Source: Pseudohaliea rubra DSM 19751
GTDB taxonomy: Bacteria > Pseudomonadota > Gammaproteobacteria > Pseudomonadales > Halieaceae
Direction: 5' to 3'
Length of the DNA: 64,000 nt
Assembly (NCBI RefSeq): GCF_000764025.1
Contig: NZ_KN234747.1
Coordinates: forward strand, 1-64,000
Below, piece after piece: positions 1 through 64,000 of the stretch. The notes under the pieces are model-generated. The model did not search any database and was not told the DNA's origin. It saw only the letters and a program-made list of their open reading frames with translations. The position numbers were made by a program, and so were the translations under genes. How positions within the stretch are numbered: position 1 is the stretch's first letter; each line of letters begins with the position of its first letter.

Positions 1-381
1 GGCCGGGCGCCGGGCGAGCCAGCCGTCGGCGTCGGGCCCGGGACGCAGGACGCAGTCAAGCCGGTCGCCCTCGCGAAGCTCGAAGGCCAGGCCGACCCGG
101 CGCAGGGCCGCCAGTTCCACGAGCCGTTCCCGGGTCTCGCTACGGGCGCGGCCGCCATGACGCCACAGAAGCTGACGCTCGAGGTTGCGCTCATCGGCGC
201 CGGACAGGGTGACCTCCCGGGTGAAGGTGAGATCGGCGACGCCGTAGAGGCGGGTACTCTCCAGCAGCAGTACCTGCAGCGGCCGCTCGAGCAGCGCTGC
301 GGTCTCTACCAGGAAGGCGAGAGCCTCGGGGTCGATCCCGAAGTCATCGACGGGCACCAGCAGCGGCCGGTGGTCAGTCAT
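1..381 (-). CDS. Conserved hypothetical protein, UspA-like N-terminus (partial)
   Basis: The coding region opens with ATG at 381 and runs off the left edge, so only about 127 residues are visible. The start is preceded by GGGGAGCAGG on the minus strand and overlaps the stop of the Lon-like protease by 8 bases, which indicates translational coupling. The N-terminus (PLLVPVDDFG, then an alternating hydrophobic strand QVLLLES) resembles the first beta strand and loop of the universal stress protein fold, but I see no ATP-binding glycine motif in the visible part. The function is not established. It could be a USP-like accessory of the protease; that is inference from position only. Confidence 0.65.
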   Translation of the reverse strand, partial: MTDHRPLLVPVDDFGIDPEALAFLVETAALLERPLQVLLLESTRLYGVADLTFTREVTLSGADERNLERQLLWRHGGRARSETRERLVELAALRRVGLAFELREGDRLDCVLRPGPDADGWLARRPA

Positions 382-2785
382 CGTCCTGCTCCCCGGGGCT
401 GTTCCGCGCGTAGTACCGGGCCCGTGCGAGGAGGGCATCGATGCGCTCGTCCATGGCGGCATCGAGGGCCCCGCCGGCTACCCCGGTGAGCAGGGCGAGG
501 GCCTCGTCGACGCTGGCCACGGCGTAGACATGGAAGCGGCCGTCGTCCACGGCTGCGCGCACCCGGTCGGCGAGCATCAGGTGGTCCCGGTTCGCCGCCG
601 GCATCACAACGCCCTGGCTGCCGCTGAGGCCGCGGGCGGCGCAGAGGTCGAAAAAACCCTCGATCTTCTCGTTGATGCCGCCGATCGGCTGCACAGCACC
701 ATGCTGGTTCAGAGACCCGGTAACGGCCAGGTCCTGGCGCAGGGGAACCTCTGCAATGGCCGAGACCAGCGCTGCGAGCTCGGCCACGGAGGCGGAATCG
801 CCCTCGATGCCGCCGTAGGACTGCTCGAAGACCAGCGTCGCCGCCAGCGGCAGCGGTCGTTCCCGGGCCCAGCGGTTGGCCAGAAGCGCGCTGATGATGA
901 GTACGGCTTTCGAATGGACCTTGCCACCGAGGTCGACCTCGCGCTCGATGTCGAGAACCTTGCCGCTGCCGAGGCGTGCGGTCGCGGTGATCCGTGTGGG
1001 CAGCCCGAAGCGGTATTCCCCGAGCGCGTGCACGGCAAGGCCATTGACCTGCCCTACGGCGTCGCCGTCGGTGGCGACCAGGGTGCGCTCGCGGAGGATC
1101 TGTTCCCGGGCCCGCTCCTGCCATTGCCCGAGGCGGCGATCGGCGGCTGCGACGGCGGCGCTGACATGCTCCGCGCGGACTGCCTCTGCGCCCGCGCGAC
1201 GGGCGAGGAAGTCTGCCTCGGCCAGCAGCTTGCCGAGACGCCCCTGGTGCAGGTCCAGGCGACCACCGTCGCCGGTGAGGCGCGCGGCCAGCTCCACACA
1301 GCGGGCGACGCCGTCGCGCTCGATGGGCAGAAGCCCGTCCCGCCGTTGCACCGTCGCCAGCAAACGTGCGAACAGCCGGGTGCTGTCCTGCGAGCGGGCG
1401 ACGTCCGGTGCCATATCTGCGGTGATCTTGAACAGAGTGGCGAACTCCGGGTCGTATTCCTGCAGGAGGAACCAGGTGAGGTAGTCGCCAAGAAGGATGA
1501 CCTTGACGGCCAGGGGGATCGGCTCGGGCTCGAGCTGTACGGTGGTGGCGAAGCTGAAGGCCTGGTCCAGCGACTGGATGCGGATCTCCCGGGCGCGGAG
1601 CGTGCGCTTCAAGGCTGTCCAGGCGAAGGGGCTGCTGAGCACCTTTTCGGCCTCGAGCACCAGGTAGCCGCCGTTCGCCCGGTGCAGGGCGCCGGCCTTG
1701 ACCATGGTGAAGTCGGTCACCAGGGTGCCCATCTTTGCCACCTGTTCGGCGCGGCCGAGGAGATTGGCGAAGGTCGGATTGTCCTCGTGCACCACCGGCG
1801 GCCCGTCGCTGTCAGCGTGGTCGATGAGCACGTTTATGCTGTACTGCGGGAACTCCCGTACCCGCTGGTGAAGGTTGTCCGGGATGGCGGAATCCTCGCG
1901 CTGCTGCGTAAAGGATTCCGCCTCCTCCATGGCGGCGGCTTCCACCGTGGCCAGCCACGCAAGCACCGCGGGGAGGTCCCGGTAGTCAGCACGAAGCCGC
2001 TCGAATACCGGTGCGACCGCCTGGCGGCAGAAGTCGCTGTTCAATTCCCGGAAGCGGTCGAGGCTCTCTTTCTTCCAGCCGGGCAGCTGGCGCACCACGC
2101 TCTTGAGTTCCTCCTTCAGCCTGTCGATGGCCTCCAGGGTGGCCTTGCGCTCCGCTTCGGGCAGTTTCTCGAAAGCTGCCGGCGCCAGAACCTCACCGTC
2201 CTTCAGGGGGGCGAGCGTATAGCCTGAGGGCGTCTTCAGCATTGCCACGCCCTGCTCTGAGGCCTTTTCGGCCAGGGCCTGGAAGGCCTCGGACTCGCGT
2301 TCCTGGAAGTGCTCGCCGAGTTCCTGCACCCGCGTCTGGTACTCGTCGCCCTGGAAGGTCGCCGGGAGGATCGTCAGCAGCTCCTCCACGGCTTCGGCCA
2401 TGGCGCTGCGCAGCTGCCGGCCCCGGCCCGGGGGCAGGCGCAGGGCGAGGGGTTTACCCGGATCGTCGAAGTTGTTGACGTAGCACCAGTCCTCCGGCGC
2501 TTCGGCGCGGGCGGCGCGCTGCCGTTCGAGGAGGCCTTGCAGGAGCTCCCGGCGGCCGCTGCCGGTGCTGCCGGCAAGGAAGATGTTGAAGCCGTGGCCG
2601 TCGACCGCGAGGCCGAAGTCCAGGGCCTCCAGAGCCCGTTCCTGGCCCAGCTCGAAGGCCAGCGGTTCGAGCTCCGCGGTACTGTCGAAGCCGAGCGGCT
2701 CCAGCGGGCAGGATCGGTAGAGAGCATCCGCTGGCAGGGGCTCGGCGGCGGGGGCGGGGGCTCGCTCGCGCAGGCTGTCAGTCAT
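374..2785 (-). CDS. Lon-like ATP-dependent serine protease (S16 family, AAA_32 type)
   Basis: This 803-residue protein combines an AAA-type ATPase N-terminus with a C-terminal Lon-type peptidase domain. The protease dyad is visible as Ser about 664 (EGDSAS) and Lys about 707 (GINEKIEG), 43 residues apart as in Lon. The nucleotide loop at about residues 71-79 reads GSTGSGRR, with Arg where classical Walker A has Lys. It differs from housekeeping Lon in lacking the LAN substrate domain and in the long helical insert at about 150-300. ATG at 2785 is chosen over the longer open frame because GAAGGAG lies 6 bases upstream. The expected role is cytoplasmic degradation of damaged or regulatory proteins; substrates cannot be told from sequence. 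Confidence 0.93.
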   Translation of the reverse strand: MTDSLRERAPAPAAEPLPADALYRSCPLEPLGFDSTAELEPLAFELGQERALEALDFGLAVDGHGFNIFLAGSTGSGRRELLQGLLERQRAARAEAPEDWCYVNNFDDPGKPLALRLPPGRGRQLRSAMAEAVEELLTILPATFQGDEYQTRVQELGEHFQERESEAFQALAEKASEQGVAMLKTPSGYTLAPLKDGEVLAPAAFEKLPEAERKATLEAIDRLKEELKSVVRQLPGWKKESLDRFRELNSDFCRQAVAPVFERLRADYRDLPAVLAWLATVEAAAMEEAESFTQQREDSAIPDNLHQRVREFPQYSINVLIDHADSDGPPVVHEDNPTFANLLGRAEQVAKMGTLVTDFTMVKAGALHRANGGYLVLEAEKVLSSPFAWTALKRTLRAREIRIQSLDQAFSFATTVQLEPEPIPLAVKVILLGDYLTWFLLQEYDPEFATLFKITADMAPDVARSQDSTRLFARLLATVQRRDGLLPIERDGVARCVELAARLTGDGGRLDLHQGRLGKLLAEADFLARRAGAEAVRAEHVSAAVAAADRRLGQWQERAREQILRERTLVATDGDAVGQVNGLAVHALGEYRFGLPTRITATARLGSGKVLDIEREVDLGGKVHSKAVLIISALLANRWARERPLPLAATLVFEQSYGGIEGDSASVAELAALVSAIAEVPLRQDLAVTGSLNQHGAVQPIGGINEKIEGFFDLCAARGLSGSQGVVMPAANRDHLMLADRVRAAVDDGRFHVYAVASVDEALALLTGVAGGALDAAMDERIDALLARARYYARNSPGEQDDD

Positions 2786-2934
2786 GGTAGCTCCTTCCTC
2801 GAGCGACGTTGTCTTCCGCCAGCATAGCGCAGCGGGGCGCGCCCCGCGCCCGGGAGCGTTGATGTGCATCAAGGGTTGTCCCGGGGGCGATCCGGCGGTG
2901 CCGTGCCCGGCCCGGGGAGGCTGGCCCCGGCGGC

Positions 2935-4206
2935 TTACCAGACCACCGGGAGGCGCTCGAGGCCGCGGAACAGAAAGCCCGGCCGCCATGCCGGGTCGCT
3001 GCTGTCGGCTTCCAACCGCGGCAGGCGCTCGGCGAGGGCGCGGAAGGCCACGTCGCCCTCGAGCCGTGCGAGCTCGGCGCCGACGCAGTAGTGGATGCCG
3101 CCGCCGAAGGTGAGGTGACGGGCACCCTCACGCTCGATGTGGAAGCGGTCCGGCTCCGGGAAGACGTCCGGGTCCCGGTTGCCAGCAGCGAGCAGTGCGA
3201 GCACCCGCTCGCCGCCACGGATTAGCCGGTTGCCCACGGGCGTGTCGTGGAAGGCCGTGCGGTAGGTCGCGATGAGAGAGCTCTCGTAGCGCAGGATCTC
3301 TTCCACGGCGGATGGTGCAAGCTCCCGGTTGGCGACGAGCTTGCTCCACTCGGCGGGGTTGCGGGCAAAGGCCAGCAGGCCGTTACCGAGCATGTGCGCC
3401 GTGGTCTCAAAGCCTGCGCCGAAGAGGCCGATGGCGACGGTGATGATCTCCCGCTCCGTGAGCTGGCTGTCACCGTCCCGGGCCTGTAGCAGGCCGGTGG
3501 CGAGGTCGTCGCCGGGACGCCGGCGGCGCGCCTCAAGAACCTCGCCGAAGAAGGACTCCAGGAACTCGATCTGCCGGTTCGCCAGCGCCAGCTCCGCGGC
3601 GGGCAGGGCGCGCATCTCGAACACGAGAAAGGAGTCTGCGATGGCCTGGTTCAGTTGCTCAAGGAGCCCTGGCGCCATCTCGTCCTCGCGGATGCCGAGC
3701 ATGTCGCACATGACCAGCGTCGGTAGCTGATAGGCGAAGTCGTGGATGAATTCCATCTGCCGGTCGTCGATCACCCGGTCCAGCAACCGGTGTGTGATGG
3801 CCTCGACGTCCGGGCGCATGGCGCGCACGCGCCGCGCCGTGAGGGCCTGGGTCACCAGTCCACGGATGCGCGTGTGCTGCGGTGGGTCCTGGTATACGAA
3901 CACTTCTGACAGCCAGCGGTAGCCGGGCTGGGCGAGCACATCGAACTCCGGTCCGTAGTGGAGCTGGATGTTGCGCACGAAGTCCCCCTGGCCGAAGTTT
4001 CGCTTGTCGATGATGACCCCGCGCACATCCTCATGGCGGGTGACAATCCAGAAGCCACCGTCCGTGAAGGCCACCGGCTCCCGTGCCCGCAGGGCGGCAA
4101 AGGCCGGGTACGGGTCGGCGAGGATTGTCGGGTCCGTGGCGTCGAAGTTGACCGGCGTCCCACTGCTGCTGTCTCGCAGCGCGCTGGTGGCGAGGGCTTC
4201 CGTCAT
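2935..4206 (-). CDS. Cytochrome P450 monooxygenase
   Basis: This is a 423-residue soluble bacterial-type P450. The heme loop FGGGIHYCVG places the axial Cys at about 374. The I-helix reads GAGFETTAH (oxygen-activating acid/Thr pair), the K-helix shows EEILR (ExxR), and NRDPDVFPEPDRF is the usual meander segment. No membrane anchor is present, so it should need a ferredoxin and ferredoxin reductase, neither of which is encoded here. ATG 4206 follows AAGGAG, which lies inside the end of the preceding small ORF; the two overlap by ATGA. Sitting about 2.5 kb from a divergent acyl-CoA oxidation operon, it may hydroxylate the same class of substrate (inference). Confidence 0.95.
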   Translation of the reverse strand: MTEALATSALRDSSSGTPVNFDATDPTILADPYPAFAALRAREPVAFTDGGFWIVTRHEDVRGVIIDKRNFGQGDFVRNIQLHYGPEFDVLAQPGYRWLSEVFVYQDPPQHTRIRGLVTQALTARRVRAMRPDVEAITHRLLDRVIDDRQMEFIHDFAYQLPTLVMCDMLGIREDEMAPGLLEQLNQAIADSFLVFEMRALPAAELALANRQIEFLESFFGEVLEARRRRPGDDLATGLLQARDGDSQLTEREIITVAIGLFGAGFETTAHMLGNGLLAFARNPAEWSKLVANRELAPSAVEEILRYESSLIATYRTAFHDTPVGNRLIRGGERVLALLAAGNRDPDVFPEPDRFHIEREGARHLTFGGGIHYCVGAELARLEGDVAFRALAERLPRLEADSSDPAWRPGFLFRGLERLPVVW

Positions 4207-4475
4207 GCTGTTTCTCCTTGCTGTCGAGCGGCGTCGTAGCGGGGGTGGTGTTGGTCCCGGTCGCGATCTATTGAGGCGTAAGGACAGCCGCCGAAGCGTA
4301 GGGGGACCAGGAGCCGGTCGTTGCTTGCCGGGTAAGTGGCCGCCGGGAGTTCGTGTCGAACGCTTTCGAAGTGGCTGGGGTCGAAGCCGGCGAAGAGTGC
4401 CGCAGGGGTCGTAAAGGGGGGCTGCCACTTGTCGCCGTGGTGGATCGCGACGCGGTCCACAGAAAAGCTGTGCAT
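4203..4475 (-). CDS. Small ORF translationally coupled to the P450, possible truncated metallo-hydrolase N-terminus
   Basis: A 90-residue frame ends in TGA overlapping the ATG of the P450 gene (ATGA), and the P450 ribosome-binding site lies within its last codons. This supports translation. I do not recognise it firmly. The stretch PAALFAGFDPSHFE followed by SNDRLLVPLRFG resembles the N-terminus of MBL-fold metallohydrolases that carry a FPGWD-like segment before the first strand, but the HxHxDH zinc motif is absent because the frame stops early. It could be a truncated relic kept as a coupling leader, or an unrelated small protein. The start has only a distant AAGGA. Confidence 0.45.
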   Translation of the reverse strand: MHSFSVDRVAIHHGDKWQPPFTTPAALFAGFDPSHFESVRHELPAATYPASNDRLLVPLRFGGCPYASIDRDRDQHHPRYDAARQQGETA

Positions 4476-4533
4476 GATCGAGCGTTGTCCTTTTTATAGC
4501 TCAGCACAAAACCCTAGCACAGAGTGAGTCAAT

Positions 4534-4549
4534 GCTACCAGCGGGTAGC
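4534..4549. promoter_or_regulatory. 16-bp palindrome upstream of the P450 unit (possible operator)
   Basis: GCTACC-AGCG-GGTAGC is a perfect 6-bp inverted repeat located 59 bases upstream of the small ORF start. On the minus strand it is followed directly by TTGACT (4532-4527), a plausible -35 element, although no good -10 lies at the usual spacing. On the plus strand it is followed by TTTTAT, so a weak terminator is an alternative reading. Confidence 0.3.
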
Positions 4550-4570
4550 TTTTATAGGTGTTCGGTAGCG

Positions 4571-5041
4571 CTAGTGCAGCGCCCGGCTGGGTCCGCTGCG
4601 TGCCTTGCTGCTCTGTGGGAACAGGTAGTCGAGGTCCAGGCACTCGGCGGCGAGCTGCCGCGTGCCCTCCATGGTCAGGGAAAGGAAGTTGGCGCACTGG
4701 GCGCTGGTCAGGCCTGCGCCCGCGGGCAGCACCCCCGCGATCACCAGCTGCGGCGTGGCATCATCGACGATGTCCAGGAACAGCTTCAGCGTCGGGTAGT
4801 CGAGGCTGAGACGGCCGATATCCGCGGTCAGCGCCAGCATGGCCATGGGCCGGATTTCGAGCTCGGTCGTGAACAGCAGGCCGTAATGCTCGAGGAACAG
4901 CCGGCTGTCGACGACGCCGTCAAGGTTCTGGATGGCGACGATATGCAGGGCCTCACATTCGCCGCAGTGTTCGAAGGCAACGTGGCAGTCCCGCAGCCAC
5001 CGCTCGAGCAGGGCGCGGTCGGGCTTGGTCGGTGTGGTCAT
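4571..5041 (-). CDS. YbjN domain-containing protein
   Basis: This 156-residue protein has the layout of the YbjN / type III chaperone-like family: an alpha/beta N-terminal half with alternating strands (LFTTELEIRP, MLALTADIGRL) and a helical C-terminal half (LKLFLDIVDDATPQ). YbjN proteins are small cytosolic proteins linked to stress and motility phenotypes in enterobacteria, and their biochemical role is unknown. The start ATG 5041 has only a weak CGGA upstream. It is a single gene with its own spacing from both neighbours, on the same strand as the HD-GYP gene (83 bases downstream of it). Confidence 0.7.
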   Translation of the reverse strand: MTTPTKPDRALLERWLRDCHVAFEHCGECEALHIVAIQNLDGVVDSRLFLEHYGLLFTTELEIRPMAMLALTADIGRLSLDYPTLKLFLDIVDDATPQLVIAGVLPAGAGLTSAQCANFLSLTMEGTRQLAAECLDLDYLFPQSSKARSGPSRALH

Positions 5042-5124
5042 GGTGTCCGGTAGCGAACGCTTGCAGAACGACGATCATAGCCCAGCGGCTCCTCCGGCGC
5101 GAGCCGTCTGCCTCCAGCGGTTGC

Positions 5125-5847
5125 TCAGAGGGTGCCGATGACGGCAGGCAGGCGCGCGAAATGGCGTGCCAGGTAGGGGTCAAATTGCTTGCCCCCTTCT
5201 TCACGGATGTGAGCCAGGGCGTCTTCGCGGGTCCAGGCGGGGCGGTGGGGGCGCTCGCTCACCAGGGCGAGCCAGGCCTCGCAGATGCTGACTATGCGTG
5301 CGGCGAGGGGGATGCTGTCGCCCGCGAGGCCGTCGGGGTAGCCGCCGCCATCCCAGCGTTCGTGGTGGTGCCGGGCGATGACCGCGGCCATCTTCATGAC
5401 GGGCAGGCTCTCGTCGTAGAGCAGATCGTAGCCGGTTTCGCAGTGCTGCCGCATGATTTTCCGCTCGTCCTGGTCCAGTGGGCCGGCCTTGCTGAGAGTG
5501 GCGTCGGGCACGCCGATTTTGCCGATGTCGTGAAGGGGCGCAGCCAGCTGGATATTGCTCACGAAGGCGTCGACCATGCCCGCTGCGGTGGCAAGGGCGG
5601 CGGAGAGCGCCCCGAGACGATCCAGATAGGCGCTGTCTTCGACGCCCAGGATATGCATCAGGCGAAGAAAGTACTGCACTGCGAAGTTGTCCAGCGTGCG
5701 TCGAGTCGCCGCGTCGAGCCAGCGCCGGTCGTGCCGTTCACGGCCACAGGCGCCCAGGGTGCGCAGGATGTCCCGTTGCCGGGGGCCGTAATCCTCCGGC
5801 CAGGATGCCGGGAGTTCGTTGACGACGATTTCGGGGTGGTTGTCCAT
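5125..5847 (-). CDS. HD-GYP domain protein with degenerate metal centre
   Basis: The 240-residue protein carries the recognisable HD-GYP core: HDIGKIGVPD, an MRQHCETG segment, and RHHHERWDGGGYPDG. HD-GYP proteins hydrolyse cyclic-di-GMP with a two- or three-metal site. Two family ligands look altered. The first helix, normally ExxxH, reads LDRLGALSAALA with no His. The last ligand motif, normally ADVFDAL, reads CEAWLAL, so Asp is replaced by Glu. There is no receiver, PAS or membrane domain. It begins 3 bases after the winged-helix gene, so the two are probably co-translated. It may be a weak phosphodiesterase or a binding-only c-di-GMP effector; this is inference. Confidence 0.85.
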   Translation of the reverse strand: MDNHPEIVVNELPASWPEDYGPRQRDILRTLGACGRERHDRRWLDAATRRTLDNFAVQYFLRLMHILGVEDSAYLDRLGALSAALATAAGMVDAFVSNIQLAAPLHDIGKIGVPDATLSKAGPLDQDERKIMRQHCETGYDLLYDESLPVMKMAAVIARHHHERWDGGGYPDGLAGDSIPLAARIVSICEAWLALVSERPHRPAWTREDALAHIREEGGKQFDPYLARHFARLPAVIGTL

Positions 5848-5850
5848 TGT

Positions 5851-6318
5851 TCAGGCCAACTTGAAGAACGGCTGGCCCAGGGGCTCGACGGACGCTTCCA
5901 GTTCCCGCGCCTTGCGCTCCAGCTGTGGATCGATCACGTAGCGGTTGCAGGGACAGCCGTTGACCCCTTCCGGCAGTCGCCCCTCGGGCGTCTTCGGGCA
6001 GCTGCTGCCGGCCGCCATGGGCACGAAGCGGTGGCCCGGCTCCAGCAGCAGCCCGCGTTTGCGGATGGTGCTGAGGGGAGCCTCCAGCCCGAGGCTGCGC
6101 AGGTGCTTGCGCAGCTCAGAGATAGCCTGCAGCACGCATTCATCGGAAACGAGTTTGCGTGGCCAGACGTGGCTGGCGATCTCCTCTTTGGGAATCACGG
6201 AGCCGGCGCCGCGCCGGCCGATGTAGAGCGCCAGCTCCACGATCAGAGGGCGCACGCGGCTGCGCTGGCCACGGTGGCAGAGCTGGTTGGTTCTGGCGTC
6301 GATCAGTAGCGTGCGCAT
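5851..6318 (-). CDS. Standalone OmpR/ToxR-type winged-helix regulator with Cys-rich tail
   Basis: A 155-residue protein has a C-terminal-type (Trans_reg_C) winged helix at about 15-95: IPKEEIASHVWP, VLQAISELRKHLR and STIRKRGLLLEP are the usual HTH and wing segments. No receiver domain precedes it. The tail contains three cysteines (GSSCPKT and GCPCNR), which could bind metal or sense redox state. ATG 6318 is preferred to the upstream GTG 6363 because AGGTGACC lies just before it. It is transcribed away from the acyl-CoA dehydrogenase operon across an AT-rich gap, so it is a candidate regulator of that operon or of its HD-GYP partner (inference). Confidence 0.8.
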   Translation of the reverse strand: MRTLLIDARTNQLCHRGQRSRVRPLIVELALYIGRRGAGSVIPKEEIASHVWPRKLVSDECVLQAISELRKHLRSLGLEAPLSTIRKRGLLLEPGHRFVPMAAGSSCPKTPEGRLPEGVNGCPCNRYVIDPQLERKARELEASVEPLGQPFFKLA

Positions 6319-6700
6319 GGTCACCTGCGATGCTGTGTCTGAGCTGCTGCGGTGCCACGACACATTTTAAGGTTTTCAGCCGAATTTCTTTACCTTAGTT
6401 CGGGTGTCGTGCCCGCACTTGCAGACAGAATTTAGAACCATCATCCCCGCCAGGCCATTGTTTTGCGTGAGCTATATCACAAAAAAAACAAGAAAATCGC
6501 GGTCATTGCGTTTTGCGAGGCGCATTACATTTATGCAATGTCTTTTAGGTTTCTTCTGCCTTGATGCCGATTTTGAAGAAATACCTAAGAGATGCAAAAA
6601 CATACTTAAAGTTCAAAAAAATACTTGAGCCAGCTCCGGGGCTGCTGCATGCTTTGGGCCCGTTATGTGTCCAGCAGTCTCGAAAACGGAGCCCGTGCCC
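6319..6700. other. AT-rich divergent intergenic region
   Basis: This 382-bp gap separates the winged-helix gene from the catabolic operon and is visibly richer in A/T than its flanks. It contains the imperfect palindrome CATTAC-ATTTAT-GCAATG at 6523-6540 (5 of 6 arm positions match) and A-tracts near 6596-6625. A 74-codon open frame at 6404-6628 has no ribosome-binding site and no recognisable domain, so I do not call it a gene. Divergent promoters are expected here, but I found no convincing -35/-10 pair. Confidence 0.5.
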
Positions 6701-7882
6701 ATGACCGCTATCGATACCTTCCGCCAGGAAACCCGGGAATGGCTGGAGACGAACTGTCCGGCCAGCATGCGTGAGCCGGTGCGCAGCTTCGAGGACTACT
6801 ACATGGGCGGGCGCAACCCGGAAATCGCCCACCCCGACCAGAAAAGCTGGTGCGACCGCATGGCCGAGCGCGGCTGGACTGTGCCGCACTGGCCGAAAGC
6901 ATACGGCGGTGGCGGCCTCGCCGGCGAAGAACTGCGCGTGCTCCGGGAGGAAATGGCGCGCATCAACGCCCGCAAGCCTCTGGACAGCTTCGGCATCTCC
7001 ATGCTCGGCCCGGCGCTGCTTCAGTTCGGCACGGAAGAACAGAAGCGGGAGCACCTGCCGCCTATCTGCCGCGGCGAGATCCGCTGGTGCCAGGGCTATT
7101 CCGAGCCGGGGGCCGGCTCGGACCTCGCCAGCCTGCAGACCCGCGCCGAGGACCAGGGCGATCACTACCTCATCAACGGCCAGAAGGTGTGGACCTCCTA
7201 CGCCGACAAGGCCGACTGGATCTTCTGCCTGGTGCGCACGGACAACAGCGGCCCCAAGCACGAGGGTATCAGCTTCTTGCTCTTTGACATGGACCAGCCT
7301 GGCGTGACCACCCGCCCGATACGCCTGATCAGCGGCGCCTCGCCTTTTTGTGAAACATTTTTTGATGACGCCCGCGCCGAGAAGCGCAACCTCGTCGGCG
7401 AGGTTGGCAAGGGCTGGACCATTGCCAAGTACCTGCTCACTCACGAACGGGAAATGATCTCCGGCTTCGGCGCCGCCACGGGCCGGCCCCTGGGCGAGCA
7501 GGCGCTTGAGTTCATCGGCGCAGACAGCGACGGGCGGCTCGCCAGCAGCAGCCTGCGCCAGGCCATCGCCCAGTACCAGCTCGACGCCCACTGCTTTGCC
7601 CGCACCATGGCCCGGGCCGGTGATGAAGTGAAGGCCGGTCAGGGCCTTGGCGCTGCCTCTTCAATGTTCAAGTACTACGGCACGGAATTGAACAAGCGCC
7701 GCAACGAGTTGAACCTCGCCGTGGGCGGCGAGCCGGCGCTTGGCTGGGACGGCGACGTGTACCACGGTGGCCAGACAGCCCGGGCCTGGTTGCGCTCCAA
7801 GGGCAACTCCATTGAGGGCGGCACCAGCGAGGTGCAGCTGAACATTGTGGCCAAGCGCGTGCTCGGCCTGCCCGACGCCTGA
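6701..7882 (+). CDS. Acyl-CoA dehydrogenase, catalytic-type subunit
   Basis: The 393-residue flavoprotein has the ACAD order: helical N-terminal domain, beta barrel (GYSEPGAGSDLAS; KVWTSYADKADW) and C-terminal helices. The terminal motif IEGGTSEVQ supplies the glutamate that acts as base in the medium-chain family. It oxidises an acyl-CoA to the 2-enoyl-CoA with FAD. ATG 6701 (GGAG 9 bases upstream) is chosen over ATG 6665. It is the first gene of the operon, 16 bases before a second ACAD that lacks the base. This resembles heterotetrameric ACADs of steroid side-chain catabolism; the substrate here is unknown. Confidence 0.92.
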   Translation: MTAIDTFRQETREWLETNCPASMREPVRSFEDYYMGGRNPEIAHPDQKSWCDRMAERGWTVPHWPKAYGGGGLAGEELRVLREEMARINARKPLDSFGISMLGPALLQFGTEEQKREHLPPICRGEIRWCQGYSEPGAGSDLASLQTRAEDQGDHYLINGQKVWTSYADKADWIFCLVRTDNSGPKHEGISFLLFDMDQPGVTTRPIRLISGASPFCETFFDDARAEKRNLVGEVGKGWTIAKYLLTHEREMISGFGAATGRPLGEQALEFIGADSDGRLASSSLRQAIAQYQLDAHCFARTMARAGDEVKAGQGLGAASSMFKYYGTELNKRRNELNLAVGGEPALGWDGDVYHGGQTARAWLRSKGNSIEGGTSEVQLNIVAKRVLGLPDA

Positions 7883-7898
7883 GCAGAAGGAGCGCACC

Positions 7899-9035
7899 GT
7901 GACTCTCGTACTTAATGAAGAACAGCTTATGCTCCGTGACGCCGCCGCCGGCTTCCTCGGGGACCGGGCTACCGTGGCCCATCTGCGCGCCCTGCGCGAC
8001 CGGGACGACGAGGTTGGCTACGAGCCGGCCGTCTGGCGTGAGATGGCCGGGATGGGCTGGACCGGTATCGCTATCGGCGAGCAGTATGGTGGCCTCGGCT
8101 ATGGCTATACAGGCCTCGGTGTTGTTCTCGAGCAGGCGGGCCGGCACCTCAGTCCCTCGCCGCTGCAGGCGGCGGTGCTGGTCGGGGCTACGGTCATCAC
8201 GGAGCTGGCCAGCGGGGCACAGAAGGAACAGTGGCTGCCGGCGATCGCTGCCGGTGAGCGTATCGTGACCCTCGCGCTGCAGGAGCGCCGGCATCATGCG
8301 CCGCTGCAGACGGCCATGAAGGCCACCCGGGTCGGCGACCACTACGTGCTCGATGGCAGCAAGTGCCTGGTCCTCGACGCTCATGTGGCCGACGCCTTCA
8401 TCGTGGTCGCCCGCCTGGACGGCCATCACGCCGATCACCACGGGCTCTCCGCTTTCCTCGTGGAGGCCGGCAGCGAGGGTCTCCAGATAGAGCGGCGAAG
8501 CGTTGTCGACTCGCGCAACGCCGGCGCCTTGATCCTGCGCGATGTGCAGGTGCCCGAGGCCTGCTGCCTTGGTGCTCCCGGCGAGGCCTGGCCCGGTCTT
8601 GAGCGTGCGCTCGATATGATCAACATCGGCCTGGCAGCGGAGCTCCTGGGCCTCGCGACGGAGGCCTTCGAGCGGACTGTGGCCTACCTGCAGGAACGCA
8701 AGCAGTTCGGCAGGGTCATCGGCAGTTTCCAGGGGCTGCAGCACCGGGCTGCGGTGCTCTTTGCTGAGCTCGAACTCGCCCGCTCCGTGGTGCTCGACGG
8801 CCTGCGCGCCATCGATGCCGGGGAGGAACTTCCCCTGCGCGCCAGCGCCGCCAAGGCCAAGCTCTGCCAGGTGGCGGAGCTCGCGACCAATGAGGGCATC
8901 CAGCTGCACGGTGGCATCGGCATGACCGACGAATACGACATCGGCTTTTTCATCAAGCGCGCCCGCGTACTGCAGCACCTCTACGGCGACAGTCATTACC
9001 ACCTCGACCGTTTCGCGGCTCTGAGCGGTTTCTGA
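7899..9035 (+). CDS. Acyl-CoA dehydrogenase, likely non-catalytic partner subunit
   Basis: A 378-residue ACAD homologue begins at GTG 7899 with AGAAGGAG 6 bases upstream. The middle domain has lost the usual TEP motif (LALQERRHHAP in its place). At the C-terminus, where the catalytic Glu segment belongs, it reads HLYGDSHYH, with no glutamate. The FAD-dimer segment LHGGIGMTDEYDIG is kept. In alpha2beta2 acyl-CoA dehydrogenases one subunit keeps the base and the other does not, so this gene and the preceding one probably form one enzyme. Assembly is inferred from motif content and adjacency. Confidence 0.88.
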   Translation: MTLVLNEEQLMLRDAAAGFLGDRATVAHLRALRDRDDEVGYEPAVWREMAGMGWTGIAIGEQYGGLGYGYTGLGVVLEQAGRHLSPSPLQAAVLVGATVITELASGAQKEQWLPAIAAGERIVTLALQERRHHAPLQTAMKATRVGDHYVLDGSKCLVLDAHVADAFIVVARLDGHHADHHGLSAFLVEAGSEGLQIERRSVVDSRNAGALILRDVQVPEACCLGAPGEAWPGLERALDMINIGLAAELLGLATEAFERTVAYLQERKQFGRVIGSFQGLQHRAAVLFAELELARSVVLDGLRAIDAGEELPLRASAAKAKLCQVAELATNEGIQLHGGIGMTDEYDIGFFIKRARVLQHLYGDSHYHLDRFAALSGF

Positions 9036-9073
9036 GCCCCGTCGCCGGCGGGCACTGACACAAGGAGAGCACC

Positions 9074-10324
9074 ATGGATCTCGGTATTACGGAACGACTG
9101 GCCCCCCTGCTTGAGCAGGTCAAGACTTTCATCGTTGAGGAGATTGCGCCCCTCGAGGAGGAATACCTCGCGGAAGTTGCCAGCGGCGATCGCTGGCAGT
9201 TCACGGCGCGGCAGACAGAAATCATGGAGGGCCTGAAGGCCAGGGCCCGGGAGCGGGGTCTTTGGAATTTCTTTCTCACCGAGGGCGAGCGCGGCTCGGG
9301 GCTGAGCACCGTGGAGTACGCTTACCTCGCCGAGGAGATGGGCAAGTCTCACATCGCTTCGGAGGTGTTCAACTGCGCGGCGCCGGACACGGGAAATATG
9401 GAGGTGCTGGCGAAGTACGGCAGCGAGGCGCAGCAGAAGCAATGGCTGGAGCCGCTGCTCGCGGGCGAGATTCGCTCCGCCTACGCCATGACCGAGCCGG
9501 ACGTCGCCTCTTCGGACGCCACCAACATCTGCACCCGTGCCGAGCTCGATGGCGACGAATGGGTGATCAACGGCGAGAAGCACTGGATCTCCGGCGCCGG
9601 CGATCCGCGCTGCAAGATCATGATCGTGATGGTCAAGACTGACCCCGATGCGTCGAAGCACCAGCAGCAGTCCCAGATCCTGGTGCCGCTGGCTACGCCC
9701 GGTGTGAAGATCCTGCGCCCGATGCATGTCTTCTCCATGGACGATGCGCCCCACGGGCACATGCATCTGCGCTTCGACAATGTGCGCGTGCCCAAAGACA
9801 ACATCATCCTCGGTCCGGGCCGGGGCTTCGAGATTTCCCAGGGTCGCCTCGGCCCGGGTCGCATCCACCACTGCATGCGCGCCCTTGGCGCTGCCGAAAA
9901 GGCACTGCAGCTTCTGTGCGAGCGCGCAACCACCCGCGTGGCCTTTGGCAAGCCCCTGGCGCGCCTCGGCGGCAACGTGGACATCATCGCTGATGCGCGC
10001 ATGGACATCGAGCAGGCGCGCCTGCTCACGCTCAAGGCGGCCTGGATGATGGACCACCGCGATCCCAAGGAAGCGCGGATCTGGATCTCCATGATCAAGA
10101 CCGCCGTGCCGAACGTGACGCTGCGCGTGATTGACGAGGCCATCCAGATGTTCGGTGGCCTCGGTGTCTCTCAGGATACGCCGCTGGCGACCCTGTACAT
10201 GGGGCAGCGCACGCTGCGCCTTGCCGACGGTCCGGACGCTGTCCACCGCATGGTAGTGGGGCGTCACGAACTCAGGAAGTACGCCAGGCAGGATGATGTC
10301 AACGCGACTTTCCGCGACGGCTGA
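9074..10324 (+). CDS. Acyl-CoA dehydrogenase, ACAD10/11-like
   Basis: This 416-residue ACAD differs from the two before it. It carries YAMTEPDVASSDATN in the FAD/substrate loop and LRLADGPDAVHRMVV at the C-terminus. That arrangement is typical of the ACAD10/ACAD11 group, where Asp in ADGPD takes the place of the usual Glu. Members act on long or branched acyl-CoAs, and some handle 4-hydroxy acids when joined to a kinase domain, which is absent here. ATG 9074 follows AAGGAGAGC. It lies 38 bases after the ACAD pair in the same operon and probably performs a separate dehydrogenation on the same pathway. Confidence 0.9.
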   Translation: MDLGITERLAPLLEQVKTFIVEEIAPLEEEYLAEVASGDRWQFTARQTEIMEGLKARARERGLWNFFLTEGERGSGLSTVEYAYLAEEMGKSHIASEVFNCAAPDTGNMEVLAKYGSEAQQKQWLEPLLAGEIRSAYAMTEPDVASSDATNICTRAELDGDEWVINGEKHWISGAGDPRCKIMIVMVKTDPDASKHQQQSQILVPLATPGVKILRPMHVFSMDDAPHGHMHLRFDNVRVPKDNIILGPGRGFEISQGRLGPGRIHHCMRALGAAEKALQLLCERATTRVAFGKPLARLGGNVDIIADARMDIEQARLLTLKAAWMMDHRDPKEARIWISMIKTAVPNVTLRVIDEAIQMFGGLGVSQDTPLATLYMGQRTLRLADGPDAVHRMVVGRHELRKYARQDDVNATFRDG

Positions 10325-10366
10325 GTCTGCGCTGCGCGCCCGACAACTGATAACAGGAGCTGAGTC

Positions 10367-10831
10367 ATGGCTGTGAATGTAGTACCGAAAGACCAGATGC
10401 TTGCCCAGGTCGGCACGACGTTTCCGCCGGGCGAGTGGGTGACCATCGACCAGGACCGGATCAACGCCTTCGCCGACTGCACCGAAGATCACCAGTTCAT
10501 CCATATCGACGAGGAAAAGGCTGCACAGACACCCTTCGGCGGTACCATCGCCCACGGCTTCCTGACCTTGTCCATGCTGGTGAAGCTGTGCGAGGGGCAG
10601 GGTGTCTACCCCGAGGGCATGGTCATGGGCATCAACTACGGCTTCGACAAGATCCGCTTCCTGGCGCCGGTGCGCGCCGGCAGGCGCGTGCGCGTGCACG
10701 CCGAGGTGGTCGATGTCAGCCAGAAGGACGACAACCGCTTCCTCATGAAGCAGGCGGTGTCGGTGGAGATAGAAGGTGAGGATACGCCGGCGCTGGTCGC
10801 CGAGTGGCTTTCCATGATGGTATGCGGCTAG
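10367..10831 (+). CDS. MaoC-like (R)-specific enoyl-CoA hydratase
   Basis: A 154-residue single hot-dog domain. The hydratase-2 signature is visible as ADCTEDHQFIHID followed by FGGTIAHGFLTLSM, giving the Asp/His catalytic pair at about residues 40-45. It hydrates 2-enoyl-CoA to (R)-3-hydroxyacyl-CoA. ATG 10367 has CAGGAG upstream. Its neighbours before and after are the acyl-CoA dehydrogenases and an MFE-2-like dehydrogenase, so it fits the second step of the encoded beta-oxidation cycle. The (R) stereochemistry is that of the family and matches the SDR downstream. Confidence 0.92.
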   Translation: MAVNVVPKDQMLAQVGTTFPPGEWVTIDQDRINAFADCTEDHQFIHIDEEKAAQTPFGGTIAHGFLTLSMLVKLCEGQGVYPEGMVMGINYGFDKIRFLAPVRAGRRVRVHAEVVDVSQKDDNRFLMKQAVSVEIEGEDTPALVAEWLSMMVCG

Positions 10832-10870
10832 GCGCGCCCGCGACCGGCAACGAGACAAGGAGCAGAGGCA

Positions 10871-11791
10871 ATGACGATTCGCTATGACGGCAAGGTGGCT
10901 ATCGTGACCGGCGCCGGCCAGGGGCTCGGGCGCAGCCACGCGCTGGCACTGGCTGCGCGCGGCGCGAGGGTCGTGATCAACGATCTTGGCGGTGCCAAGG
11001 ACGGCACCGGGGGTTCCAGCGAGGCGGCGCAGGCCGTGGTTGCGGAAATCGAGGCAGCCGGGGGCGAGGCCATCGCCAACGGCGCCAATGTCGCGAAGTT
11101 TGACGAGGTCGAAGCCATGGTGCAGCAGGCGATGGACGCCTGGGGCCGGGTGGATATCCTGGTGAACAACGCGGGCATCCTCCGCGACAAGAGCTTCGGC
11201 AAGGGCTCCATGGAGGACTTCCGTCTGGTGCTCGACGTGCACCTTCTGGGTACGGTCTACTGCACGAAGGCCGTCTGGGACATCATGAAGGCGCAGGAGT
11301 ACGGCCGTATCGTGGTCACTACCTCGTCCTCGGGTCTCTACGGCAACTTCGGCCAGGCGAATTACGGCTCGGCGAAGATGGGCGTCATCGGCATGATGAA
11401 CACGCTGGCCCAGGAGGGCGCCAAGTACAACATCCGCATCAATGCCCTGGCGCCGACCGCCGGCACGCGTATGACGGAGGGGCTGATGCCGGAGAAGGCC
11501 TTCGAGCTGCTCACCCCGGAAACGGTTACCCCGGCGGTCCTGTACCTGGTCAGCGAGGACAGCCCCGCACGCACCATCCTTGCCGCTGGCGCCGGCAGCT
11601 ACGCGGTCGCCAAGATCGTCGAGACCGAGGGACGCTGGCTGCCCGAGGCTGAACAGACGCCTGAGGGAATCGCCGCCCACTGGGACGAGATCACCGCCAC
11701 GGCCGGTGAGCGCGCTCTGAACGCCGGCTTCGAGCAGACCGCGAAGATGCTTACCCAGGCCGCCGAAGGCCTCGGTATCAAACTCGATTGA
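10871..11791 (+). CDS. SDR-family 3-hydroxyacyl-CoA dehydrogenase (MFE-2-like)
   Basis: The 306-residue protein has the classical SDR motifs: [11 protein letters not shown] (nucleotide loop), NNAGILRD, the Ser around [10 protein letters not shown] and the YGSAK catalytic Tyr/Lys. The N-terminal VVINDLGG and the long C-terminal extension resemble the (R)-3-hydroxyacyl-CoA dehydrogenase domain of peroxisomal multifunctional enzyme 2. It should oxidise the hydratase product to the 3-ketoacyl-CoA with NAD+. ATG 10871 follows ACAAGGAG. It sits 39 bases after the hydratase and 28 bases before the thiolase, consistent with consecutive pathway steps. Confidence 0.9.
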
Positions 11792-11819
11792 TGCGGGCGC
11801 ACCCCGCAGGGAGAACAGC

Positions 11820-12998
11820 ATGAGAGACGCGGTTATCGTCAGCACCGCAAGAACCCCGATCGGCAAGGCCTACCGGGGTGGCTTCAACAATCTGGCCGGC
11901 GCGAGCCTCGGTGCAGCGGCCGTTACCGAGGCGGTGCGCCGTGCCGGCATCGACCCGGCCGCCGTGGACGACGTGATCATGGGTGCGGCCCTTCAGCAGG
12001 GCGCCACGGGCCAGAATATCGCCCGGCAGATTGCTCTGCGCGCCGGTCTGCCGGTCACCGTGGCCGGCATGACCATCGACCGTCAGTGTTCCTCCGGGCT
12101 TATGGCCGTGGCTACGGCGGCGAAGCAGATCCAGCACGACGGCATGGACTGTGTTGTCGGTGGCGGCCTCGAGTCCATCTCCCTGGTGCAGAACGAGCAC
12201 ATGAACGTGCACAGGATGGTCGATGAGGAACTGGTCGCCATGCACCCGGATATTCATATGCCCATGCTGCAGACGGCCGAGATCGTGGCCCGGCGCTACG
12301 GCATCAGCCGCGATGCCATGGACGAGTACGGGCTGCAGTCCCAGCAGCGCACCGCCGCAGCCTACGAGGCCGGTCGCTACGCCGACGAGCTGGTGCCGGT
12401 CACCTGCCGGCGCATCACCTGGGACAAGGAAACCGGCGAGCAGTCCGAGGCCGAGGTCACAGTGAGTGCCGACGAGGGTGTCCGCGCTACCACTGCCGAG
12501 GGACTGGCGGGCCTGAAGACGGTAATCGATGGCGGGACCATTACCGCTGGCAATGCCTCTCAGCTCTCCGACGGCGCGTCGGCGCAGGTGCTCGTGGAGG
12601 CGAAGCTCGCCGAGCAGCAGGGCCTGGAACCACTGGGGCTGTATCGCGGTATTGCTGTCGCCGGCTGCGAGCCCGACGAAATGGGCATCGGCCCGGTTTT
12701 CGCCGTGCCGAAGCTGCTCAAGCAGCACGGTCTCACTATGGACGATATCGGACTGTGGGAACTGAACGAGGCCTTCGCTGTGCAGGTGCTGTACTGCCGC
12801 GACCAGCTTGGCATCGACAACGACAAGCTGAATGTCAGCGGCGGGGCCATCTCTATCGGACATCCCTACGGCATGAGCGGTTCGCGCATGATCGGCCACG
12901 CGCTTCTCGAGGGGCGCCGCCGCGGCGTCAAGTATGTGGTGATTACCATGTGCGTGGGCGGCGGCATGGGAGCCGCAGGCCTCTTCGAGGTACTCTAG
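11820..12998 (+). CDS. Thiolase (acetyl-CoA acyltransferase)
   Basis: A 392-residue thiolase. The acylated Cys is at residue 90 (DRQCSSGL). [15 protein letters not shown] and the second active Cys in [10 protein letters not shown] follow in order near the C-terminus. It cleaves 3-ketoacyl-CoA with CoA to acetyl- or propionyl-CoA and a shortened acyl-CoA. ATG 11820 has GGGAG 7 bases upstream. The length and intact residues argue for a degradative thiolase rather than an SCP2-type or aldolase relative. It closes the cycle encoded by the upstream genes. Confidence 0.93.
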
Positions 12999-13061
12999 CG
13001 GCGAAACCCCCGCGCGGCGGCGCCCTGGTGGTTTGGTCGCGCTCAGGCAGGAGAAGATAAT

Positions 13062-14045
13062 ATGCAGGCACTGCTATGCCGGGAGCACGGTCTCCCCGAG
13101 AAGCTCGAGCTGGTCGACGACTGGCCCGAGCCCGAGGTCGGTGAGCACGATGTGCTTATCGGCGTGAAGGCCGCCGGCCTCAACTTCCCCGACGTACTCA
13201 TCATCCAGGGCAAATACCAGTTCCAGCCGGAGCTGCCTTTCGTGCCCGGCGGCGAGTGTGCCGGCGAGGTGCTCGCCGTAGGTGACAAGGTCACGCGCTT
13301 CAAGGTCGGAGACCGGGTGTTGTCCATGACCGGCCACGGCGCCTTCTGTGCGCAGGTAGCGGCTAACGAGAACGCGGTGTTTCCCGTGCCCGAGGGCCTC
13401 GACTTCGAGCAGGCCGCCGGTGTCGCTATGACCTACCTGACCTCCTACCACGCGCTCAAGCAGCGCGCGCAGCTCAAGGCGGGAGAGACCATGCTCGTGC
13501 TCGGCGCCGCCGGGGGCGTCGGCAGCACCGCCGTCGAGCTGGGCAAGCAGATGGGCGCGACGGTCATCGCGGCCGCCAGCTCCGACGACAAGCTCGCGTT
13601 CTGCCGCGAGCTCGGCGCCGACGAGACCATCAACTACAGCGACACGGACCTCAAGCAGGCTATCCGGGAGCTGACCGGCGGTCGCGGCGTCGATGTGGTC
13701 TACGACCCGGTCGGCGGCGACTACGCCGAGCCCGCGCTGCGCGGCATGGCCTGGAACGGCCGCTACCTGGTTATCGGCTTTGCCAGCGGACCGATTCCCT
13801 CCATTCCCCTGAACCTGGCTTTGCTCAAGGGCTGCGCTATCGTCGGTGTGTTCTGGGGCCGCTTTCTGGGCGAGGAGCCGGCGGTTGCCCGGCAGAACAC
13901 CGAGGAGGTCTGGGCGCTCTTCGCCCGCGGCGAGCTGAAGGCCGCAGTGACCGATGTCTTCCCCCTGGCGGACTTCCAGAACGCCTACGCCTGCATGATG
14001 GAACGCCGCGCGCGCGGCAAGGTTATCCTCACCCTGGGCGGCTGA
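13062..14045 (+). CDS. Zinc-free quinone oxidoreductase / enoyl reductase (MDR family)
   Basis: This 327-residue medium-chain reductase has a GroES-like N-terminal half and a Rossmann half with LVLGAAGGVGSTAVELGKQMGA. The structural zinc cysteine lobe is missing, as in NADPH:quinone oxidoreductase (Qor/zeta-crystallin) relatives. The enzyme would reduce a quinone or an activated C=C bond with NADPH. AGGAGAAGATAAT precedes the ATG. It may saturate a double bond in the substrate, or it may be a general detoxifying enzyme; the sequence does not decide. It is 2 bases upstream of the Fe-alcohol dehydrogenase gene. Confidence 0.88.
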   Translation: MQALLCREHGLPEKLELVDDWPEPEVGEHDVLIGVKAAGLNFPDVLIIQGKYQFQPELPFVPGGECAGEVLAVGDKVTRFKVGDRVLSMTGHGAFCAQVAANENAVFPVPEGLDFEQAAGVAMTYLTSYHALKQRAQLKAGETMLVLGAAGGVGSTAVELGKQMGATVIAAASSDDKLAFCRELGADETINYSDTDLKQAIRELTGGRGVDVVYDPVGGDYAEPALRGMAWNGRYLVIGFASGPIPSIPLNLALLKGCAIVGVFWGRFLGEEPAVARQNTEEVWALFARGELKAAVTDVFPLADFQNAYACMMERRARGKVILTLGG

Positions 14046-14047
14046 CC

Positions 14048-15214
14048 TTGGACGCCTTCACCTTCACTACGGTGCCGCAGCTGGTGTTCGCCCCGGGCGC
14101 TGCCCGGGAGCTTGCCGTCCACTGCCGCGCCCTGGGCGTTGCGAGGCCGCTGCTGGTGACCGACCCGGGTCTCGTCGGGCTCGGCCTCGTGCCCCCCCTT
14201 GAGGCCCTGCTTTCGGGCGACGGCCTTGTGGTTACGCGCTTTGCTGAGGTGTGTGAGGACCCGCCGGAGGCGGTGGTGCTCGCCTGTGTCGAGCAGGCCC
14301 GGGCCGCGGGGGTAGATGGCGTGATCGCTGTGGGTGGCGGCAGTTCCATGGACACGGCAAAGGTCGTGGCCGTGCTCCTTGGCGGCGACCAGGGGCTCGC
14401 GGAGCTCTACGGCGTCGACCAGGTCCGCGGCGGTCGGCTGCCGCTGCTGCTCGTGCCGACGACAGCGGGCACGGGCTCGGAGGCAACGCCGGTGGCGGTG
14501 ATCACCACCGGCGAGACCACCAAGGCCGGCGTGTCCTCGTCGGTGCTGCTGCCCGATAGAGCGATCCTCGATCCGGCGCTTACCCTCGGCCTGCCGCCGC
14601 GAGTGACAGCCATGACCGGTATTGACGCCATGGTGCACGCTATCGAGGCGTACACCTCGCGGCACAGGAAAAATCCCGTATCCGATCACCTCGCGCGCAG
14701 CGCTCTGAAACTCCTCGCCGGCAATCTGCGCACAGCGGTCCTCGACGGTGACAATCTCGAGGCACGCTCGGCGATGCTTCTCGGCGCTTTCCAGGCTGGA
14801 CAGGCCTTTGCCAATGCGCCGGTGGCGGCGGTGCACGCCCTGGCCTACCCGCTCGGTGGGCACTATCACATCCCCCACGGCCTGAGTAACTCCCTGGTGC
14901 TGCCCAGTGTGCTTGCGTTCAATGCCCCTGTGGCGGCGCCGCTCTATGCAGAGCTGGCTCCGCTCGTCCTCGGCAGGCCCGTGGAGGGTAGCCCCGAGGC
15001 CGTTACCGAGATCCTCGTTGCCGGCCTGCGCCAGCTCATCGCCGACGTATCCCTCCCGGCTACGCTGGCGGAGGCCGGGGTGTCGGCCGACGACCTCCCC
15101 ATGCTCGCCGACGACGCCATGCTGCAGCAGCGTCTGCTGGTGAACAATCCCCGGGAGGTGGCGCGGGAGGATGCGCTGGCCATCTACCGGGCGGCGCACG
15201 GGGCGGCGGCGTGA
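14048..15214 (+). CDS. Iron-containing alcohol dehydrogenase
   Basis: The 388-residue protein belongs to the group III (Fe) alcohol dehydrogenases: GGGSSMDTAK nucleotide motif, TTAGTGSEAT, and metal ligands in TGIDAMVHAIEAY plus the His residues of ALAYPLGGHYHIPHG. It oxidises a primary or secondary alcohol, or reduces an aldehyde, with NAD(P). The start is TTG 14048, directly after the stop of the previous gene, so translational coupling is likely. With the P450 nearby it could process a hydroxylated intermediate to the aldehyde; this is inference. Confidence 0.9.
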   Translation: MDAFTFTTVPQLVFAPGAARELAVHCRALGVARPLLVTDPGLVGLGLVPPLEALLSGDGLVVTRFAEVCEDPPEAVVLACVEQARAAGVDGVIAVGGGSSMDTAKVVAVLLGGDQGLAELYGVDQVRGGRLPLLLVPTTAGTGSEATPVAVITTGETTKAGVSSSVLLPDRAILDPALTLGLPPRVTAMTGIDAMVHAIEAYTSRHRKNPVSDHLARSALKLLAGNLRTAVLDGDNLEARSAMLLGAFQAGQAFANAPVAAVHALAYPLGGHYHIPHGLSNSLVLPSVLAFNAPVAAPLYAELAPLVLGRPVEGSPEAVTEILVAGLRQLIADVSLPATLAEAGVSADDLPMLADDAMLQQRLLVNNPREVAREDALAIYRAAHGAAA

Positions 15215-15645
15215 GTGAGCGGGAGCAGCCGCGGCGCGGCGCTTACCGGGTCTTCTACCCGGTGAGCACGCGCTGGGCGGACAACGATATCTACGGGCAC
15301 GTGAACAACGTTGTCTATTACGCCTGGTTTGATAGCGCAGTAAATCGCTATCTTATCGAGGAGGGCGGTCTGGACATCGCCGGCGGCACCATCGTGGCCT
15401 TCGTGGTCAGCTCCGGCTGCGATTATCTCGCCCCGGTCACCTACCCCGAAGCCATCGAGGTTGGTATGCGTGTGGACCGCCTTGGCAACAGCTCCGTGCG
15501 CTACGGTGTGGCGATCTTCCGTGCCGGTGAGGACACCGCCTGCGCCCACGGTCATTTTGTGCACGTGTTCGTAGAGCGGGCGTCCAGCCGGGCTGTCGCT
15601 ATTCCCGGGGGCCTTCGTGCGGCGCTGGATCGGCTCGCCGCGTAA
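15211..15645 (+). CDS. Acyl-CoA thioesterase, hot-dog (4HBT/YbgC-like)
   Basis: A 144-residue hot-dog protein with RWADNDIYGHVNNVVYYAWFD. This is the 4-hydroxybenzoyl-CoA thioesterase signature with the catalytic Asp in the position expected for the YbgC/FadM group. It starts with GTG in a GTGA overlap with the alcohol dehydrogenase stop, so it is the last gene of the catabolic operon. It would hydrolyse acyl-CoA esters, perhaps releasing CoA from dead-end intermediates. It converges with the MFS gene 5 bases away. Confidence 0.88.
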   Translation: MSEREQPRRGAYRVFYPVSTRWADNDIYGHVNNVVYYAWFDSAVNRYLIEEGGLDIAGGTIVAFVVSSGCDYLAPVTYPEAIEVGMRVDRLGNSSVRYGVAIFRAGEDTACAHGHFVHVFVERASSRAVAIPGGLRAALDRLAA

Positions 15646-15650
15646 GGCCC

Positions 15651-16874
15651 TCAGCGGTCCGCCAGGGCCAGGGTCACCAGGCTCAGGAAAAACACCACTG
15701 CGCTGAACAGCGGCGCCAGTGCCGGCGAGACCTGGTAGAGGGCGCCGCCGATGAGCGGGCCGCTGACGAAGCCGATGGCCGGGCAGGCGCCCACGAGCCC
15801 TGCCGCCCCTCCCTGTTCTTCGGGCCCGACGGCAATAGAGGCGCCGGCTGTGACCGCGGGCATGGTCAGCCCCAGGCCGGCACCGAGGCAGCCCATGCCG
15901 GCGGCAATGAGTCCGAAACCCTGCGCTGAGCCGATGAAAGCGGCGCCGGCGAGGGTAGCGAGGAGCCCGAGGCGCATAAACGTGCCCGGCGCCAGTTTCA
16001 GCCGCTGCATTACCGTGAGCTGGATGGCGAAGGCGCAGAGGGCAGAGATCATCATTGCCGCGCCCGAGTACTGGGCGGTGCCGATGCTGTCGAGATCCAG
16101 GGCATCCTGAAGCAGAAAGCCCAGGGTCTGCTGGATCGCCGAGAATCCCGTGAACAGCGCCACGGCCGTGAAAATATAAAGCCGAACCCGCGGGTCCGTG
16201 AAGCGCAGCCGCGCGCGGCGGTGGCTGCGCCGCTCGTCGGCGGGAATCTTCGGCAGCAGTCGCCAGACCACGATGGCGGCGACGGCGGTGAGCGCGCCGG
16301 CGAAGTAGAGCGGGGCGAGGAGGCCTAGGGCGGCGAAGGCGCCGCCCATGGCCGGGCCCAGGATCATGCCTATGCTGTTGGCGGTACCGAGCCTGGCCAT
16401 GGCCCGGGTGCGCGCCGCGGGCGTGGTGTGATCTGCTGCATAGGCGGTGCAGGCCGGAGTGGTCGCCGACATGATCACGGACTGGGCGCAGCGGGCCACG
16501 AGGGCCACTGTGTACAGCCCGATCCCGCTGAGGAGGCCGGCGAGGCCAGCCCAGAACACAGAAGAGAAAAGCACCGTGCCGATGGTGTAGCCGACCAGGC
16601 CGGTGATAATCACCGGCCTGCGGCCCGCGCGATCGGAAAAGCGCCCCCAGCGCGGCGAACCGAGGGCGAAAACCAGCGCCGAAATGGCGATGATGGACGT
16701 TATCTGCAGCTCCGAGAGATCGACCTCCCGGCCGAGGGGCGCGAGTACTGCGAATACCAGCGACTGGCCGATCGCCGTGGCGATCAGCGCGAACAGCAGG
16801 ATGGCCAGGTCGCGGCCGCCCAGGGTGGGCGCGGCGCCGGTGACTGCGGCCCGTTTACCGTCGACGTACGCCAT
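15651..16874 (-). CDS. MFS transporter
   Basis: This 407-residue major facilitator has about 12 hydrophobic segments and the loop 2-3 signature GRFSDRAGRRPVIITG. Helix 5 shows GPAMGGAFAALG, similar to the motif C of drug:H+ antiporters, so export is likely. ATG 16874 is chosen because AAGGAACTGCC precedes it; the open frame extends 13 codons further without a ribosome-binding site. Its convergent position next to the catabolic operon suggests transport of a pathway substrate or toxic intermediate (inference). Confidence 0.88.
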   Translation of the reverse strand: MAYVDGKRAAVTGAAPTLGGRDLAILLFALIATAIGQSLVFAVLAPLGREVDLSELQITSIIAISALVFALGSPRWGRFSDRAGRRPVIITGLVGYTIGTVLFSSVFWAGLAGLLSGIGLYTVALVARCAQSVIMSATTPACTAYAADHTTPAARTRAMARLGTANSIGMILGPAMGGAFAALGLLAPLYFAGALTAVAAIVVWRLLPKIPADERRSHRRARLRFTDPRVRLYIFTAVALFTGFSAIQQTLGFLLQDALDLDSIGTAQYSGAAMMISALCAFAIQLTVMQRLKLAPGTFMRLGLLATLAGAAFIGSAQGFGLIAAGMGCLGAGLGLTMPAVTAGASIAVGPEEQGGAAGLVGACPAIGFVSGPLIGGALYQVSPALAPLFSAVVFFLSLVTLALADR

Positions 16875-17039
16875 GGCAGTTCCTTGCGACTTCCTGGGGA
16901 GGGACTCATGCATGATAGGGCATGCGCCGCCGGCCTTGTAGGCACAGCGCTTTGGGCAGCGGCGGCACCCCCGGCGACAGCCTGAGCGGGCCCGCGGGTC
17001 GCGTTGGGACGGGACGGCCCTGCCGCAGGCGGCTTCTTC

Positions 17040-17068
17040 TGGACACCGGGAGGGCCATCCCCTACAAT
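17040..17068 (+). promoter_or_regulatory. Sigma-70 promoter of carAB
   Basis: TGGACA (17040-17045) and TACAAT (17063-17068) are separated by 17 bases, each one mismatch from consensus. Transcription would start near 17075, leaving a leader of about 170 bases before the carA start. The preceding bases back to 16875 hold no recognisable gene. Confidence 0.65.
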
Positions 17069-17165
17069 CCGCGGGCTAAGCGCGCTGGTCTTGCCAGCGC
17101 TCTGGTTCTCCAGATAGATCACAAGCCGTGCCATCGCCGCGCTGCGTCGGAGCACGTCACGGGAA

Positions 17166-17197
17166 GCGAGATGCAGGGCAACTCATCTCGCTTTTTT
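17166..17197 (+). terminator. Rho-independent terminator in the carA leader (attenuator)
   Basis: GCGAGATG (17166-17173) pairs with CATCTCGC (17184-17191) and is followed directly by six T. It lies between the promoter and carA, so it can only act as an attenuator. The ATG of an overlapping leader ORF is within the 5' arm. Confidence 0.8.
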
Positions 17198-17230
17198 GCG
17201 GCCGCTCGACGGGTGCCGAGGCCCCACTGA
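17171..17230 (+). CDS. Putative 19-residue carA leader peptide
   Basis: An ORF of 19 codons starts at ATG 17171 with GGGAAGCGAG upstream. It runs across the whole terminator hairpin and U-tract and ends with TGA just before the GCGGAGG of carA. The encoded peptide begins MQGNSSRFF and ends in an Arg/Pro-rich tail. The geometry resembles the pyrBI attenuator of enterobacteria, where translation of a leader across the terminator permits read-through. No expression evidence exists; the call rests on position and ribosome-binding site only. Confidence 0.45.
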   Translation: MQGNSSRFFAAARRVPRPH

Positions 17231-17242
17231 GCGGAGGTTTCA

Positions 17243-18388
17243 TTGTCCAGCCCTGCCCTTCTTGCCCTCGCCGACGGTTCCCTGTTCCGCGGCAGCGCCA
17301 TCGGCGCCGAGGGCAGTGCCGTCGGCGAGGTGGTTTTCAACACCGCCATGACCGGCTATCAGGAAATCCTCACCGACCCGTCCTATGCCCGGCAGCTGGT
17401 CACCCTGACCTATCCGCACATCGGTAACACGGGCACTAATGCCGAGGACGAGGAGTCCCGCGCTGTCTGGGCCGCGGGCCTGATAATCCGCGACCTGCCG
17501 CTCATGGCGAGCAGTTTCCGCAGTACGCGGCCTCTGGACCAGTACTTGCGCGATCAGGGTGTCGTCGCCATCGCCGGCATCGACACGCGTCGGCTGACCC
17601 GCCACCTGCGCAAGCAGGGCGCGCAGGGGGGATGCCTTGTGACCGGTGAGGCCGCTGCGGATGAGGCAGGGGCCATTGCCGCCGCGCAGGCTTTTTCGGG
17701 GCTTGCCGGTGCGGACCTCGCCCGGGAAGTCACCGTGGCTGCTGCTTATCGCTGGACCGAGGGCGGCTGGGCGCTTGGCAGCGGCTTCCGTCAGTTTCAG
17801 GAGAGCGAACAGCGCTTCCACGTCGTCGCCTATGATTTCGGCGTCAAGCGCAACATCCTGCGTATGCTGGCGGATCGCGGCTGTCGGCTCAGGGTCGTGC
17901 CGGCCGGGACCCCGGCCAGTGAAGTCCTCGCCCTGGCGCCGGATGGCGTTTTCCTGTCCAACGGCCCCGGTGATCCGGAGCCCTGCGACTATGCCATCAC
18001 TGCGATCCGGGAGTTGCTCGAAAGCGAAGTCCCTATCTTCGGTATCTGCCTCGGCCACCAGCTGCTGGCCCTGGCCAGTGGCGCGCGCACGGTGAAGATG
18101 AAGTTCGGCCATCACGGCGCCAATCACCCGGTGCAGGACCTCGAGGCCGGCACCGTGCTGATCACCAGCCAGAATCACGGCTTCGCCGTTGACGACGCCG
18201 CGCTGCCGGACTGCCTGCGGGTCACGCACCGTTCCCTCTTTGACGGGTCTCTACAGGGCATCCATCGCACCGACAGGCCCGCCTTCAGTTTCCAGGGGCA
18301 CCCGGAGGCGAGTCCGGGGCCGCACGATGCGGCTCCGCTCTTCGATCACTTCATCGAGCTTATGGCCGCGCGCGGCGCGGGGAACTGA
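17243..18388 (+). CDS. carA: Carbamoyl-phosphate synthase small subunit
   Basis: The 381-residue glutaminase subunit supplies ammonia to CarB for carbamoyl phosphate, the precursor of arginine and pyrimidines. The N-terminal CPSase domain opens with [13 protein letters not shown]. The class I amidotransferase domain has the Cys nucleophile in GICLGHQ and the His/Glu pair in [11 protein letters not shown]. The start is TTG 17243, supported by GCGGAGG 7 bases upstream and by alignment to the family N-terminus. It is 4 bases from carB. A leader terminator precedes it, so attenuation is likely. No dapB is found upstream, unlike the order in pseudomonads. Confidence 0.97.
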
Positions 18389-18392
18389 CGCC

Positions 18393-21300
18393 ATGCCGAA
18401 ACGTACAGACATTCAAAGTATTCTCATCCTCGGCGCCGGTCCCATCGTCATCGGCCAGGCCTGCGAATTCGACTACTCCGGCGCCCAGGCCTGCAAGGCG
18501 CTGCGGGAGGAGGGCTTCCGGGTCATCCTGGTAAATTCCAACCCGGCTACGATCATGACGGATCCGTCCATGGCCGACGCCACCTACATCGAGCCGATTG
18601 AGTGGCAGACGGTGGAGCGCATCATCGAGGCCGAGAAGCCCGATGCGCTGCTCCCCACCATGGGCGGGCAGACGGCTCTCAACTGCGCGCTGGATCTGGC
18701 GCGGGAAGGGGTTCTCGAGGCCCATGGCGTGGAAATGATCGGCGCCAGCAAGGAGGCCATCGACAAGGCTGAGGACCGCGAGCTGTTCGACCAGGCCATG
18801 CGCCGCATCGGCCTCGAGACGCCGCGCGCCCAGACCGCGAATACCCTCGCGCAGGCCTATGCGGTGCTCGAGGACATCGGCTTCCCGTGCATTATCCGGC
18901 CGTCCTTCACCATGGGCGGCTCCGGTGGCGGGATCGCCTACAACCGCGACGAATTCGAGGAGATCTGCAACCGGGGCCTGGACCTCTCACCGACCAGCGA
19001 ACTGCTCATCGACGAGTCGCTTATCGGCTGGAAAGAGTTCGAGATGGAGGTGGTCCGGGACCGGAAGGACAACTGCATTATTGTCTGTTCTATTGAGAAC
19101 TTCGACGCCATGGGCGTGCACACCGGTGACTCCATCACCGTGGCGCCGGCGCAGACGCTTACCGACCGGGAATACCAGATCATGCGCAACGCCTCCCTCG
19201 CGGTGTTGCGCGAGATCGGCGTGGAAACCGGCGGTTCCAACGTACAGTTCGGCCTCGATCCGAAAACCGGCCGCATGGTTGTGATCGAAATGAACCCGCG
19301 GGTGTCCCGCTCCTCCGCGCTGGCCTCCAAAGCCACCGGTTTCCCCATCGCGAAGGTGGCTGCCAAACTTGCCGTGGGTTGCACCCTGGACGAGCTGCAG
19401 AACGAGATCACCGGTGGCGCCACGCCGGCCTCCTTCGAGCCCTCTATCGACTACGTTGTCACCAAGATCCCTCGCTTCGCCTTCGAAAAGTTCAACGCCG
19501 CGGATTCGCGGCTGACCACGCAGATGAAATCTGTGGGTGAGGTCATGGCCATGGGGCGCACCTTTCAGGAGTCCCTGCAAAAGGCGCTGCGCGGTCTCGA
19601 GGTGGGCTCCGTTGGTTTTGAGCACCGCATCGACGTCGACAATCCGGACCTGCGTGACGAACTCATCGGCGAGCTGACCAACCCGGGCCCGGATCGAATC
19701 TGGTACCTGGGCGACGCTTTCCGCGCGGGCATGGCTGTGGAAGAGGTCCATGGCTACTCCGGCGTTGATCCCTGGTTCCTGGTGCAGATCGAGGATATCG
19801 TCCGTACGGAAAACAGCCTGAAGGCGGAGGCCTTGCGTGACCTCGACGCCGCGCGGCTCTTTGCCCTCAAACGCAAGGGCTTCGCCGACGCGCGCCTTGC
19901 GGTGCTGCTTGGCGTCAGCGAGGCGGAGGTGCGCAATCACCGGCAGGAGCAGGGCGTGCGCCCCGTTTACAAGCGTGTCGATACCTGCGCGGCCGAGTTC
20001 GCCACGGCCACCGCCTATCTCTATTCCAGCTACGAGGAGGAGTGCGAGGCGGCGCCCTCGGATCGGCCCAAGATCCTGGTGCTTGGCGGCGGCCCGAACC
20101 GCATCGGCCAGGGTATCGAGTTTGACTACTGCTGCGTGCACGCCGTACTCGCCATGCGCGAAGACGGCTACGAGACCATCATGGTCAACTGCAATCCGGA
20201 GACCGTATCGACGGACTACGACACCTCCGACCGGCTCTACTTCGAGCCCGTGACCCTCGAGGATGTGCTGGAGATCGTCCAGCTGGAGCGGCCGACCGGA
20301 GTCATCGTGCAGTTCGGTGGCCAGACGCCGCTCAAGCTGGCCCGCGCCCTGGAGGCGGCGGGCGTGCCGATCATCGGCACCACACCGGACGCGATCGACC
20401 GCGCTGAGGACCGGGAGCGGTTCCAGCAGATGATCACCAAGCTGGACCTGCGCCAGCCGGCCAATACCACCGTGCGCAGCGTCGACGGGGCGCTGGCCGC
20501 GGCGGAACGCATCGGCTACCCGCTGGTCGTGCGGCCCTCCTATGTGCTCGGCGGCCGCGCCATGGAGATCGTCTACCGGGAGGAGGACCTGCTGCGTTAT
20601 CTGAAGGACGCGGTATCCGTGTCCGACGATTCGCCGGTACTGCTGGACAGCTTCCTCAGCGCGGCCATCGAGGTGGATATCGACGCGGTCTCCGACGGGG
20701 AGACGGTGGTGATCGGCGCGATCATGCAGCACATCGAACAGGCCGGCGTGCACTCGGGGGATTCCGCCTGTTCTCTCCCGCCCTACAGCCTGCCGCCGGC
20801 GGTCCAGGACGCGATGCGCGAGCAGGTGCGGCGTATGGCGCTGGAACTCGGGGTGCGCGGCTTGATGAACGTTCAGCTCGCGTGGCAGGATGGCGAGAGT
20901 TACGTCATTGAGGTCAACCCGCGCGCGTCGCGGACGGTGCCTTTTGTCTCCAAGTGTATCGGCGTGTCTCTGGCCAAGGTGGCAGCTCGCTGTATGGCCG
21001 GCACCTCCCTCGCCGACCAGGGTTTCACGGAGGAGATCGTGCCGCCCTTCTTCAGCGTGAAGGAGGCGGTAATGCCCTTCAACAAATTCCCGGGCGTCGA
21101 TCCGATTCTGGGCCCGGAGATGAAGTCCACCGGGGAGGTCATGGGCACCGGTGAGACCTTCGCCGGCGCTTTCGCCAAGGCCCAGCTGGCCGCGGGTGAT
21201 CCGCCGCCGCGCAGTGGCACGCTGCTGGTCAGTGTCCGCGACGTGGACAAGCCCGGCGCTGTGGAAGTGGCCCGGCAGATGGCGGAGCTCGGTTTCGAGC

Positions 21301-21614
21301 TTGTTGCCACCGGCGGCACCGCCCGCGCCCTGGAGGCTGCGGGTTTGACAGTGCGCCGCGTCAACAAGGTCCTCGAGGGTCGTCCGCATATCGTCGACAT
21401 GATCAAGAACGACGAGGCAGACATTATTATCAACACGACCGAGGGTCGGCGGGCCATCGCCGACTCGGCACCGATCCGGGCAAGCGCCGAGGCGCACCGG
21501 GTCTTCTACACGACGACGCTTGCGGCCGCCGAAGCGATCTGCCTGGCGCTGAAGCAGGGGAGTGACAAGGCCGTGCGGCGGCTGCAGGATCTCCACGGGA
21601 GCATGCACCGATGA
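18393..21614 (+). CDS. carB: Carbamoyl-phosphate synthase large subunit
   Basis: The 1073-residue protein has the same length as the E. coli enzyme. Two ATP-grasp halves are visible: the first starts at [14 protein letters not shown], the second at [14 protein letters not shown] (about residue 560). The C-terminal MGS-like allosteric domain ([14 protein letters not shown] onward) binds UMP/ornithine effectors in the family. It makes carbamoyl phosphate from bicarbonate, ammonia and two ATP. ATG 18393 is chosen over the longer frame that overlaps carA. It overlaps greA by ATGA. Confidence 0.98.
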
Positions 21615-22087
21615 ACAAGGTACCGATGACCGTCCAGGGCGAGGCGGCGCTGCGCACGGAGCTTGAGCACCTGAAAAAAACCGAGCGTCCACGCATTACC
21701 CAGGCTATTGCCGAGGCCCGGGAACACGGTGATCTCAAGGAAAACGCCGAGTACCATGCGGCCCGGGAGCAGCAGAGCTTCGTCGAGGGTCGGATCATGG
21801 ACATCGAGGACAAGCTCTCTCACGCTCAGGTCATCGACGTGACCAGACTCCCCCGGACCGGCAAGGTCCTCTTCGGTACCACCGTTGCCCTGATCAACAC
21901 CGAGAGCGACGACACCGTTACCTACCGTATCGTCGGCGACGATGAGGCAGACGTGAAGCAGAACCTCATCTCTGTGAGTTCACCGATCGCCCGGGCCCTC
22001 ATCGGCAAAGAGGAGGGCGATGTGGTCGTGGTGCGGGCGCCGGGCGGCGATATCGAGTACGAGATCGACGAGGTCCGGCACGTCTGA
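21611..22087 (+). CDS. greA: Transcript cleavage factor GreA
   Basis: The 158-residue protein has the N-terminal coiled coil with the acidic tip [15 protein letters not shown] and the C-terminal FKBP-like domain. GreA enters the RNA polymerase secondary channel and stimulates cleavage of backtracked transcripts. It starts in an ATGA overlap with carB, so it is the third gene of the car operon, an arrangement shared with pseudomonads. Confidence 0.97.
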
Positions 22088-22134
22088 GGCCCGGGCCAGC
22101 CGGGCGCAGCACCGCGGCCGGTGGCGTGCGCTCG

Positions 22135-22452
22135 TCAGAGTGTGCGCTGGAGGTTGGAGAGGCGCGGATCTGCCTCGGGGTTCTTCCGCAGTAGCAGCAG
22201 GACATTGCCGATGGATTGCACGAGCAGGGCGCCGCTGGCCTCACAGAGCGCAGCCGCAACAGCGGCCCGGGCATCCCGATCGCCGGCGGCGACCTTGACC
22301 TTGATCAGTTCGTGGTCAGCCAGAGCGCGCTCCAGCTCCGCCAGAACACCGTCACTCACGCCCTTGCCGGCCACCGTGACCACGGGCTTCAGCCGGTGCC
22401 CGAGGGCGCGCCACTGGCGCAGCTGCTGCTTGCTGGGTGAAGGCGTTGCCAT
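22135..22452 (-). CDS. yhbY: CRM-domain RNA-binding protein YhbY
   Basis: A 105-residue single CRM domain. The GxxG loop reads [10 protein letters not shown], preceded by [11 protein letters not shown], and HELIKVKV follows. YhbY associates with the pre-50S ribosome. It lies alone on the minus strand between greA and rlmE, the same inverted placement as in E. coli, and diverges from rlmE across 72 bases that should hold both promoters. Confidence 0.94.
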
Positions 22453-22524
22453 CGTTGGAGGTCTCTCGCGCCGGGGCGGCGCAGTCTACACGAGCCGCGC
22501 CCACGACGGAAAGGGTGGCCGCTG

Positions 22525-23172
22525 ATGGCTAAAAAGCGCTCGTCGAGCAAGGCCTGGCTGCGGGAACATCGGGAAGACCCTTACGTCCAGCGCGCGCAGC
22601 GCGAGGGTTACCGCTCCCGGGCCTGCTACAAACTGCTTGAACTCCAGCAGCGGGACCGGCTCATCCGGCGTGCCATGACCGTGGTGGATCTCGGCAGCGC
22701 GCCGGGCGGCTGGTCGCAGGTGGCGGCGGAGCTGGTCGGTGACAGCGGGCGTGTGGTGGCCTCGGATATCCTGCCCATGGACAACCTGGCAGGCGTGACT
22801 TTCATCCAGGGGGACTTCACGGAAGACGCGGTATTTGATGCGATCTGTGGCGAACTTGCGGGCAAGGGGGCAGACGTTGTGCTTTCCGATATGGCCCCGA
22901 ACATGAGCGGCATGACCGCCGTGGATCAACCTCGGGCCATGCTGCTCGCCGAGCTGGCCCTTGACCTCGCCCGGCGCATGCTGCGCCCCGGCGGCGCCTT
23001 CGCCTGCAAGGTCTTTCAGGGCGAGGGCTTCGATACGCTGCTTGCCAGCGCCCGTAGCGGCTTCGAGCGGGTGCATACGCGCAAGCCGGCGGCGTCCCGG
23101 CCGCGCTCGCGGGAAGTTTACCTCGTGGCCATCGGCGCCATTGAAAACCCGCTGGATGCCCCGACATCATAG
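22525..23172 (+). CDS. rlmE: 23S rRNA (uridine-2'-O) methyltransferase RlmE
   Basis: The 215-residue Rossmann methyltransferase has the SAM loop [13 protein letters not shown]. The K-D-K-E catalytic set is visible as Lys in YKLLEL, Asp in [10 protein letters not shown], Lys in FACKVFQGE and Glu in SREVYLV. It methylates U2552 in the ribosomal A loop. ATG 22525 has AAGGGTGG upstream. It precedes ftsH by about 150 bases, as in other gammaproteobacteria, where the pair forms a heat-shock unit. Confidence 0.96.
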
Positions 23173-23321
23173 AGGTCAGAGACGCTGCGGCCTGAAATGC
23201 GTAGCAACAGACTGCAGGTGGCGGCTGGGGCCGGCCAGCTCATGCGCTATACTGGGGTGGAAATCACGCGGCGGTGCCCGCCGCGCGGCGCCGCTGGCGC
23301 CGGCAACGAGAGGTAACGGCA

Positions 23322-25262
23322 TTGAACGACATGGCAAAAAATCTGCTCCTGTGGCTCGTGATCGCGGCGGTCCTGCTGTCGATCTTCAACAATTTCAATA
23401 TGCAGAGCCCCACGGAGCGTCTCGTCTACTCCGAATTCATCGAGGAGATCCAGCAGGATCGCGTTGAGAAGGTGGTCATTGACGGCCTGACGATCAACGG
23501 CACCCGCTATGACGGCTCCTACTTCGAGACGACCCGGCCGATGGTCGAGGATCCGAAGCTTATCGATGACCTCCTTACCCACAACGTCGAAGTCGAGGGC
23601 CGCGAGCCGGAGCAGCAGTCTGTCTGGACGCAGCTGCTCGTCGCCAGCTTCCCGATCCTCATCATTATTGCGGTGTTCATGTTCTTCATGCGCCAGATGC
23701 AGGGCGGCGCCGGCGGTCGCGGCGGGCCGATGAGCTTTGGCAAGAGCAAGGCCCGGCTTTTGGGTGAAGACCAGATCACCACCACTTTTGCCGACGTCGC
23801 CGGCTGCGACGAGGCCAAGGAGGATGTTCAGGAGCTCGTTGAATTCCTGCGTGACCCGAGCCGGTTCCAGAAGCTGGGCGGTCGCATTCCCCGCGGCGTG
23901 CTTATGGTAGGCCAGCCCGGCACCGGTAAGACGCTCCTTGCCAAGGCGATTGCAGGCGAGGCCAAGGTGCCCTTCTTTTCCATCTCCGGTTCCGACTTCG
24001 TCGAGATGTTCGTGGGTGTGGGTGCCTCCCGGGTACGCGACATGTTCGAGCAGGCGAAGAAGCAGGCGCCCTGCATCATCTTCATCGACGAGATCGATGC
24101 TGTCGGCCGACACCGGGGCGCCGGCCTCGGCGGCGGCCACGACGAGCGTGAGCAGACGCTGAACCAGCTGCTGGTAGAGATGGACGGCTTCGAGGTCAAC
24201 GATGGCGTCATCGTTATTGCTGCCACCAACCGCCCGGACGTCCTCGATCCCGCGCTGTTGCGCCCGGGCCGCTTTGATCGCCAGGTCGTCGTGGGGCTTC
24301 CTGACATCCGCGGCCGGGAGCAGATTCTCAAAGTGCACATGCGCAAGGTGCCTCTTTCCGAAGACGTGGATGCCTCACGTATTGCCCGCGGTTGTCCTGG
24401 CTTCTCCGGCGCGGATCTCGCCAACCTGGTTAATGAGGCTGCGCTCTTTGCTGCCCGTGCCGGCGTCCGTACCGTGGGCATGACCCAGTTCGAGCTCGCC
24501 AAGGACAAGATCATGATGGGCGCCGAGCGCAAGTCCATGGTCATGTCCGAGCACGAAAAGCGGAATACGGCCTATCACGAAGCCGGTCACGCCATTGTCG
24601 GGCGGCTTGTTCCCGAGCACGATCCTGTCTACAAGGTCAGCATCATTCCCCGGGGCCGCGCGCTGGGTGTAACCATGTTTCTGCCTGAGGAGGACCGCTA
24701 CAGTCATAGCCGGCGGCACATCGTCAGCCAGATCTGCAGCCTCTTCGGTGGCCGCATCGCCGAGGAAATGACCCTCGGCAAGGACGGGATTACTACCGGG
24801 GCGTCCAACGACATTCAGCGTGCTACGGAGCTGGCCCGGAACATGGTCACCAAGTGGGGCCTGTCCGAGAAGATGGGTCCGCTCCTTTACGACGAGGGCG
24901 GCGATGAACCCTTCCTCGGCCGCAGTGCCGCGCAGCCGCACAACGCCATGTCCGACGAGACCGCCAAGCAGATTGATGCGGAAGTGCGCTCGATCATCGA
25001 TGAGTGCTACGCCACGGCGACGCGGATTCTTGAGGAAAACATCGATAAGCTGCATGTCATGGCTGAGGCATTGATGACCTACGAGACCATCGATGCGGGC
25101 CAGATCGATGACATCATGGCCGGCCGGCAGCCGCGCGAGCCCGAGGGCTGGGGCGGCAGCAGTGGCGGCCCCAGCGGCCCGAGTGCCGTCGATGGTGACG
25201 ATCGCGCGACGGATGGTGACAAGCCGACCACGCCCATAGGCGGCCCCGCGAGCGAGCACTGA
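23322..25262 (+). CDS. ftsH: Membrane-bound ATP-dependent zinc metalloprotease FtsH
   Basis: The 646-residue protein has two N-terminal membrane helices (about 6-23 and 103-123) around a periplasmic domain. An AAA module follows: Walker A GQPGTGKT, with Gln where most FtsH have Pro, Walker [10 protein letters not shown] and [20 protein letters not shown]. The zinc site is [10 protein letters not shown]. It degrades unassembled membrane proteins and regulators such as LpxC and RpoH in E. coli. TTG 23322 is preferred to ATG 23331 because GAGAGG lies 8 bases upstream and the resulting start matches E. coli. The Gly/Ser/Asp-rich tail is low complexity. Confidence 0.97.
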
Positions 25263-25298
25263 TCGGCCCCCCGGGGCCGTGAGCCCGTCGGCGCGGCG

Positions 25299-26162
25299 GT
25301 GAGTACCGCACCGGTACTTCTCGGCGGGGGGCGCAGCCTGTCCCTCGCCCGTCCCCGCGTCATGGGGATTCTGAACGTTACCCCCGATTCCTTTTCAGAC
25401 GGTGGCCAGCTTTATCGCGAGGGTTGCGCTGATCTCGATGCAATCCTGTGGCGAGCGGAGGCCATGGTCTCCGCCGGTGCTGCCTTGCTTGATATCGGTG
25501 GCGAATCGACCCGCCCCGGGGCCGCGCCAGTGTCCGAGGACGAGGAGCTTGCCCGGGTGGTGCCCGTCGTCGAGGCTCTCGCCGGGCGCGTCGACGCCAT
25601 GCTCTCAGTGGATACCAGCACCGCGGCGGTGATGCATGCTGCGGCGGCTGCAGGTGCCCACCTTATCAATGATGTTCGCGCGCTCCAGCGCCCCGGTGCC
25701 CTGGCAGCGGCTGCGGCGAGCGGCCTGCCGGTCTGCCTGATGCATATGCAGGGCACCCCGGAAACGATGCAGGCTGACCCCCGTTACGTGGACGTGGTCG
25801 CGGACGTGGAGGCCTTTCTGGAGCGTCGGTCAGCCGCATGCCTGGCGGCGGGGATTGAGCGTGATGCCATCCTGCTCGACCCGGGTTTCGGCTTCGGTAA
25901 GTCCGTAGCGCACAATCTGTCGCTGTTAAAGGCGCTGCCGCGTCTCGGATCGCTGGGTTTCCCCCTCCTGGTCGGATTGTCGCGCAAGTCCCTCATTGCT
26001 AAGCTCCTCGACCGTTCCGTTGACCAGCGATTGCCGGCCAGCCTCGCCCTCGCGGTGCTTGCCGCAGAGCGCGGTGCCCGGATCATCCGCGTCCACGACG
26101 TTGCAGAAACGGCAGATGCGCTCGCCATGGTGGCGGCGCTCGCAGAGGCAGGAGGCCCATGA
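25299..26162 (+). CDS. folP: Dihydropteroate synthase
   Basis: The 287-residue TIM barrel makes 7,8-dihydropteroate from p-aminobenzoate and the hydroxymethyl-dihydropterin diphosphate made by FolK, the sulfonamide target. Signatures [14 protein letters not shown] and [11 protein letters not shown] are intact, as are DPGFGFGK and GLSRKS. The start is GTG 25299, 36 bases after ftsH. It overlaps glmM by ATGA, so these two are coupled. Confidence 0.97.
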
Positions 26163-27508
26163 GCAAACGCTACTTTGGTACCGACGGTATTCGCGGTACC
26201 GTCGGCACGGCACCGATCACGCCCGATTTCATGCTCAAGCTTGGCTGGGCCTGTGGTCGGGTGTTCTCGGACCGCTCTCCCGGGCCGGGCCGCTGCACGG
26301 TCATCATCGGCAAGGATACCCGGGTGTCCGGCTATATGTTCGAGTCGGCGCTGGAGGCCGGTCTCGTGGCTGCCGGTGTGGATGTGAAGCTGCTCGGCCC
26401 CATGCCGACCCCTGCAGTTGCGCTCATGACCCGCACCCAGCAGGCCGACGCGGGCATTGTCATCAGCGCTTCGCACAATGCTTTCGAAGACAACGGCATC
26501 AAGTTTTTCTCCGCCGAGGGCGCCAAGCTGCCCGATGACGTGGAGCTGGCCATCGAGGCCATGCTCGACAGGCCGCTGGAGACGGTGCCTCCGCGGTTCA
26601 TCGGCAAGGCGGTGCGCGTTGTTGATGCCGCCGGTCGCTACATCGAGTTCTGCAAGAGTACAGTGCCCGAGGGCTTCAGCCTCCGCGGTCTGCGCATTGC
26701 CGTTGATTGCGCCCACGGCGCGACCTATGCGATTGCGCCGGCGGTGTTTGCCGAACTCGGCGCCGAGGTCTTGCCCATGGGTGCCACGCCCGATGGCTTC
26801 AATATCAACGAGGGCGTTGGTTCCACGGACATGGCGTCCCTCACCGCCCTGGTGCGCGCCCAGGGCGCTGACCTCGGGATCGCCTTCGACGGCGATGGCG
26901 ACCGTGTGCTGTTCGCGGATGAGCGGGGCACGGTCGTGGACGGTGATGAGCTTCTTTTTATTATCGCCATGCATCGTCTCGCCCTGGGGACGGCCGATGC
27001 CGGCGTGGTCGGTACGCTGATGTCAAACCTCGGTCTGGAGCTCGCCCTGCGCGCTGCGGGGCTCGATTTCGCACGTACGCCGGTCGGCGATCGCTACGTG
27101 CGCGAACGCATGGCCGCCGAGGGCTGGCACCTGGGCGGCGAAGGTTCCGGGCATATCATCTGCAGCGACGTGACAACTACGGGCGACGGCATCGTGGCCG
27201 CCCTGCAGGTGCTCCAGGCCGTTCGCGCCGCCGACAGGCCCCTGTCGGCCCTCGCTGCCGGCATGAGTCGCCTGCCCCAGTGTCTGGTCAATGTGCGCCG
27301 GGAAGGCGACGGTGCCCTCGAGGGCAACGGCCGGGTGGCCGCCGCCGTGGCGTCGGTGGAGGCGGAGCTCGGTGATGCGGGTCGCGTGTTGCTGCGACCG
27401 TCGGGTACGGAGCCGGTTGTGCGGGTCATGGTCGAGGGCCGCGATGCGGCCCAGGTGGCGTCGCTTTGCGAGCGCCTGGCGGCGGAAGTGGCGCGCGGCC
27501 TTGCCTGA
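26159..27508 (+). CDS. glmM: Phosphoglucosamine mutase
   Basis: The 449-residue enzyme converts glucosamine-6-P to glucosamine-1-P for peptidoglycan and lipopolysaccharide. The phosphoserine loop [12 protein letters not shown] (Ser about 102), the metal loop AFDGDGDR and the C-terminal phosphate loop [12 protein letters not shown] are all present. It starts in an ATGA overlap with folP. The gene order ftsH-folP-glmM-tpiA is the gammaproteobacterial one. Confidence 0.97.
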
Positions 27509-27580
27509 GGGCGGATTCGCGCTTGTCTCCCCAGGTGGTCTTGGGTACCATTGCGCCCCTTTCCGAGCCGGGTGCTAGCG

Positions 27581-28327
27581 ATGCGACGTTCCTTGGTTGC
27601 TGGAAACTGGAAGATGCACGGGTCGCTGGCGGCGAACCGTAGCCTGCTTGAAGGGCTGGTAGCGGCCGGGTTGCCGGACGCCGTTGAGGCGCTGGTGTGC
27701 CCGCCTTATGCCTATCTGCAGCAGGTGGCTGCGCTCTGCGCCGGCGGTGCCCTTGCCGTTGGTGCTCAGGATTGCAGCCATATGGCGGAAGGCGCTTACA
27801 CTGGTGAGGTGTCGGCCCCCATGCTGGCTGACCTGGGCTGTGGCTGGGTGATCCTGGGTCACTCGGAGCGGCGCCAGTACCACCGGGAGACGTCGCCGCT
27901 GATCGCTGCCAAGCTCAGCGCTGCAGCCAGGGCGGGCCTTGCGCCCATTGTCTGCGTCGGAGAGACGCTGGAGCAGCGCGAGGGTGGCGAAGCCGAAGCC
28001 GTCGTGGCCGCGCAGCTTGAGGGTGCCCTGGCCGACGAGCCCCGGGCACCCGGACTGGTAATCGCCTATGAGCCCGTGTGGGCCATCGGCACGGGGCTTA
28101 CCGCGAGCCCTGGCGAGGCGCAGGGCATGCATGCGTTTATCCGCGACTGCCTGGCCGACCTTGTGGAGAACGCCCAGGCGGTTCGGCTGCTTTACGGCGG
28201 CAGCGTAAAGGCCGACAACGCAGCAGCTTTATTTGCGTGTCCGGATATTGACGGCGCGCTGGTGGGGGGCGCCTCGCTTGACGCGGAGGCTTTCACCGCG
28301 ATCGTTTGCGCCGCCGCCGAAGACTGA
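27581..28327 (+). CDS. tpiA: Triosephosphate isomerase
   Basis: The 248-residue TIM barrel interconverts dihydroxyacetone phosphate and glyceraldehyde-3-P. The active residues are Lys in GNWKMHG, His in GHSERRQ and Glu in AYEPVWAIGTG, and the phosphate loop LYGGSVK is intact. ATG 27581 aligns with the family N-terminus; the frame could extend 10 codons upstream but has no ribosome-binding site there. Location between glmM and secG is shared with pseudomonads but not E. coli. Confidence 0.97.
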   Translation: MRRSLVAGNWKMHGSLAANRSLLEGLVAAGLPDAVEALVCPPYAYLQQVAALCAGGALAVGAQDCSHMAEGAYTGEVSAPMLADLGCGWVILGHSERRQYHRETSPLIAAKLSAAARAGLAPIVCVGETLEQREGGEAEAVVAAQLEGALADEPRAPGLVIAYEPVWAIGTGLTASPGEAQGMHAFIRDCLADLVENAQAVRLLYGGSVKADNAAALFACPDIDGALVGGASLDAEAFTAIVCAAAED

Positions 28328-28351
28328 AGCCCGGACACGGGCAGGGGAGTT

Positions 28352-28747
28352 ATGGAACAGATTGTTCTGATCGTGCATCTGCTGCTGGCGCTGGCCATCA
28401 TCGGCCTGATCATGCTGCAGCAGGGCAAGGGCGCAGATATGGGTGCGTCCTTTGGTGCCGGGGCGTCACAGACGCTCCTCGGCAGTACGGGCAGCGCCAA
28501 TGTGCTGACCCGGACCACGGCCTGGCTGGTGGCGGCTTTCTTCGCTACCAGTTTCGGTCTCGCGATCATCGCTACGGGAAAGACGCGAAGCGTCAACGAC
28601 GTGGATATCGTTGTACCGGCGTCGCAGCAGCGGCCGGCGCTTGAGGATGCGCCCGCTGATGACCTGCCGGCGGTGGAGACGGGTGACGTGCCGTCAGCGG
28701 CGCCGGCAGAGGGAGATTTCCCCGGCGCAGACATTCCCGAAGCGTAA
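28352..28747 (+). CDS. secG: Preprotein translocase subunit SecG
   Basis: A 131-residue protein with two membrane helices (about 3-22 and 55-73). Between them is the family loop LQQGKGADMGASFGAGASQTLLGSTG. SecG aids SecYE-SecA protein export. The C-terminal 50 residues form an acidic, Ala/Pro-rich tail typical of the gammaproteobacterial protein. ATG 28352 follows GGGGAG. It is followed 30 bases later by tRNALeu. Confidence 0.96.
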   Translation: MEQIVLIVHLLLALAIIGLIMLQQGKGADMGASFGAGASQTLLGSTGSANVLTRTTAWLVAAFFATSFGLAIIATGKTRSVNDVDIVVPASQQRPALEDAPADDLPAVETGDVPSAAPAEGDFPGADIPEA

Positions 28748-28777
28748 GTAGCACGGTAGACTAGACAAGTTGAACAA

Positions 28778-28863
28778 GCCGAAGTGGTGGAATTGGTAGA
28801 CACGCTATCTTGAGGGGGTAGTGAGCTATGCTCGTGGGGGTTCAAGTCCCCCCTTCGGCACCA
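28778..28863 (+). tRNA. leuU: tRNA-Leu (anticodon GAG), CCA encoded
   Basis: This 86-nt class II tRNA has acceptor GCCGAAG pairing with CTTCGGC, D arm GGTGGAATTGGTAGACAC, anticodon arm CTATC-TTGAGGG-GGTAG giving anticodon GAG, a variable arm, and the T arm GGGGGTTCAAGTCCCCC. The position after secG matches leuU in E. coli. The last 20 or so bases are repeated 86 bases downstream. Confidence 0.96.
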
Positions 28864-28867
28864 AACA
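28844..28867 (+). repeat. 24-bp direct repeat, copy 1 (3' end of tRNALeu)
   Basis: The T-arm 3' side, acceptor strand, CCA and four following bases of tRNALeu form the first copy of an identical 24-base direct repeat. Confidence 0.9.
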
Positions 28868-28929
28868 CAACAAGTCGAGGGATATGCTCCGCTGCGCGGA
28901 GTGCTCGTGGGGCCCTGGCCGGGCGCGTT

Positions 28930-28953
28930 AAGTCCCCCCTTCGGCACCAAACA
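28930..28953 (+). repeat. 24-bp direct repeat, copy 2 (partial tRNALeu duplicate)
   Basis: This is identical to 28844-28867. A further shared 11-mer, TGCTCGTGGGG, occurs at 28829 and 28902, so the copy extends back into the variable arm with a 16-base interruption. The copy lacks the 5' half and cannot be a functional tRNA. Confidence 0.85.
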
Positions 28954-28990
28954 GGCCCGGGTGCGGGCCGATAGAAAGGCAAGAAGGTGG

Positions 28991-29019
28991 TTGACCGCGC
29001 TTTAAGGCCTATCTATAAT
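28991..29019 (+). promoter_or_regulatory. Sigma-70 promoter of the tRNAfMet-rimP-nusA-infB operon
   Basis: TTGACC (28991-28996) and TATAAT (29014-29019) are spaced by 17 bases, a near-consensus strong promoter. Transcription would start near 29026. A 6-bp palindrome with 4-base loop (29059-29074) lies between the start site and the tRNA. Confidence 0.85.
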
Positions 29020-29087
29020 ACGCGACCTCTTTGGGGGCACTCTTGAGGGTGTGTTCCGGGCAAGCAAGCTTGCCATGAGCGTTTTGA

Positions 29088-29164
<77 letters not shown>

Positions 29165-29204
29165 AATACGTATCACCTGCTCCGAAACAAGGTGATGCGG
29201 CGTG

Positions 29205-29228
29205 AAAAGCCCCTTTTTGGGGCTTTTT
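29205..29228 (+). terminator. Rho-independent terminator between tRNAfMet and rimP
   Basis: AAAAGCCCC (29205-29213) pairs with GGGGCTTTT (29219-29227) across a T5 loop, followed by T. It lies 34 bases upstream of rimP, so downstream genes depend on read-through or antitermination. Confidence 0.8.
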
Positions 29229-29261
29229 CGTTTGTACCGGAAAAGTTTTCGCGGGAGACGC

Positions 29262-29747
29262 GTGAGCGGCAGGGAAAACAAGCTGCGTGATTTGCTCGAG
29301 CCGACCGTCGAAGCCCTGGGCTTCGAGCTGTGGGGTGTTGAGCACCTGGCGCAGGGGCGCCACAGCGTACTGCGGGTGTACATCGAGCGGCCCGAGGGAA
29401 TCAGTGTTGATGACTGCGCCCTGGTGAGCGGACAGGTCAGTGCGGTCCTCGACGTCGAGGACCCCATAAGCGGTGAATACACCCTGGAGGTGTCGTCGCC
29501 GGGGCTGGATCGCAGGCTCTTCGCCCTGGCGCAGTATGGCCGTTTTTTCGGCGAGATCATTGACTTGCGCCTGCGCATGCCCTTCGAGGGCCGGCGCAAG
29601 TTCCGGGGGCAGCTCAAGGGAGTTGAGGGTGAGGACGTAGTGGTGCAGGTCGACGATCACGAGTACCTCCTGCCCTTTGACGCTATCGACAAGGCGCGGG
29701 TGGAACTGCCGGCAGAGACCGGCGACGACGGGCGCGAGGCAAGGTAG
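29262..29747 (+). CDS. rimP: Ribosome maturation factor RimP
   Basis: The 161-residue protein helps 30S assembly. It shows the family's N-terminal KH-like half ([24 protein letters not shown]) and C-terminal SH3-like half with the SSPGLDRRL signature at the junction. GTG 29262 is used because GGGAGAC precedes it; the open frame upstream runs through the terminator hairpin and is not coding. It is 4 bases before nusA. Confidence 0.95.
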
Positions 29748-29751
29748 GCTC

Positions 29752-31251
29752 ATGAACAAGGAAATCCTGATGGTCGCGGAAGCCGTCTCTAACGAGAAGG
29801 GCGTTTCCGAGGACATTATCTTCGAGGCAATCGAACTGGCGCTGGCTACGGCCGCCAAGAAGCGCTACGACGAGGACGCCGATATCCACGTCACCATCGA
29901 CCGCGAATCCGGTGATTACGACACCATCCGTCGCTGGCTTGTGGTGCCGGATGATGAGATTGCTCTGCTCGGTACCCAGTTCACCACCGAGGAGGCCGTC
30001 GAGAAGGATCCGTCGCTCAAGCCCGGTGATATTTTTGAAGAGCAAGTAGAGAATGTCGAGTTCGGCCGCATTGCCGCGCAGACTGCCAAACAGGTGATTG
30101 TGCAGCGGGTCCGCGACGCCGAACGCGCGCAGGTCGTTGAAGAATACGAGACCCGCGTGGGTGAACTCGTGGCCGGCACCGTGAAAAAAGTCACCCGCGA
30201 CAATATCATCGTCGATCTTGGCAATAATGCGGAGGGTCTGCTCCCCCGGGGCGCGCTGGTAGGCCGCGAGACCTTTCGTGTCAACGACCGGGTGCGCGCC
30301 ATTCTTATCGAGATCAGCACCGAGACGCGCGGTCCGCAGCTCATCCTCAGCCGCGCTTGTCCGGAGATGCTCATTGAGCTGTTCAAGATCGAGGTCCCGG
30401 AGATCGCCGAGGGCGTAATTCAGATCCGCGCTGCCGCTCGTGATCCGGGCTCCCGCGCCAAGATCGCCGTGAAGACCAACGATCAGCGTATCGACCCGGT
30501 CGGTGCCTGTGTGGGCATGCGTGGTTCCCGTGTCCAGGCCGTTTCCAACGAACTCGACAACGAGCGCGTGGATATTGTGCTCTGGGACGATAACCCGGCA
30601 CAGCTGGTGATCAACGCCATGTCCCCGGCAGAGGTGGAGTCCATCGTTGTCGACGAGGACGCCCACGCCATGGATGTGGCGGTGTCCGAGGACAACCTGG
30701 CCCAGGCGATCGGCCGCGCGGGGCAGAACGTTCGCCTTGCCAGTGAGCTCACGGGCTGGACCATCAACGTGATGAGCAACGAAGAGGCCGCGGAAAAGCA
30801 CGAGGCCGAGGCGGGCCAGGTCATCCAGGCGTTCATGGACCAGCTCGATATCGACGAGGACGTAGCGGAGATCCTCGTCGAGGAAGGTTTCACGACGCTG
30901 GAAGAGGTGGCCTATGTGCCCCTCGACGAAATGCTGTCCATTGAGGGTTTCGACGAGGACATCGCCGAGGAGCTGCGCGCCCGGGCCAAGGACGCGCTGC
31001 TGACTATGGCTATTGCCTCCGAGGAACAGCTCGGTGCCAATGAGCCCGCCGAAGACCTGCTGACCGTGGAGGGGATGGACCGGCACCTCGCCTACCTCCT
31101 GGCCAGCCGCGGTATCGTCACCATGGAAGACCTCGCCGAGCAGGGCGTCGACGACCTGATGGACATCGAGAACATGACAGAAGAGCGCGCCGGTGAATTG
31201 ATCATGACCGCGCGTGCCCCCTGGTTTGCCGAAGAGGAAGCCCAGTCCTGA
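29752..31251 (+). CDS. nusA: Transcription termination/antitermination factor NusA
   Basis: This 499-residue protein has the expected domains in order: N-terminal RNA-polymerase-binding domain (1-130), S1 (about 135-200, [11 protein letters not shown]), KH1 and KH2 ([24 protein letters not shown]), and two acidic helical repeats at the C-terminus (about 365-425 and 440-490). It controls pausing, termination and rRNA antitermination. ATG 29752 matches the family start MNKEIL. It sits in the conserved rimP-nusA-infB order. Confidence 0.97.
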
Positions 31252-31309
31252 AAGCACTGGTCAGTACCACGGTAAGGCAGGGATTCAGGGTAGCTAGGAG
31301 AGTATTTGC

Positions 31310-33961
31310 ATGGCGCAGGTGACAGTAGAGCAACTGGCGAAGTCCGTAGGCGCATCGGTAGAGCGCCTCTTGAACCAGATGCGGGATGCAGGTCTGCCCC
31401 ACAAGGACGCCGCAGAACCGGTGTCCGATGAGGACAAGCAGACGCTTCTGACCTACCTTAAGCAGAGCCACGGTGAGTCGACGGCGGCGCCGAAGCGCAT
31501 CACCCTGAAGCGCAAGACCATGAGCACGCTGCGCACCGGCGGCTCTTCGGGCAAGAAGACTGTCAACGTCGAGGTGCGTAAGAAGCGCACCTACGTGAAG
31601 CGTGAGGAGTCGGAAGCGCCGGCCGAAGAAGAGCTGGCGGTGACGGCCGCAAGCGCGGACGCCGAGCTGCCGGAAACGGTACCGGACGAAGCGCCGGTCG
31701 TTGAGGCCGCACCCGTTGAAGAGGCACCCGCGCCGAAGAAAGAGCCGGAGTTCGAACCCCTTCCGGAGGAAGAGGAAGAACCGGAAGATCTCGCCAACCT
31801 CGATCCGGAGGTGCTCCGGCAGCGTGCCGCGTTGCGCCGGAAGCAAAAGGAAGAAGAAGAGGCCGCGGCCCGCGCGGCCGCCATCGCTGCGCGCCAGGCC
31901 GAGGAAGAGCAGCGCAAGGCCGCTGAGGCGGCCGCCAAGGCACGGGAAGAAGCCCCCAAGCGGCCCAAGCGCCTGCATGCGGCGCCCGCGGAGCAGCCGC
32001 CCCGGGACGACCAGAAGCGCAAGACCCGTGGCCGGCTCAGCCGCAATGATTCCCTGGGCCGCGGCAAGCAGCGGGGACACAATTTGTCCCTCTCCGATCT
32101 CGACGCTGCCGAGGGGCGCACGCGTCGCCGCGGTGGCCGCAAGAAGATGAAGGCGACCCACGAAGAACACGGTCGTCACGGCTTCGAAATGCCCACGGAG
32201 CGCAAGGTCTATGAGGTCGAGATCGCCGACATGATCTCCGTTGGCGGCCTGGCAGAAGGCATGGCCGTGAAGTCCGGCGTTGTGATCAAGGAGCTCATGA
32301 AGCTCGGGGTAATGGCGACCATCAATCAGATGATCGACCGCGATACGGCAACGCTGGTGGTTGAGGAACTCGGCCACGTGGCCAAGTACATCAGCGCCGA
32401 TGCGCTGGAAGAGGATCTCACGGAGACCCTGGCCCAGCACGGCGGCACGCCGGAACCGCGCGCGCCGGTAGTGACCGTCATGGGCCACGTTGACCACGGC
32501 AAGACGTCGCTCCTCGACTACATCCGCAAGGCGAAGGTGGCGTCCGGTGAGGCCGGCGGCATCACCCAGCACATCGGCGCCTATCATGTGGAGACCGGCC
32601 ACGGCATGATCTCCTTCCTCGATACGCCCGGGCATGCGGCTTTTACCGCCATGCGCGCCCGCGGCGCGAAGAGTACGGACATCGTGATCCTCGTGGTGGC
32701 CGCCGATGATGGTGTCATGCCCCAGACCATCGAGGCTGTGCAGCATGCCCGGGCGGCGGAAGTGCCGCTGATCGTCGCCGTCAACAAGATCGACAAGGAA
32801 GGGGCCGATCCCGACCGCGTCAAGAACGAGCTCTCGGCCCAGCAGGTCATTCCCGAGGAGTGGGGCGGCGACACGCAGTTCGTGCACGTCTCGGCAATCA
32901 CGGGTGATGGCATCGAGACGCTCCTGGACGCAGTGCTGCTGCAGGCCGATCTCCTTGAGCTGAAGGCACCGCGGGACGTCCCGGCCCAGGGCATCGTTAT
33001 TGAGTCGCGGCTGGACAAGGGCCGTGGCCCGGTGGCCTCCCTCCTCGTGCAGAGCGGCACGCTGCGTCAGGGCGAGATTGTTCTCGCTGGCCTGCAGTAT
33101 GGCCGTGTTCGGGCGATGCTTGATGAGAACGGAAAGCCGGTCGATACCGCAGGCCCGAGCATCCCGGTGGAAATCCTCGGCCTTGACGGCACGCCGGACG
33201 CCGGCGACCAGTTTGCCGTGGTCGAAAACGAGAAGCAGGCCCGGGATCTGGCCGATTACCGCCAGGCGAAGATGCGCGAGAACAAGCTGCAACGGCAGCA
33301 GGCTGCCAAGCTCGATAACATGTTCGAGAGCATGACGGCAGGCGAGCGGAAGACCCTCAATGTGGTCGTGAAGGCCGATGTGCGCGGCTCCCTGGAGGCG
33401 ATCCAGGCGGCACTTCTGGAGCTGGGCAACGACGAGGTGCAGGTCAACATCGTCACCGGTGGTGTCGGCGGTATCGCCGAGACCGACGTCACCCTGGCCA
33501 TGACCTCCGGTGCCGTGATCTTCGGCTTCAACGTCCGCGCAGACGCTGCCGCCCGGCAGCTGGTCGAGAGCGAGGGCGTGGACCTGCGTTACTACAATGT
33601 CATCTATGACCTCATCGACGACGTCAAGCAGGCCCTGTCCGGCATGCTCGCGCCGGAGATGCGCGAGGAGATCGTCGGTATCGCCGAGGTGCGCGAGGTC
33701 TTCAACTCGCCCAAGCTTGGCCAGATCGCCGGCTGTATGGTCACGGAAGGCACTGTCTACCGTAGCAAGCCGATCCGCGTCCTGCGTGACAACGTTGTTA
33801 TCTACCAGGGCGAGCTCGAGTCCCTTCGTCGCTTCAAGGACGATGCCAATGAGGTCCGCAACGGTGTTGAGTGCGGCATCGGTGTGAAGAACTACAACGA
33901 TGTGCAGGTCGGCGACCAGATCGAAGTGTATGAGGTCAAGGAGGTCGCCCGCTCCCTGTAG
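31310..33961 (+). CDS. infB: Translation initiation factor IF-2
   Basis: The 883-residue GTPase brings fMet-tRNA to the 30S P site. N-terminal IF2N domain ([15 protein letters not shown]), a long charged coiled region (about 60-290), a second IF2N-type segment, then the G domain: GHVDHGKTS (G1), DTPGHAAF (G3), NKIDKE (G4). The C-terminal domains II-IV follow. ATG 31310 has TAGGAG upstream. It neighbours the initiator tRNA gene in the same operon. Confidence 0.98.
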
Positions 33962-33970
33962 CGGCCCGCC

Positions 33971-34384
33971 ATGGCACGAGAGTTCAGTCGCAGCCAGCGG
34001 GTCGCCGATTACCTGCAGCGGGAGTTGGCGCTCCTGATTCAGCAGGAAGTCGACGATCCGCGTGTGGGTATGGTCAGTCTGACCGGCGTCGACGTGAGCC
34101 GCGATCTGGCCCATGCCAAAGTCTGGTTTACGCGCCTTGGTAGCGACAGCGCCGAAGAGGCACGGGAGGCCGCCGTCGCCCTCAACGGCGCGGCCGGCTA
34201 CCTGAGAACACTGCTTTCCCGCGAGGCGTCCATGCGCAGCGTGCCCCGGCTCCGTTTTGTCTTTGATGGCAGCGTCGGCCGTGGTCGACACATGGAAGAG
34301 TTGATCCGCGAGGCCGGTAAACGAGATCGGGCCCTCGACGCCGGGCGCGAAGGCGCCGATGACCCGTCGGACGGTGAGGGCTGA
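33971..34384 (+). CDS. rbfA: Ribosome-binding factor A
   Basis: The 137-residue protein is a single KH-like domain for late 16S rRNA processing and cold adaptation. It shows RSQRVADYLQRELA, DPRVGMVSLTGVDVSRDLAHAKV and VPRLRFVFDGS as in the family. An acidic tail of about 20 residues follows the domain. It starts 9 bases after infB and ends 1 base before the truB start. Confidence 0.96.
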   Translation: MAREFSRSQRVADYLQRELALLIQQEVDDPRVGMVSLTGVDVSRDLAHAKVWFTRLGSDSAEEAREAAVALNGAAGYLRTLLSREASMRSVPRLRFVFDGSVGRGRHMEELIREAGKRDRALDAGREGADDPSDGEG

Positions 34385-34385
34385 A

Positions 34386-35315
34386 GTGGCCCGGCGTCGA
34401 CACGGTCGCCCCCTCAGCGGCATCCTGGTTCTGGACAAGCCCCCGGGTCTGTCCTCAAACCGTGCGCTGCAGCGAGTCAAGGGCCTCTACCGTGCCGCCA
34501 AGGCCGGGCACACGGGCAGCCTCGATCCCCTTGCTACCGGCGTGCTGCCGCTGTGCTTCGGTGAGGCGACGAAGGTCTCGCAGTATCTTCTTGAGGCTGA
34601 CAAGGTCTACGAGAGCACCTTTACCTTTGGCGTTAGCACTGACACCGGTGATGCCGAGGGCACGGAGACCGGCCGCAGCGATGCGGGTGCCCTGGCTGCG
34701 GCCGAGGTGGAAGCGGCCCTGGTCCCCTTCCGCGGCGAGATCGAGCAGGTGCCCTCCATGTTCTCCGCCATCAAGCAGGGCGGCCGTCCGCTCTACGAAC
34801 TGGCGCGCCAGGGCGTGGAAGTGGAGCGCAAAGCGCGGCGGATCACGGTGCATGCCTTTGAGCTGTTGGCCTTCCGGCCCGGTGAGCAGGCCGAGGCCGA
34901 TGTCCGCGTGCACTGCAGCAAGGGCACCTATGTGCGCTCCCTGGCCGAGGACCTGGGCGCGGCCCTGGGGTACGGCGCCCACGTGTCGCGGCTGCGTCGA
35001 CTCCAGTCCGGCCCTTTCCGCATCGAACAGGCCCTCACGCTGGAAGCCCTGCAGGCGCTCCGGGACGCCGGTGACGAGGCGGCGCTGGATCGGCAGTTGC
35101 TCCCGGCGGAGCTCGCCCTCGCCGACATGCCGCTGGTAACGCTCAGCGAATCCGCGGGTTTCTACCTGCGTCAGGGCCAGGCGGTACTAGTGCCAAACGC
35201 GCCCTGTGATGGTATGGTGCGCGTCGCCGCGCAGAGCGGGGAATTGCTCGGTGTCGGCGAAATATTGGACGATGGGCGCGTCGCGCCGCGTCGACTGATG
35301 GTCACCAGGCGGTGA
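34386..35315 (+). CDS. truB: tRNA pseudouridine(55) synthase
   Basis: The 309-residue enzyme makes pseudouridine 55 in the T loop of tRNAs. The catalytic Asp is in GSLDPLATG (about residue 44), preceded by AAKAGHT. YSAIK-like FSAIKQGGRPLYELAR and the C-terminal PUA domain (about 245-305) are present. GTG 34386 (GAGGG 5 bases upstream) is chosen rather than ATG 34359 because it matches the E. coli N-terminus MSRPRRRG. Confidence 0.96.
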   Translation: MARRRHGRPLSGILVLDKPPGLSSNRALQRVKGLYRAAKAGHTGSLDPLATGVLPLCFGEATKVSQYLLEADKVYESTFTFGVSTDTGDAEGTETGRSDAGALAAAEVEAALVPFRGEIEQVPSMFSAIKQGGRPLYELARQGVEVERKARRITVHAFELLAFRPGEQAEADVRVHCSKGTYVRSLAEDLGAALGYGAHVSRLRRLQSGPFRIEQALTLEALQALRDAGDEAALDRQLLPAELALADMPLVTLSESAGFYLRQGQAVLVPNAPCDGMVRVAAQSGELLGVGEILDDGRVAPRRLMVTRR

Positions 35316-35321
35316 CGCGAA

Positions 35322-35356
35322 CCTGTCTGTAAATCTGCACGGACAGGCTCTTTTTT
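35322..35356 (+). terminator. Rho-independent terminator after truB
   Basis: CCTGTCTGT (35322-35330) pairs with ACGGACAGG (35339-35347), a 9-bp stem with one G-T pair, followed by CTC and six T. It separates the nusA-infB-truB operon from rpsO-pnp. Confidence 0.8.
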
Positions 35357-35411
35357 GAACAGGCCGCGCGGGTAGCGCTGCGGTCACGCAGGTTAACAAG
35401 AGGATGATCAC

Positions 35412-35681
35412 ATGGCATTGACTGCCGAAAAGAAAGCGGAAATCGTCAAGGATTATCAGCGCGGAGAGGGCGACACCGGGTCGCCGGAAGTCCAGGTGGC
35501 GCTGCTGACGGCAAATATCGAACAGCTGCGGGACCACTTCTCGTCGCACAAGCAGGATCACCACTCCCGCCGCGGCCTCATTCGCATGGTCAACCAGCGC
35601 CGCAACCTGCTTGATTATCTCAAGCGCAAGGATGCATCGCGCTACGCGGAACTGATCAAGCGCCTCGGCCTGCGCCGCTAG
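35412..35681 (+). CDS. rpsO: 30S ribosomal protein S15
   Basis: An 89-residue protein of exact family length. [12 protein letters not shown], the DHHSRRGL 16S rRNA contact and the C-terminal [11 protein letters not shown] segment are intact. ATG 35412 follows GAGGATGATCAC. It is the first gene of the rpsO-pnp unit; S15 represses its own translation in E. coli, and the leader here was not examined in detail. Confidence 0.98.
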
Positions 35682-35690
35682 GCCAACCGC

Positions 35691-35711
35691 ACCGGGGCCC
35701 AGGGCCCCGGT
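35691..35711 (+). promoter_or_regulatory. rpsO-pnp intercistronic hairpin
   Basis: ACCGGGGCC (35691-35699) pairs with GGCCCCGGT (35703-35711) across a 3-base loop, 27 bases before the pnp start. It lacks a U-tract. In E. coli a hairpin at this place is cut by RNase III and mediates PNPase autocontrol; the same role here is inference. Confidence 0.65.
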
Positions 35712-35738
35712 TGTCGTTTAAAGAATCGGAGAAAGACA

Positions 35739-37880
35739 GTGAACCCAGTAACCAAGACTTTCCAGTATGGCGGCCAGACCGTCACGCTGGAGACCGGGCG
35801 TATCGCCCGCCAGGCAAGCGGTGCCGTGCTCGTGACCGTCGAAAACACCTCGGTGCTGTGCACCGTGGTCGCAGAAAAATCCTGCAAGCCGGGCCAGCCC
35901 TTCTTCCCGCTTGCCGTGCATTATCAGGAGAAGACCTACGCCGTCGGCAAGATACCCGGCGGCTTCTTCAAGCGTGAAGGTCGCCCCAGCGAGAAGGAAA
36001 CGCTGACCTCCCGCCTGATCGACCGGCCGATCCGCCCGCTCTTCGCCGATGGCTTCATGAACGAAGTGCAGGTCATATGCACGGTCATGTCCGCGGACAA
36101 GCACATCGACCCGGACATCCCCGCGATGATCGGCACCTCTGCAGCCCTGGCGATCTCCGGCTGCCCCTTCAACGGCCCCATCGGCGGTGCCCGCGTGGGT
36201 TTTACGGAACAGGACGGCTACCTCCTCAACCCGACCTATGCACAGCTCGCTTCCAGCAAGCTCGATATGGTCGTTGCCGGCACAAAGGATGCCGTGCTCA
36301 TGGTCGAGTCCCAGGCCGCCGAACTTACGGAAGACCAGATGCTGGGCGCCGTGCTCTACGCGCACCAGGAAATGCAGGCCGTCATTCATGCCATCAACGA
36401 GCTCGTCGCCGAAGCGGGCAAGCCGCGCTGGGACTGGCAGCCGCCGGCAGTCAACGGGGAGCTCATCGCTGCCGTTGAGGCCCAGGTGAAGGATGCCCTC
36501 GGCGAGGCCTATCGCATCACCGAGAAGGCCGCCCGTTACGAGCGCGTCGGCGAGGTCCGCAAGGCCTGCGTCGAGGCCCTGGCCGCAGAGGGCGGCCCGA
36601 GCGAGGAGGACATCAAGGATGTCTTCAAGAGCGTCGAGAAGCAGCTCGTGCGCAAGCGCATTCTCGATGGCGAAGCGCGCATCGACGGTCGCGACAACCG
36701 CACCGTGCGCCCCATCGCCTGTGAGATCGACGTGCTGCCCAAGGCTCACGGTTCAGCCCTGTTCACCCGCGGCGAGACCCAGGCCATCGGTGCCGTTACC
36801 CTCGGCTCCACCCGCGATGCGCAGATCATTGACGCCCTCGAGGGTGAGCGCCGCGATCCGTTCATGCTGCACTACAACTTCCCGCCCTACTCGGTCGGTG
36901 AAGCGGGCCGCGTTGGCTTCACCAATCGTCGTGAAGTCGGCCATGGTCGCCTCGCCCGCCGCGGCCTCGCCGCGGTACTGCCCGGTGAAGAGGCGTTTCC
37001 CTACACGGTGCGCGTGGTTTCCGAAATCACCGAGTCCAACGGCTCCAGCTCCATGGCGTCGGTCTGCGTCGGCTCCCTGGCGCTCATGGCCGCCGGCGTG
37101 CCCCTGAAGGCGCCGGTCGCCGGTATCGCCATGGGTCTGGTCAAGGACGGCAACCAGTTTGCCGTGCTCACCGACATCCTCGGTGATGAGGACCACCTGG
37201 GTGACATGGACTTCAAGGTCGCCGGTACCGCCGGCGGCGTGACCGCCCTGCAGATGGATATCAAGATCGAGGGTATCAACGAGCAGATCATGGAGACCGC
37301 CCTGGAGCAGGCGCTGCAGGCGCGGCTGCATATCCTCGGGCAGATGAACGAGGTCATCTCCGAGGCTCGCGAAGTAACCTCCGAGAATGCGCCCAGCATG
37401 GTCACGCTGAAGGTGGACGCAGACAAGATCCGCGACATCATCGGCAAAGGTGGGGCGACGATCCGCGGCATCACCGAAGCCTCCGGCGCCACGGTCGATA
37501 TTGACGATGACGGCACCGTGCGTATCTTCGGCCAGGATCAGGCGGCCCGTGACGCGGCCGTCGCCATGGTCGAGGAGATCACCGCCGAGGCGGAAATCGG
37601 CGCGATCTACGAGGGTCGCGTGGCCCGCATCGTCGACTTTGGTGCCTTCGTCAATATCCTTCCGGGCAAAGATGGTCTGGTGCACATCTCGCAGATCGCC
37701 AACGAGCGTGTCGAGAATGTCTCTGACTACCTGAAGGAAGGCGAGGAGGTGCGCGTTAAGGTCCTGGACGTGGACCAGCGCGGTCGTATCAAGCTGTCCA
37801 TCAAGGAGCTCCTCGACGAGGAAATCGAAGAGGAAGTCACCGAGGCGCAGGCCCCGGCGGATGAAGAAGCCACGGAGTAA
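35739..37880 (+). CDS. pnp: Polyribonucleotide nucleotidyltransferase (PNPase)
   Basis: The 713-residue phosphorolytic 3'-5' exonuclease has two RNase PH-like domains ([28 protein letters not shown]), a KH domain at about 560-615 ([12 protein letters not shown]) and an S1 domain at about 622-692 ([15 protein letters not shown]). It degrades mRNA and belongs to the RNA degradosome in relatives. The start is GTG 35739 with CGGAG 7 bases upstream. A strong terminator follows 17 bases after the stop. Confidence 0.98.
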
Positions 37881-37897
37881 GGCGCCGCGGCTTGATG

Positions 37898-37922
37898 AAA
37901 AGGGCGCTTCGGCGCCCTTTTT
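37898..37922 (+). terminator. Rho-independent terminator after pnp
   Basis: AAAAGGGCGC-TTCG-GCGCCCTTTTT: a 10-bp stem with UUCG tetraloop and U-tract, directly after pnp. Confidence 0.92.
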
Positions 37923-37970
37923 ATTACTTCTCCCTCGAGAGTCTCTCTGGAGAGGCTGTTGCCAAATTCC

Positions 37971-38060
37971 GGGGTGAGTACGGGAGACCTCTCTCAGCCT
38001 AACCTGGCCGGGTCGCTCCCCGATACACGCTTTGTGAGAGAGGTCTCCCGTACTCACCCC
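37971..38060. repeat. Stem-loop repeat element, copy 1
   Basis: A perfect 26-bp inverted repeat (37971-37996 and 38035-38060; arms start GGGGTGAGTACGGGAG) encloses a 38-base loop. Read on the minus strand, the loop begins at the end of the stem with CACAAAGCG and continues through a 25-base segment (38012-38036) that recurs exactly in copy 2. Confidence 0.9.
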
Positions 38061-38085
38061 TGCCGCCTCGCACATTTCCAGGGCG

Positions 38086-38162
38086 GTAGGGCGGCGGCTG
38101 GAGCGTGCCCCCACAAAGCGTGTATCGGGGAGCGACTGGGGGCACTCTCCCGCCGCCGCCCC
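38086..38162. repeat. Stem-loop repeat element, copy 2
   Basis: Near-perfect arms (38087-38111 and 38138-38162, GGGCGGCGGC... with three mismatches) have a sequence unrelated to copy 1. They enclose the same 25-base loop segment (38112-38136, starting CACAAAGCG) in the opposite orientation. The loop is conserved, the stem is not. Confidence 0.85.
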
Positions 38163-38248
38163 GACATGCTGCGATGCGCCCGGTCAGCAGGTGACCGTTT
38201 TCCCCGGGACTTTGCTAAGGTGGGCCCGCAGCTTCTGTTGAGGTACCG

Positions 38249-39247
38249 ATGGCGACCCTTTCCCTTTGCATGATCGTCCGTGACGAGGCCTGGATCCTCG
38301 AGGAGTGCCTCGCCGCGGCGCGGCCGCAGGTGGACCAACTGGTGGTGGTGGATACGGGCTCTGTCGACGGCAGCCGCGAGATCGCCGCGGCCCACGCCGA
38401 TCGGCTGCTGGACTTCAGCTGGTGCGATGACTTCGCCGCCGCGCGCAACCATGGGCTGGACGCCGCCACCGGCGACTGGATCCTCGTCCTCGATGCCGAT
38501 GAGCGAATCGCCCCGGCCGACTACCCGCGGCTGCGCGAGGCCATGGCTGACGATACCGTGGATGGTTACTACCTGCCCCAGCACAACTACGGCGATGACC
38601 AGACGGCCTGGGGCTGGCGCCCGGTCGGTGAGCACAGGGCCCTGGCCCGCGGCTACAGTGGCTACACGATCAATCCGATTCTCCGGCTCTTTCGTCGCAA
38701 GGACGGGATCTGCTACCAGGGTCGTATCCACGAGATCGTCGACGGCACCATCGCCGAGGGGCGCCGGAGCGAGCTCCCGGTGCCGCTGCATCATTATTGC
38801 CATGCCAACAGCGAGCGGCCCCGTCGGGCGCGCGGTGAGCGCTATCAGGCCATGCTCGAGCGCGAGCTTGCCGGCGATGCCGACGGCCGGCTCTACGGCA
38901 TTGCCGCCGCCGGCGCCATGCATTCGAAGGGTGATTACCGCCGGGCCAAGGACTATTTCTTACGCGCTGCAGCGTTAGGCTACGAGCCGCAGCGGTGCCT
39001 GGAGGGCGCCGCCGAGGCCTGCTACCGCGATGGTGACTTCGGCGCGGCCGGCGACCTTTACCAGCGCCTCTACCGCGACGGGTACCGCACAGCTTCCCTG
39101 TGCCTCAACCTGGCGAACCTCGCCGTGCGCCGTGGGGATCGCTCCGGGGCCCTTGGTCTGCTGCGTGAATGCCTTGCCCTCGGTGGCCTCGGGCCGGCCG
39201 TCAATGACGTCATCGAGCGGAACATCAAGCACCTGGAGGGTGCATAA
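38249..39247 (+). CDS. Glycosyltransferase family 2 with C-terminal TPR-like region
   Basis: The 332-residue protein starts with LSLCMIVRDEAWILEECL, then VVVDTGSVDGS and LVLDADERI (DxD-type metal motif), the GT-A fold of the family 2 glycosyltransferases. From about residue 215 the sequence becomes helical with repeats resembling TPR units (AKGAMHSKGDYRRAKDYF-like). No membrane segment is seen, so it acts at the cytoplasmic face. The sugar and acceptor are unknown; no polysaccharide genes are adjacent. ATG 38249 follows TTGAGG. Confidence 0.88.
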   Translation: MATLSLCMIVRDEAWILEECLAAARPQVDQLVVVDTGSVDGSREIAAAHADRLLDFSWCDDFAAARNHGLDAATGDWILVLDADERIAPADYPRLREAMADDTVDGYYLPQHNYGDDQTAWGWRPVGEHRALARGYSGYTINPILRLFRRKDGICYQGRIHEIVDGTIAEGRRSELPVPLHHYCHANSERPRRARGERYQAMLERELAGDADGRLYGIAAAGAMHSKGDYRRAKDYFLRAAALGYEPQRCLEGAAEACYRDGDFGAAGDLYQRLYRDGYRTASLCLNLANLAVRRGDRSGALGLLRECLALGGLGPAVNDVIERNIKHLEGA

Positions 39248-39399
39248 GCGGCTTGCGGTGCCCCGCTCTGGTGCAGTAGCGGGCGCGGCAGTTCGGCGGA
39301 GAGCGTTTGAGCCGGGCGTTTCAGTCGGGCGCTTCCGGTGCCGCGTTCTGTGGTGCTTTCTGTGATGCCATTGGTGTGAACTTTGCTTGGGTATTATTT

Positions 39400-39443
39400 C
39401 CTATTGTGCGATTGCAACTGGACCGGACAATAGGTCGCACAAT
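39400..39443. promoter_or_regulatory. Interleaved inverted repeats upstream of the TonB receptor
   Basis: CCTATTGT (39400-39407) pairs with ACAATAGG (39427-39434), and ATTGTGCGA (39403-39411) pairs with TCGCACAAT (39435-39443). The two overlapping dyads lie 40-80 bases before the receptor start and look like a tandem or alternative operator. The rest of 39248-39482 shows nothing recognisable. Confidence 0.5.
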
Positions 39444-39482
39444 TCAAGAAGACGGCGACTGCCGTCCAAGAGGGGAAGAATC

Positions 39483-41936
39483 ATGCAATGCAACCAGTCT
39501 GACTATCCGCGTTCCCGTCTCTCCCGGGCGGTGGCCCTGGCTTCGCTGCCCCTGCTGGGCGGCGGCGCCGGCGCCAGCCTGGCCCAGGAGGGTGCTCGCC
39601 TCGAGGAGGTCATGGTGACCGCCTCCCGCCGCGCCTCCACGGTCCAGGACATTCCCATCAACATCTCCGCCGTCAGCGCTGAGAAGATTGAGAAGTACCG
39701 CCTTACGGGGATCAACGAGATTGCGCGCTATGTGCCCGGTCTCACGGTCATCGACCGCGGCGCCCGGGACGAGGTACCGGATATTCTGGTTCGCGGTCTG
39801 AACACGTCGCAGCTCGGCCCGGGCTACACCAGTGACACGGTTGCCACCTACTTCGGGGATATTCCCCTGCCCTTGGATATCCGTCCCGTCGACCTCGAGC
39901 GCGTCGAGGTGCTGATCGGTCCGCAGGGCACACTCTACGGCCAGGGCACGATGGGCGGCGCCATTCGCTACCTGCCGAACCGCGCCGATCCGGAAGCCTT
40001 CGGCGTTGATCTCCGCGGCACCCTGAGCCAGAATTTTGAAAGTGACGACATGTACAACGATGTGGGCGTTACCCTCAACCTGCCCATCGTTCGCGATACC
40101 CTCGCCTTGCGGGTCAATCTCGACCGTGTCGACGACCCGGGCTTCATCGACTACGACTTTGTGGTCCGCGAGGCCGGCGTGTCCAACCCCGAGCCCGATT
40201 TCGCCAACCCCGACGATGTGAACGCGAACCTGCGCCGGGTCGAAGACGCCAACGGTGAGGACACTCTCGCCGCCCGCGCCAATCTGCGCTGGCTGCCCAC
40301 GGACTGGCTCGATGTGAACCTGTGGTGGCTCTACCAGGACACGGAGGCGGAGGGTCGGCAGATCAACCACAAGCAGGCCTTCGGCACCGGGGACTATGTC
40401 TCCGCCTACCGCTACGAGGAGCCGAACGAATATACCAACGAGCTGTACAGCCTCGAAGTGAAGGCGGACCTCGGTTTCGCCGAGGCGACCTTCATCTACG
40501 GTGAGACGGAGTACGAGGAGGAGGGCCAGCGCGACCAGACGGACCTGCTGCTCAACTTCGAGTACGGTTACGAGGCCTTCCCGAGTTTCTCTTCCTTTAC
40601 CCGGGAAGTTGCCGAGGAAGAAACGGAGACCATCGAGATCCGGCTGGTGTCGACTTACGAGGGCCCGCTGTCCTGGGTGCTCGGCTACTTCAATAACGAG
40701 ATCGATAGCGAAAGCGAGAGCCGCGAGTTCACGCCGGGGTTCGACCAGTTTGCCGTGGACAACTTCGGCGGCGTGGCGCTGCGGCCTGACAGCCTCGAGT
40801 ATATCTCCCAGAGCTTCGACACCCAGAAGGAAGAGGCCTGGTACGGCGAGATCTCCTACCGGCTCTTCGACCGCCTTGAGCTCACCTTAGGCTACCGGGA
40901 CTACACCTTCGAAGTTGATAACCGCAGTGGTTTCGGTCTGCCGCTGCTGGAGACGGTCTTCTTCGGCGAGCCGCAGGATGCCATCAACATCGAGTTCGGC
41001 GAGAACGTCGGCGACGACGAGGGCGACCTGATCAAGCTGAACGCCGCCTTCGATATCGACGACGACAACATGATCTACGCCACTTACTCCGAGGGTTACC
41101 GCAACGGCGGCGTCAACGCCGTACCCGCGTGCCCGCCGGACGTGTCGGCCAGCGACACGCAGAACCTCTGCGCCCTGCCGGACGAGGTCTTCATCGCGCC
41201 GGACCAGATCGAGAACTACGAGATCGGCTACAAGGGCCTGCTCCTGGACGGCCGCCTGTCGCTGAATGCCGCCCTGTTCTTCATCGACTGGACAGACCTG
41301 CAGGTCGACACGGTGACGACCTTCGGCCAGCTGCCGATCGTCGGTAACGGGTCGGCGGCCGAGAGTCAGGGCCTGGAGCTCCAGGGCAACTGGCTGATCA
41401 ACGAGAACTGGGAAGTGCAGCTCAGCTACGCCTACACGGACGCGGAGCTGGTGGAGGACGCGCCGGGCCTGGTGGACGACTTCACCGGGACCGAGGGCGC
41501 CCGCCTGCCCGGCCATGCCGAGCACCAGGGCACCTTCAACGTGACGTATAGCACGATGGTTCTCGACGGTATCGACCTGGCGGTGAATTACGGCATCGTG
41601 TTCTCAAGCGAGGTGTACAACATCACCGGCGGCGACCAGCTTGGCGCGCTTATCGATCCGGCCACCGGCGCTGCCGCGGACTTCGGTGGTGAGGCGATCC
41701 CGGAGTGGGACGTGCACCACTTCTCTGCCACCTTCAGCAAGGACCAGTGGACGCTGCAGGCCTTCGTCGACAACCTCTGGGACGAGTACTACGTCACCGG
41801 TACCCGCAACACCCGCCGCTTCCTGCAGAACGGCGTCGGCCCGGGCACGCAGATCGGCGGCTTCACGGTGCGGTCCTACGGCAACTTTGTCGGGGCGCCG
41901 CGTACCGCCGGCATCCGCGCCACCTACAGCTTCTGA
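39483..41936 (+). CDS. TonB-dependent outer-membrane receptor
   Basis: The 817-residue protein begins with a signal peptide (about 1-34, cleavage likely after SLAQ). A TonB-box-like EEVMVTASR and a plug domain (QDIPINISAVSAEKI; GPQGTLYGQGTMGG) follow. The 22-strand barrel ends in the aromatic terminus ATYSF. ATG 39483 follows AGGGGAAG; the longer frame has no ribosome-binding site. It imports an unknown substrate using TonB-ExbBD energy. The plug resembles receptors for complex organic ligands rather than classical siderophore types. It converges on a TPR-sulfotransferase gene 28 bases away, a pairing common in marine and soil proteobacteria. Confidence 0.93.
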   Translation: MQCNQSDYPRSRLSRAVALASLPLLGGGAGASLAQEGARLEEVMVTASRRASTVQDIPINISAVSAEKIEKYRLTGINEIARYVPGLTVIDRGARDEVPDILVRGLNTSQLGPGYTSDTVATYFGDIPLPLDIRPVDLERVEVLIGPQGTLYGQGTMGGAIRYLPNRADPEAFGVDLRGTLSQNFESDDMYNDVGVTLNLPIVRDTLALRVNLDRVDDPGFIDYDFVVREAGVSNPEPDFANPDDVNANLRRVEDANGEDTLAARANLRWLPTDWLDVNLWWLYQDTEAEGRQINHKQAFGTGDYVSAYRYEEPNEYTNELYSLEVKADLGFAEATFIYGETEYEEEGQRDQTDLLLNFEYGYEAFPSFSSFTREVAEEETETIEIRLVSTYEGPLSWVLGYFNNEIDSESESREFTPGFDQFAVDNFGGVALRPDSLEYISQSFDTQKEEAWYGEISYRLFDRLELTLGYRDYTFEVDNRSGFGLPLLETVFFGEPQDAINIEFGENVGDDEGDLIKLNAAFDIDDDNMIYATYSEGYRNGGVNAVPACPPDVSASDTQNLCALPDEVFIAPDQIENYEIGYKGLLLDGRLSLNAALFFIDWTDLQVDTVTTFGQLPIVGNGSAAESQGLELQGNWLINENWEVQLSYAYTDAELVEDAPGLVDDFTGTEGARLPGHAEHQGTFNVTYSTMVLDGIDLAVNYGIVFSSEVYNITGGDQLGALIDPATGAAADFGGEAIPEWDVHHFSATFSKDQWTLQAFVDNLWDEYYVTGTRNTRRFLQNGVGPGTQIGGFTVRSYGNFVGAPRTAGIRATYSF

Positions 41937-41964
41937 CTGTCGTGGAAGCCGAGGCTCCCGGTGC

Positions 41965-43575
41965 TCAGGCGCCGGGGGCCGGTGGCAGGACACCGGCGGC
42001 GGCGAGGATCGCCGTCGCCGGAGCCAACTCCTTCTCATAGAGTCGCCAGCGCTCGAGCGCATCCCGGTACAGGGGCTTGCGCACCTGCAGGGCGCTCGGC
42101 GTCGCCACTCCCGCCGCGTTCAGGTGAAAAGCCAGGCAGCGCGGTTCCCAGGGCAGTTCGAGGTAATCAAGGAGTGCCCGTACTTCCCGTTCCGGCTCCG
42201 CCACCAGTGCCTCGTAGGACAGGCTGTGGATGCGTTTTCCATAGAGCGCTAGCCAATGCGCCATCAGCTCTTCGAAGGCGGCGACGTAGTGTGCCGTGGC
42301 CTCGAGATCGTAGTGGTAGTCGTAATAGGAGTAGTCCACGGCAAACAGCTGCCGGTAGTTGCTGAGGCAGGTGTCCCGCGGGTCCCGGCGCAGGAGGACG
42401 ATGCGCGCCTCGGGCAGGCTGCGAAGAATGAAGCCGATATAGAGGGCATTCAGGGGCATCTTGTCGAGGACGTAATGGCCGGGGGCCGGCGCCTGCTCCA
42501 GCCGCTCGGCCGTGGCTTGCTGATAGTACGCAGCGGCGGTGCCCGCGGTTGCCGCGAGGGCGCCCTCGATCACGGCCGGATCGAGGACGTCCGCACTACC
42601 GCAGTCGCCGGCGCTGCGCCGCACCGCGTGCGCCAGATCCTGGATTTCACCGAGGCTGCGCACCGCCTCATGGCAGGTGAGGATACGCTCCACGAGGGTC
42701 GTTCCGGTGCGCGGCATGCCAACGACGAACAGTGGTGTGCCGCCATCCACGCTGCGCGGCGGTCGCTCCGGTGCCGCGCTGCGGAAGGCGTCGCCCAGGG
42801 CACGGAAGAGCGCCGCATCCCGCGCCTTCCCCGCGAGCGCGCGTTCGCGCCGTGCCGCCTTGCCCCGGCCCAGGGCGGTGAAGGCGGCGGTGTAAGCGCC
42901 GCGCAGCTCATACTCCCGGGCCAGCGCGTGGCCCAGGTAGAGCGCATCCTCGGCGGACAGATCCGGCCGCGCGGCCTGCTCTTCCAGGGTCGGCAAGACA
43001 TCCCCGGTGGCGCCGGTCTTGCGCAGTTCGGAAAGAGCCCACCAGGCGCGGGCGAAGTCCGGACGGAGGGCGAGGGCGGCCCGGTAGTGCGTTTCGGCGG
43101 CCGCGCTGTCACCGAGAAACTGCTCCGCGGCGGCGAGGTTGAAGCGGTACTGGGGGTTCTCCGGCGCCAGGCGCACGGCCTCAGCCAGGGCCTCGCGCGC
43201 CTCCTCGTAGCGGGCAAGGCGGGAGAACACCACGCCAAGGGTGTCGAAGCCGAGGGCGTTCGCCGGCCCCGCCGCGAGGCCCGCGCGGGCAGCCACCAGG
43301 GCCTCGGCACTGTGGTTGAGGCGGGATAGCAGTCGCGCCTGCTGGGCAAGATATTCAGCGTTGCCCTCGTCAAGTTCGAGGGCACGGGTGCGCAGGTCAC
43401 GGGCTCTGGGCAGGTCCCCGGCTGCCTCGGCGACCACAGAGAGCAGGAACCAGGCGTCTGCGAAGTCCTGCTGCTGGCGGAGGATCGCTTTGCAGCAGGC
43501 CGCCAGGGGGGCGTACTCCCCCCGGTTCAGATGGCGCTGGGCGCGCCGGTGCAGGGCCTGGACGGATTCCACCAT
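41965..43575 (-). CDS. TPR-repeat sulfotransferase
   Basis: This 536-residue protein has about six TPR units in residues 5-240 (for example EYAPLAACCKAILRQQQDF, then LGFDTLGVVFSRLARYEEA). A C-terminal sulfotransferase domain follows. The PAPS 5'-phosphosulfate loop reads GMPRTGTTLVERIL and the 3'-phosphate loop VLLRRDPRDTCLSNYRQLF. No signal peptide is visible. The acceptor is unknown. It lies 46 bases downstream of acs on the same strand and may be read with it. Confidence 0.9.
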   Translation of the reverse strand: MVESVQALHRRAQRHLNRGEYAPLAACCKAILRQQQDFADAWFLLSVVAEAAGDLPRARDLRTRALELDEGNAEYLAQQARLLSRLNHSAEALVAARAGLAAGPANALGFDTLGVVFSRLARYEEAREALAEAVRLAPENPQYRFNLAAAEQFLGDSAAAETHYRAALALRPDFARAWWALSELRKTGATGDVLPTLEEQAARPDLSAEDALYLGHALAREYELRGAYTAAFTALGRGKAARRERALAGKARDAALFRALGDAFRSAAPERPPRSVDGGTPLFVVGMPRTGTTLVERILTCHEAVRSLGEIQDLAHAVRRSAGDCGSADVLDPAVIEGALAATAGTAAAYYQQATAERLEQAPAPGHYVLDKMPLNALYIGFILRSLPEARIVLLRRDPRDTCLSNYRQLFAVDYSYYDYHYDLEATAHYVAAFEELMAHWLALYGKRIHSLSYEALVAEPEREVRALLDYLELPWEPRCLAFHLNAAGVATPSALQVRKPLYRDALERWRLYEKELAPATAILAAAGVLPPAPGA

Positions 43576-43621
43576 GGGCGCAGTCTACCCGCTCCCGGCA
43601 GCGCCGTCTCTGGCCCGGGCC

Positions 43622-45553
43622 CTAGCCCGGGCGGTTCTCGACCAGGTTGTCGACGACCGCGGGGTCGGCGAGGGTGCTCGTGTCGCCGAGGCCGTCCAGC
43701 TCGTTTTCGGCGATCTTGCGCAGGATCCGGCGCATGATCTTGCCCGAGCGTGTCTTCGGCAGCCCCGGCGCCCACTGGATGACATCCGGCTTGGCGATGG
43801 GGCCGATTTCCTGCACGCAGAGTGCAATGAGCTCGGCCTTGAGCTGTTCGTCCGGCTCCACGCCCTGCATGGGCGTCACGTAGCAGTAGATGCCCTGGCC
43901 CTTGATATCGTGGGGGAAGCCTACCACGGCGGCCTCGGCGATCTTGTCGTGCAGCACCAGGGCGCTCTCCACCTCGGCGGTGCCCATACGGTGGCCGGAG
44001 ACATTGAGCACGTCATCTACACGGCCCGTTATCCAATAGTAGCCATCCTCGTCGCGGCTGGCGCCGTCCCCGGTGAAATAGTAGCCCGGATAGTGGCTGA
44101 AGTAGGTATCCACCATGCGCTGGTGGTCACCGTAGACGCTGCGGATCTGGCTCGGCCAGGAGCGCTTCACTACGAGGTAGCCGGCACCCGGCCCCTCAAT
44201 TTCGCTGCCGTCCTCGGCCAGGAGGGCGAGCTCCACGCCGAAGAAGGGGAAGCTCGCGGAACCCGGCTTCAGAGCCGTGGCACCGGGGAGGGGGGTGATC
44301 ATGTGCGCGCCGGTTTCCGTTTGCCACCAGGTGTCGACCACCGGGCAGCGGCCGTCACCGACGACCCGGTAGTACCACTCCCAGGCCTCCGGATTGATCG
44401 GTTCGCCGACGGTGCCCAGGAGTCGGAGTGTTTCCCGGGATGCGCGCTTGACGGGCTCATCGCCTACCGCCTGCAGGGCGCGGATCGCCGTAGGTGCGGT
44501 GTAGAAGGTGTTGACCTTGTGCTTGTCGACCACTTCCCAGCAGCGGCCGGCGTCCGGGTAGGTCGGAACGCCCTCGAAGACCAGAGAGATGGCGCCGTTG
44601 GCGAGAGGGCCGTATACGATGTAGGTGTGACCGGTCACCCAGCCGACGTCCGCGGTGCACCAGTACACCTCGCCGTCGCGGTAGTCGAAGACATACTTGA
44701 AGCTCATGGCCGCCTGCAGCAGGTAGCCGCCGGTGGTGTGCAGCACGCCTTTGGGTTTACCGGTGGAGCCGGAGGTGTAGAGAATGAACAGCGGGTCCTC
44801 GGCATCCATGGGCTCCGGCTCGCACTCGGCCGGTGCCGTCGCCACCAGCTCGTGGTACCAGGCATCGCGCTCGGCATCCCAGCCGATGTCGCCACCGGTG
44901 CGACGGACTACGATGCAGCTGTGCACGCCGGGGCAGTGGGTCAGCGCCTTGTCAGCATTCGCCTTCAGGGGGATGGGCTTGCCGCCGCGAAGCCCCTCAT
45001 CGGCGGTGATGAGGGCACAGCAGTCGGCGTCGATGATGCGGTCCTTGAGCGCCTCCGGGGAGAAACCGCCGAAGACAACGGAGTGAATAGCGCCGATACG
45101 AGCGCAGGCGAGCATGGCGAAAGCCGCCTCCGGGATCATCGGCATATAGATGCATACCCGGTCGCCCTTGCCGACGCCGCGGGCTTTGAGCGCGTTGGCC
45201 AGGCGGCAGACGGCATCCTTAAGCTCGGCGTAGGTGATGGTCCGGGAGTCAGCCGGGTCGTCGCCCTCCCACAGCAGAGCGGCCTGTTCGGCCCGCGCGG
45301 GCAGGTGCCGGTCAATGCAGTTCTGACTGACGTTGAGCTTGCCGCCGCTGAACCAGCTGGCGTCACCGGTTGTGAAGTCGTAGCTGCAGACGGTCTCCCA
45401 GGGAGCCAGCCAGTCGAGGAAGGCCTCGGCCTGTTCGCTCCAGAACGCCTCCGGCTCTTCCAGAGAGCGCCGGTAGAGCTCGGCGTAGCGCTCCGCGTCG
45501 ATATGAGCATCGGCAAAGTTCGCGGGTACCGGGTGGATAGGGAATTCGGACAT
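43622..45553 (-). CDS. acs: Acetyl-CoA synthetase
   Basis: The 643-residue AMP-forming ligase activates acetate to acetyl-CoA. Motifs run in order: [11 protein letters not shown] (P-loop), DTWWQTETG (Trp gate that restricts to acetate), [17 protein letters not shown] and the C-terminal [11 protein letters not shown], whose Lys is acetylated for control in homologues. ATG 45553 has GGAGG 7 bases upstream. acs near cbrAB-pan genes matches the pseudomonad neighbourhood, and acs is catabolite-controlled there. Confidence 0.97.
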
Positions 45554-45652
45554 GGACGGACCTCCGCAACGTCAGACTTAGCTGCTGATGGTAGCCCTGC
45601 CGCGGCGCAGGGCAAGGCGACCATAGTCTAGGTTGCGTCCGGCACGCGCAGC

Positions 45653-46537
45653 TCAGGGCGTGGCGAGCATACCCCAGTCGCTGGCCGGGTTCAGGCTCAG
45701 CCGCAGGTTGTCGATGAGGCGCGTGCTGCCGAGGCGGGCCGCGGCGAGGATGGCGATCTCCTCGGTGTCCTCGGTGACCTGGCGCAGGGTCCGCGCGTCG
45801 CGGATTGCGAAGTAGTCGGGTTCGAAGCCCGCCTGAAGCAGGCGCATGCGGGCATGGGACTCAAGCTGCAGGAAGTTGTCGAACCCGCAGGCGATGGCAT
45901 CGCGGCAGCTCCCCAGGGTTTCATGGAGCAGGGGCGCGATGCGGCGTTCCGTCGGCGACAGGTAACCGTTCCGAGAGCTCAGGGCGAGCCCATCGCGGTC
46001 GCGTACCGTGGGGACGCCGATAACGTCCAGGGGCAGGCACAGATCAGCCACCATCTTGCGCACAATGGATAGCTGCTGGAAATCCTTTTCTCCGAAGATC
46101 GCGACATCCGGCTGAACGATGTTGAATAGCTTGGCAACGATCGTAGCCACACCGTTGAAGTGGCCGGGCCGGCTGCTGCCGCAGAGGGTTTCTGACAGGT
46201 CGGGCACCAGCACCTGCGTATGCCGCTCGAGGCCTTCCGGATAGATATCGGTGGCGTCCGGGGTGTAGAGAAACTTGACCCCCTCGGCGAAGAGCTTTTC
46301 CTTGTCCGCTGCAAGAGTGCGGGGATAGGCGTCCAGATCTTCGCCGGCTCCGAACTGCAGCGGGTTGACGAAGATGCTGACGACGACGATGTCGGCCAGC
46401 TCAAGGCCGCGGCGCACCAGCTGCAAATGGCCATCGTGGAGATTGCCCATAGTCGGCACGAAGGCAATACGTTGCCCCCGCGCTCTACACTCGGCGAGCT
46501 GCGCACGCAGCCGCTGCCGGTCACCGGTTGTCTTCAT
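45653..46537 (-). CDS. panC: Pantothenate synthetase
   Basis: The 294-residue enzyme joins pantoate and beta-alanine with ATP. The HIGH-like motif is MGNLHDGHLQLV; FVNPLQFG, FGEKDFQQL and LALSSRNGYLS follow as in the family. ATG 46537 is chosen over GTG 46546 by alignment. It is the last step of the pan pair but is separated from panB by about 270 bases here, whereas in most relatives the two are adjacent. Confidence 0.97.
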   Translation of the reverse strand: MKTTGDRQRLRAQLAECRARGQRIAFVPTMGNLHDGHLQLVRRGLELADIVVVSIFVNPLQFGAGEDLDAYPRTLAADKEKLFAEGVKFLYTPDATDIYPEGLERHTQVLVPDLSETLCGSSRPGHFNGVATIVAKLFNIVQPDVAIFGEKDFQQLSIVRKMVADLCLPLDVIGVPTVRDRDGLALSSRNGYLSPTERRIAPLLHETLGSCRDAIACGFDNFLQLESHARMRLLQAGFEPDYFAIRDARTLRQVTEDTEEIAILAAARLGSTRLIDNLRLSLNPASDWGMLATP

Positions 46538-46807
46538 GACGTACACCCCCGCTTGCGGTCAGGGACGAACCGCTGCTATCGGCGGTTCTTGTCTATACGC
46601 TCGGCCCTCTTCGGTGACCCTCGGGTCCCGTCAAGGGAGACCGAGTATGCCCCATGGTTCTGGGACCAGCAACAAAAGTGTCACGCAACAACACACCTTT
46701 TTGTTACGAAAGGAAGCACTTGCTGGAGGGTTTGGTTATAAACGCATACCACTAGTGAGTGATTGCTCCGCGACTGGTCGCCGCGCCTGCCCGCAGGGTA
46801 TCCCGGC
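46538..46807. other. panB-panC intergenic region with hairpin
   Basis: No gene is seen. A perfect 7-bp stem with 8-base loop (46567-46588, GAACCGC/GCGGTTC) lies 30 bases upstream of the panC start and has no U-tract on the coding strand. A single TGTTAC occurs at 46702-46707. A promoter for panC is expected but none stands out. Confidence 0.4.
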
Positions 46808-47599
46808 TTAGGCGTAGGTGTGGTCCTCGGCGGGGAATTCGCTGGCCTTCACGGCGGCGACGAAGGCAGCAAGGGCGCCCTGGACACTCGCCCCGTCGGT
46901 CATAAAGTTGCGCACGAAGCGGGGTACCCGCGGACTCAGACCGAGGAGGTCATGCAGTACCAGGACCTGGGCATCCGTACCGGCGCCGGCGCCGATACCG
47001 ATTACCGGGATATCGAGCTTGCTGCTGATGTCTGCGGCCAGGGGTGCCGGCACACACTCGAGCACCAGCACGGCGGCGCCGGCGTCCTGGATCTCGACCG
47101 CATCGGCGAGGATGGATTTGGCCTCTTTCGGGGTGCGGCCCTGGACCTTGAAACCGCCGAAGGCGTTGACCGACTGCGGGGTGAGGCCGAGGTGCGCACA
47201 GACCGGGATGCCGCGCTCCACGAGCGCGCTGATCGTGTCCGAGAGCCAGACGCCCCCCTCGAGCTTTACCATCTGGGCACCGGCTTGCATCAGTGCGGTA
47301 GCGCTGTCGAGAGCGGTCTCCAGCCGGTCGTAGCTCATGAAGGGCAGATCTGCGATCACCAGAGCGTCGCCGCCGGCGCGGGCAACGCAGGCGGTGTGGT
47401 AGGCCATGTCGTCAACGGTCACGGGGATGGTGCTGTCGTGCCCCTGCAGCACCATGCCGAGGGAGTCGCCGACAAGAATTGTCTCGGCGCCGGCCTCGTT
47501 GACCAGCCGGGCAAAGGTCGCATCGTAGGCTGTGATGCAGACGAATTTTTCCCCCGCCGCTTTCATCCTGTCGAGGGTGCTGATAGTGACCTTGCCCAT
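46808..47599 (-). CDS. panB: 3-methyl-2-oxobutanoate hydroxymethyltransferase
   Basis: The 263-residue TIM barrel makes ketopantoate from 2-oxoisovalerate and methylenetetrahydrofolate. It shows AYDATFARLVNEAG, VGDSLGMVLQGHDST (metal Asp), DLPFMSY, KLEGG and the catalytic Glu in LVLECVPAPLA. It starts 4 bases after the kinase gene stop, so it belongs to the pcnB-folK-dNK-panB unit. Confidence 0.97.
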   Translation of the reverse strand: MGKVTISTLDRMKAAGEKFVCITAYDATFARLVNEAGAETILVGDSLGMVLQGHDSTIPVTVDDMAYHTACVARAGGDALVIADLPFMSYDRLETALDSATALMQAGAQMVKLEGGVWLSDTISALVERGIPVCAHLGLTPQSVNAFGGFKVQGRTPKEAKSILADAVEIQDAGAAVLVLECVPAPLAADISSKLDIPVIGIGAGAGTDAQVLVLHDLLGLSPRVPRFVRNFMTDGASVQGALAAFVAAVKASEFPAEDHTYA

Positions 47600-47603
47600 A
47601 GAC

Positions 47604-48287
47604 CTATCCGAAAAAGGTGGGATTGAAGTAGTGGCGCCCGCTGCGCACGTCGAGAAGATAGTCGACCAGCTGGCTGTAGTCGCGCTCCCCCTGGGCCAGA
47701 TCGATGGCGCTGGCGTTGACGATCAGCAACGGCGCGCCATCGTAATACAGGAAAAATTCGCTGTACACTTCGTTCAGCTGCTCGAGATAAGCCCGGTCGA
47801 TCCGACGCTCGTGGGCGATGCCCCGCTGTTCGATGCGCGACAGCAGTACATCCGGCGAGGCCTGCAGGTAGATTACAAGGTCCGGTGTCGGCGCATCGAT
47901 GGTGAGCTGGCGGTAGACCTTCTCGTAGAGCTGATACTCGTCCGGGTCCAGATTGATGCGCGCAAAGAGGGGATCCTTCTCGATGAGAAAGTCCGCCACC
48001 CGTACGGGCTGAAAGATGTCCGACTGCCGGAGGTCCTGGATTTTCTGAGCGCGCTGGAAGAGGAAAAACAGCTGCGTGGCCAGCGCCGCCTGCTTGCGGC
48101 TTTGGTAAAAACGTTCGAGGAACGGATTTTCCTCGGCGTCCTCAAGCATCAACTGGTAGTTGAAGGTCGCGGCCAGGCGGTTGGCGAGCGTGGTCTTGCC
48201 GACGCCGATCGGCCCCTCCACGGCAATATAGCCGGGCGGTGTCCGCCCCTTGAGGTCAATGCTCAGTACCTCACTTGTCGCCGTCAC
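47604..48287 (-). CDS. Deoxynucleoside kinase
   Basis: The 227-residue P-loop kinase has EGPIGVGKTTLANRL, the substrate ENPFLERFYQ segment, the LFFLFQRAQKI helix and the DRAYLEQLNEVYSEFF lid region of the deoxyadenosine/deoxyguanosine kinase family. It phosphorylates a deoxynucleoside (A, G or C; not decidable) for salvage. It starts with GTG 48287, overlapping folK by 17 bases. This gene is often found between folK and panB in gammaproteobacteria. Confidence 0.92.
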   Translation of the reverse strand: MTATSEVLSIDLKGRTPPGYIAVEGPIGVGKTTLANRLAATFNYQLMLEDAEENPFLERFYQSRKQAALATQLFFLFQRAQKIQDLRQSDIFQPVRVADFLIEKDPLFARINLDPDEYQLYEKVYRQLTIDAPTPDLVIYLQASPDVLLSRIEQRGIAHERRIDRAYLEQLNEVYSEFFLYYDGAPLLIVNASAIDLAQGERDYSQLVDYLLDVRSGRHYFNPTFFG

Positions 48288-48801
48288 GCTCGCCGCTCCC
48301 CTCCACTGCCCCCAGCGCCTCCGCCTGCCGCACCGGAGCGGGGCCGGGACAGGCGCGTTTCAATGTACCAATATCCTCGCCCCGGGGCAGCCGGTAATTC
48401 TCGCCGCAGAGGTCTGCCAGGGGCCAGAGCACGAAGGCACGTTCATAGAGGCCCGGGTGCGGTACCGTGAGCCGGGGCGTGTCCATGGCGCGGTTGCCGT
48501 AGAGCAGCAGGTCCAGGTCGAGGGTGCGCGGGCCCCAGCGCCGGCCGCGTACCCGTCCGGCCTGTGCCTCGATGCGCTGCAGCGCGTCGAGGAGATCGAG
48601 CGGGGGGAGGGTGCTGTCGAGGGCGGCCACGGCGTTGAAGAAGTCCGGTTGATCCTGCGGACCCAGCGGGCTACTGCGATAAAGTGGAGACAGGGGCCCG
48701 AGCCGGCAGTCAGCAAGGGCCCGGAGCGCGCGAATCGCGCCCCGGAGCTGACCCGGCGGATCGCCGAGGTTGGCACCGAGACCGATATAGCAGCGTTGCA
48801 C
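48271..48801 (-). CDS. folK: 6-hydroxymethyl-7,8-dihydropterin pyrophosphokinase
   Basis: The 176-residue enzyme transfers pyrophosphate from ATP to the pterin that FolP (about 22 kb away) uses. Family motifs are YIGLGANLGDP, SPLYRSSPLGPQDQPDFFNAVAAL and GPRTLDLDLLLYG. GTG 48801 has CAGGA 8 bases upstream and lies 25 bases after the pcnB stop. The C-terminal 25 residues beyond the domain are low complexity. Confidence 0.95.
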   Translation of the reverse strand: MQRCYIGLGANLGDPPGQLRGAIRALRALADCRLGPLSPLYRSSPLGPQDQPDFFNAVAALDSTLPPLDLLDALQRIEAQAGRVRGRRWGPRTLDLDLLLYGNRAMDTPRLTVPHPGLYERAFVLWPLADLCGENYRLPRGEDIGTLKRACPGPAPVRQAEALGAVEGSGERDGDK

Positions 48802-48826
48802 CGCTGTCGTCCTGAGCGCCAGGGCG

Positions 48827-50098
48827 CTAATCGGGGCTGCGTCGGCGTCGCCCGCTCCGGCGGCCGCGTTTGCCGTCGCCCGGGTCCCGGGCCGCCAGCT
48901 CGCGGCTACGCGCCTCGAGGTCCAGTTCCTGGAAGCGCGTCCACCATTCGCCGACGCCGCCGGTGTCCTCGCCGGCGATCTCGCGGAGCAGGAGGAAGTC
49001 ATAGGCGGCCCGGAAGCGGCGCTGGTCGGGCAGCTCGGCTGCGCGCTTGCCCCGCGGACTCTCCAGCCGGTGCTGGAGTTCCCAGATCTCGCGCATGGGC
49101 TGGCTGAAGCGTTTCGGAATGGCGATCCGGTGACAGGCCTCGGCGATGACCTGCTGGGCCGCACTGTGCATGGCCTGTGTGGGCGGCTCGCCCCGATCCC
49201 GGAGCTGCTCTGCGCGCAGGCTGGCCGCGGGCCAGAGCAGCGCTGCGAGGATGAAGGCCGGGGTCACGGGCCGGTCTTCCGCCACGCGCTGGTCGGTGCT
49301 GGCCATGGCCGCGGCCAGGAGATCTGCGGCGCGGACATCCCGCTTCATATGCTCTTCGGCCTCCGGGAACAGGTGCTCTAGGAGGTGATGCCGGCGCAGG
49401 AGCGTCAGGGTGGCCGCGCCGTAACCGGCAAGGAAAAGCTTCAGAATCTCGTCAAAGAGGCGCGGTGCGGGGATGGCATCGAGCAGCCCTGCCGACTCCT
49501 TGATGGCCGCGGCGGTGTGATGCTCAATGCGAAAGCCCAGCTTGGCCGCGAAGCGCACCACACGAAGCATGCGCACCGGGTCTTCCCGGTAGCGCTCGTG
49601 CGGGTCGCCGATGATGCGTATGAGTCGTGCCTGCAGGTCAGCGAGGCCGTCGGCATAGTCATGGACCGCGAAGTCGCCGGCGTTGTAGTAGAGGGCGTTG
49701 ATGCTGAGGTCGCGGCGCACCGCGTCCTCCTCGAGGGTGCCGTAGACATTGTCGCGCAGGAGAACGCCGCTTTCGCCGCGCCGGCCTTCGCCCTCGCCAT
49801 CGTGGTGGCCCCGAAAGGTAGTGACTTCAATGATCTCCCGGCCGAAGCGGACATGCACGATGCGAAAGCGCCGGCCGATGATCCGTGAGTTGCGGAACAG
49901 TCCGTGCACCTCTTCAGGCGTTGCGTCCGTAGCGACATCGAAGTCTTTCGGATGCCCACCGAGGAGCAGGTCGCGCACGGCACCGCCCACGAGATAGGCC
50001 TGGAAGTCCTGACCGCGTAGCCGGGCCATGACTTTCAGAGCACTGGGACTGATGTTCTTGCGGGAAATGCAGTGCTGGTCCCGGGGAATGACCTTCAA
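48827..50098 (-). CDS. pcnB: Poly(A) polymerase I
   Basis: The 423-residue nucleotidyltransferase adds poly(A) tails that mark RNA for decay. LVGGAVRDLLLGG, the DxD in KDFDVATDATPEEV and GRRFRIVHV form the head domain; RRDLSINALYYN and the RNA-binding arm follow. The basic C-terminal tail (GKRGRRSGRRRR) is typical. No in-frame ATG precedes the conserved KVIPRDQHCISRK, so TTG 50098 is proposed. The much longer open frame runs through the RNA gene upstream and is not credible as coding. Confidence 0.9.
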   Translation of the reverse strand: MKVIPRDQHCISRKNISPSALKVMARLRGQDFQAYLVGGAVRDLLLGGHPKDFDVATDATPEEVHGLFRNSRIIGRRFRIVHVRFGREIIEVTTFRGHHDGEGEGRRGESGVLLRDNVYGTLEEDAVRRDLSINALYYNAGDFAVHDYADGLADLQARLIRIIGDPHERYREDPVRMLRVVRFAAKLGFRIEHHTAAAIKESAGLLDAIPAPRLFDEILKLFLAGYGAATLTLLRRHHLLEHLFPEAEEHMKRDVRAADLLAAAMASTDQRVAEDRPVTPAFILAALLWPAASLRAEQLRDRGEPPTQAMHSAAQQVIAEACHRIAIPKRFSQPMREIWELQHRLESPRGKRAAELPDQRRFRAAYDFLLLREIAGEDTGGVGEWWTRFQELDLEARSRELAARDPGDGKRGRRSGRRRRSPD

Positions 50099-50163
50099 GC
50101 GCGAGCATCTCTCATGGTTGAAAAGCGAGATGGTAGCACAGTCCCCGTAGTAACCGGGGAGAT

Positions 50164-50371
50164 CGGGGGAGATACCTCCCCCGCACACGTCCACCCCGGG
50201 ACAATTATTCTTATCATTACCATTATTTTTAGCGGGCGCAACCGGGTCGGCCTGGCCAGTACCCGGATGGGTGGCATAAATGAACGACGGGGAAGCGTGC
50301 TTCCCCATCCAGGTCCATTTTTTTTCTTGAGCTTATTCTTATTGCCGCTGTTTTATTTTTATTGTTGCGCC
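50164..50371 (-). ncRNA. Putative CrcZ-like Hfq-decoy small RNA
   Basis: The predicted transcript starts near 50371, about 12 bases past a sigma-54 element, and runs towards pcnB. It contains three A-rich ARN-type clusters: 50366-50349 (AACAATAAAAATAAAACA), 50344-50315 (CAATAAGAATAAG then CAAGAAAAAAAA) and 50232-50201 (CTAAAAATAATGG then ATGATAAGAATAA). These are separated by GC-rich hairpins at 50289-50306 (GGGGAAG/CTTCCCC) and 50164-50183 (CGGGGGAG/CTCCCCCG). In Pseudomonas the gene between cbrB and pcnB is crcZ, an RNA that titrates Hfq/Crc by such motifs under CbrB-sigma-54 control. The 3' end is uncertain because the last hairpin lacks a U-tract. No protein-coding signal is seen in the region. 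Confidence 0.72.
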
Positions 50372-50381
50372 CCCGTAGAAT

Positions 50382-50397
50382 TGCAGAGCCTGTGCCA
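50382..50397 (-). promoter_or_regulatory. Sigma-54 (-24/-12) promoter of the CrcZ-like RNA
   Basis: TGGCAC-AGGCT-CTGCA on the minus strand keeps the invariant GG and GC exactly 12 positions apart and matches the consensus TGGCAC-N5-TTGCA at all but one base. Confidence 0.82.
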
Positions 50398-50473
50398 TCA
50401 ATGAATAAATCTTTTATAAACAATGAGTTGTGATTTTTTGTGAGGAGGGCGGTAATGGGTCAAGGGGCTGGTT

Positions 50474-50521
50474 TGTTACCTTTGGCCACTACGGTTTGTT
50501 ACAGAATGGGGGCTGGGTAAC
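50474..50521. promoter_or_regulatory. Candidate CbrB upstream activating sites
   Basis: Two TGTTAC half-sites (50474-50479 and 50497-50502, both within TTTGTTAC) and one inverted GGTAAC (50516-50521) lie roughly 100-150 bases upstream of the predicted RNA start. That distance is normal for a sigma-54 activator. TGTTAC half-sites have been described for CbrB targets in Pseudomonas. The cluster also overlaps the end of the cbrB transcript. Confidence 0.65.
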
Positions 50522-50534
50522 GCCCCCGGCAGGT

Positions 50535-51947
50535 TCAGGACGCGGCCTTTTTCCCGCGGGGGGCACTCTTCTTGCGCGGGATCTCGAAGCGCTGGCGGCG
50601 CTCCCAGAGGCATTTGCGGCTGATCCCCAGTTTCTGGGCGAGTTCGGTCTCGCTCATGGAGTCCTGGTGCTCGATGACAAAGCGCTGGAAGTAGTCTTCG
50701 AGAGACAGATCTTCCTGGGGATCGGAGTTGCTGTGGCTGGCCTGACGTTTTTTCGGGCTGCCGATGCGTTCGCCGCGCAGGCGATTAATGTTCACCAGCT
50801 CGAGGTCGATGCCCAGCGTTTCGTTGTCGATCTCCTCCCCTTCGGTGAGGATGACCGCACGCTCAATGGCGTGCTCCAACTCGCGCACGTTGCCTGGCCA
50901 CTGGTAGGTCGTGATGGCCTGGATGGCCCGGGGCGAAAGGTACATGGTGCCGCGACCGAAACGCTCGGTCTGCCGGGCAAGGAGGGTCTCGGCCAGGTAA
51001 AGAATATCCTTGCCGCGGTCCCGCAGAGCGGGGAGGTTCAGACGCAGGACGTTGATACGGTAAAAGAGGTCCTGACGGAAGCGCCCCTCCGCCGCAAGGG
51101 TTTGCAGGTCCCGGTGCGTGGCGCAGATAAGACGGACGTTGACCTTGCGCGAGTGGACGGAGCCGATGCGGCGGATTTCTCCCTCCTGGATGAAGCGCAG
51201 CAGTCGCGCCTGGGCCTCCATGGGAAGTTCGCCGATCTCGTCGAGGAACAGTGTCCCGCCGTCGGCTGCTTCGATGAGGCCCATGCGGTTGGTGTTGGCG
51301 CCGGTGAACGCACCCTTCTCGTAGCCGAAAAGCTCCGATTCTATGAGCGTCTCCGGAATGGCGGCGCAGTTTACGCAGATCAAGGCTTCCCCGGCCCGCC
51401 TGCTCTGCCGGTGGATGGCCCGCGCAACCAGTTCCTTGCCGGTCCCGGTCTCGCCGAGGACGAGCACGGTGGAGTCTGTGGGCGCAAACTTGGCAACGTG
51501 TTCCAGCAGCCGTTGCATGGACGGACAGTCGCCGACAATCGCCGGGCCGTCCCCGGTGCCGGCGGAGACGGTCTGCATGGCCGTCGCGTCCTGCCGGGGA
51601 TGATCGTTGATGATGCGCTTGACCGCATTTAGCATATCACCGTGGTCGAAGGGCTTGGCGATATAGTCCACGGCGCCCATACGCATGGAGTCGACGGCAG
51701 AGCGCAGGCTGGCATAGCTGGTCATGATGAGCACGGGCACCTTGCCTGCCTTGCGGATCAGGTCCGTGCCTGGCGCTCCGGGGAGACGCAGGTCGCTGAT
51801 GATGAGGTCGAACTCACCGAGGGCGTGATTGCCTTCGGCCTCGGTTACAGAGCCGGCCTCGGCAACGGCATAGCCCGAGCGCTCGAGCAAGCGGCGGAGG
51901 GCGGACCGAATGACCGCCTCGTCCTCGACGACAAGAATCTGCTGCAT
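50535..51947 (-). CDS. cbrB: Sigma-54-dependent response regulator CbrB
   Basis: The 470-residue NtrC-type activator has a receiver (phospho-Asp 52, IISDLRLPG), a sigma-54 AAA+ domain ([25 protein letters not shown] with the intact GAFTGA loop, [12 protein letters not shown]) and a Fis-type HTH at the end ([21 protein letters not shown]). ATG 51947 begins the receiver; the frame extends 14 codons further without support. It lies 51 bases after cbrA. The neighbourhood dksA-gluQ-cbrX-cbrA-cbrB-pcnB gives the name. It should activate the RNA gene just downstream. Confidence 0.94.
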
Positions 51948-51998
51948 CGCGTGACCCGTTATCCGGCGAGCCCCACAACATACCTGCACGGCGACGAA

Positions 51999-54980
51999 TT
52001 ATCCAGTCACCCGGCTCCCGGCAGTGTCGACCAGCCCCGCAAAGGCGGCGTCATAGTGTGCGGCGCGCAGGGCCAGGGTGACCCGGGTTCCGCGCGCAGA
52101 AGCGGTCGGGCCCGGGCTCTCGATGCGCACGCTGCCGCCCATGTCTTCGAGGATGCTGTAGACCAGCGGCAGGCCCAGCCCTGTGCCCCGGCCCGGCTCC
52201 TTGGTAGTAAAGAAGGGTTCGAAAACCCGCGGCAGCAGCTCCGGGGCGATGCCCTGCCCACAATCATCGACGTGGATCTCTACCGCGCTGCCGCCTGTCG
52301 CGGTATCACCGACGGTCACAGCCGCGCCGTCGCCGGAGGCATCCCGGGCGTTGCCGAGAAGATTGATGAAGACCTGAAGCAGGCGCTGGCAGTCGGCGAG
52401 GACCAGGGTGTCGCGACGGCAGTCGTTGACAAAGGCTACCGGCCGCGCGTCCCGGTCCAGGGAGAGCAAGCTGATGGCTTCGTCGACACAGTCGGCCAGG
52501 TTGCAGGGCTCGAGCCGGGTATCGCCGGCCCCGGAGCCGAGGTGGGAGAAGTTCACCAGTGACTCGACGATGCGGCTGACCCGGCCGGTCTGCGTGAGGA
52601 TGTCATCGGCGGTCTCGCGCACCTCCGCCGGGTCGCAGGAAGCGGCAAGATTCTGCGCCAGGCAGGCGATGCCGGTGATCGGATTGCCGATCTCATGAGC
52701 CACACCGGCGGCGAGGCGGCCGATGGAGGCGAGGCGCTCGTTGTGCAGCACCTCGTCCTGGAGCAGCTGGTAGTCGGTGATGTCCTCCACCAGCAGCAGC
52801 CGGTCGGCGTCCGCCGTCGGCGCGCTGCAGTGCAGGGTGATCCAGCGGGGCGCTGCCGGGGCGCCGCCGGCCAGCTCACGTTTGAGCAGTGTGCCGGGCT
52901 CCGCTGCCAGGGCCTCGGCGAAGACTGCATGCCAGGGCTCGGCAAGGGTTGTCCAGCGCGCGCCGACGGCCTCTGCCGCGGCGATTCCCGTAAGTTCGGC
53001 GAGGCGCCGATTCCACAGCAGCACCTCGCCGTCCACGCCCAGGGAGCAGAGCCCCACGGGGAGCGCCTCGAGGGTCTGGCGGTAGTGACGGCGCAGGTAG
53101 TCGAGGTCGGCAGCAAGACCGGTGAAGCGCCCGGTGACCTTCTCCAGGCGTTGCTCGAGGAGGGCGAAGTCCCCGGCCTCGCCAGGGTAACTCTTGCTGT
53201 AGGGCAGGCAGCGGTCGACGATTTCCAGGGCCAGGGCCGGCCCGAGCATGCCGGACAGGTTCGCTTCGATGCGGCTGCGCAGGTGACGCAGGGCGTAGGG
53301 GCGGTTTTCGGTCTCTTCGAAGCGCAGCTCCCGCAGCGCCCGGTCCAGCTCCGCCCGCGCTGTGTCCTCGCCGAGCGCCCGCGCCAGCGCAGGCACAAAG
53401 TCCGCCGCGGCATTTACCGGCAGGGTCCGCCGGTGCGGTCGGCTGCCGGAATCCATGGAGCAGATCTCCGCCGCCACCTCTTCCTCCCGGGAGCGCCGGG
53501 TCAGGAGCGAGCCGATGATGAAGGCTGCGGTATTGGCAAGGAGAGCGAGCATGCAGCGCAAGGTCCAGTCGTCGCTGTGGCTCGCGGTGATGCCCAGGGT
53601 GTTGTTGGACAGCACCGGGAGCACGAGCGCCAGGAACCAGATGGCCAGCCCCAGGGCCAGCCCGGCGAGGAGGCCGCCCCGGTTGGCACGGGGCCAGTAG
53701 GGCGTGGCGATGACCGCCGGCAGGAACTGCAGCGTGCCACTGAAGGCCAGGAAGCCGAGCTCGGGCAGCGATTGCCCCGTGCCGAGGAACGTGAAGAATG
53801 CGTAGCCGCCCAGGATGAGCGCGGTGATCAGGCTCCGCCGGAACCACTTGAGCTGCCGGTACAGGCCGTGGTCGCCTGTGGCGCGCAGCAGCCGGTTCGG
53901 CAGCACCAGATAGTTCAGGCACATGTTCGCCAGCGCCAGGGTGGCGACGACGATCACCGCGCTGGCTGCCGAAAGACCGGCGACGAAAGCGACACCGCTT
54001 ACCCAGGGCGCGCCGAGGGCTGCGCCGAGCCCGAGGCCCGCAAAGGAGGCGGGCAGGGTACTGCCGGCGGCGACCGCGCCCCAGAGTATCGGCAGCACCG
54101 GTAACGCCAGCAGCAGCAGGTAGAGCGGCAGCCCCCAGCTGGCTGCGCGCAGGTGCCGGCTGTCGCTGTTCTCCGCGAAGGCCATATGGAAGATATGCGG
54201 CATGCACACGGCGCCGGCGAAGAACAGCAGCAGTAGCAGGCGCGCGGCGCCGGCGGGCAGCGCCGACTCCTCGCCGCCGAGGACGCCAGGGTTGGCGAGA
54301 AGCCATTGCCCGAGGCCGCCGAAGCCGCCGAAGACCGGCCCCAGGGCGACCGCCATGAGCAGCATGAGGGCCCCGAGCTTGACCAGGGACTCGAAGGCGA
54401 TAGCGGCCACGAGCCCGGGGTTCCGGTTGGGACTGGTGGCATTGCGGGTGCCGAAGAGGATGGTGAAGACCGTGATGATGACGCAGAAAAGCAGCGCCAG
54501 GCCGTCGCGCCGGCCCCCGCCGGGGAGCAGGTCCAGACCGCCGGCGAGGTGGTGAATGCTGTCGGCCACGGTACGGATCTGCAGGGCCAGGAGCGGCAGT
54601 AGCGTGGCGCACATGGCCAGGGTCACGGCGGCGCCCACCCAGGGGCTGCGGAAGCGGAAGGCAAGGAGGTCAGCCAGGGACGCGAGCTGATGTACCCGGC
54701 ACAGGCGCAGAATCGGGCGCAGCAGCAGCACCGCGAGCAGGAACATGAGCGCAATGCCGAGGTAGTAGAGAAGGTAGTGATGGCCGTAGAGCGCTGCGAG
54801 GGTGAAGACACCGTTGCTGGCCATGCCGCCGCCGATGACCCCAAGAGACAGGACATAGGTCGCCGGGTGCTCGATAACCCTCGCCGGAATCGCGCCCCGA
54901 TCGCCGAAATAGCCCACCAGGAACAGAACGCTCAGGTAGGCAATAATGGCGAGGAGGACCTGGTCCGGGCTAAAGCTCAT
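51999..54980 (-). CDS. cbrA: Sensor kinase CbrA with sodium:solute symporter-like domain
   Basis: The 993-residue protein has an N-terminal SLC5/SSS-like region of about 13 membrane helices (1-500) and a STAC-type helical linker (about 530-630). A PAS domain (about 650-740), HisKA with His about 762 (AGVAHEIGNP) and an HATPase domain (NLLGNARDAS, DDCGQGI, GRGTGLGLPLV) follow. In Pseudomonas, CbrA senses carbon/nitrogen status and phosphorylates CbrB; histidine has been reported to be transported by this type of module. ATG 54980 overlaps the cbrX stop by 11 bases; the longer open frame continues through cbrX and is a shadow. Confidence 0.94.
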   Translation of the reverse strand: MSFSPDQVLLAIIAYLSVLFLVGYFGDRGAIPARVIEHPATYVLSLGVIGGGMASNGVFTLAALYGHHYLLYYLGIALMFLLAVLLLRPILRLCRVHQLASLADLLAFRFRSPWVGAAVTLAMCATLLPLLALQIRTVADSIHHLAGGLDLLPGGGRRDGLALLFCVIITVFTILFGTRNATSPNRNPGLVAAIAFESLVKLGALMLLMAVALGPVFGGFGGLGQWLLANPGVLGGEESALPAGAARLLLLLFFAGAVCMPHIFHMAFAENSDSRHLRAASWGLPLYLLLLALPVLPILWGAVAAGSTLPASFAGLGLGAALGAPWVSGVAFVAGLSAASAVIVVATLALANMCLNYLVLPNRLLRATGDHGLYRQLKWFRRSLITALILGGYAFFTFLGTGQSLPELGFLAFSGTLQFLPAVIATPYWPRANRGGLLAGLALGLAIWFLALVLPVLSNNTLGITASHSDDWTLRCMLALLANTAAFIIGSLLTRRSREEEVAAEICSMDSGSRPHRRTLPVNAAADFVPALARALGEDTARAELDRALRELRFEETENRPYALRHLRSRIEANLSGMLGPALALEIVDRCLPYSKSYPGEAGDFALLEQRLEKVTGRFTGLAADLDYLRRHYRQTLEALPVGLCSLGVDGEVLLWNRRLAELTGIAAAEAVGARWTTLAEPWHAVFAEALAAEPGTLLKRELAGGAPAAPRWITLHCSAPTADADRLLLVEDITDYQLLQDEVLHNERLASIGRLAAGVAHEIGNPITGIACLAQNLAASCDPAEVRETADDILTQTGRVSRIVESLVNFSHLGSGAGDTRLEPCNLADCVDEAISLLSLDRDARPVAFVNDCRRDTLVLADCQRLLQVFINLLGNARDASGDGAAVTVGDTATGGSAVEIHVDDCGQGIAPELLPRVFEPFFTTKEPGRGTGLGLPLVYSILEDMGGSVRIESPGPTASARGTRVTLALRAAHYDAAFAGLVDTAGSRVTG

Positions 54981-55146
54981 CGAAGTTCCGGCGCCGCTGG
55001 TTCCAGTAGACTCCGGCAATGACTGCCCCCCAGACAATGAAGGGCCGATACCAGTGCTCCGGGTCGGCGAACATCCAGCTTTCAATTCCCGGGAAGAGGA
55101 TGACAGTGAGAGCGACAGCGAGCAGCAGGCCGCGATCGAGGTACAT
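54970..55146 (-). CDS. cbrX: Small membrane protein CbrX upstream of cbrA
   Basis: A 58-residue protein starting MYLDRGLLLAV has two hydrophobic helices (about 6-20 and 35-48, VWGAVIAGVYW) joined by a short acidic/aromatic loop, and a basic end NQRRRNFDEL. Its stop overlaps the first codons of cbrA (ATGAGCTTTAG), so translation is coupled. A small ORF at this place, called cbrX, is known upstream of cbrA in Pseudomonas. It may assist CbrA assembly or signalling (inference). The ribosome-binding site is weak (GGGA). Confidence 0.8.
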   Translation of the reverse strand: MYLDRGLLLAVALTVILFPGIESWMFADPEHWYRPFIVWGAVIAGVYWNQRRRNFDEL

Positions 55147-55176
55147 GGCGGTGAATCCCGTTGGCCTGAGGTGATA

Positions 55177-56073
55177 CTACGTAATGCCCGGGGGAGGGTA
55201 AAGCCGGGCTGCCGGCAGCGCCATCGTGCCGGCAAGTGCAGCAGGCGCCCAGTGCTGTACCGCGTGCTGCAGCAGCTGCTCCGGGGCCCGGGCGGACGCC
55301 GGTGGCACCGGCTGGCCGAGGAGGGCAAGGCCCCGGCGGAGATTTTCAGCGGCGTTGCTGTCGTCGAGGCCCGGAGCGTGATTCTGCTTGCTCAGTTTGC
55401 GGCCATCGTTGCCGAGAAGAACGGGGCAGTGGCCATAGTGTGGCGACGGGTAGCCGAGGCAGGTCTGCAGGTAGCGCTGCCGCGGCGTGACGGGCAGGAG
55501 GTCGGCCCCGCGTACTACATCGCTGATGCCCTGGGCATGGTCGTCTACGACCACGGCGAGCTGGTAGGCGTAGAGGCCGTCGCGCCGGCGGACGACGAAG
55601 TCCGCCGGCAGCGGGGTGGCCGCAATGGTGCCCTGGAAGCGGTCCTCAAAGGCAGTCGGCCAGGCGGGGTCTACGCGCACGCGGAGGGCCGCTGGTCCAT
55701 CGCCCGCGCCGCCGCAGCGTCCCTCGCAGGCGCCATCCGGCCCCAGCACCCGCCGCGGGCAATAACAGCGCCGCAGCAGCCCCCGGCGGTCCAGGGCGGC
55801 AAGGGCGTCCTCATAAGCGTCGCTGCGGGTGTGCTGGTAGCAGACCGACCCGTCCCAGCCAAGGCCGTGGGCCCGCAGGCTGGCGATGATGGCCCGCGCT
55901 GCACCGGGCTGCTCGCGTGGCGGGTCGATGTCTTCCAGCCGCAACAGCCAGCGGCCGCCGTGGGCCCGCGCGTCCAGATAGCTGGCGAGTGCTGCGAGCA
56001 GGGAGCCGAGGTGAAGGGGGCCGGTCGGGGAGGGGGCGAAGCGCCCGCAGTAGGAGCCGGCGCCCCGGGTCAT
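55177..56073 (-). CDS. gluQ: Glutamyl-Q tRNA(Asp) synthetase
   Basis: The 298-residue protein is a truncated glutamyl-tRNA synthetase catalytic domain without anticodon-binding domain. HIGH motif region is GRFAPSPTGPLHLGSL and the KMSKS equivalent is GRKLSKQN. Cysteines in RCYCPRRV and CEGRC fit the zinc finger of the family. It charges queuosine 34 of tRNAAsp with glutamate. ATG 56073 fits the family start. It lies 25 bases after dksA, the usual dksA-gluQ pair. Confidence 0.95.
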   Translation of the reverse strand: MTRGAGSYCGRFAPSPTGPLHLGSLLAALASYLDARAHGGRWLLRLEDIDPPREQPGAARAIIASLRAHGLGWDGSVCYQHTRSDAYEDALAALDRRGLLRRCYCPRRVLGPDGACEGRCGGAGDGPAALRVRVDPAWPTAFEDRFQGTIAATPLPADFVVRRRDGLYAYQLAVVVDDHAQGISDVVRGADLLPVTPRQRYLQTCLGYPSPHYGHCPVLLGNDGRKLSKQNHAPGLDDSNAAENLRRGLALLGQPVPPASARAPEQLLQHAVQHWAPAALAGTMALPAARLYPPPGIT

Positions 56074-56098
56074 GCCGTAACGGGAGAGGCGGGCCGGA

Positions 56099-56701
56099 TC
56101 AGCCCAGCTCCTGCCGTTCCTTGATCTCGGCCAGGGTCTTGCAGTCGATGCACAGGGTCGCCGTGGGCCGTGCCTCCAGGCGCTTGATGCCGATCTCGAT
56201 GCCACAGGCATCACAGAAGCCGTAGTCTTCCTGCTCAAGGCGCTCGATGGTCGAGTCGATCTTCTTGATGAGCTTGCGCTCCCGATCCCGGGTGCGGAGC
56301 TCGAGGCTGAATTCCTCTTCCTGGGTGGCGCGGTCTGCCGGGTCCGGGAAGTTGGCGGCCTCATCCTTCATGTGGGTGACGGTGCGATCCACTTCCTGCA
56401 TCAACTCCGACTTCCACTTCATCAGGATATGCTTGAAGTGCTCCAGCTGCGCGTCGCTCATGTATTCCTCGCCGCGCTTGGGTTGGTACGGCTCGAAGTT
56501 CTTGAACTGGCTGTTTGCGGAGGTGACGGCCTGTGTCTTGCGCTTCGCCGGCGCTTTGCTCCGGGCGGAGGCCGGGCTCTTGGTGCCGGCGGCTGCCTTG
56601 CTCTTGGCGGGGGCCTTGCTTTTCACCTTGGCGGGCGCCTTGCTCTTGGCGGCCGTCTTCTTTGTGGCTGCGGGCTTCTTTGGAGCGGTTTTGGTCGGCA
56701 T
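56099..56701 (-). CDS. dksA: RNA polymerase-binding factor DksA with H1-like N-terminal tail
   Basis: The 200-residue protein has a canonical DksA body from about residue 70: the coiled coil with tip [21 protein letters not shown] and the C4 zinc finger CDACGIEIG...CIDC. DksA works with ppGpp at the secondary channel of RNA polymerase. Unusual is the first 60 residues, a Lys/Ala/Pro/Ser repeat region ([19 protein letters not shown]) like histone H1 or AlgP tails, absent from the 151-residue E. coli protein. ATG 56701 (GGAA upstream) is slightly favoured over ATG 56713. Confidence 0.95.
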
Positions 56702-56867
56702 GGTCTGTTCCATCGACGTAGTGACGTGGTCCCTGGCGAGCCCCCGCGGCGGAGGGCCGGCACCGAAGCGCGCAGAAGCTACCAGATATCGCCGGGCCGT
56801 TCCAGCAAAAAATGGTTCTTCGCCGATTGCCGGGGCGCCTCGTCCCCGGAGGTATGCGAGACGCGAG

Positions 56868-56938
56868 GGGTGGACGGGAACGTTCTCTCACAAAGCGTCT
56901 TTCGAGGCGCGGTGGAGAGAACTATCCTGCACTCACCC
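56868..56938. repeat. Stem-loop repeat element, copy 3
   Basis: GTTCTCTC (56882-56889) pairs with GAGAGAAC (56915-56922) and outer GGGTG (56868-56872) with CACCC (56934-56938). The loop starts with CACAAAGCGT as in copies 1 and 2 and then diverges (CTTTCGAGGCG). It lies upstream of the M15 peptidase gene. Confidence 0.7.
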
Positions 56939-56985
56939 GGGTGCACTGGCGCCCCGGCTAGCCGTCGGAGGGGGGCGGTGTCACA

Positions 56986-57744
56986 ATGCCGGCCATGGCA
57001 CCAGCGACGCACAGGTCCCGTCCCGCGGGCCCGACCGGGGCCGGCGGCCTGCCCGACGACCGCCAGCTCGCCGGTCTCGATGACAGCCACCTGGTGCCTG
57101 TGGCCGGGGGCGGTGCCCTGCATCCGGCGGCGGCCGCTGCCTTTGCAGCCCTGTGTGTCGAGGCGCGCGCCGCCGGCTTCGACCTCGCCGTCGCCAGCGC
57201 CTGGCGCGGTTACGCGCGGCAGCTGGCGATCTGGAACGGCAAGCTGGCCGGTGAGCGATCGCTCCACGACGACCGCGGCCGGCCTCTGGCGCTTCGGGAG
57301 CTGGCGCCGCGTGAGCAGCTCGCGGCGGTGCTGCGCTTCTCGGCGCTGCCGGGTACCTCGCGGCACCATTGGGGAACAGACCTCGATATCTACGATGCGT
57401 CGGCGCTACCGGCCGGGCAGAAACCGGCGTTGACGCCAGCGGAGGTCGCGCCGGGCGGCGTTTTCGATCCGCTGCATAGCTGGCTGGACGAACGCATGGC
57501 CGCCGGCGGCAGTCACGGCTTCTACCGCCCCTATGCGGTAGACCGGGGCGGCGTCGCCCCGGAGCGCTGGCACCTCAGCTACGCGCCGCTGGCGCGGCAT
57601 CTGGCTCCGCGTCTGACGGTGTCACTGCTGGTCCGCGCGTGGGACGAGGGCGGGGAGCCGGCCGGGCTGCCGCTACTCCTCAATGACCTGCCGGCGCTGC
57701 TGGCGCGCTATGTCGCGGTGCCCGGGGATTGGGCACCGCTTTAA
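56986..57744 (+). CDS. D-alanyl-D-alanine carboxypeptidase, M15 (VanY-like) family
   Basis: The 252-residue protein has the M15 zinc ligands: SRHHWGTDLDIYD (SxHxxGxxxD) at about 125-137 and the Glu/His pair in PERWHLSY at about 186-193. Such enzymes trim the terminal D-Ala of peptidoglycan peptides. I see no clear signal peptide, so the cellular location is open. Either ATG 56986 or ATG 56995 could be used. It converges with ppa. Confidence 0.88.
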   Translation: MPAMAPATHRSRPAGPTGAGGLPDDRQLAGLDDSHLVPVAGGGALHPAAAAAFAALCVEARAAGFDLAVASAWRGYARQLAIWNGKLAGERSLHDDRGRPLALRELAPREQLAAVLRFSALPGTSRHHWGTDLDIYDASALPAGQKPALTPAEVAPGGVFDPLHSWLDERMAAGGSHGFYRPYAVDRGGVAPERWHLSYAPLARHLAPRLTVSLLVRAWDEGGEPAGLPLLLNDLPALLARYVAVPGDWAPL

Positions 57745-57784
57745 AGCAGGGTCACGGTCCGGCCAGACCCTTCGTGGCCCGACG

Positions 57785-58423
57785 CTAGCTGCGCTGCTGT
57801 TCGTGCAGTTCGCCGTAGTGGTTCCAGTAGTCCTTCTCTGCCGCCGCGATGACCTTGAGGGCTTCTTCGCGCCCGTAGACATGATCGACCTTGATGTCGA
57901 TCTCCTTGCCCGGGACCATCTTGTAGGTGGCGAAGTAGTGTTGCAGCCGCTCGACCTTGATCGGGGGCAGGTCGGCGATATCCTGGGCATCACCCCAGAT
58001 GTTGTCGCCCTCGAGAATGGCGATGATCTTGTCGTCCGCCTCGCCGCCGTCGATCATCTGGATGCCGCCCACGACGCGAGCGTTCAGTACGATGTCGGCG
58101 CGGTTGATGTGACGCTCCGAGTACACGCAGATATCCAGGGGGTCGCCGTCCGCCTCGGTCACGCCGGGGCAGCGCCTGGCCACTTCCTCGGCGCAGTAGG
58201 TGCGCGGTATGAAACCGTAGAGTGCCGGGGGGCTGGAGGTGGTGCGCTGCGGGCGGTCGACCACAAGGAACCCCGAGCTCTTGTCGAGCTCGTACTTGAC
58301 CACGTCTGTGGGCAGCATCTCGACATAGACCTGCACAATATCCTCGGGCGCGTCATCGATGCGAGCGTGAAGACCGTGCCAGGGGTGCCGGCGCCAGCGG
58401 TTGAATTTCTCGTTCCTGTACAT
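57785..58423 (-). CDS. ppa: Inorganic pyrophosphatase (family I)
   Basis: The 212-residue enzyme hydrolyses PPi. The family I signature is DGDPLDICV with the three metal aspartates, and YGFIPRTYC and AYK-like ATYKMVPG segments are in place. It is slightly longer than the E. coli enzyme (175). It begins with GACGAGG before ATG 58423. It is read in the same direction as the PPi-dependent phosphofructokinase gene 68 bases upstream. Confidence 0.93.
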   Translation of the reverse strand: MYRNEKFNRWRRHPWHGLHARIDDAPEDIVQVYVEMLPTDVVKYELDKSSGFLVVDRPQRTTSSPPALYGFIPRTYCAEEVARRCPGVTEADGDPLDICVYSERHINRADIVLNARVVGGIQMIDGGEADDKIIAILEGDNIWGDAQDIADLPPIKVERLQHYFATYKMVPGKEIDIKVDHVYGREEALKVIAAAEKDYWNHYGELHEQQRS

Positions 58424-58491
58424 GCATACCTCGTCAGCGGTTGCCGGAAAGGCGCGGATTGTACCGGGTGCCTGCGGAAAAATCTCCTCGC

Positions 58492-59766
58492 TCAGACGTC
58501 GAAGCGCTGCTTCAGCCGCGGTGGGACGAGCTCGAGCTTCAAGGCGGGGTAGCGCGGCAGGCCGTCGGCATAGGGCGGGTAGGCCTCGCCCTGGATGAGT
58601 GGCGTCAGGTACTCTCGCGCCGCCGCGGTGATGCCGAAGCCGTCGCGGCTGATATAGCGTCGCGGCATCTTCTTCTCACGGTTGGCGACCTTTGCCAGCG
58701 GCGCTTCGCCGATGGACCAGCGGTAGCGCTTGCCCTTGCCGCGGACGATGGCCGGCATGACAGCGTTATGGCCGGCAAGGGCGAATTCCACGGCCGCCCT
58801 GCCCACCGCGTAGGCCTGATCGAGGTCCGTCTGCGAGGCGATGTGCCGGGCGGACCGCTGCAGATAGTCCGCCACCGCCCAGTGGTGCTTGTAGCCGAGT
58901 TCGCTGCGCACCATGTGAGCGAGGGTGGGGGCGACGCCGCCGAGCTGCGCGTGGCCGAAGGCATCCCGCGTGCCGGCGTCGGCGAGGAAGGTACCGTCGG
59001 CATATTGTGCGCCCTCGGAGGCGACGATGACGCAATAACCCACCTTCTTGACGGTTGCATCCACCTTCCTCAGAAAGCGCTCGCGATCGAAGGCGATCTC
59101 CGGAAACAGGATCACGTGGGGAGCCTCTGCCGGGCCTTCGCCGGCGAGCCCCCCGGCGGCAGCGATCCAGCCGGCGTGCCGGCCCATAACTTCGAGGATG
59201 AAGACCTTGGTGGAGGTCTCGCACATGGAGGCGACGTCCATGGCCGCCTCCCGCGTGGATACGGCCACGTATTTGGCCACGGAGCCAAAGCCGGGGCTGT
59301 TGTCGGTCAGCGGTAGATCGTTATCGATGGTCTTCGGCACGTGGATGGCCTGAATCGGGTAGCCGAGGGCCTCGCCAAGCTGGGAGACCTTGAGGCAGGT
59401 GTCCGCCGAATCGCCGCCGCCGTTGTAGAAGAAATAGCCGATGTCGTGGGCGTGAAAGACCTCGATGAGGCGCTCGTATTCGGCGCGGTTCTCCTCGAGG
59501 GATTTCATCTTGTGCCGGCAGGAGCCGAAGGCGCCGGCCGGCGTGTGCATGAGCCCGCGGATCGCCGCCGGGGTCTCGCGACCGGTATTGATGAGTTCTT
59601 CCCGCAGGGCCCCGATGATGCCGTTGCGGCCTGCCAGGACCTTGCCGATGGCACCGCGATTTGCCCGGGCGGTCTCGATCACGCCGCAGGCCGAGGCATT
59701 GATGACCGGCGTCACGCCGCCGGACTGTGCATAAAAGGCGTTTCTGCGGGGGTTTTTCTGGGGCAT
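58492..59766 (-). CDS. pfp: Pyrophosphate-dependent 6-phosphofructokinase
   Basis: The 424-residue PfkA-fold enzyme uses PPi in place of ATP for fructose-6-P phosphorylation, reversibly. PPi specificity is indicated by the Lys in HVPKTIDNDLP, where ATP enzymes have Gly, and by the GGGDSADT loop. GRHAGWIAA and the catalytic TIDND Asp are intact. ATG 59766 has GGGAGG upstream. The adjacent soluble pyrophosphatase competes for the same PPi. No other phosphofructokinase is in view. Confidence 0.93.
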   Translation of the reverse strand: MPQKNPRRNAFYAQSGGVTPVINASACGVIETARANRGAIGKVLAGRNGIIGALREELINTGRETPAAIRGLMHTPAGAFGSCRHKMKSLEENRAEYERLIEVFHAHDIGYFFYNGGGDSADTCLKVSQLGEALGYPIQAIHVPKTIDNDLPLTDNSPGFGSVAKYVAVSTREAAMDVASMCETSTKVFILEVMGRHAGWIAAAGGLAGEGPAEAPHVILFPEIAFDRERFLRKVDATVKKVGYCVIVASEGAQYADGTFLADAGTRDAFGHAQLGGVAPTLAHMVRSELGYKHHWAVADYLQRSARHIASQTDLDQAYAVGRAAVEFALAGHNAVMPAIVRGKGKRYRWSIGEAPLAKVANREKKMPRRYISRDGFGITAAAREYLTPLIQGEAYPPYADGLPRYPALKLELVPPRLKQRFDV

Positions 59767-59872
59767 AGGGCCCTCCCGGGGCTGACCGAGGCCACGAGGA
59801 TACGCGATTCGCAGGGGCCTGTGCACCGCGGCGCGCATGCTACCATGCGCGGCATTTCCCGGAGACCCTCCC

Positions 59873-61267
59873 GTGGCGCAGCACCTTCACATCCTCGGCA
59901 TTTGCGGCACCTTCATGGGCGGCCTGGCACAGCTGGCCGCGGCCCGCGGTTTCCGCGTGACCGGCTCCGATGCCAATGTCTATCCGCCCATGAGCACGCA
60001 GCTCGAGGCGGCGGGCATCGCCCTCCTGGAGGGCTATGCGCCCGGGCACCTCGATCCGGCGCCGGACCTGGTGATCATCGGTAATGCCCTGTCCCGGGGA
60101 AACCCGGCGGTGGAGACGGTGCTCGCCCGCGGCCTCGACTACTGCTCCGGGCCCGAATGGCTGGCCCGTGAGGTGCTGCGCGGGCGCTGGGTGCTGGGCG
60201 TTGCCGGGACCCACGGCAAGACGACCACCAGCAGCCTTCTCGCCTGGATTCTCGAGGATGCGGGGCTTGCGCCGGGGTTCCTGATCGGCGGGGTACCGGG
60301 GAACTTCGGCGTGTCCGCCCGGGAGGGCGGCGGTCAGTACTTCGTGGTCGAGGCGGACGAATACGATACGGCCTTTTTTGACAAGCGCTCCAAGTTTGTC
60401 CATTACCGGCCGAAGACCCTGGTGCTCGGCAATCTCGAGTACGATCACGCCGATATTTTCCCGGACCTCGCCGCTATCCAGCGCCAGTTCCATCACCTGC
60501 TGCGCTGTGTGCCCGGGAACGGGCGCATCCTGCGGCCGCGGGACTGTCCCGCCCTCGATGAGGTGGAGGCCCTGGGCTGCTGGACGCCGGTCGAGCGCTG
60601 GTCCCTGGCCGGCCCCGGGGAGGCGCCGGCGGCGGCAGACTGGGAGGGTCGCCTGCAGTCCCGGGACGGGGCGCGGCTGACCCTCCATGGGCCCGCCGGC
60701 GATGCCGGCACGGTGGAGTGGCTGCTGCCGGGGCAGCACAACGCGAACAATGCCATCGCTGCGGTCGCCGCTGCGGTACATGCGGGGGTGACGCCGGAGC
60801 GCGCCCTCGCGGCCCTCGCGCGGTTCCGGGGCGTGAAGCGCCGCCTGGAACTCCTGGGCGAGGTCGCCGGCGTGTCCGTTTACGACGATTTTGCGCACCA
60901 TCCGACGGCGATTGCCGCAACGCTCGATGCGCTCCGGGCCCGGGGTTGCAGCGGCCGGCTCCTTGCGCTTGTGGAACCGCGCTCGAATACCATGCGTATG
61001 GGTAGACACCGGGAAGCCCTGGCGGCCTCCGTCGCTGCGGCCGACCGCGTCTACTGGTATCAGCCGCCGGGCATGGACTGGTCCCTCGAGGCCGTGGCCG
61101 CCGCCGGGACCGTGCCCGCATCCGTGAGTGACGACGTGGAACGCCTCGTGACCGCTGTTGTCCGAGAAGCGCAGAAAGGAGACCAGATCGTGATCATGAG
61201 CAACGGCAGCTTTGCCGGTATCCACCAGCGCCTCCTCGGCGCGCTGCGCACGGCAGTCGGCGCGTGA
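59873..61267 (+). CDS. mpl: UDP-MurNAc:L-Ala-D-Glu-meso-Dap ligase (murein peptide recycling)
   Basis: The 464-residue Mur-family ligase attaches recovered tripeptide to UDP-MurNAc. HILGICGTFMGGLA (Rossmann start, Mpl variant of the MurC GIGG motif), GVAGTHGKTTTSSL (P-loop), EADEYDTAFFDKRSKF and GQHNANNAIAA are present. Mpl differs from MurC by the FMGG and FFDKRSKF segments. GTG 59873 has GGAG 8 bases upstream. It overlaps the exporter gene by GTGA. Confidence 0.95.
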   Translation: MAQHLHILGICGTFMGGLAQLAAARGFRVTGSDANVYPPMSTQLEAAGIALLEGYAPGHLDPAPDLVIIGNALSRGNPAVETVLARGLDYCSGPEWLAREVLRGRWVLGVAGTHGKTTTSSLLAWILEDAGLAPGFLIGGVPGNFGVSAREGGGQYFVVEADEYDTAFFDKRSKFVHYRPKTLVLGNLEYDHADIFPDLAAIQRQFHHLLRCVPGNGRILRPRDCPALDEVEALGCWTPVERWSLAGPGEAPAAADWEGRLQSRDGARLTLHGPAGDAGTVEWLLPGQHNANNAIAAVAAAVHAGVTPERALAALARFRGVKRRLELLGEVAGVSVYDDFAHHPTAIAATLDALRARGCSGRLLALVEPRSNTMRMGRHREALAASVAAADRVYWYQPPGMDWSLEAVAAAGTVPASVSDDVERLVTAVVREAQKGDQIVIMSNGSFAGIHQRLLGALRTAVGA

Positions 61268-63888
61268 GCCGCTTTCTGCTTGCGCTTTACGAGCGCCTCA
61301 TGGTGCGCCACCCGATCGTTGTGCTGGTGTTGCTCGTACTGTTGACGGCGGGCGCCGCATCGCAGCTCGGCAAGCTACGCATTGATGCCTCGGCAGACTC
61401 GCTCCTGCTCCAGGGCGACCCGTCCCTCGAGTTCTTCCGCGAAGTCTCCAAGCGCTACGCCTCCGAAGACTTCCTGCTCCTGACCTGGCAGCCGCAGGCG
61501 CCGCTGTTTTCCGATGCCTCCCTGGACCCGCTCAAGCGCATGGCCGATGAACTCCGGAAACTGCCGGGCGTGTCATCGGTGGTTACGGTGTGGGACGTGC
61601 CACTCCTCGAGACCCGCCCCCTGAGCCTGTCGGCAGTGACGTCCGGTGATCCCCTGCCAAGCCTTGAGGACCCGTCCGTCGATCGCGAGGCTGCCCTTGC
61701 AGAGTTCACTTCCAGCCCGATCTATGCGGACCTGCTTGTCGGCCGTGATGGCGAAGTCACAGCGGTGCAGGTCAATCTCGAGCGGGACGAGCGCTACTTC
61801 GAGCTGCTCCGCGAGCGCCAGGACCTGCGCAGCCGGGAAGGCTCGCTCGACGCAGCCGAGGCCCGCCGCCTGACCGAGGTCGAGGCAGCCTTCAAGGAGC
61901 GCAGCGCTTCGCTCCTTGAGCAGCAAAGCGCCCTGGTGGCCTCGGTCCGATCCATTGCCGACCGTTACCGGGAGCACGCCGGGATCTTCGTCGGTGGCGT
62001 ACCCATGATCGCCGCCGATATGGTGGATTTCGTGCGCAGCGACCTTGTGGTTTTCGGCACCGCGATCATCGTGGTGATGTTGTTTGTGCTGGCCGCGGTA
62101 TTCCGCCGGGTCCGCTGGACCTTGATACCGCTTCTGACCTGTAGCGTCACGGTGACCCTGATGCTCGGTCTGTTGGCCGCGCTGGACTGGCGCCTGACGG
62201 TGATCTCGTCGAATTTTGTGGCGGTCCTCCTGATTATTACCCTCGCGATCGCCATTCACCTGGTGGTGCGCTACCGGGAGCTGCACGCCCTCAACCCCGA
62301 GGGCGATCGGCGCCAGCGCGTTTGCGACACGGTGCGCTTGATGTTTGTACCCTGTGCCTACACCGCCATGACCACCATGGTTGCCTTTGTCTCCCTTGTG
62401 GTCTCGGATATCCAGCCGGTGATCGACTTCGGCTGGATGATGACCCTCGGTATCGCCGTGGCCTTCCTGGTCTGCTTCACGCTGCTGCCCGCACTGATTC
62501 TGCTCTGGCCCAAGGGCCGCCCGGTGCGCCATACCGGCGCCGACGCACCGCTGACACTGCACTTCGCCCGCTTTGCCGACCGGCACGGGCGCCCGGTCCT
62601 CTGGGCCAGCGCCGCGCTGATCCTGGTCGTGGTGGCCGGCGTCTCGCAGCTGCGGGTGGAGAACCGCTTCATCGATTACTTCAAGGACACCACCGAGATC
62701 TATCAGGGCATGGAGCTACTCGATTCGCGCCTCGGGGGCACCATTCCCCTGGACATCGTGCTCTCGGCACCGGACACGACGGCGCCGCTGCCGGGACTTG
62801 CGCAGACCGGCGTTGGCGGCGGGGAGCCGCTGCAGGCTGATGATCCCTTCGCAGAGGATGCAGCGGGCTTTGCGGACCCGGAGCCGGCTGCTCCAGCGGC
62901 TGCCGATGATCCTTTCGCCGGCGATGACCCCTTTGCGGCCGACGATCCCTTCGCCGCCGGGAGCGACCCCTTTGCCGGCAGCAGCGACAGCTTCGAGCCC
63001 AGCTACTGGTTCAGTCTTGAGGGCATGCGGACCATCGACGCCGCGCATGCGCTTGTGGCATCCCGGGAGGAAGCAGGCAAGGTACTGTCTCTGGCCACGA
63101 CCTTCAGCGTTGTGCGCAAGCTTCTCGGTGAGGACATCGGTAGTGTGGAGCTCGCCCTGATGCAGCGGAGTCTGCCGGACGACGTTGCCGGGCAGCTGGT
63201 CGCCCCCTATTTCAATGCGCAGCAGGAGGAGGCGCGCATAACGGTGCGGGTCAAGGAAACCAGCGAGACGCTGCGGCGGGACGAACTGCTCCGGGAGCTG
63301 TCGGCGGCGCTGGCTGATCTTCCCGCGCTTTCTGCCGAAGAAGTCCGTCTCACCGGCATGCTTGTGCTATACAACAATGTACTGCAGAGCCTATTCCGCT
63401 CCCAGATTCTCACCCTCGGCGTGGTTTTCCTGGCTATTCTCGCTATGTTCTGGGTGCTGTTCCGCTCTTTCTCCCTGGCCATGGTGGCCCTGGCGCCGAA
63501 TCTCCTCGCTGCAACGCTGGTCCTTGGCATCATGGGCCTTGCCGGTATTCCGCTGGACATCATGACCATTACCATCGCGGCGATCGTCGTGGGTATCGGC
63601 GTGGATGACTGCGTGCACTATGTGTATCGCTTCCGGGAGGAATTTCAGGTGGACCGGGACTACCTTGCCGCCATGTATCGCAGCCACAGTAGCATCGGCC
63701 GGGCCATGTACTACACGACGATCACGATCGTTATCGGGTTTTCCATGCTCACGCTGTCGAATTTCACCCCCAGCATCTACTTCGGGCTGCTGACGGTGCT
63801 TGCGATGACTGCGGCGGTGCTCGGTGCGCTGCTGCTCCTGCCGCGGCTTATCATCCTTTTTCGGCCGCTGGGACCGGAGGGCGCGTGA
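61264..63888 (+). CDS. RND/MMPL-family exporter with DPFA-repeat insertion
   Basis: The 874-residue protein has the two-times-six helix plan of RND proteins: a first helix at about 16-35, a periplasmic domain, helices at about 260-420, then the second half with a helix at about 443-462 and a cluster at about 705-870. The helix-4-type motif GIGVDDCVHYVYR is present in the second half. It most resembles MMPL/HpnN-like lipid or hopanoid exporters; the cargo is not known. The second periplasmic loop carries five DPFA units (residues about 527-575). It starts in a GTGA overlap with mpl and ends in an ATGA-like overlap with the next gene. Confidence 0.9.
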   Translation: MSRFLLALYERLMVRHPIVVLVLLVLLTAGAASQLGKLRIDASADSLLLQGDPSLEFFREVSKRYASEDFLLLTWQPQAPLFSDASLDPLKRMADELRKLPGVSSVVTVWDVPLLETRPLSLSAVTSGDPLPSLEDPSVDREAALAEFTSSPIYADLLVGRDGEVTAVQVNLERDERYFELLRERQDLRSREGSLDAAEARRLTEVEAAFKERSASLLEQQSALVASVRSIADRYREHAGIFVGGVPMIAADMVDFVRSDLVVFGTAIIVVMLFVLAAVFRRVRWTLIPLLTCSVTVTLMLGLLAALDWRLTVISSNFVAVLLIITLAIAIHLVVRYRELHALNPEGDRRQRVCDTVRLMFVPCAYTAMTTMVAFVSLVVSDIQPVIDFGWMMTLGIAVAFLVCFTLLPALILLWPKGRPVRHTGADAPLTLHFARFADRHGRPVLWASAALILVVVAGVSQLRVENRFIDYFKDTTEIYQGMELLDSRLGGTIPLDIVLSAPDTTAPLPGLAQTGVGGGEPLQADDPFAEDAAGFADPEPAAPAAADDPFAGDDPFAADDPFAAGSDPFAGSSDSFEPSYWFSLEGMRTIDAAHALVASREEAGKVLSLATTFSVVRKLLGEDIGSVELALMQRSLPDDVAGQLVAPYFNAQQEEARITVRVKETSETLRRDELLRELSAALADLPALSAEEVRLTGMLVLYNNVLQSLFRSQILTLGVVFLAILAMFWVLFRSFSLAMVALAPNLLAATLVLGIMGLAGIPLDIMTITIAAIVVGIGVDDCVHYVYRFREEFQVDRDYLAAMYRSHSSIGRAMYYTTITIVIGFSMLTLSNFTPSIYFGLLTVLAMTAAVLGALLLLPRLIILFRPLGPEGA

Positions 63889-64000
63889 TGGTGTGCCGCT
63901 CCGGTTGCGGGGCCTGTTGCATTGCGCCGGCGATCACGCAGCCCTTCTACGGTATGCCTGCCGGCAAGCCTGCGGGCGTGCGCTGCGTGCACCTTGAAGA
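63888..64000 (+). CDS. YkgJ-family cysteine cluster protein (partial)
   Basis: The gene starts at ATG 63888, overlapping the exporter stop, and runs off the right edge after about 37 residues. The N-terminus CRSGCGACCIAPAITQPFYGMP, then GKPAGVRCVHL, matches the start of the YkgJ/UPF0153 zinc- or iron-chelating family. The role is unknown. Confidence 0.8.
   Translation, partial: MVCRSGCGACCIAPAITQPFYGMPAGKPAGVRCVHLE

Follow-up and report, generated by a model that had tools for sequence, protein, structure and literature searches.

The 436-bp gap between cbrB and pcnB of Pseudohaliea rubra DSM 19751 very probably encodes a divergent, shorter crcZ ortholog, i.e. an RNA driven by CbrB and sigma-54 that would sequester Hfq and relieve catabolite repression (we put the probability of this reading at roughly 0.87). 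The window, by which we mean the whole 64-kb stretch of DNA that was analysed, carries on its minus strand cbrA, cbrB, the gap and pcnB, followed on the same strand by folK, a deoxynucleoside-kinase-like gene, panB, panC and an acetyl-CoA-synthetase-like gene (these last read by eye from the ORF list). The stretch of about 215 nt before pcnB is A-rich, hairpin-bearing and apparently non-coding. Upon poor carbon supply, CbrA would activate CbrB, which, bound on three half-sites, would drive transcription from the sigma-54 promoter at 50397. The resulting A-rich RNA, starting at about 50371, would then bind the distal face of Hfq, together with Crc, and this capture would free catabolic mRNAs from Hfq-Crc repression. 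In the family to which the window belongs, the RNA would mostly be built from two modules in tandem, each comprising two A-tracts plus a hairpin. We infer the transcription of this RNA, its dependence on CbrB and sigma-54, its binding to Hfq and its effect on catabolite repression; gene content and synteny, the promoter and half-site sequences, the A-tract enrichment, the conservation and the covarying arms are observed. The features, all on the minus strand, are as follows.

51999..55160, minus strand: cbrA, transporter-like sensor kinase with an uncertain start codon (PAS, HisKA and HATPase_c, Pfam)
50535..51947, minus strand: cbrB, NtrC-type sigma-54 activator (Response_reg and Sigma54_activat, Pfam)
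50474..50522, minus strand: three putative CbrB-type half-sites (sequence; conserved in the family alignment)
50382..50397, minus strand: predicted -24/-12 sigma-54 promoter TGGCACAGGCTCTGCA (sequence; same place in relatives)
50150..50371, minus strand: putative CrcZ-type RNA, start at about 50371, 3' end between about 50280 and about 50150
50282..50372, minus strand: module 1, with A-tract 1 within pairing arms, A-tract 2 and a hairpin (model R1, described below)
50289..50316, minus strand: terminator-like hairpin GGACCUGGAU-GGGGAAG..CUUCCCC with a weak tail (pattern and terminator scan)
50158..50242, minus strand: module 2, with the second group of A-tracts and a G-rich hairpin, without a sigma-54 site of its own (model R1)
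50129..50141, minus strand: extended -10-like element CTGTGCTACCATC upstream of pcnB (block CTGTGnTAGACT conserved in the alignment)
48827..50098, minus strand: pcnB, poly(A) polymerase, TTG start assumed (TIGR01942, E 5.5e-155)

The half-sites that the original prediction had noticed past cbrB were located by script: on the minus strand, CGTTAC lies at 50522 and GTAACA (TGTTAC on the plus strand) at 50502 and 50479. One is forward and two are reverse, with 14 and 17 nt between them, a layout that resembles the F1-R1-R2 arrangement with 12-16 nt spacing reported for P. putida crcZ in a section of PMC6296734. An ATTGTTT motif at 50424 is situated between the half-sites and the promoter. The latter (50397-50382) reads TGGCAC-N5-CTGCA with GG-N10-GC spacing, in agreement with the near-perfect and correctly spaced -24/-12 element that had been claimed, and it is one of two matches to the pattern TGGCA(C/T)N6TGC in the 64 kb, both strands scanned. 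CbrB half-sites together with a sigma-54 promoter, here recognized on sequence grounds only, are a feature of the CrcZ family (RF01675). The proposed start near 50371 fits what is seen with the Rfam CrcZ model: in most loci retrieved by it, TGGCAC lies about 27 nt ahead of the start of the match.

The A-rich tracts fall into two groups, at 50367-50317 and at 50231-50202, with a G-rich hairpin after each. The predicted A-rich tracts and hairpins are thus present, the number of clusters being two and not three. The 222-nt stretch 50371-50150 contains 9 AANAANAA motifs, against a mean of 0.74 in dinucleotide shuffles (0/2000 reach 9), and is the densest AANAANAA cluster of the window. As in CrcZ (RF01675), there are several A-rich tracts that look suited to the distal site of Hfq. 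The folding energy of the stretch (-82.7 kcal/mol) is lower than that of 200/200 shuffles (-66.6 +/- 4.9 kcal/mol; z -3.29). A conserved coding extension of pcnB was also considered and was lowered, since the pcnB frame stays open upstream of the assumed start for anything from 3 to 282 nt across the 51 gaps that reach pcnB, a variation that argues against such an extension. The claim that the region has no coding signal agrees with this result for the pcnB frame, the one frame compared in these gaps, although in the window itself this frame is open for 234 nt and the ORF list includes an ORF from 50308.

Downstream gaps were taken from 64 cbrB loci. L038 (truncated cbrB) and L032 (which contains L020) were left out, and of the 62 loci kept, 51 reach pcnB and 11 are without pcnB in range. 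In 48 of the 51 cbrB-pcnB gaps, window included, a sigma-54 site is accompanied by two or more A clusters within 130 nt, which occurs in 0/100 shuffled sets; the gaps without this signature are those of L040, L122 and L131. Both the synteny of A-rich RNAs between cbrB and pcnB in relatives and the conservation of the -24/-12 element with its A clusters, on which the original prediction had been made to depend, are therefore corroborated. Among the 11 loci without pcnB in range the signature is present in 3, and some of the remaining 8 stop at a contig end. The distance from cbrB to pcnB varies from 261 to 1364 nt. When 23 sequences from the family and from near relatives are aligned, the half-sites, ATTGTTT, the promoter and the first A-tract pair are conserved in this order, followed downstream by a GGACCUGGAU-headed hairpin, a variable spacer, another A-tract pair with a further hairpin of this kind, and the CTGTGnTAGACT block. 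This block, at 50129-50141, is perhaps an extended -10 promoter of pcnB. The pattern TGTGnTAnMnT occurs in the last 140 nt of 26/39 gaps, and a sigma-70 scan found no sigma-70 promoter.

Each module consists of two A-tracts, the first between covarying arms, and a hairpin headed by a near-invariant ACCUGG; the window RNA carries two modules in tandem. From 39 first modules, 33 were kept in an alignment (A1), L032, L034, L035, L113, L114 and L128 being omitted for duplication, length or divergence, and model R1 (89 positions, no promoter) was built from these 33. The gaps of L129 and L132 (318 and 270 nt) hold one module each. Two promoter and A-tract units per cbrB-pcnB gap are found in L035 (gap positions 247 and 589) and L127 (125 and 516). 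Genome G080, from another family, has four one-module R1 matches on three contigs (L178 on C138, L204 on C444, L205 on C300), each preceded by a sigma-54 site; neither cbrB nor pcnB was matched in the 2.8 kb of L178, one of these loci. From the one-module gaps, the doubled units and the G080 copies, we infer that the single module, about 100 nt long, is the basic unit.

RNAalifold applied to A1 found the terminal hairpin alone, with ACCUGG unpaired. The arms around A-tract 1 were missed because they are out of register, and a swap test was therefore used. It covered 29 of the 33 first modules (L008, L020, L025 and L129 were dropped because the anchor missed their tracts). A covariance search had been suggested with the original prediction, and here pairing with the own partner scored 340 versus 286 (sd 12) for swapped arms, which reached the own-partner score in 0/2000 swaps in one run and 1/2000 in another, a number that is not a probability because swapping breaks relatedness. 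Two displaced controls in the same 29 modules gave no excess pairing, and a stricter-anchor subset (7/33 first modules) gave 72 versus 63.1 (18/1000). The arm sequences are diverse, e.g. CGGC/GCCG, GGUA/UACC and GCAUC/GAUGC. The A-tract 1 stem of the window is a short one of 3 pairs. When the window RNA is folded by itself, the minimum-energy structure has long-range pairing without a local A-tract 1 stem, ACCUGG being partly paired.

The terminal hairpin is near-invariant, with double-sided changes in 1/7 pairs. Its pattern matches once in the window genome, where the leader of the module 2 hairpin deviates (GACGUG for GACCUG). A pattern search of the 30 loci retrieved by the Rfam CrcZ model did not detect the ACCUGG hairpin at the RNA; a looser hairpin pattern gave one match in these loci (L156), away from the RNA. 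Owing to the weak tail of the first hairpin, termination there may be partial. The leader contains GGA in 32 of the 39 gaps holding the leader pattern. In the other 7 GGA is replaced and ACCUGG kept, and on this account the idea that the conserved hairpin is simply a CsrA site was lowered. Nor is there the series of GGA in hairpin loops that is a feature of CsrA/RsmA decoys: each module has one GGA, in the leader beside the stem. A part of PMC6061880 reports that RsmA and RsmN bind P. aeruginosa CrcZ via other GGA motifs, and the hairpin may for this reason still have a link with CsrA.

The genome of the window (G000; 3.2 Mb, 86 contigs) belongs to the Halieaceae, i.e. outside the Pseudomonadaceae, and the impression that the DNA did not come from Pseudomonas was right. 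Its CbrA shares 46.6% identity over 1047 alignment columns with the product of the gene upstream of cbrB in L203, and its CbrB 62.5% with the CbrB of the same locus, taken as reference from genome G318, whose CrcZ exceeds the Rfam cut-off. For CbrA, Pfam at E 0.001 lists the kinase and PAS parts and no transporter domain. A CbrB match at E<=1e-100 is found in 54/58 genomes, window genome included. Residues 1-81 of the 84 of Hfq align to P. aeruginosa Hfq (E 2.4e-41), and RpoN and CsrA are also encoded, as judged by similarity. The Crc-like protein (254 aa) has ORFs resembling rph and pyrE as neighbours (by eye). The two top-ranking solved structures matched by it are chains named Catabolite repression control protein (4.5e-65, which is P. 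aeruginosa Crc, and 6.6e-65); 2myi, labelled exodeoxyribonuclease III, is nearly as good (2e-63), and the next exonuclease entries follow at 2.3e-48. The surroundings of the exonuclease active site look altered in its sequence. Relatives of this protein at E<=1e-20 are found in 55/58 genomes, several at 27-41% identity that are probably exonucleases. CbrA, CbrB, RpoN, Hfq and Crc, the set of factors that accompanies CrcZ, thus have relatives together in the window genome, and with the conserved sites they sustain the proposal of a CbrA-CbrB-sigma54-RNA circuit of Pseudomonas architecture. Possible partial losses were noticed in a few genomes: G022 has a good Crc match without CbrB and G038 has CbrB without a Crc match, both in incomplete assemblies, and in G052 and G053 the Crc-like matches are weak throughout.

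The Rfam CrcZ model (RF01675) matches the window RNA on the right strand over 50374-50269 with 21.8 bits (E 0.0014), part of the model being matched. As this is far under the gathering score of 95 bits, the RNA was filed as CrcZ-like and not as a member of RF01675. The hit, weak as it is, lies between cbrB and pcnB on the same strand, where CrcZ is found, and so supports the claim that the position is that of crcZ in Pseudomonas. Model R1 gives 77.8 bits (E 4.4e-11) for module 1, a sequence that itself belongs to the training set, and 31.3 bits (E 0.029) for module 2, the sole other match in the genome at E<=10; this search found no crcY or crcX copy elsewhere in the assembly (98.81% complete). 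Across the order, R1 matches 63/293 genomes at E<=0.01, spread over 14 families; 12 of these belong to the window's own family and none of the other 51 is known to be in the training set, with a reservation for L033, a named contig. The Rfam CrcZ model matches 68/293 genomes at E<=0.01 (14 over the cut-off), the union of both models being 112/293 with 19 shared. The order and class searches used stricter filters that lose weak matches, and the order-wide Rfam CrcZ search misses the window genome. Among 369 genomes of the class, R1 at E<=0.001 found the window genome alone, at least four other members of the order being negative there. Apart from the window, 29 R1 loci were fetched, and in 28 of them the match is flanked by cbrB and pcnB, one on each side. 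Both genes are present in 25 of the 30 loci retrieved by the Rfam CrcZ model, pcnB alone in 4 and neither in 1. R1 also matches within the over-cut-off CrcZ of genome G260 (E 7.6e-4). L159, L164 and L165 have a CrcZ-type RNA and pcnB, with cbrB unmatched in the fetched locus; cbrB may lie elsewhere in these genomes.

Could the region serve chiefly as a long 5' leader for pcnB, controlled by CbrB, with A-tracts that regulate PcnB synthesis in cis? We consider this unlikely. That pcnB comes next in 51 of the 62 kept loci, that the second hairpin stops about 60 nt before the assumed pcnB start and that the lone terminator-like site on the minus strand has a weak tail would all suit such a leader. 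However, a conserved extended -10-like block, with its pattern in 26/39 gaps, stands between the RNA and pcnB, the gap ranges from 261 to 1364 nt and contains two sigma-54 and A-tract units in L035 and L127, and the L178 copy of G080 sits behind its sigma-54 site with cbrB and pcnB unmatched in 2.8 kb. A base-pairing small RNA with ACCUGG as seed, whose A-tracts merely load Hfq, appears still less probable. The near-invariance of ACCUGG beside the hairpin and its unpaired state in the alignment fold would favour it, but ACCUGG is partly paired in the fold of the window RNA, the pattern search did not locate the leader at the RNA of the 30 Rfam-CrcZ-fetched loci, and several A-tracts per RNA are presumably more than loading needs. 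That the promoter is conserved without a functional RNA, as an enhancer or a silent relic, is hardly credible given that the A-tracts, the hairpin and the paired arms downstream are all conserved.

A Hfq-sequestering crcZ ortholog is thus the preferred reading, and a tentative, rather doubtful extension of it can be envisaged. The ACCUGG-NN-GGGG hairpin is kept across several families, which points toward a possible second function. In part of the order the RNA could be a two-headed regulator, in which the A-tracts titrate Hfq-Crc and the hairpin contacts a further partner, be it CsrA/RsmA, another protein or base-paired mRNAs. Each module of about 100 nt would be a complete RNA unit, copied in tandem or to dispersed sites. 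Such an RNA would switch a second regulon along with carbon control.

CbrAB is called exclusive to Pseudomonadaceae in passages of PMC8871633 and PMC6296734, and so is the cbrA-cbrB-crcZ synteny, known in Pseudomonas and Azotobacter, in a passage of PMC8871633. By their sequences, the genomes compared here contradict the exclusivity of CbrAB. We found no description of crcZ outside Pseudomonadaceae in the literature searched, a search with most subscription journals outside its scope. An excerpt of PMC5073097 reports cbrA and cbrB transcripts from a mesopelagic community. If our reading is correct, the carbon-control circuit would be older and common to much of the order, including marine bacteria, and the curated CrcZ family of Rfam would cover just part of the RNAs of this circuit. 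The one-module forms would constitute small natural constructs for determining the minimal number of A-tracts of a working Hfq decoy.

According to a part of PMC4063720, P. aeruginosa CrcZ is 407 nt long, contains six A-rich stretches and titrates Hfq, to whose distal face it binds. With CrcZ (RF01675; Pseudomonas, Azotobacter) the RNA described here shares the position between cbrB and pcnB, the half-sites, the sigma-54 promoter about 27 nt ahead, the repeated A-tracts and a G-rich hairpin, aligned at model positions 276-379. It differs in its length of about 215 nt, in its two repeated modules, in the ACCUGG-headed hairpin and in scoring under the gathering threshold; that it would be a shorter and different RNA had been anticipated correctly. 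CrcX is a Pseudomonas paralogue with the promoter type and A-rich body of CrcZ. CrcY of Pseudomonas is described, in a section of PMC6296734, as a CbrB-driven RNA paralogous to crcZ. Promoter type and A-rich body are common to CrcY, CrcX and the RNA of the window, whereas the window genome is without a second R1 locus (E<=10) and has both modules at one locus. The four dispersed one-module RNAs of G080 recall the multiplication of CrcY and CrcX. RNAs of the RsmY/RsmZ type are decoys that titrate CsrA/RsmA. The RNA described here would likewise titrate a protein and has GGA in the leader of 32/39 gaps, but, in contrast to these decoys, it is dominated by A-tracts and carries one GGA per module in place of a series of GGA loops.
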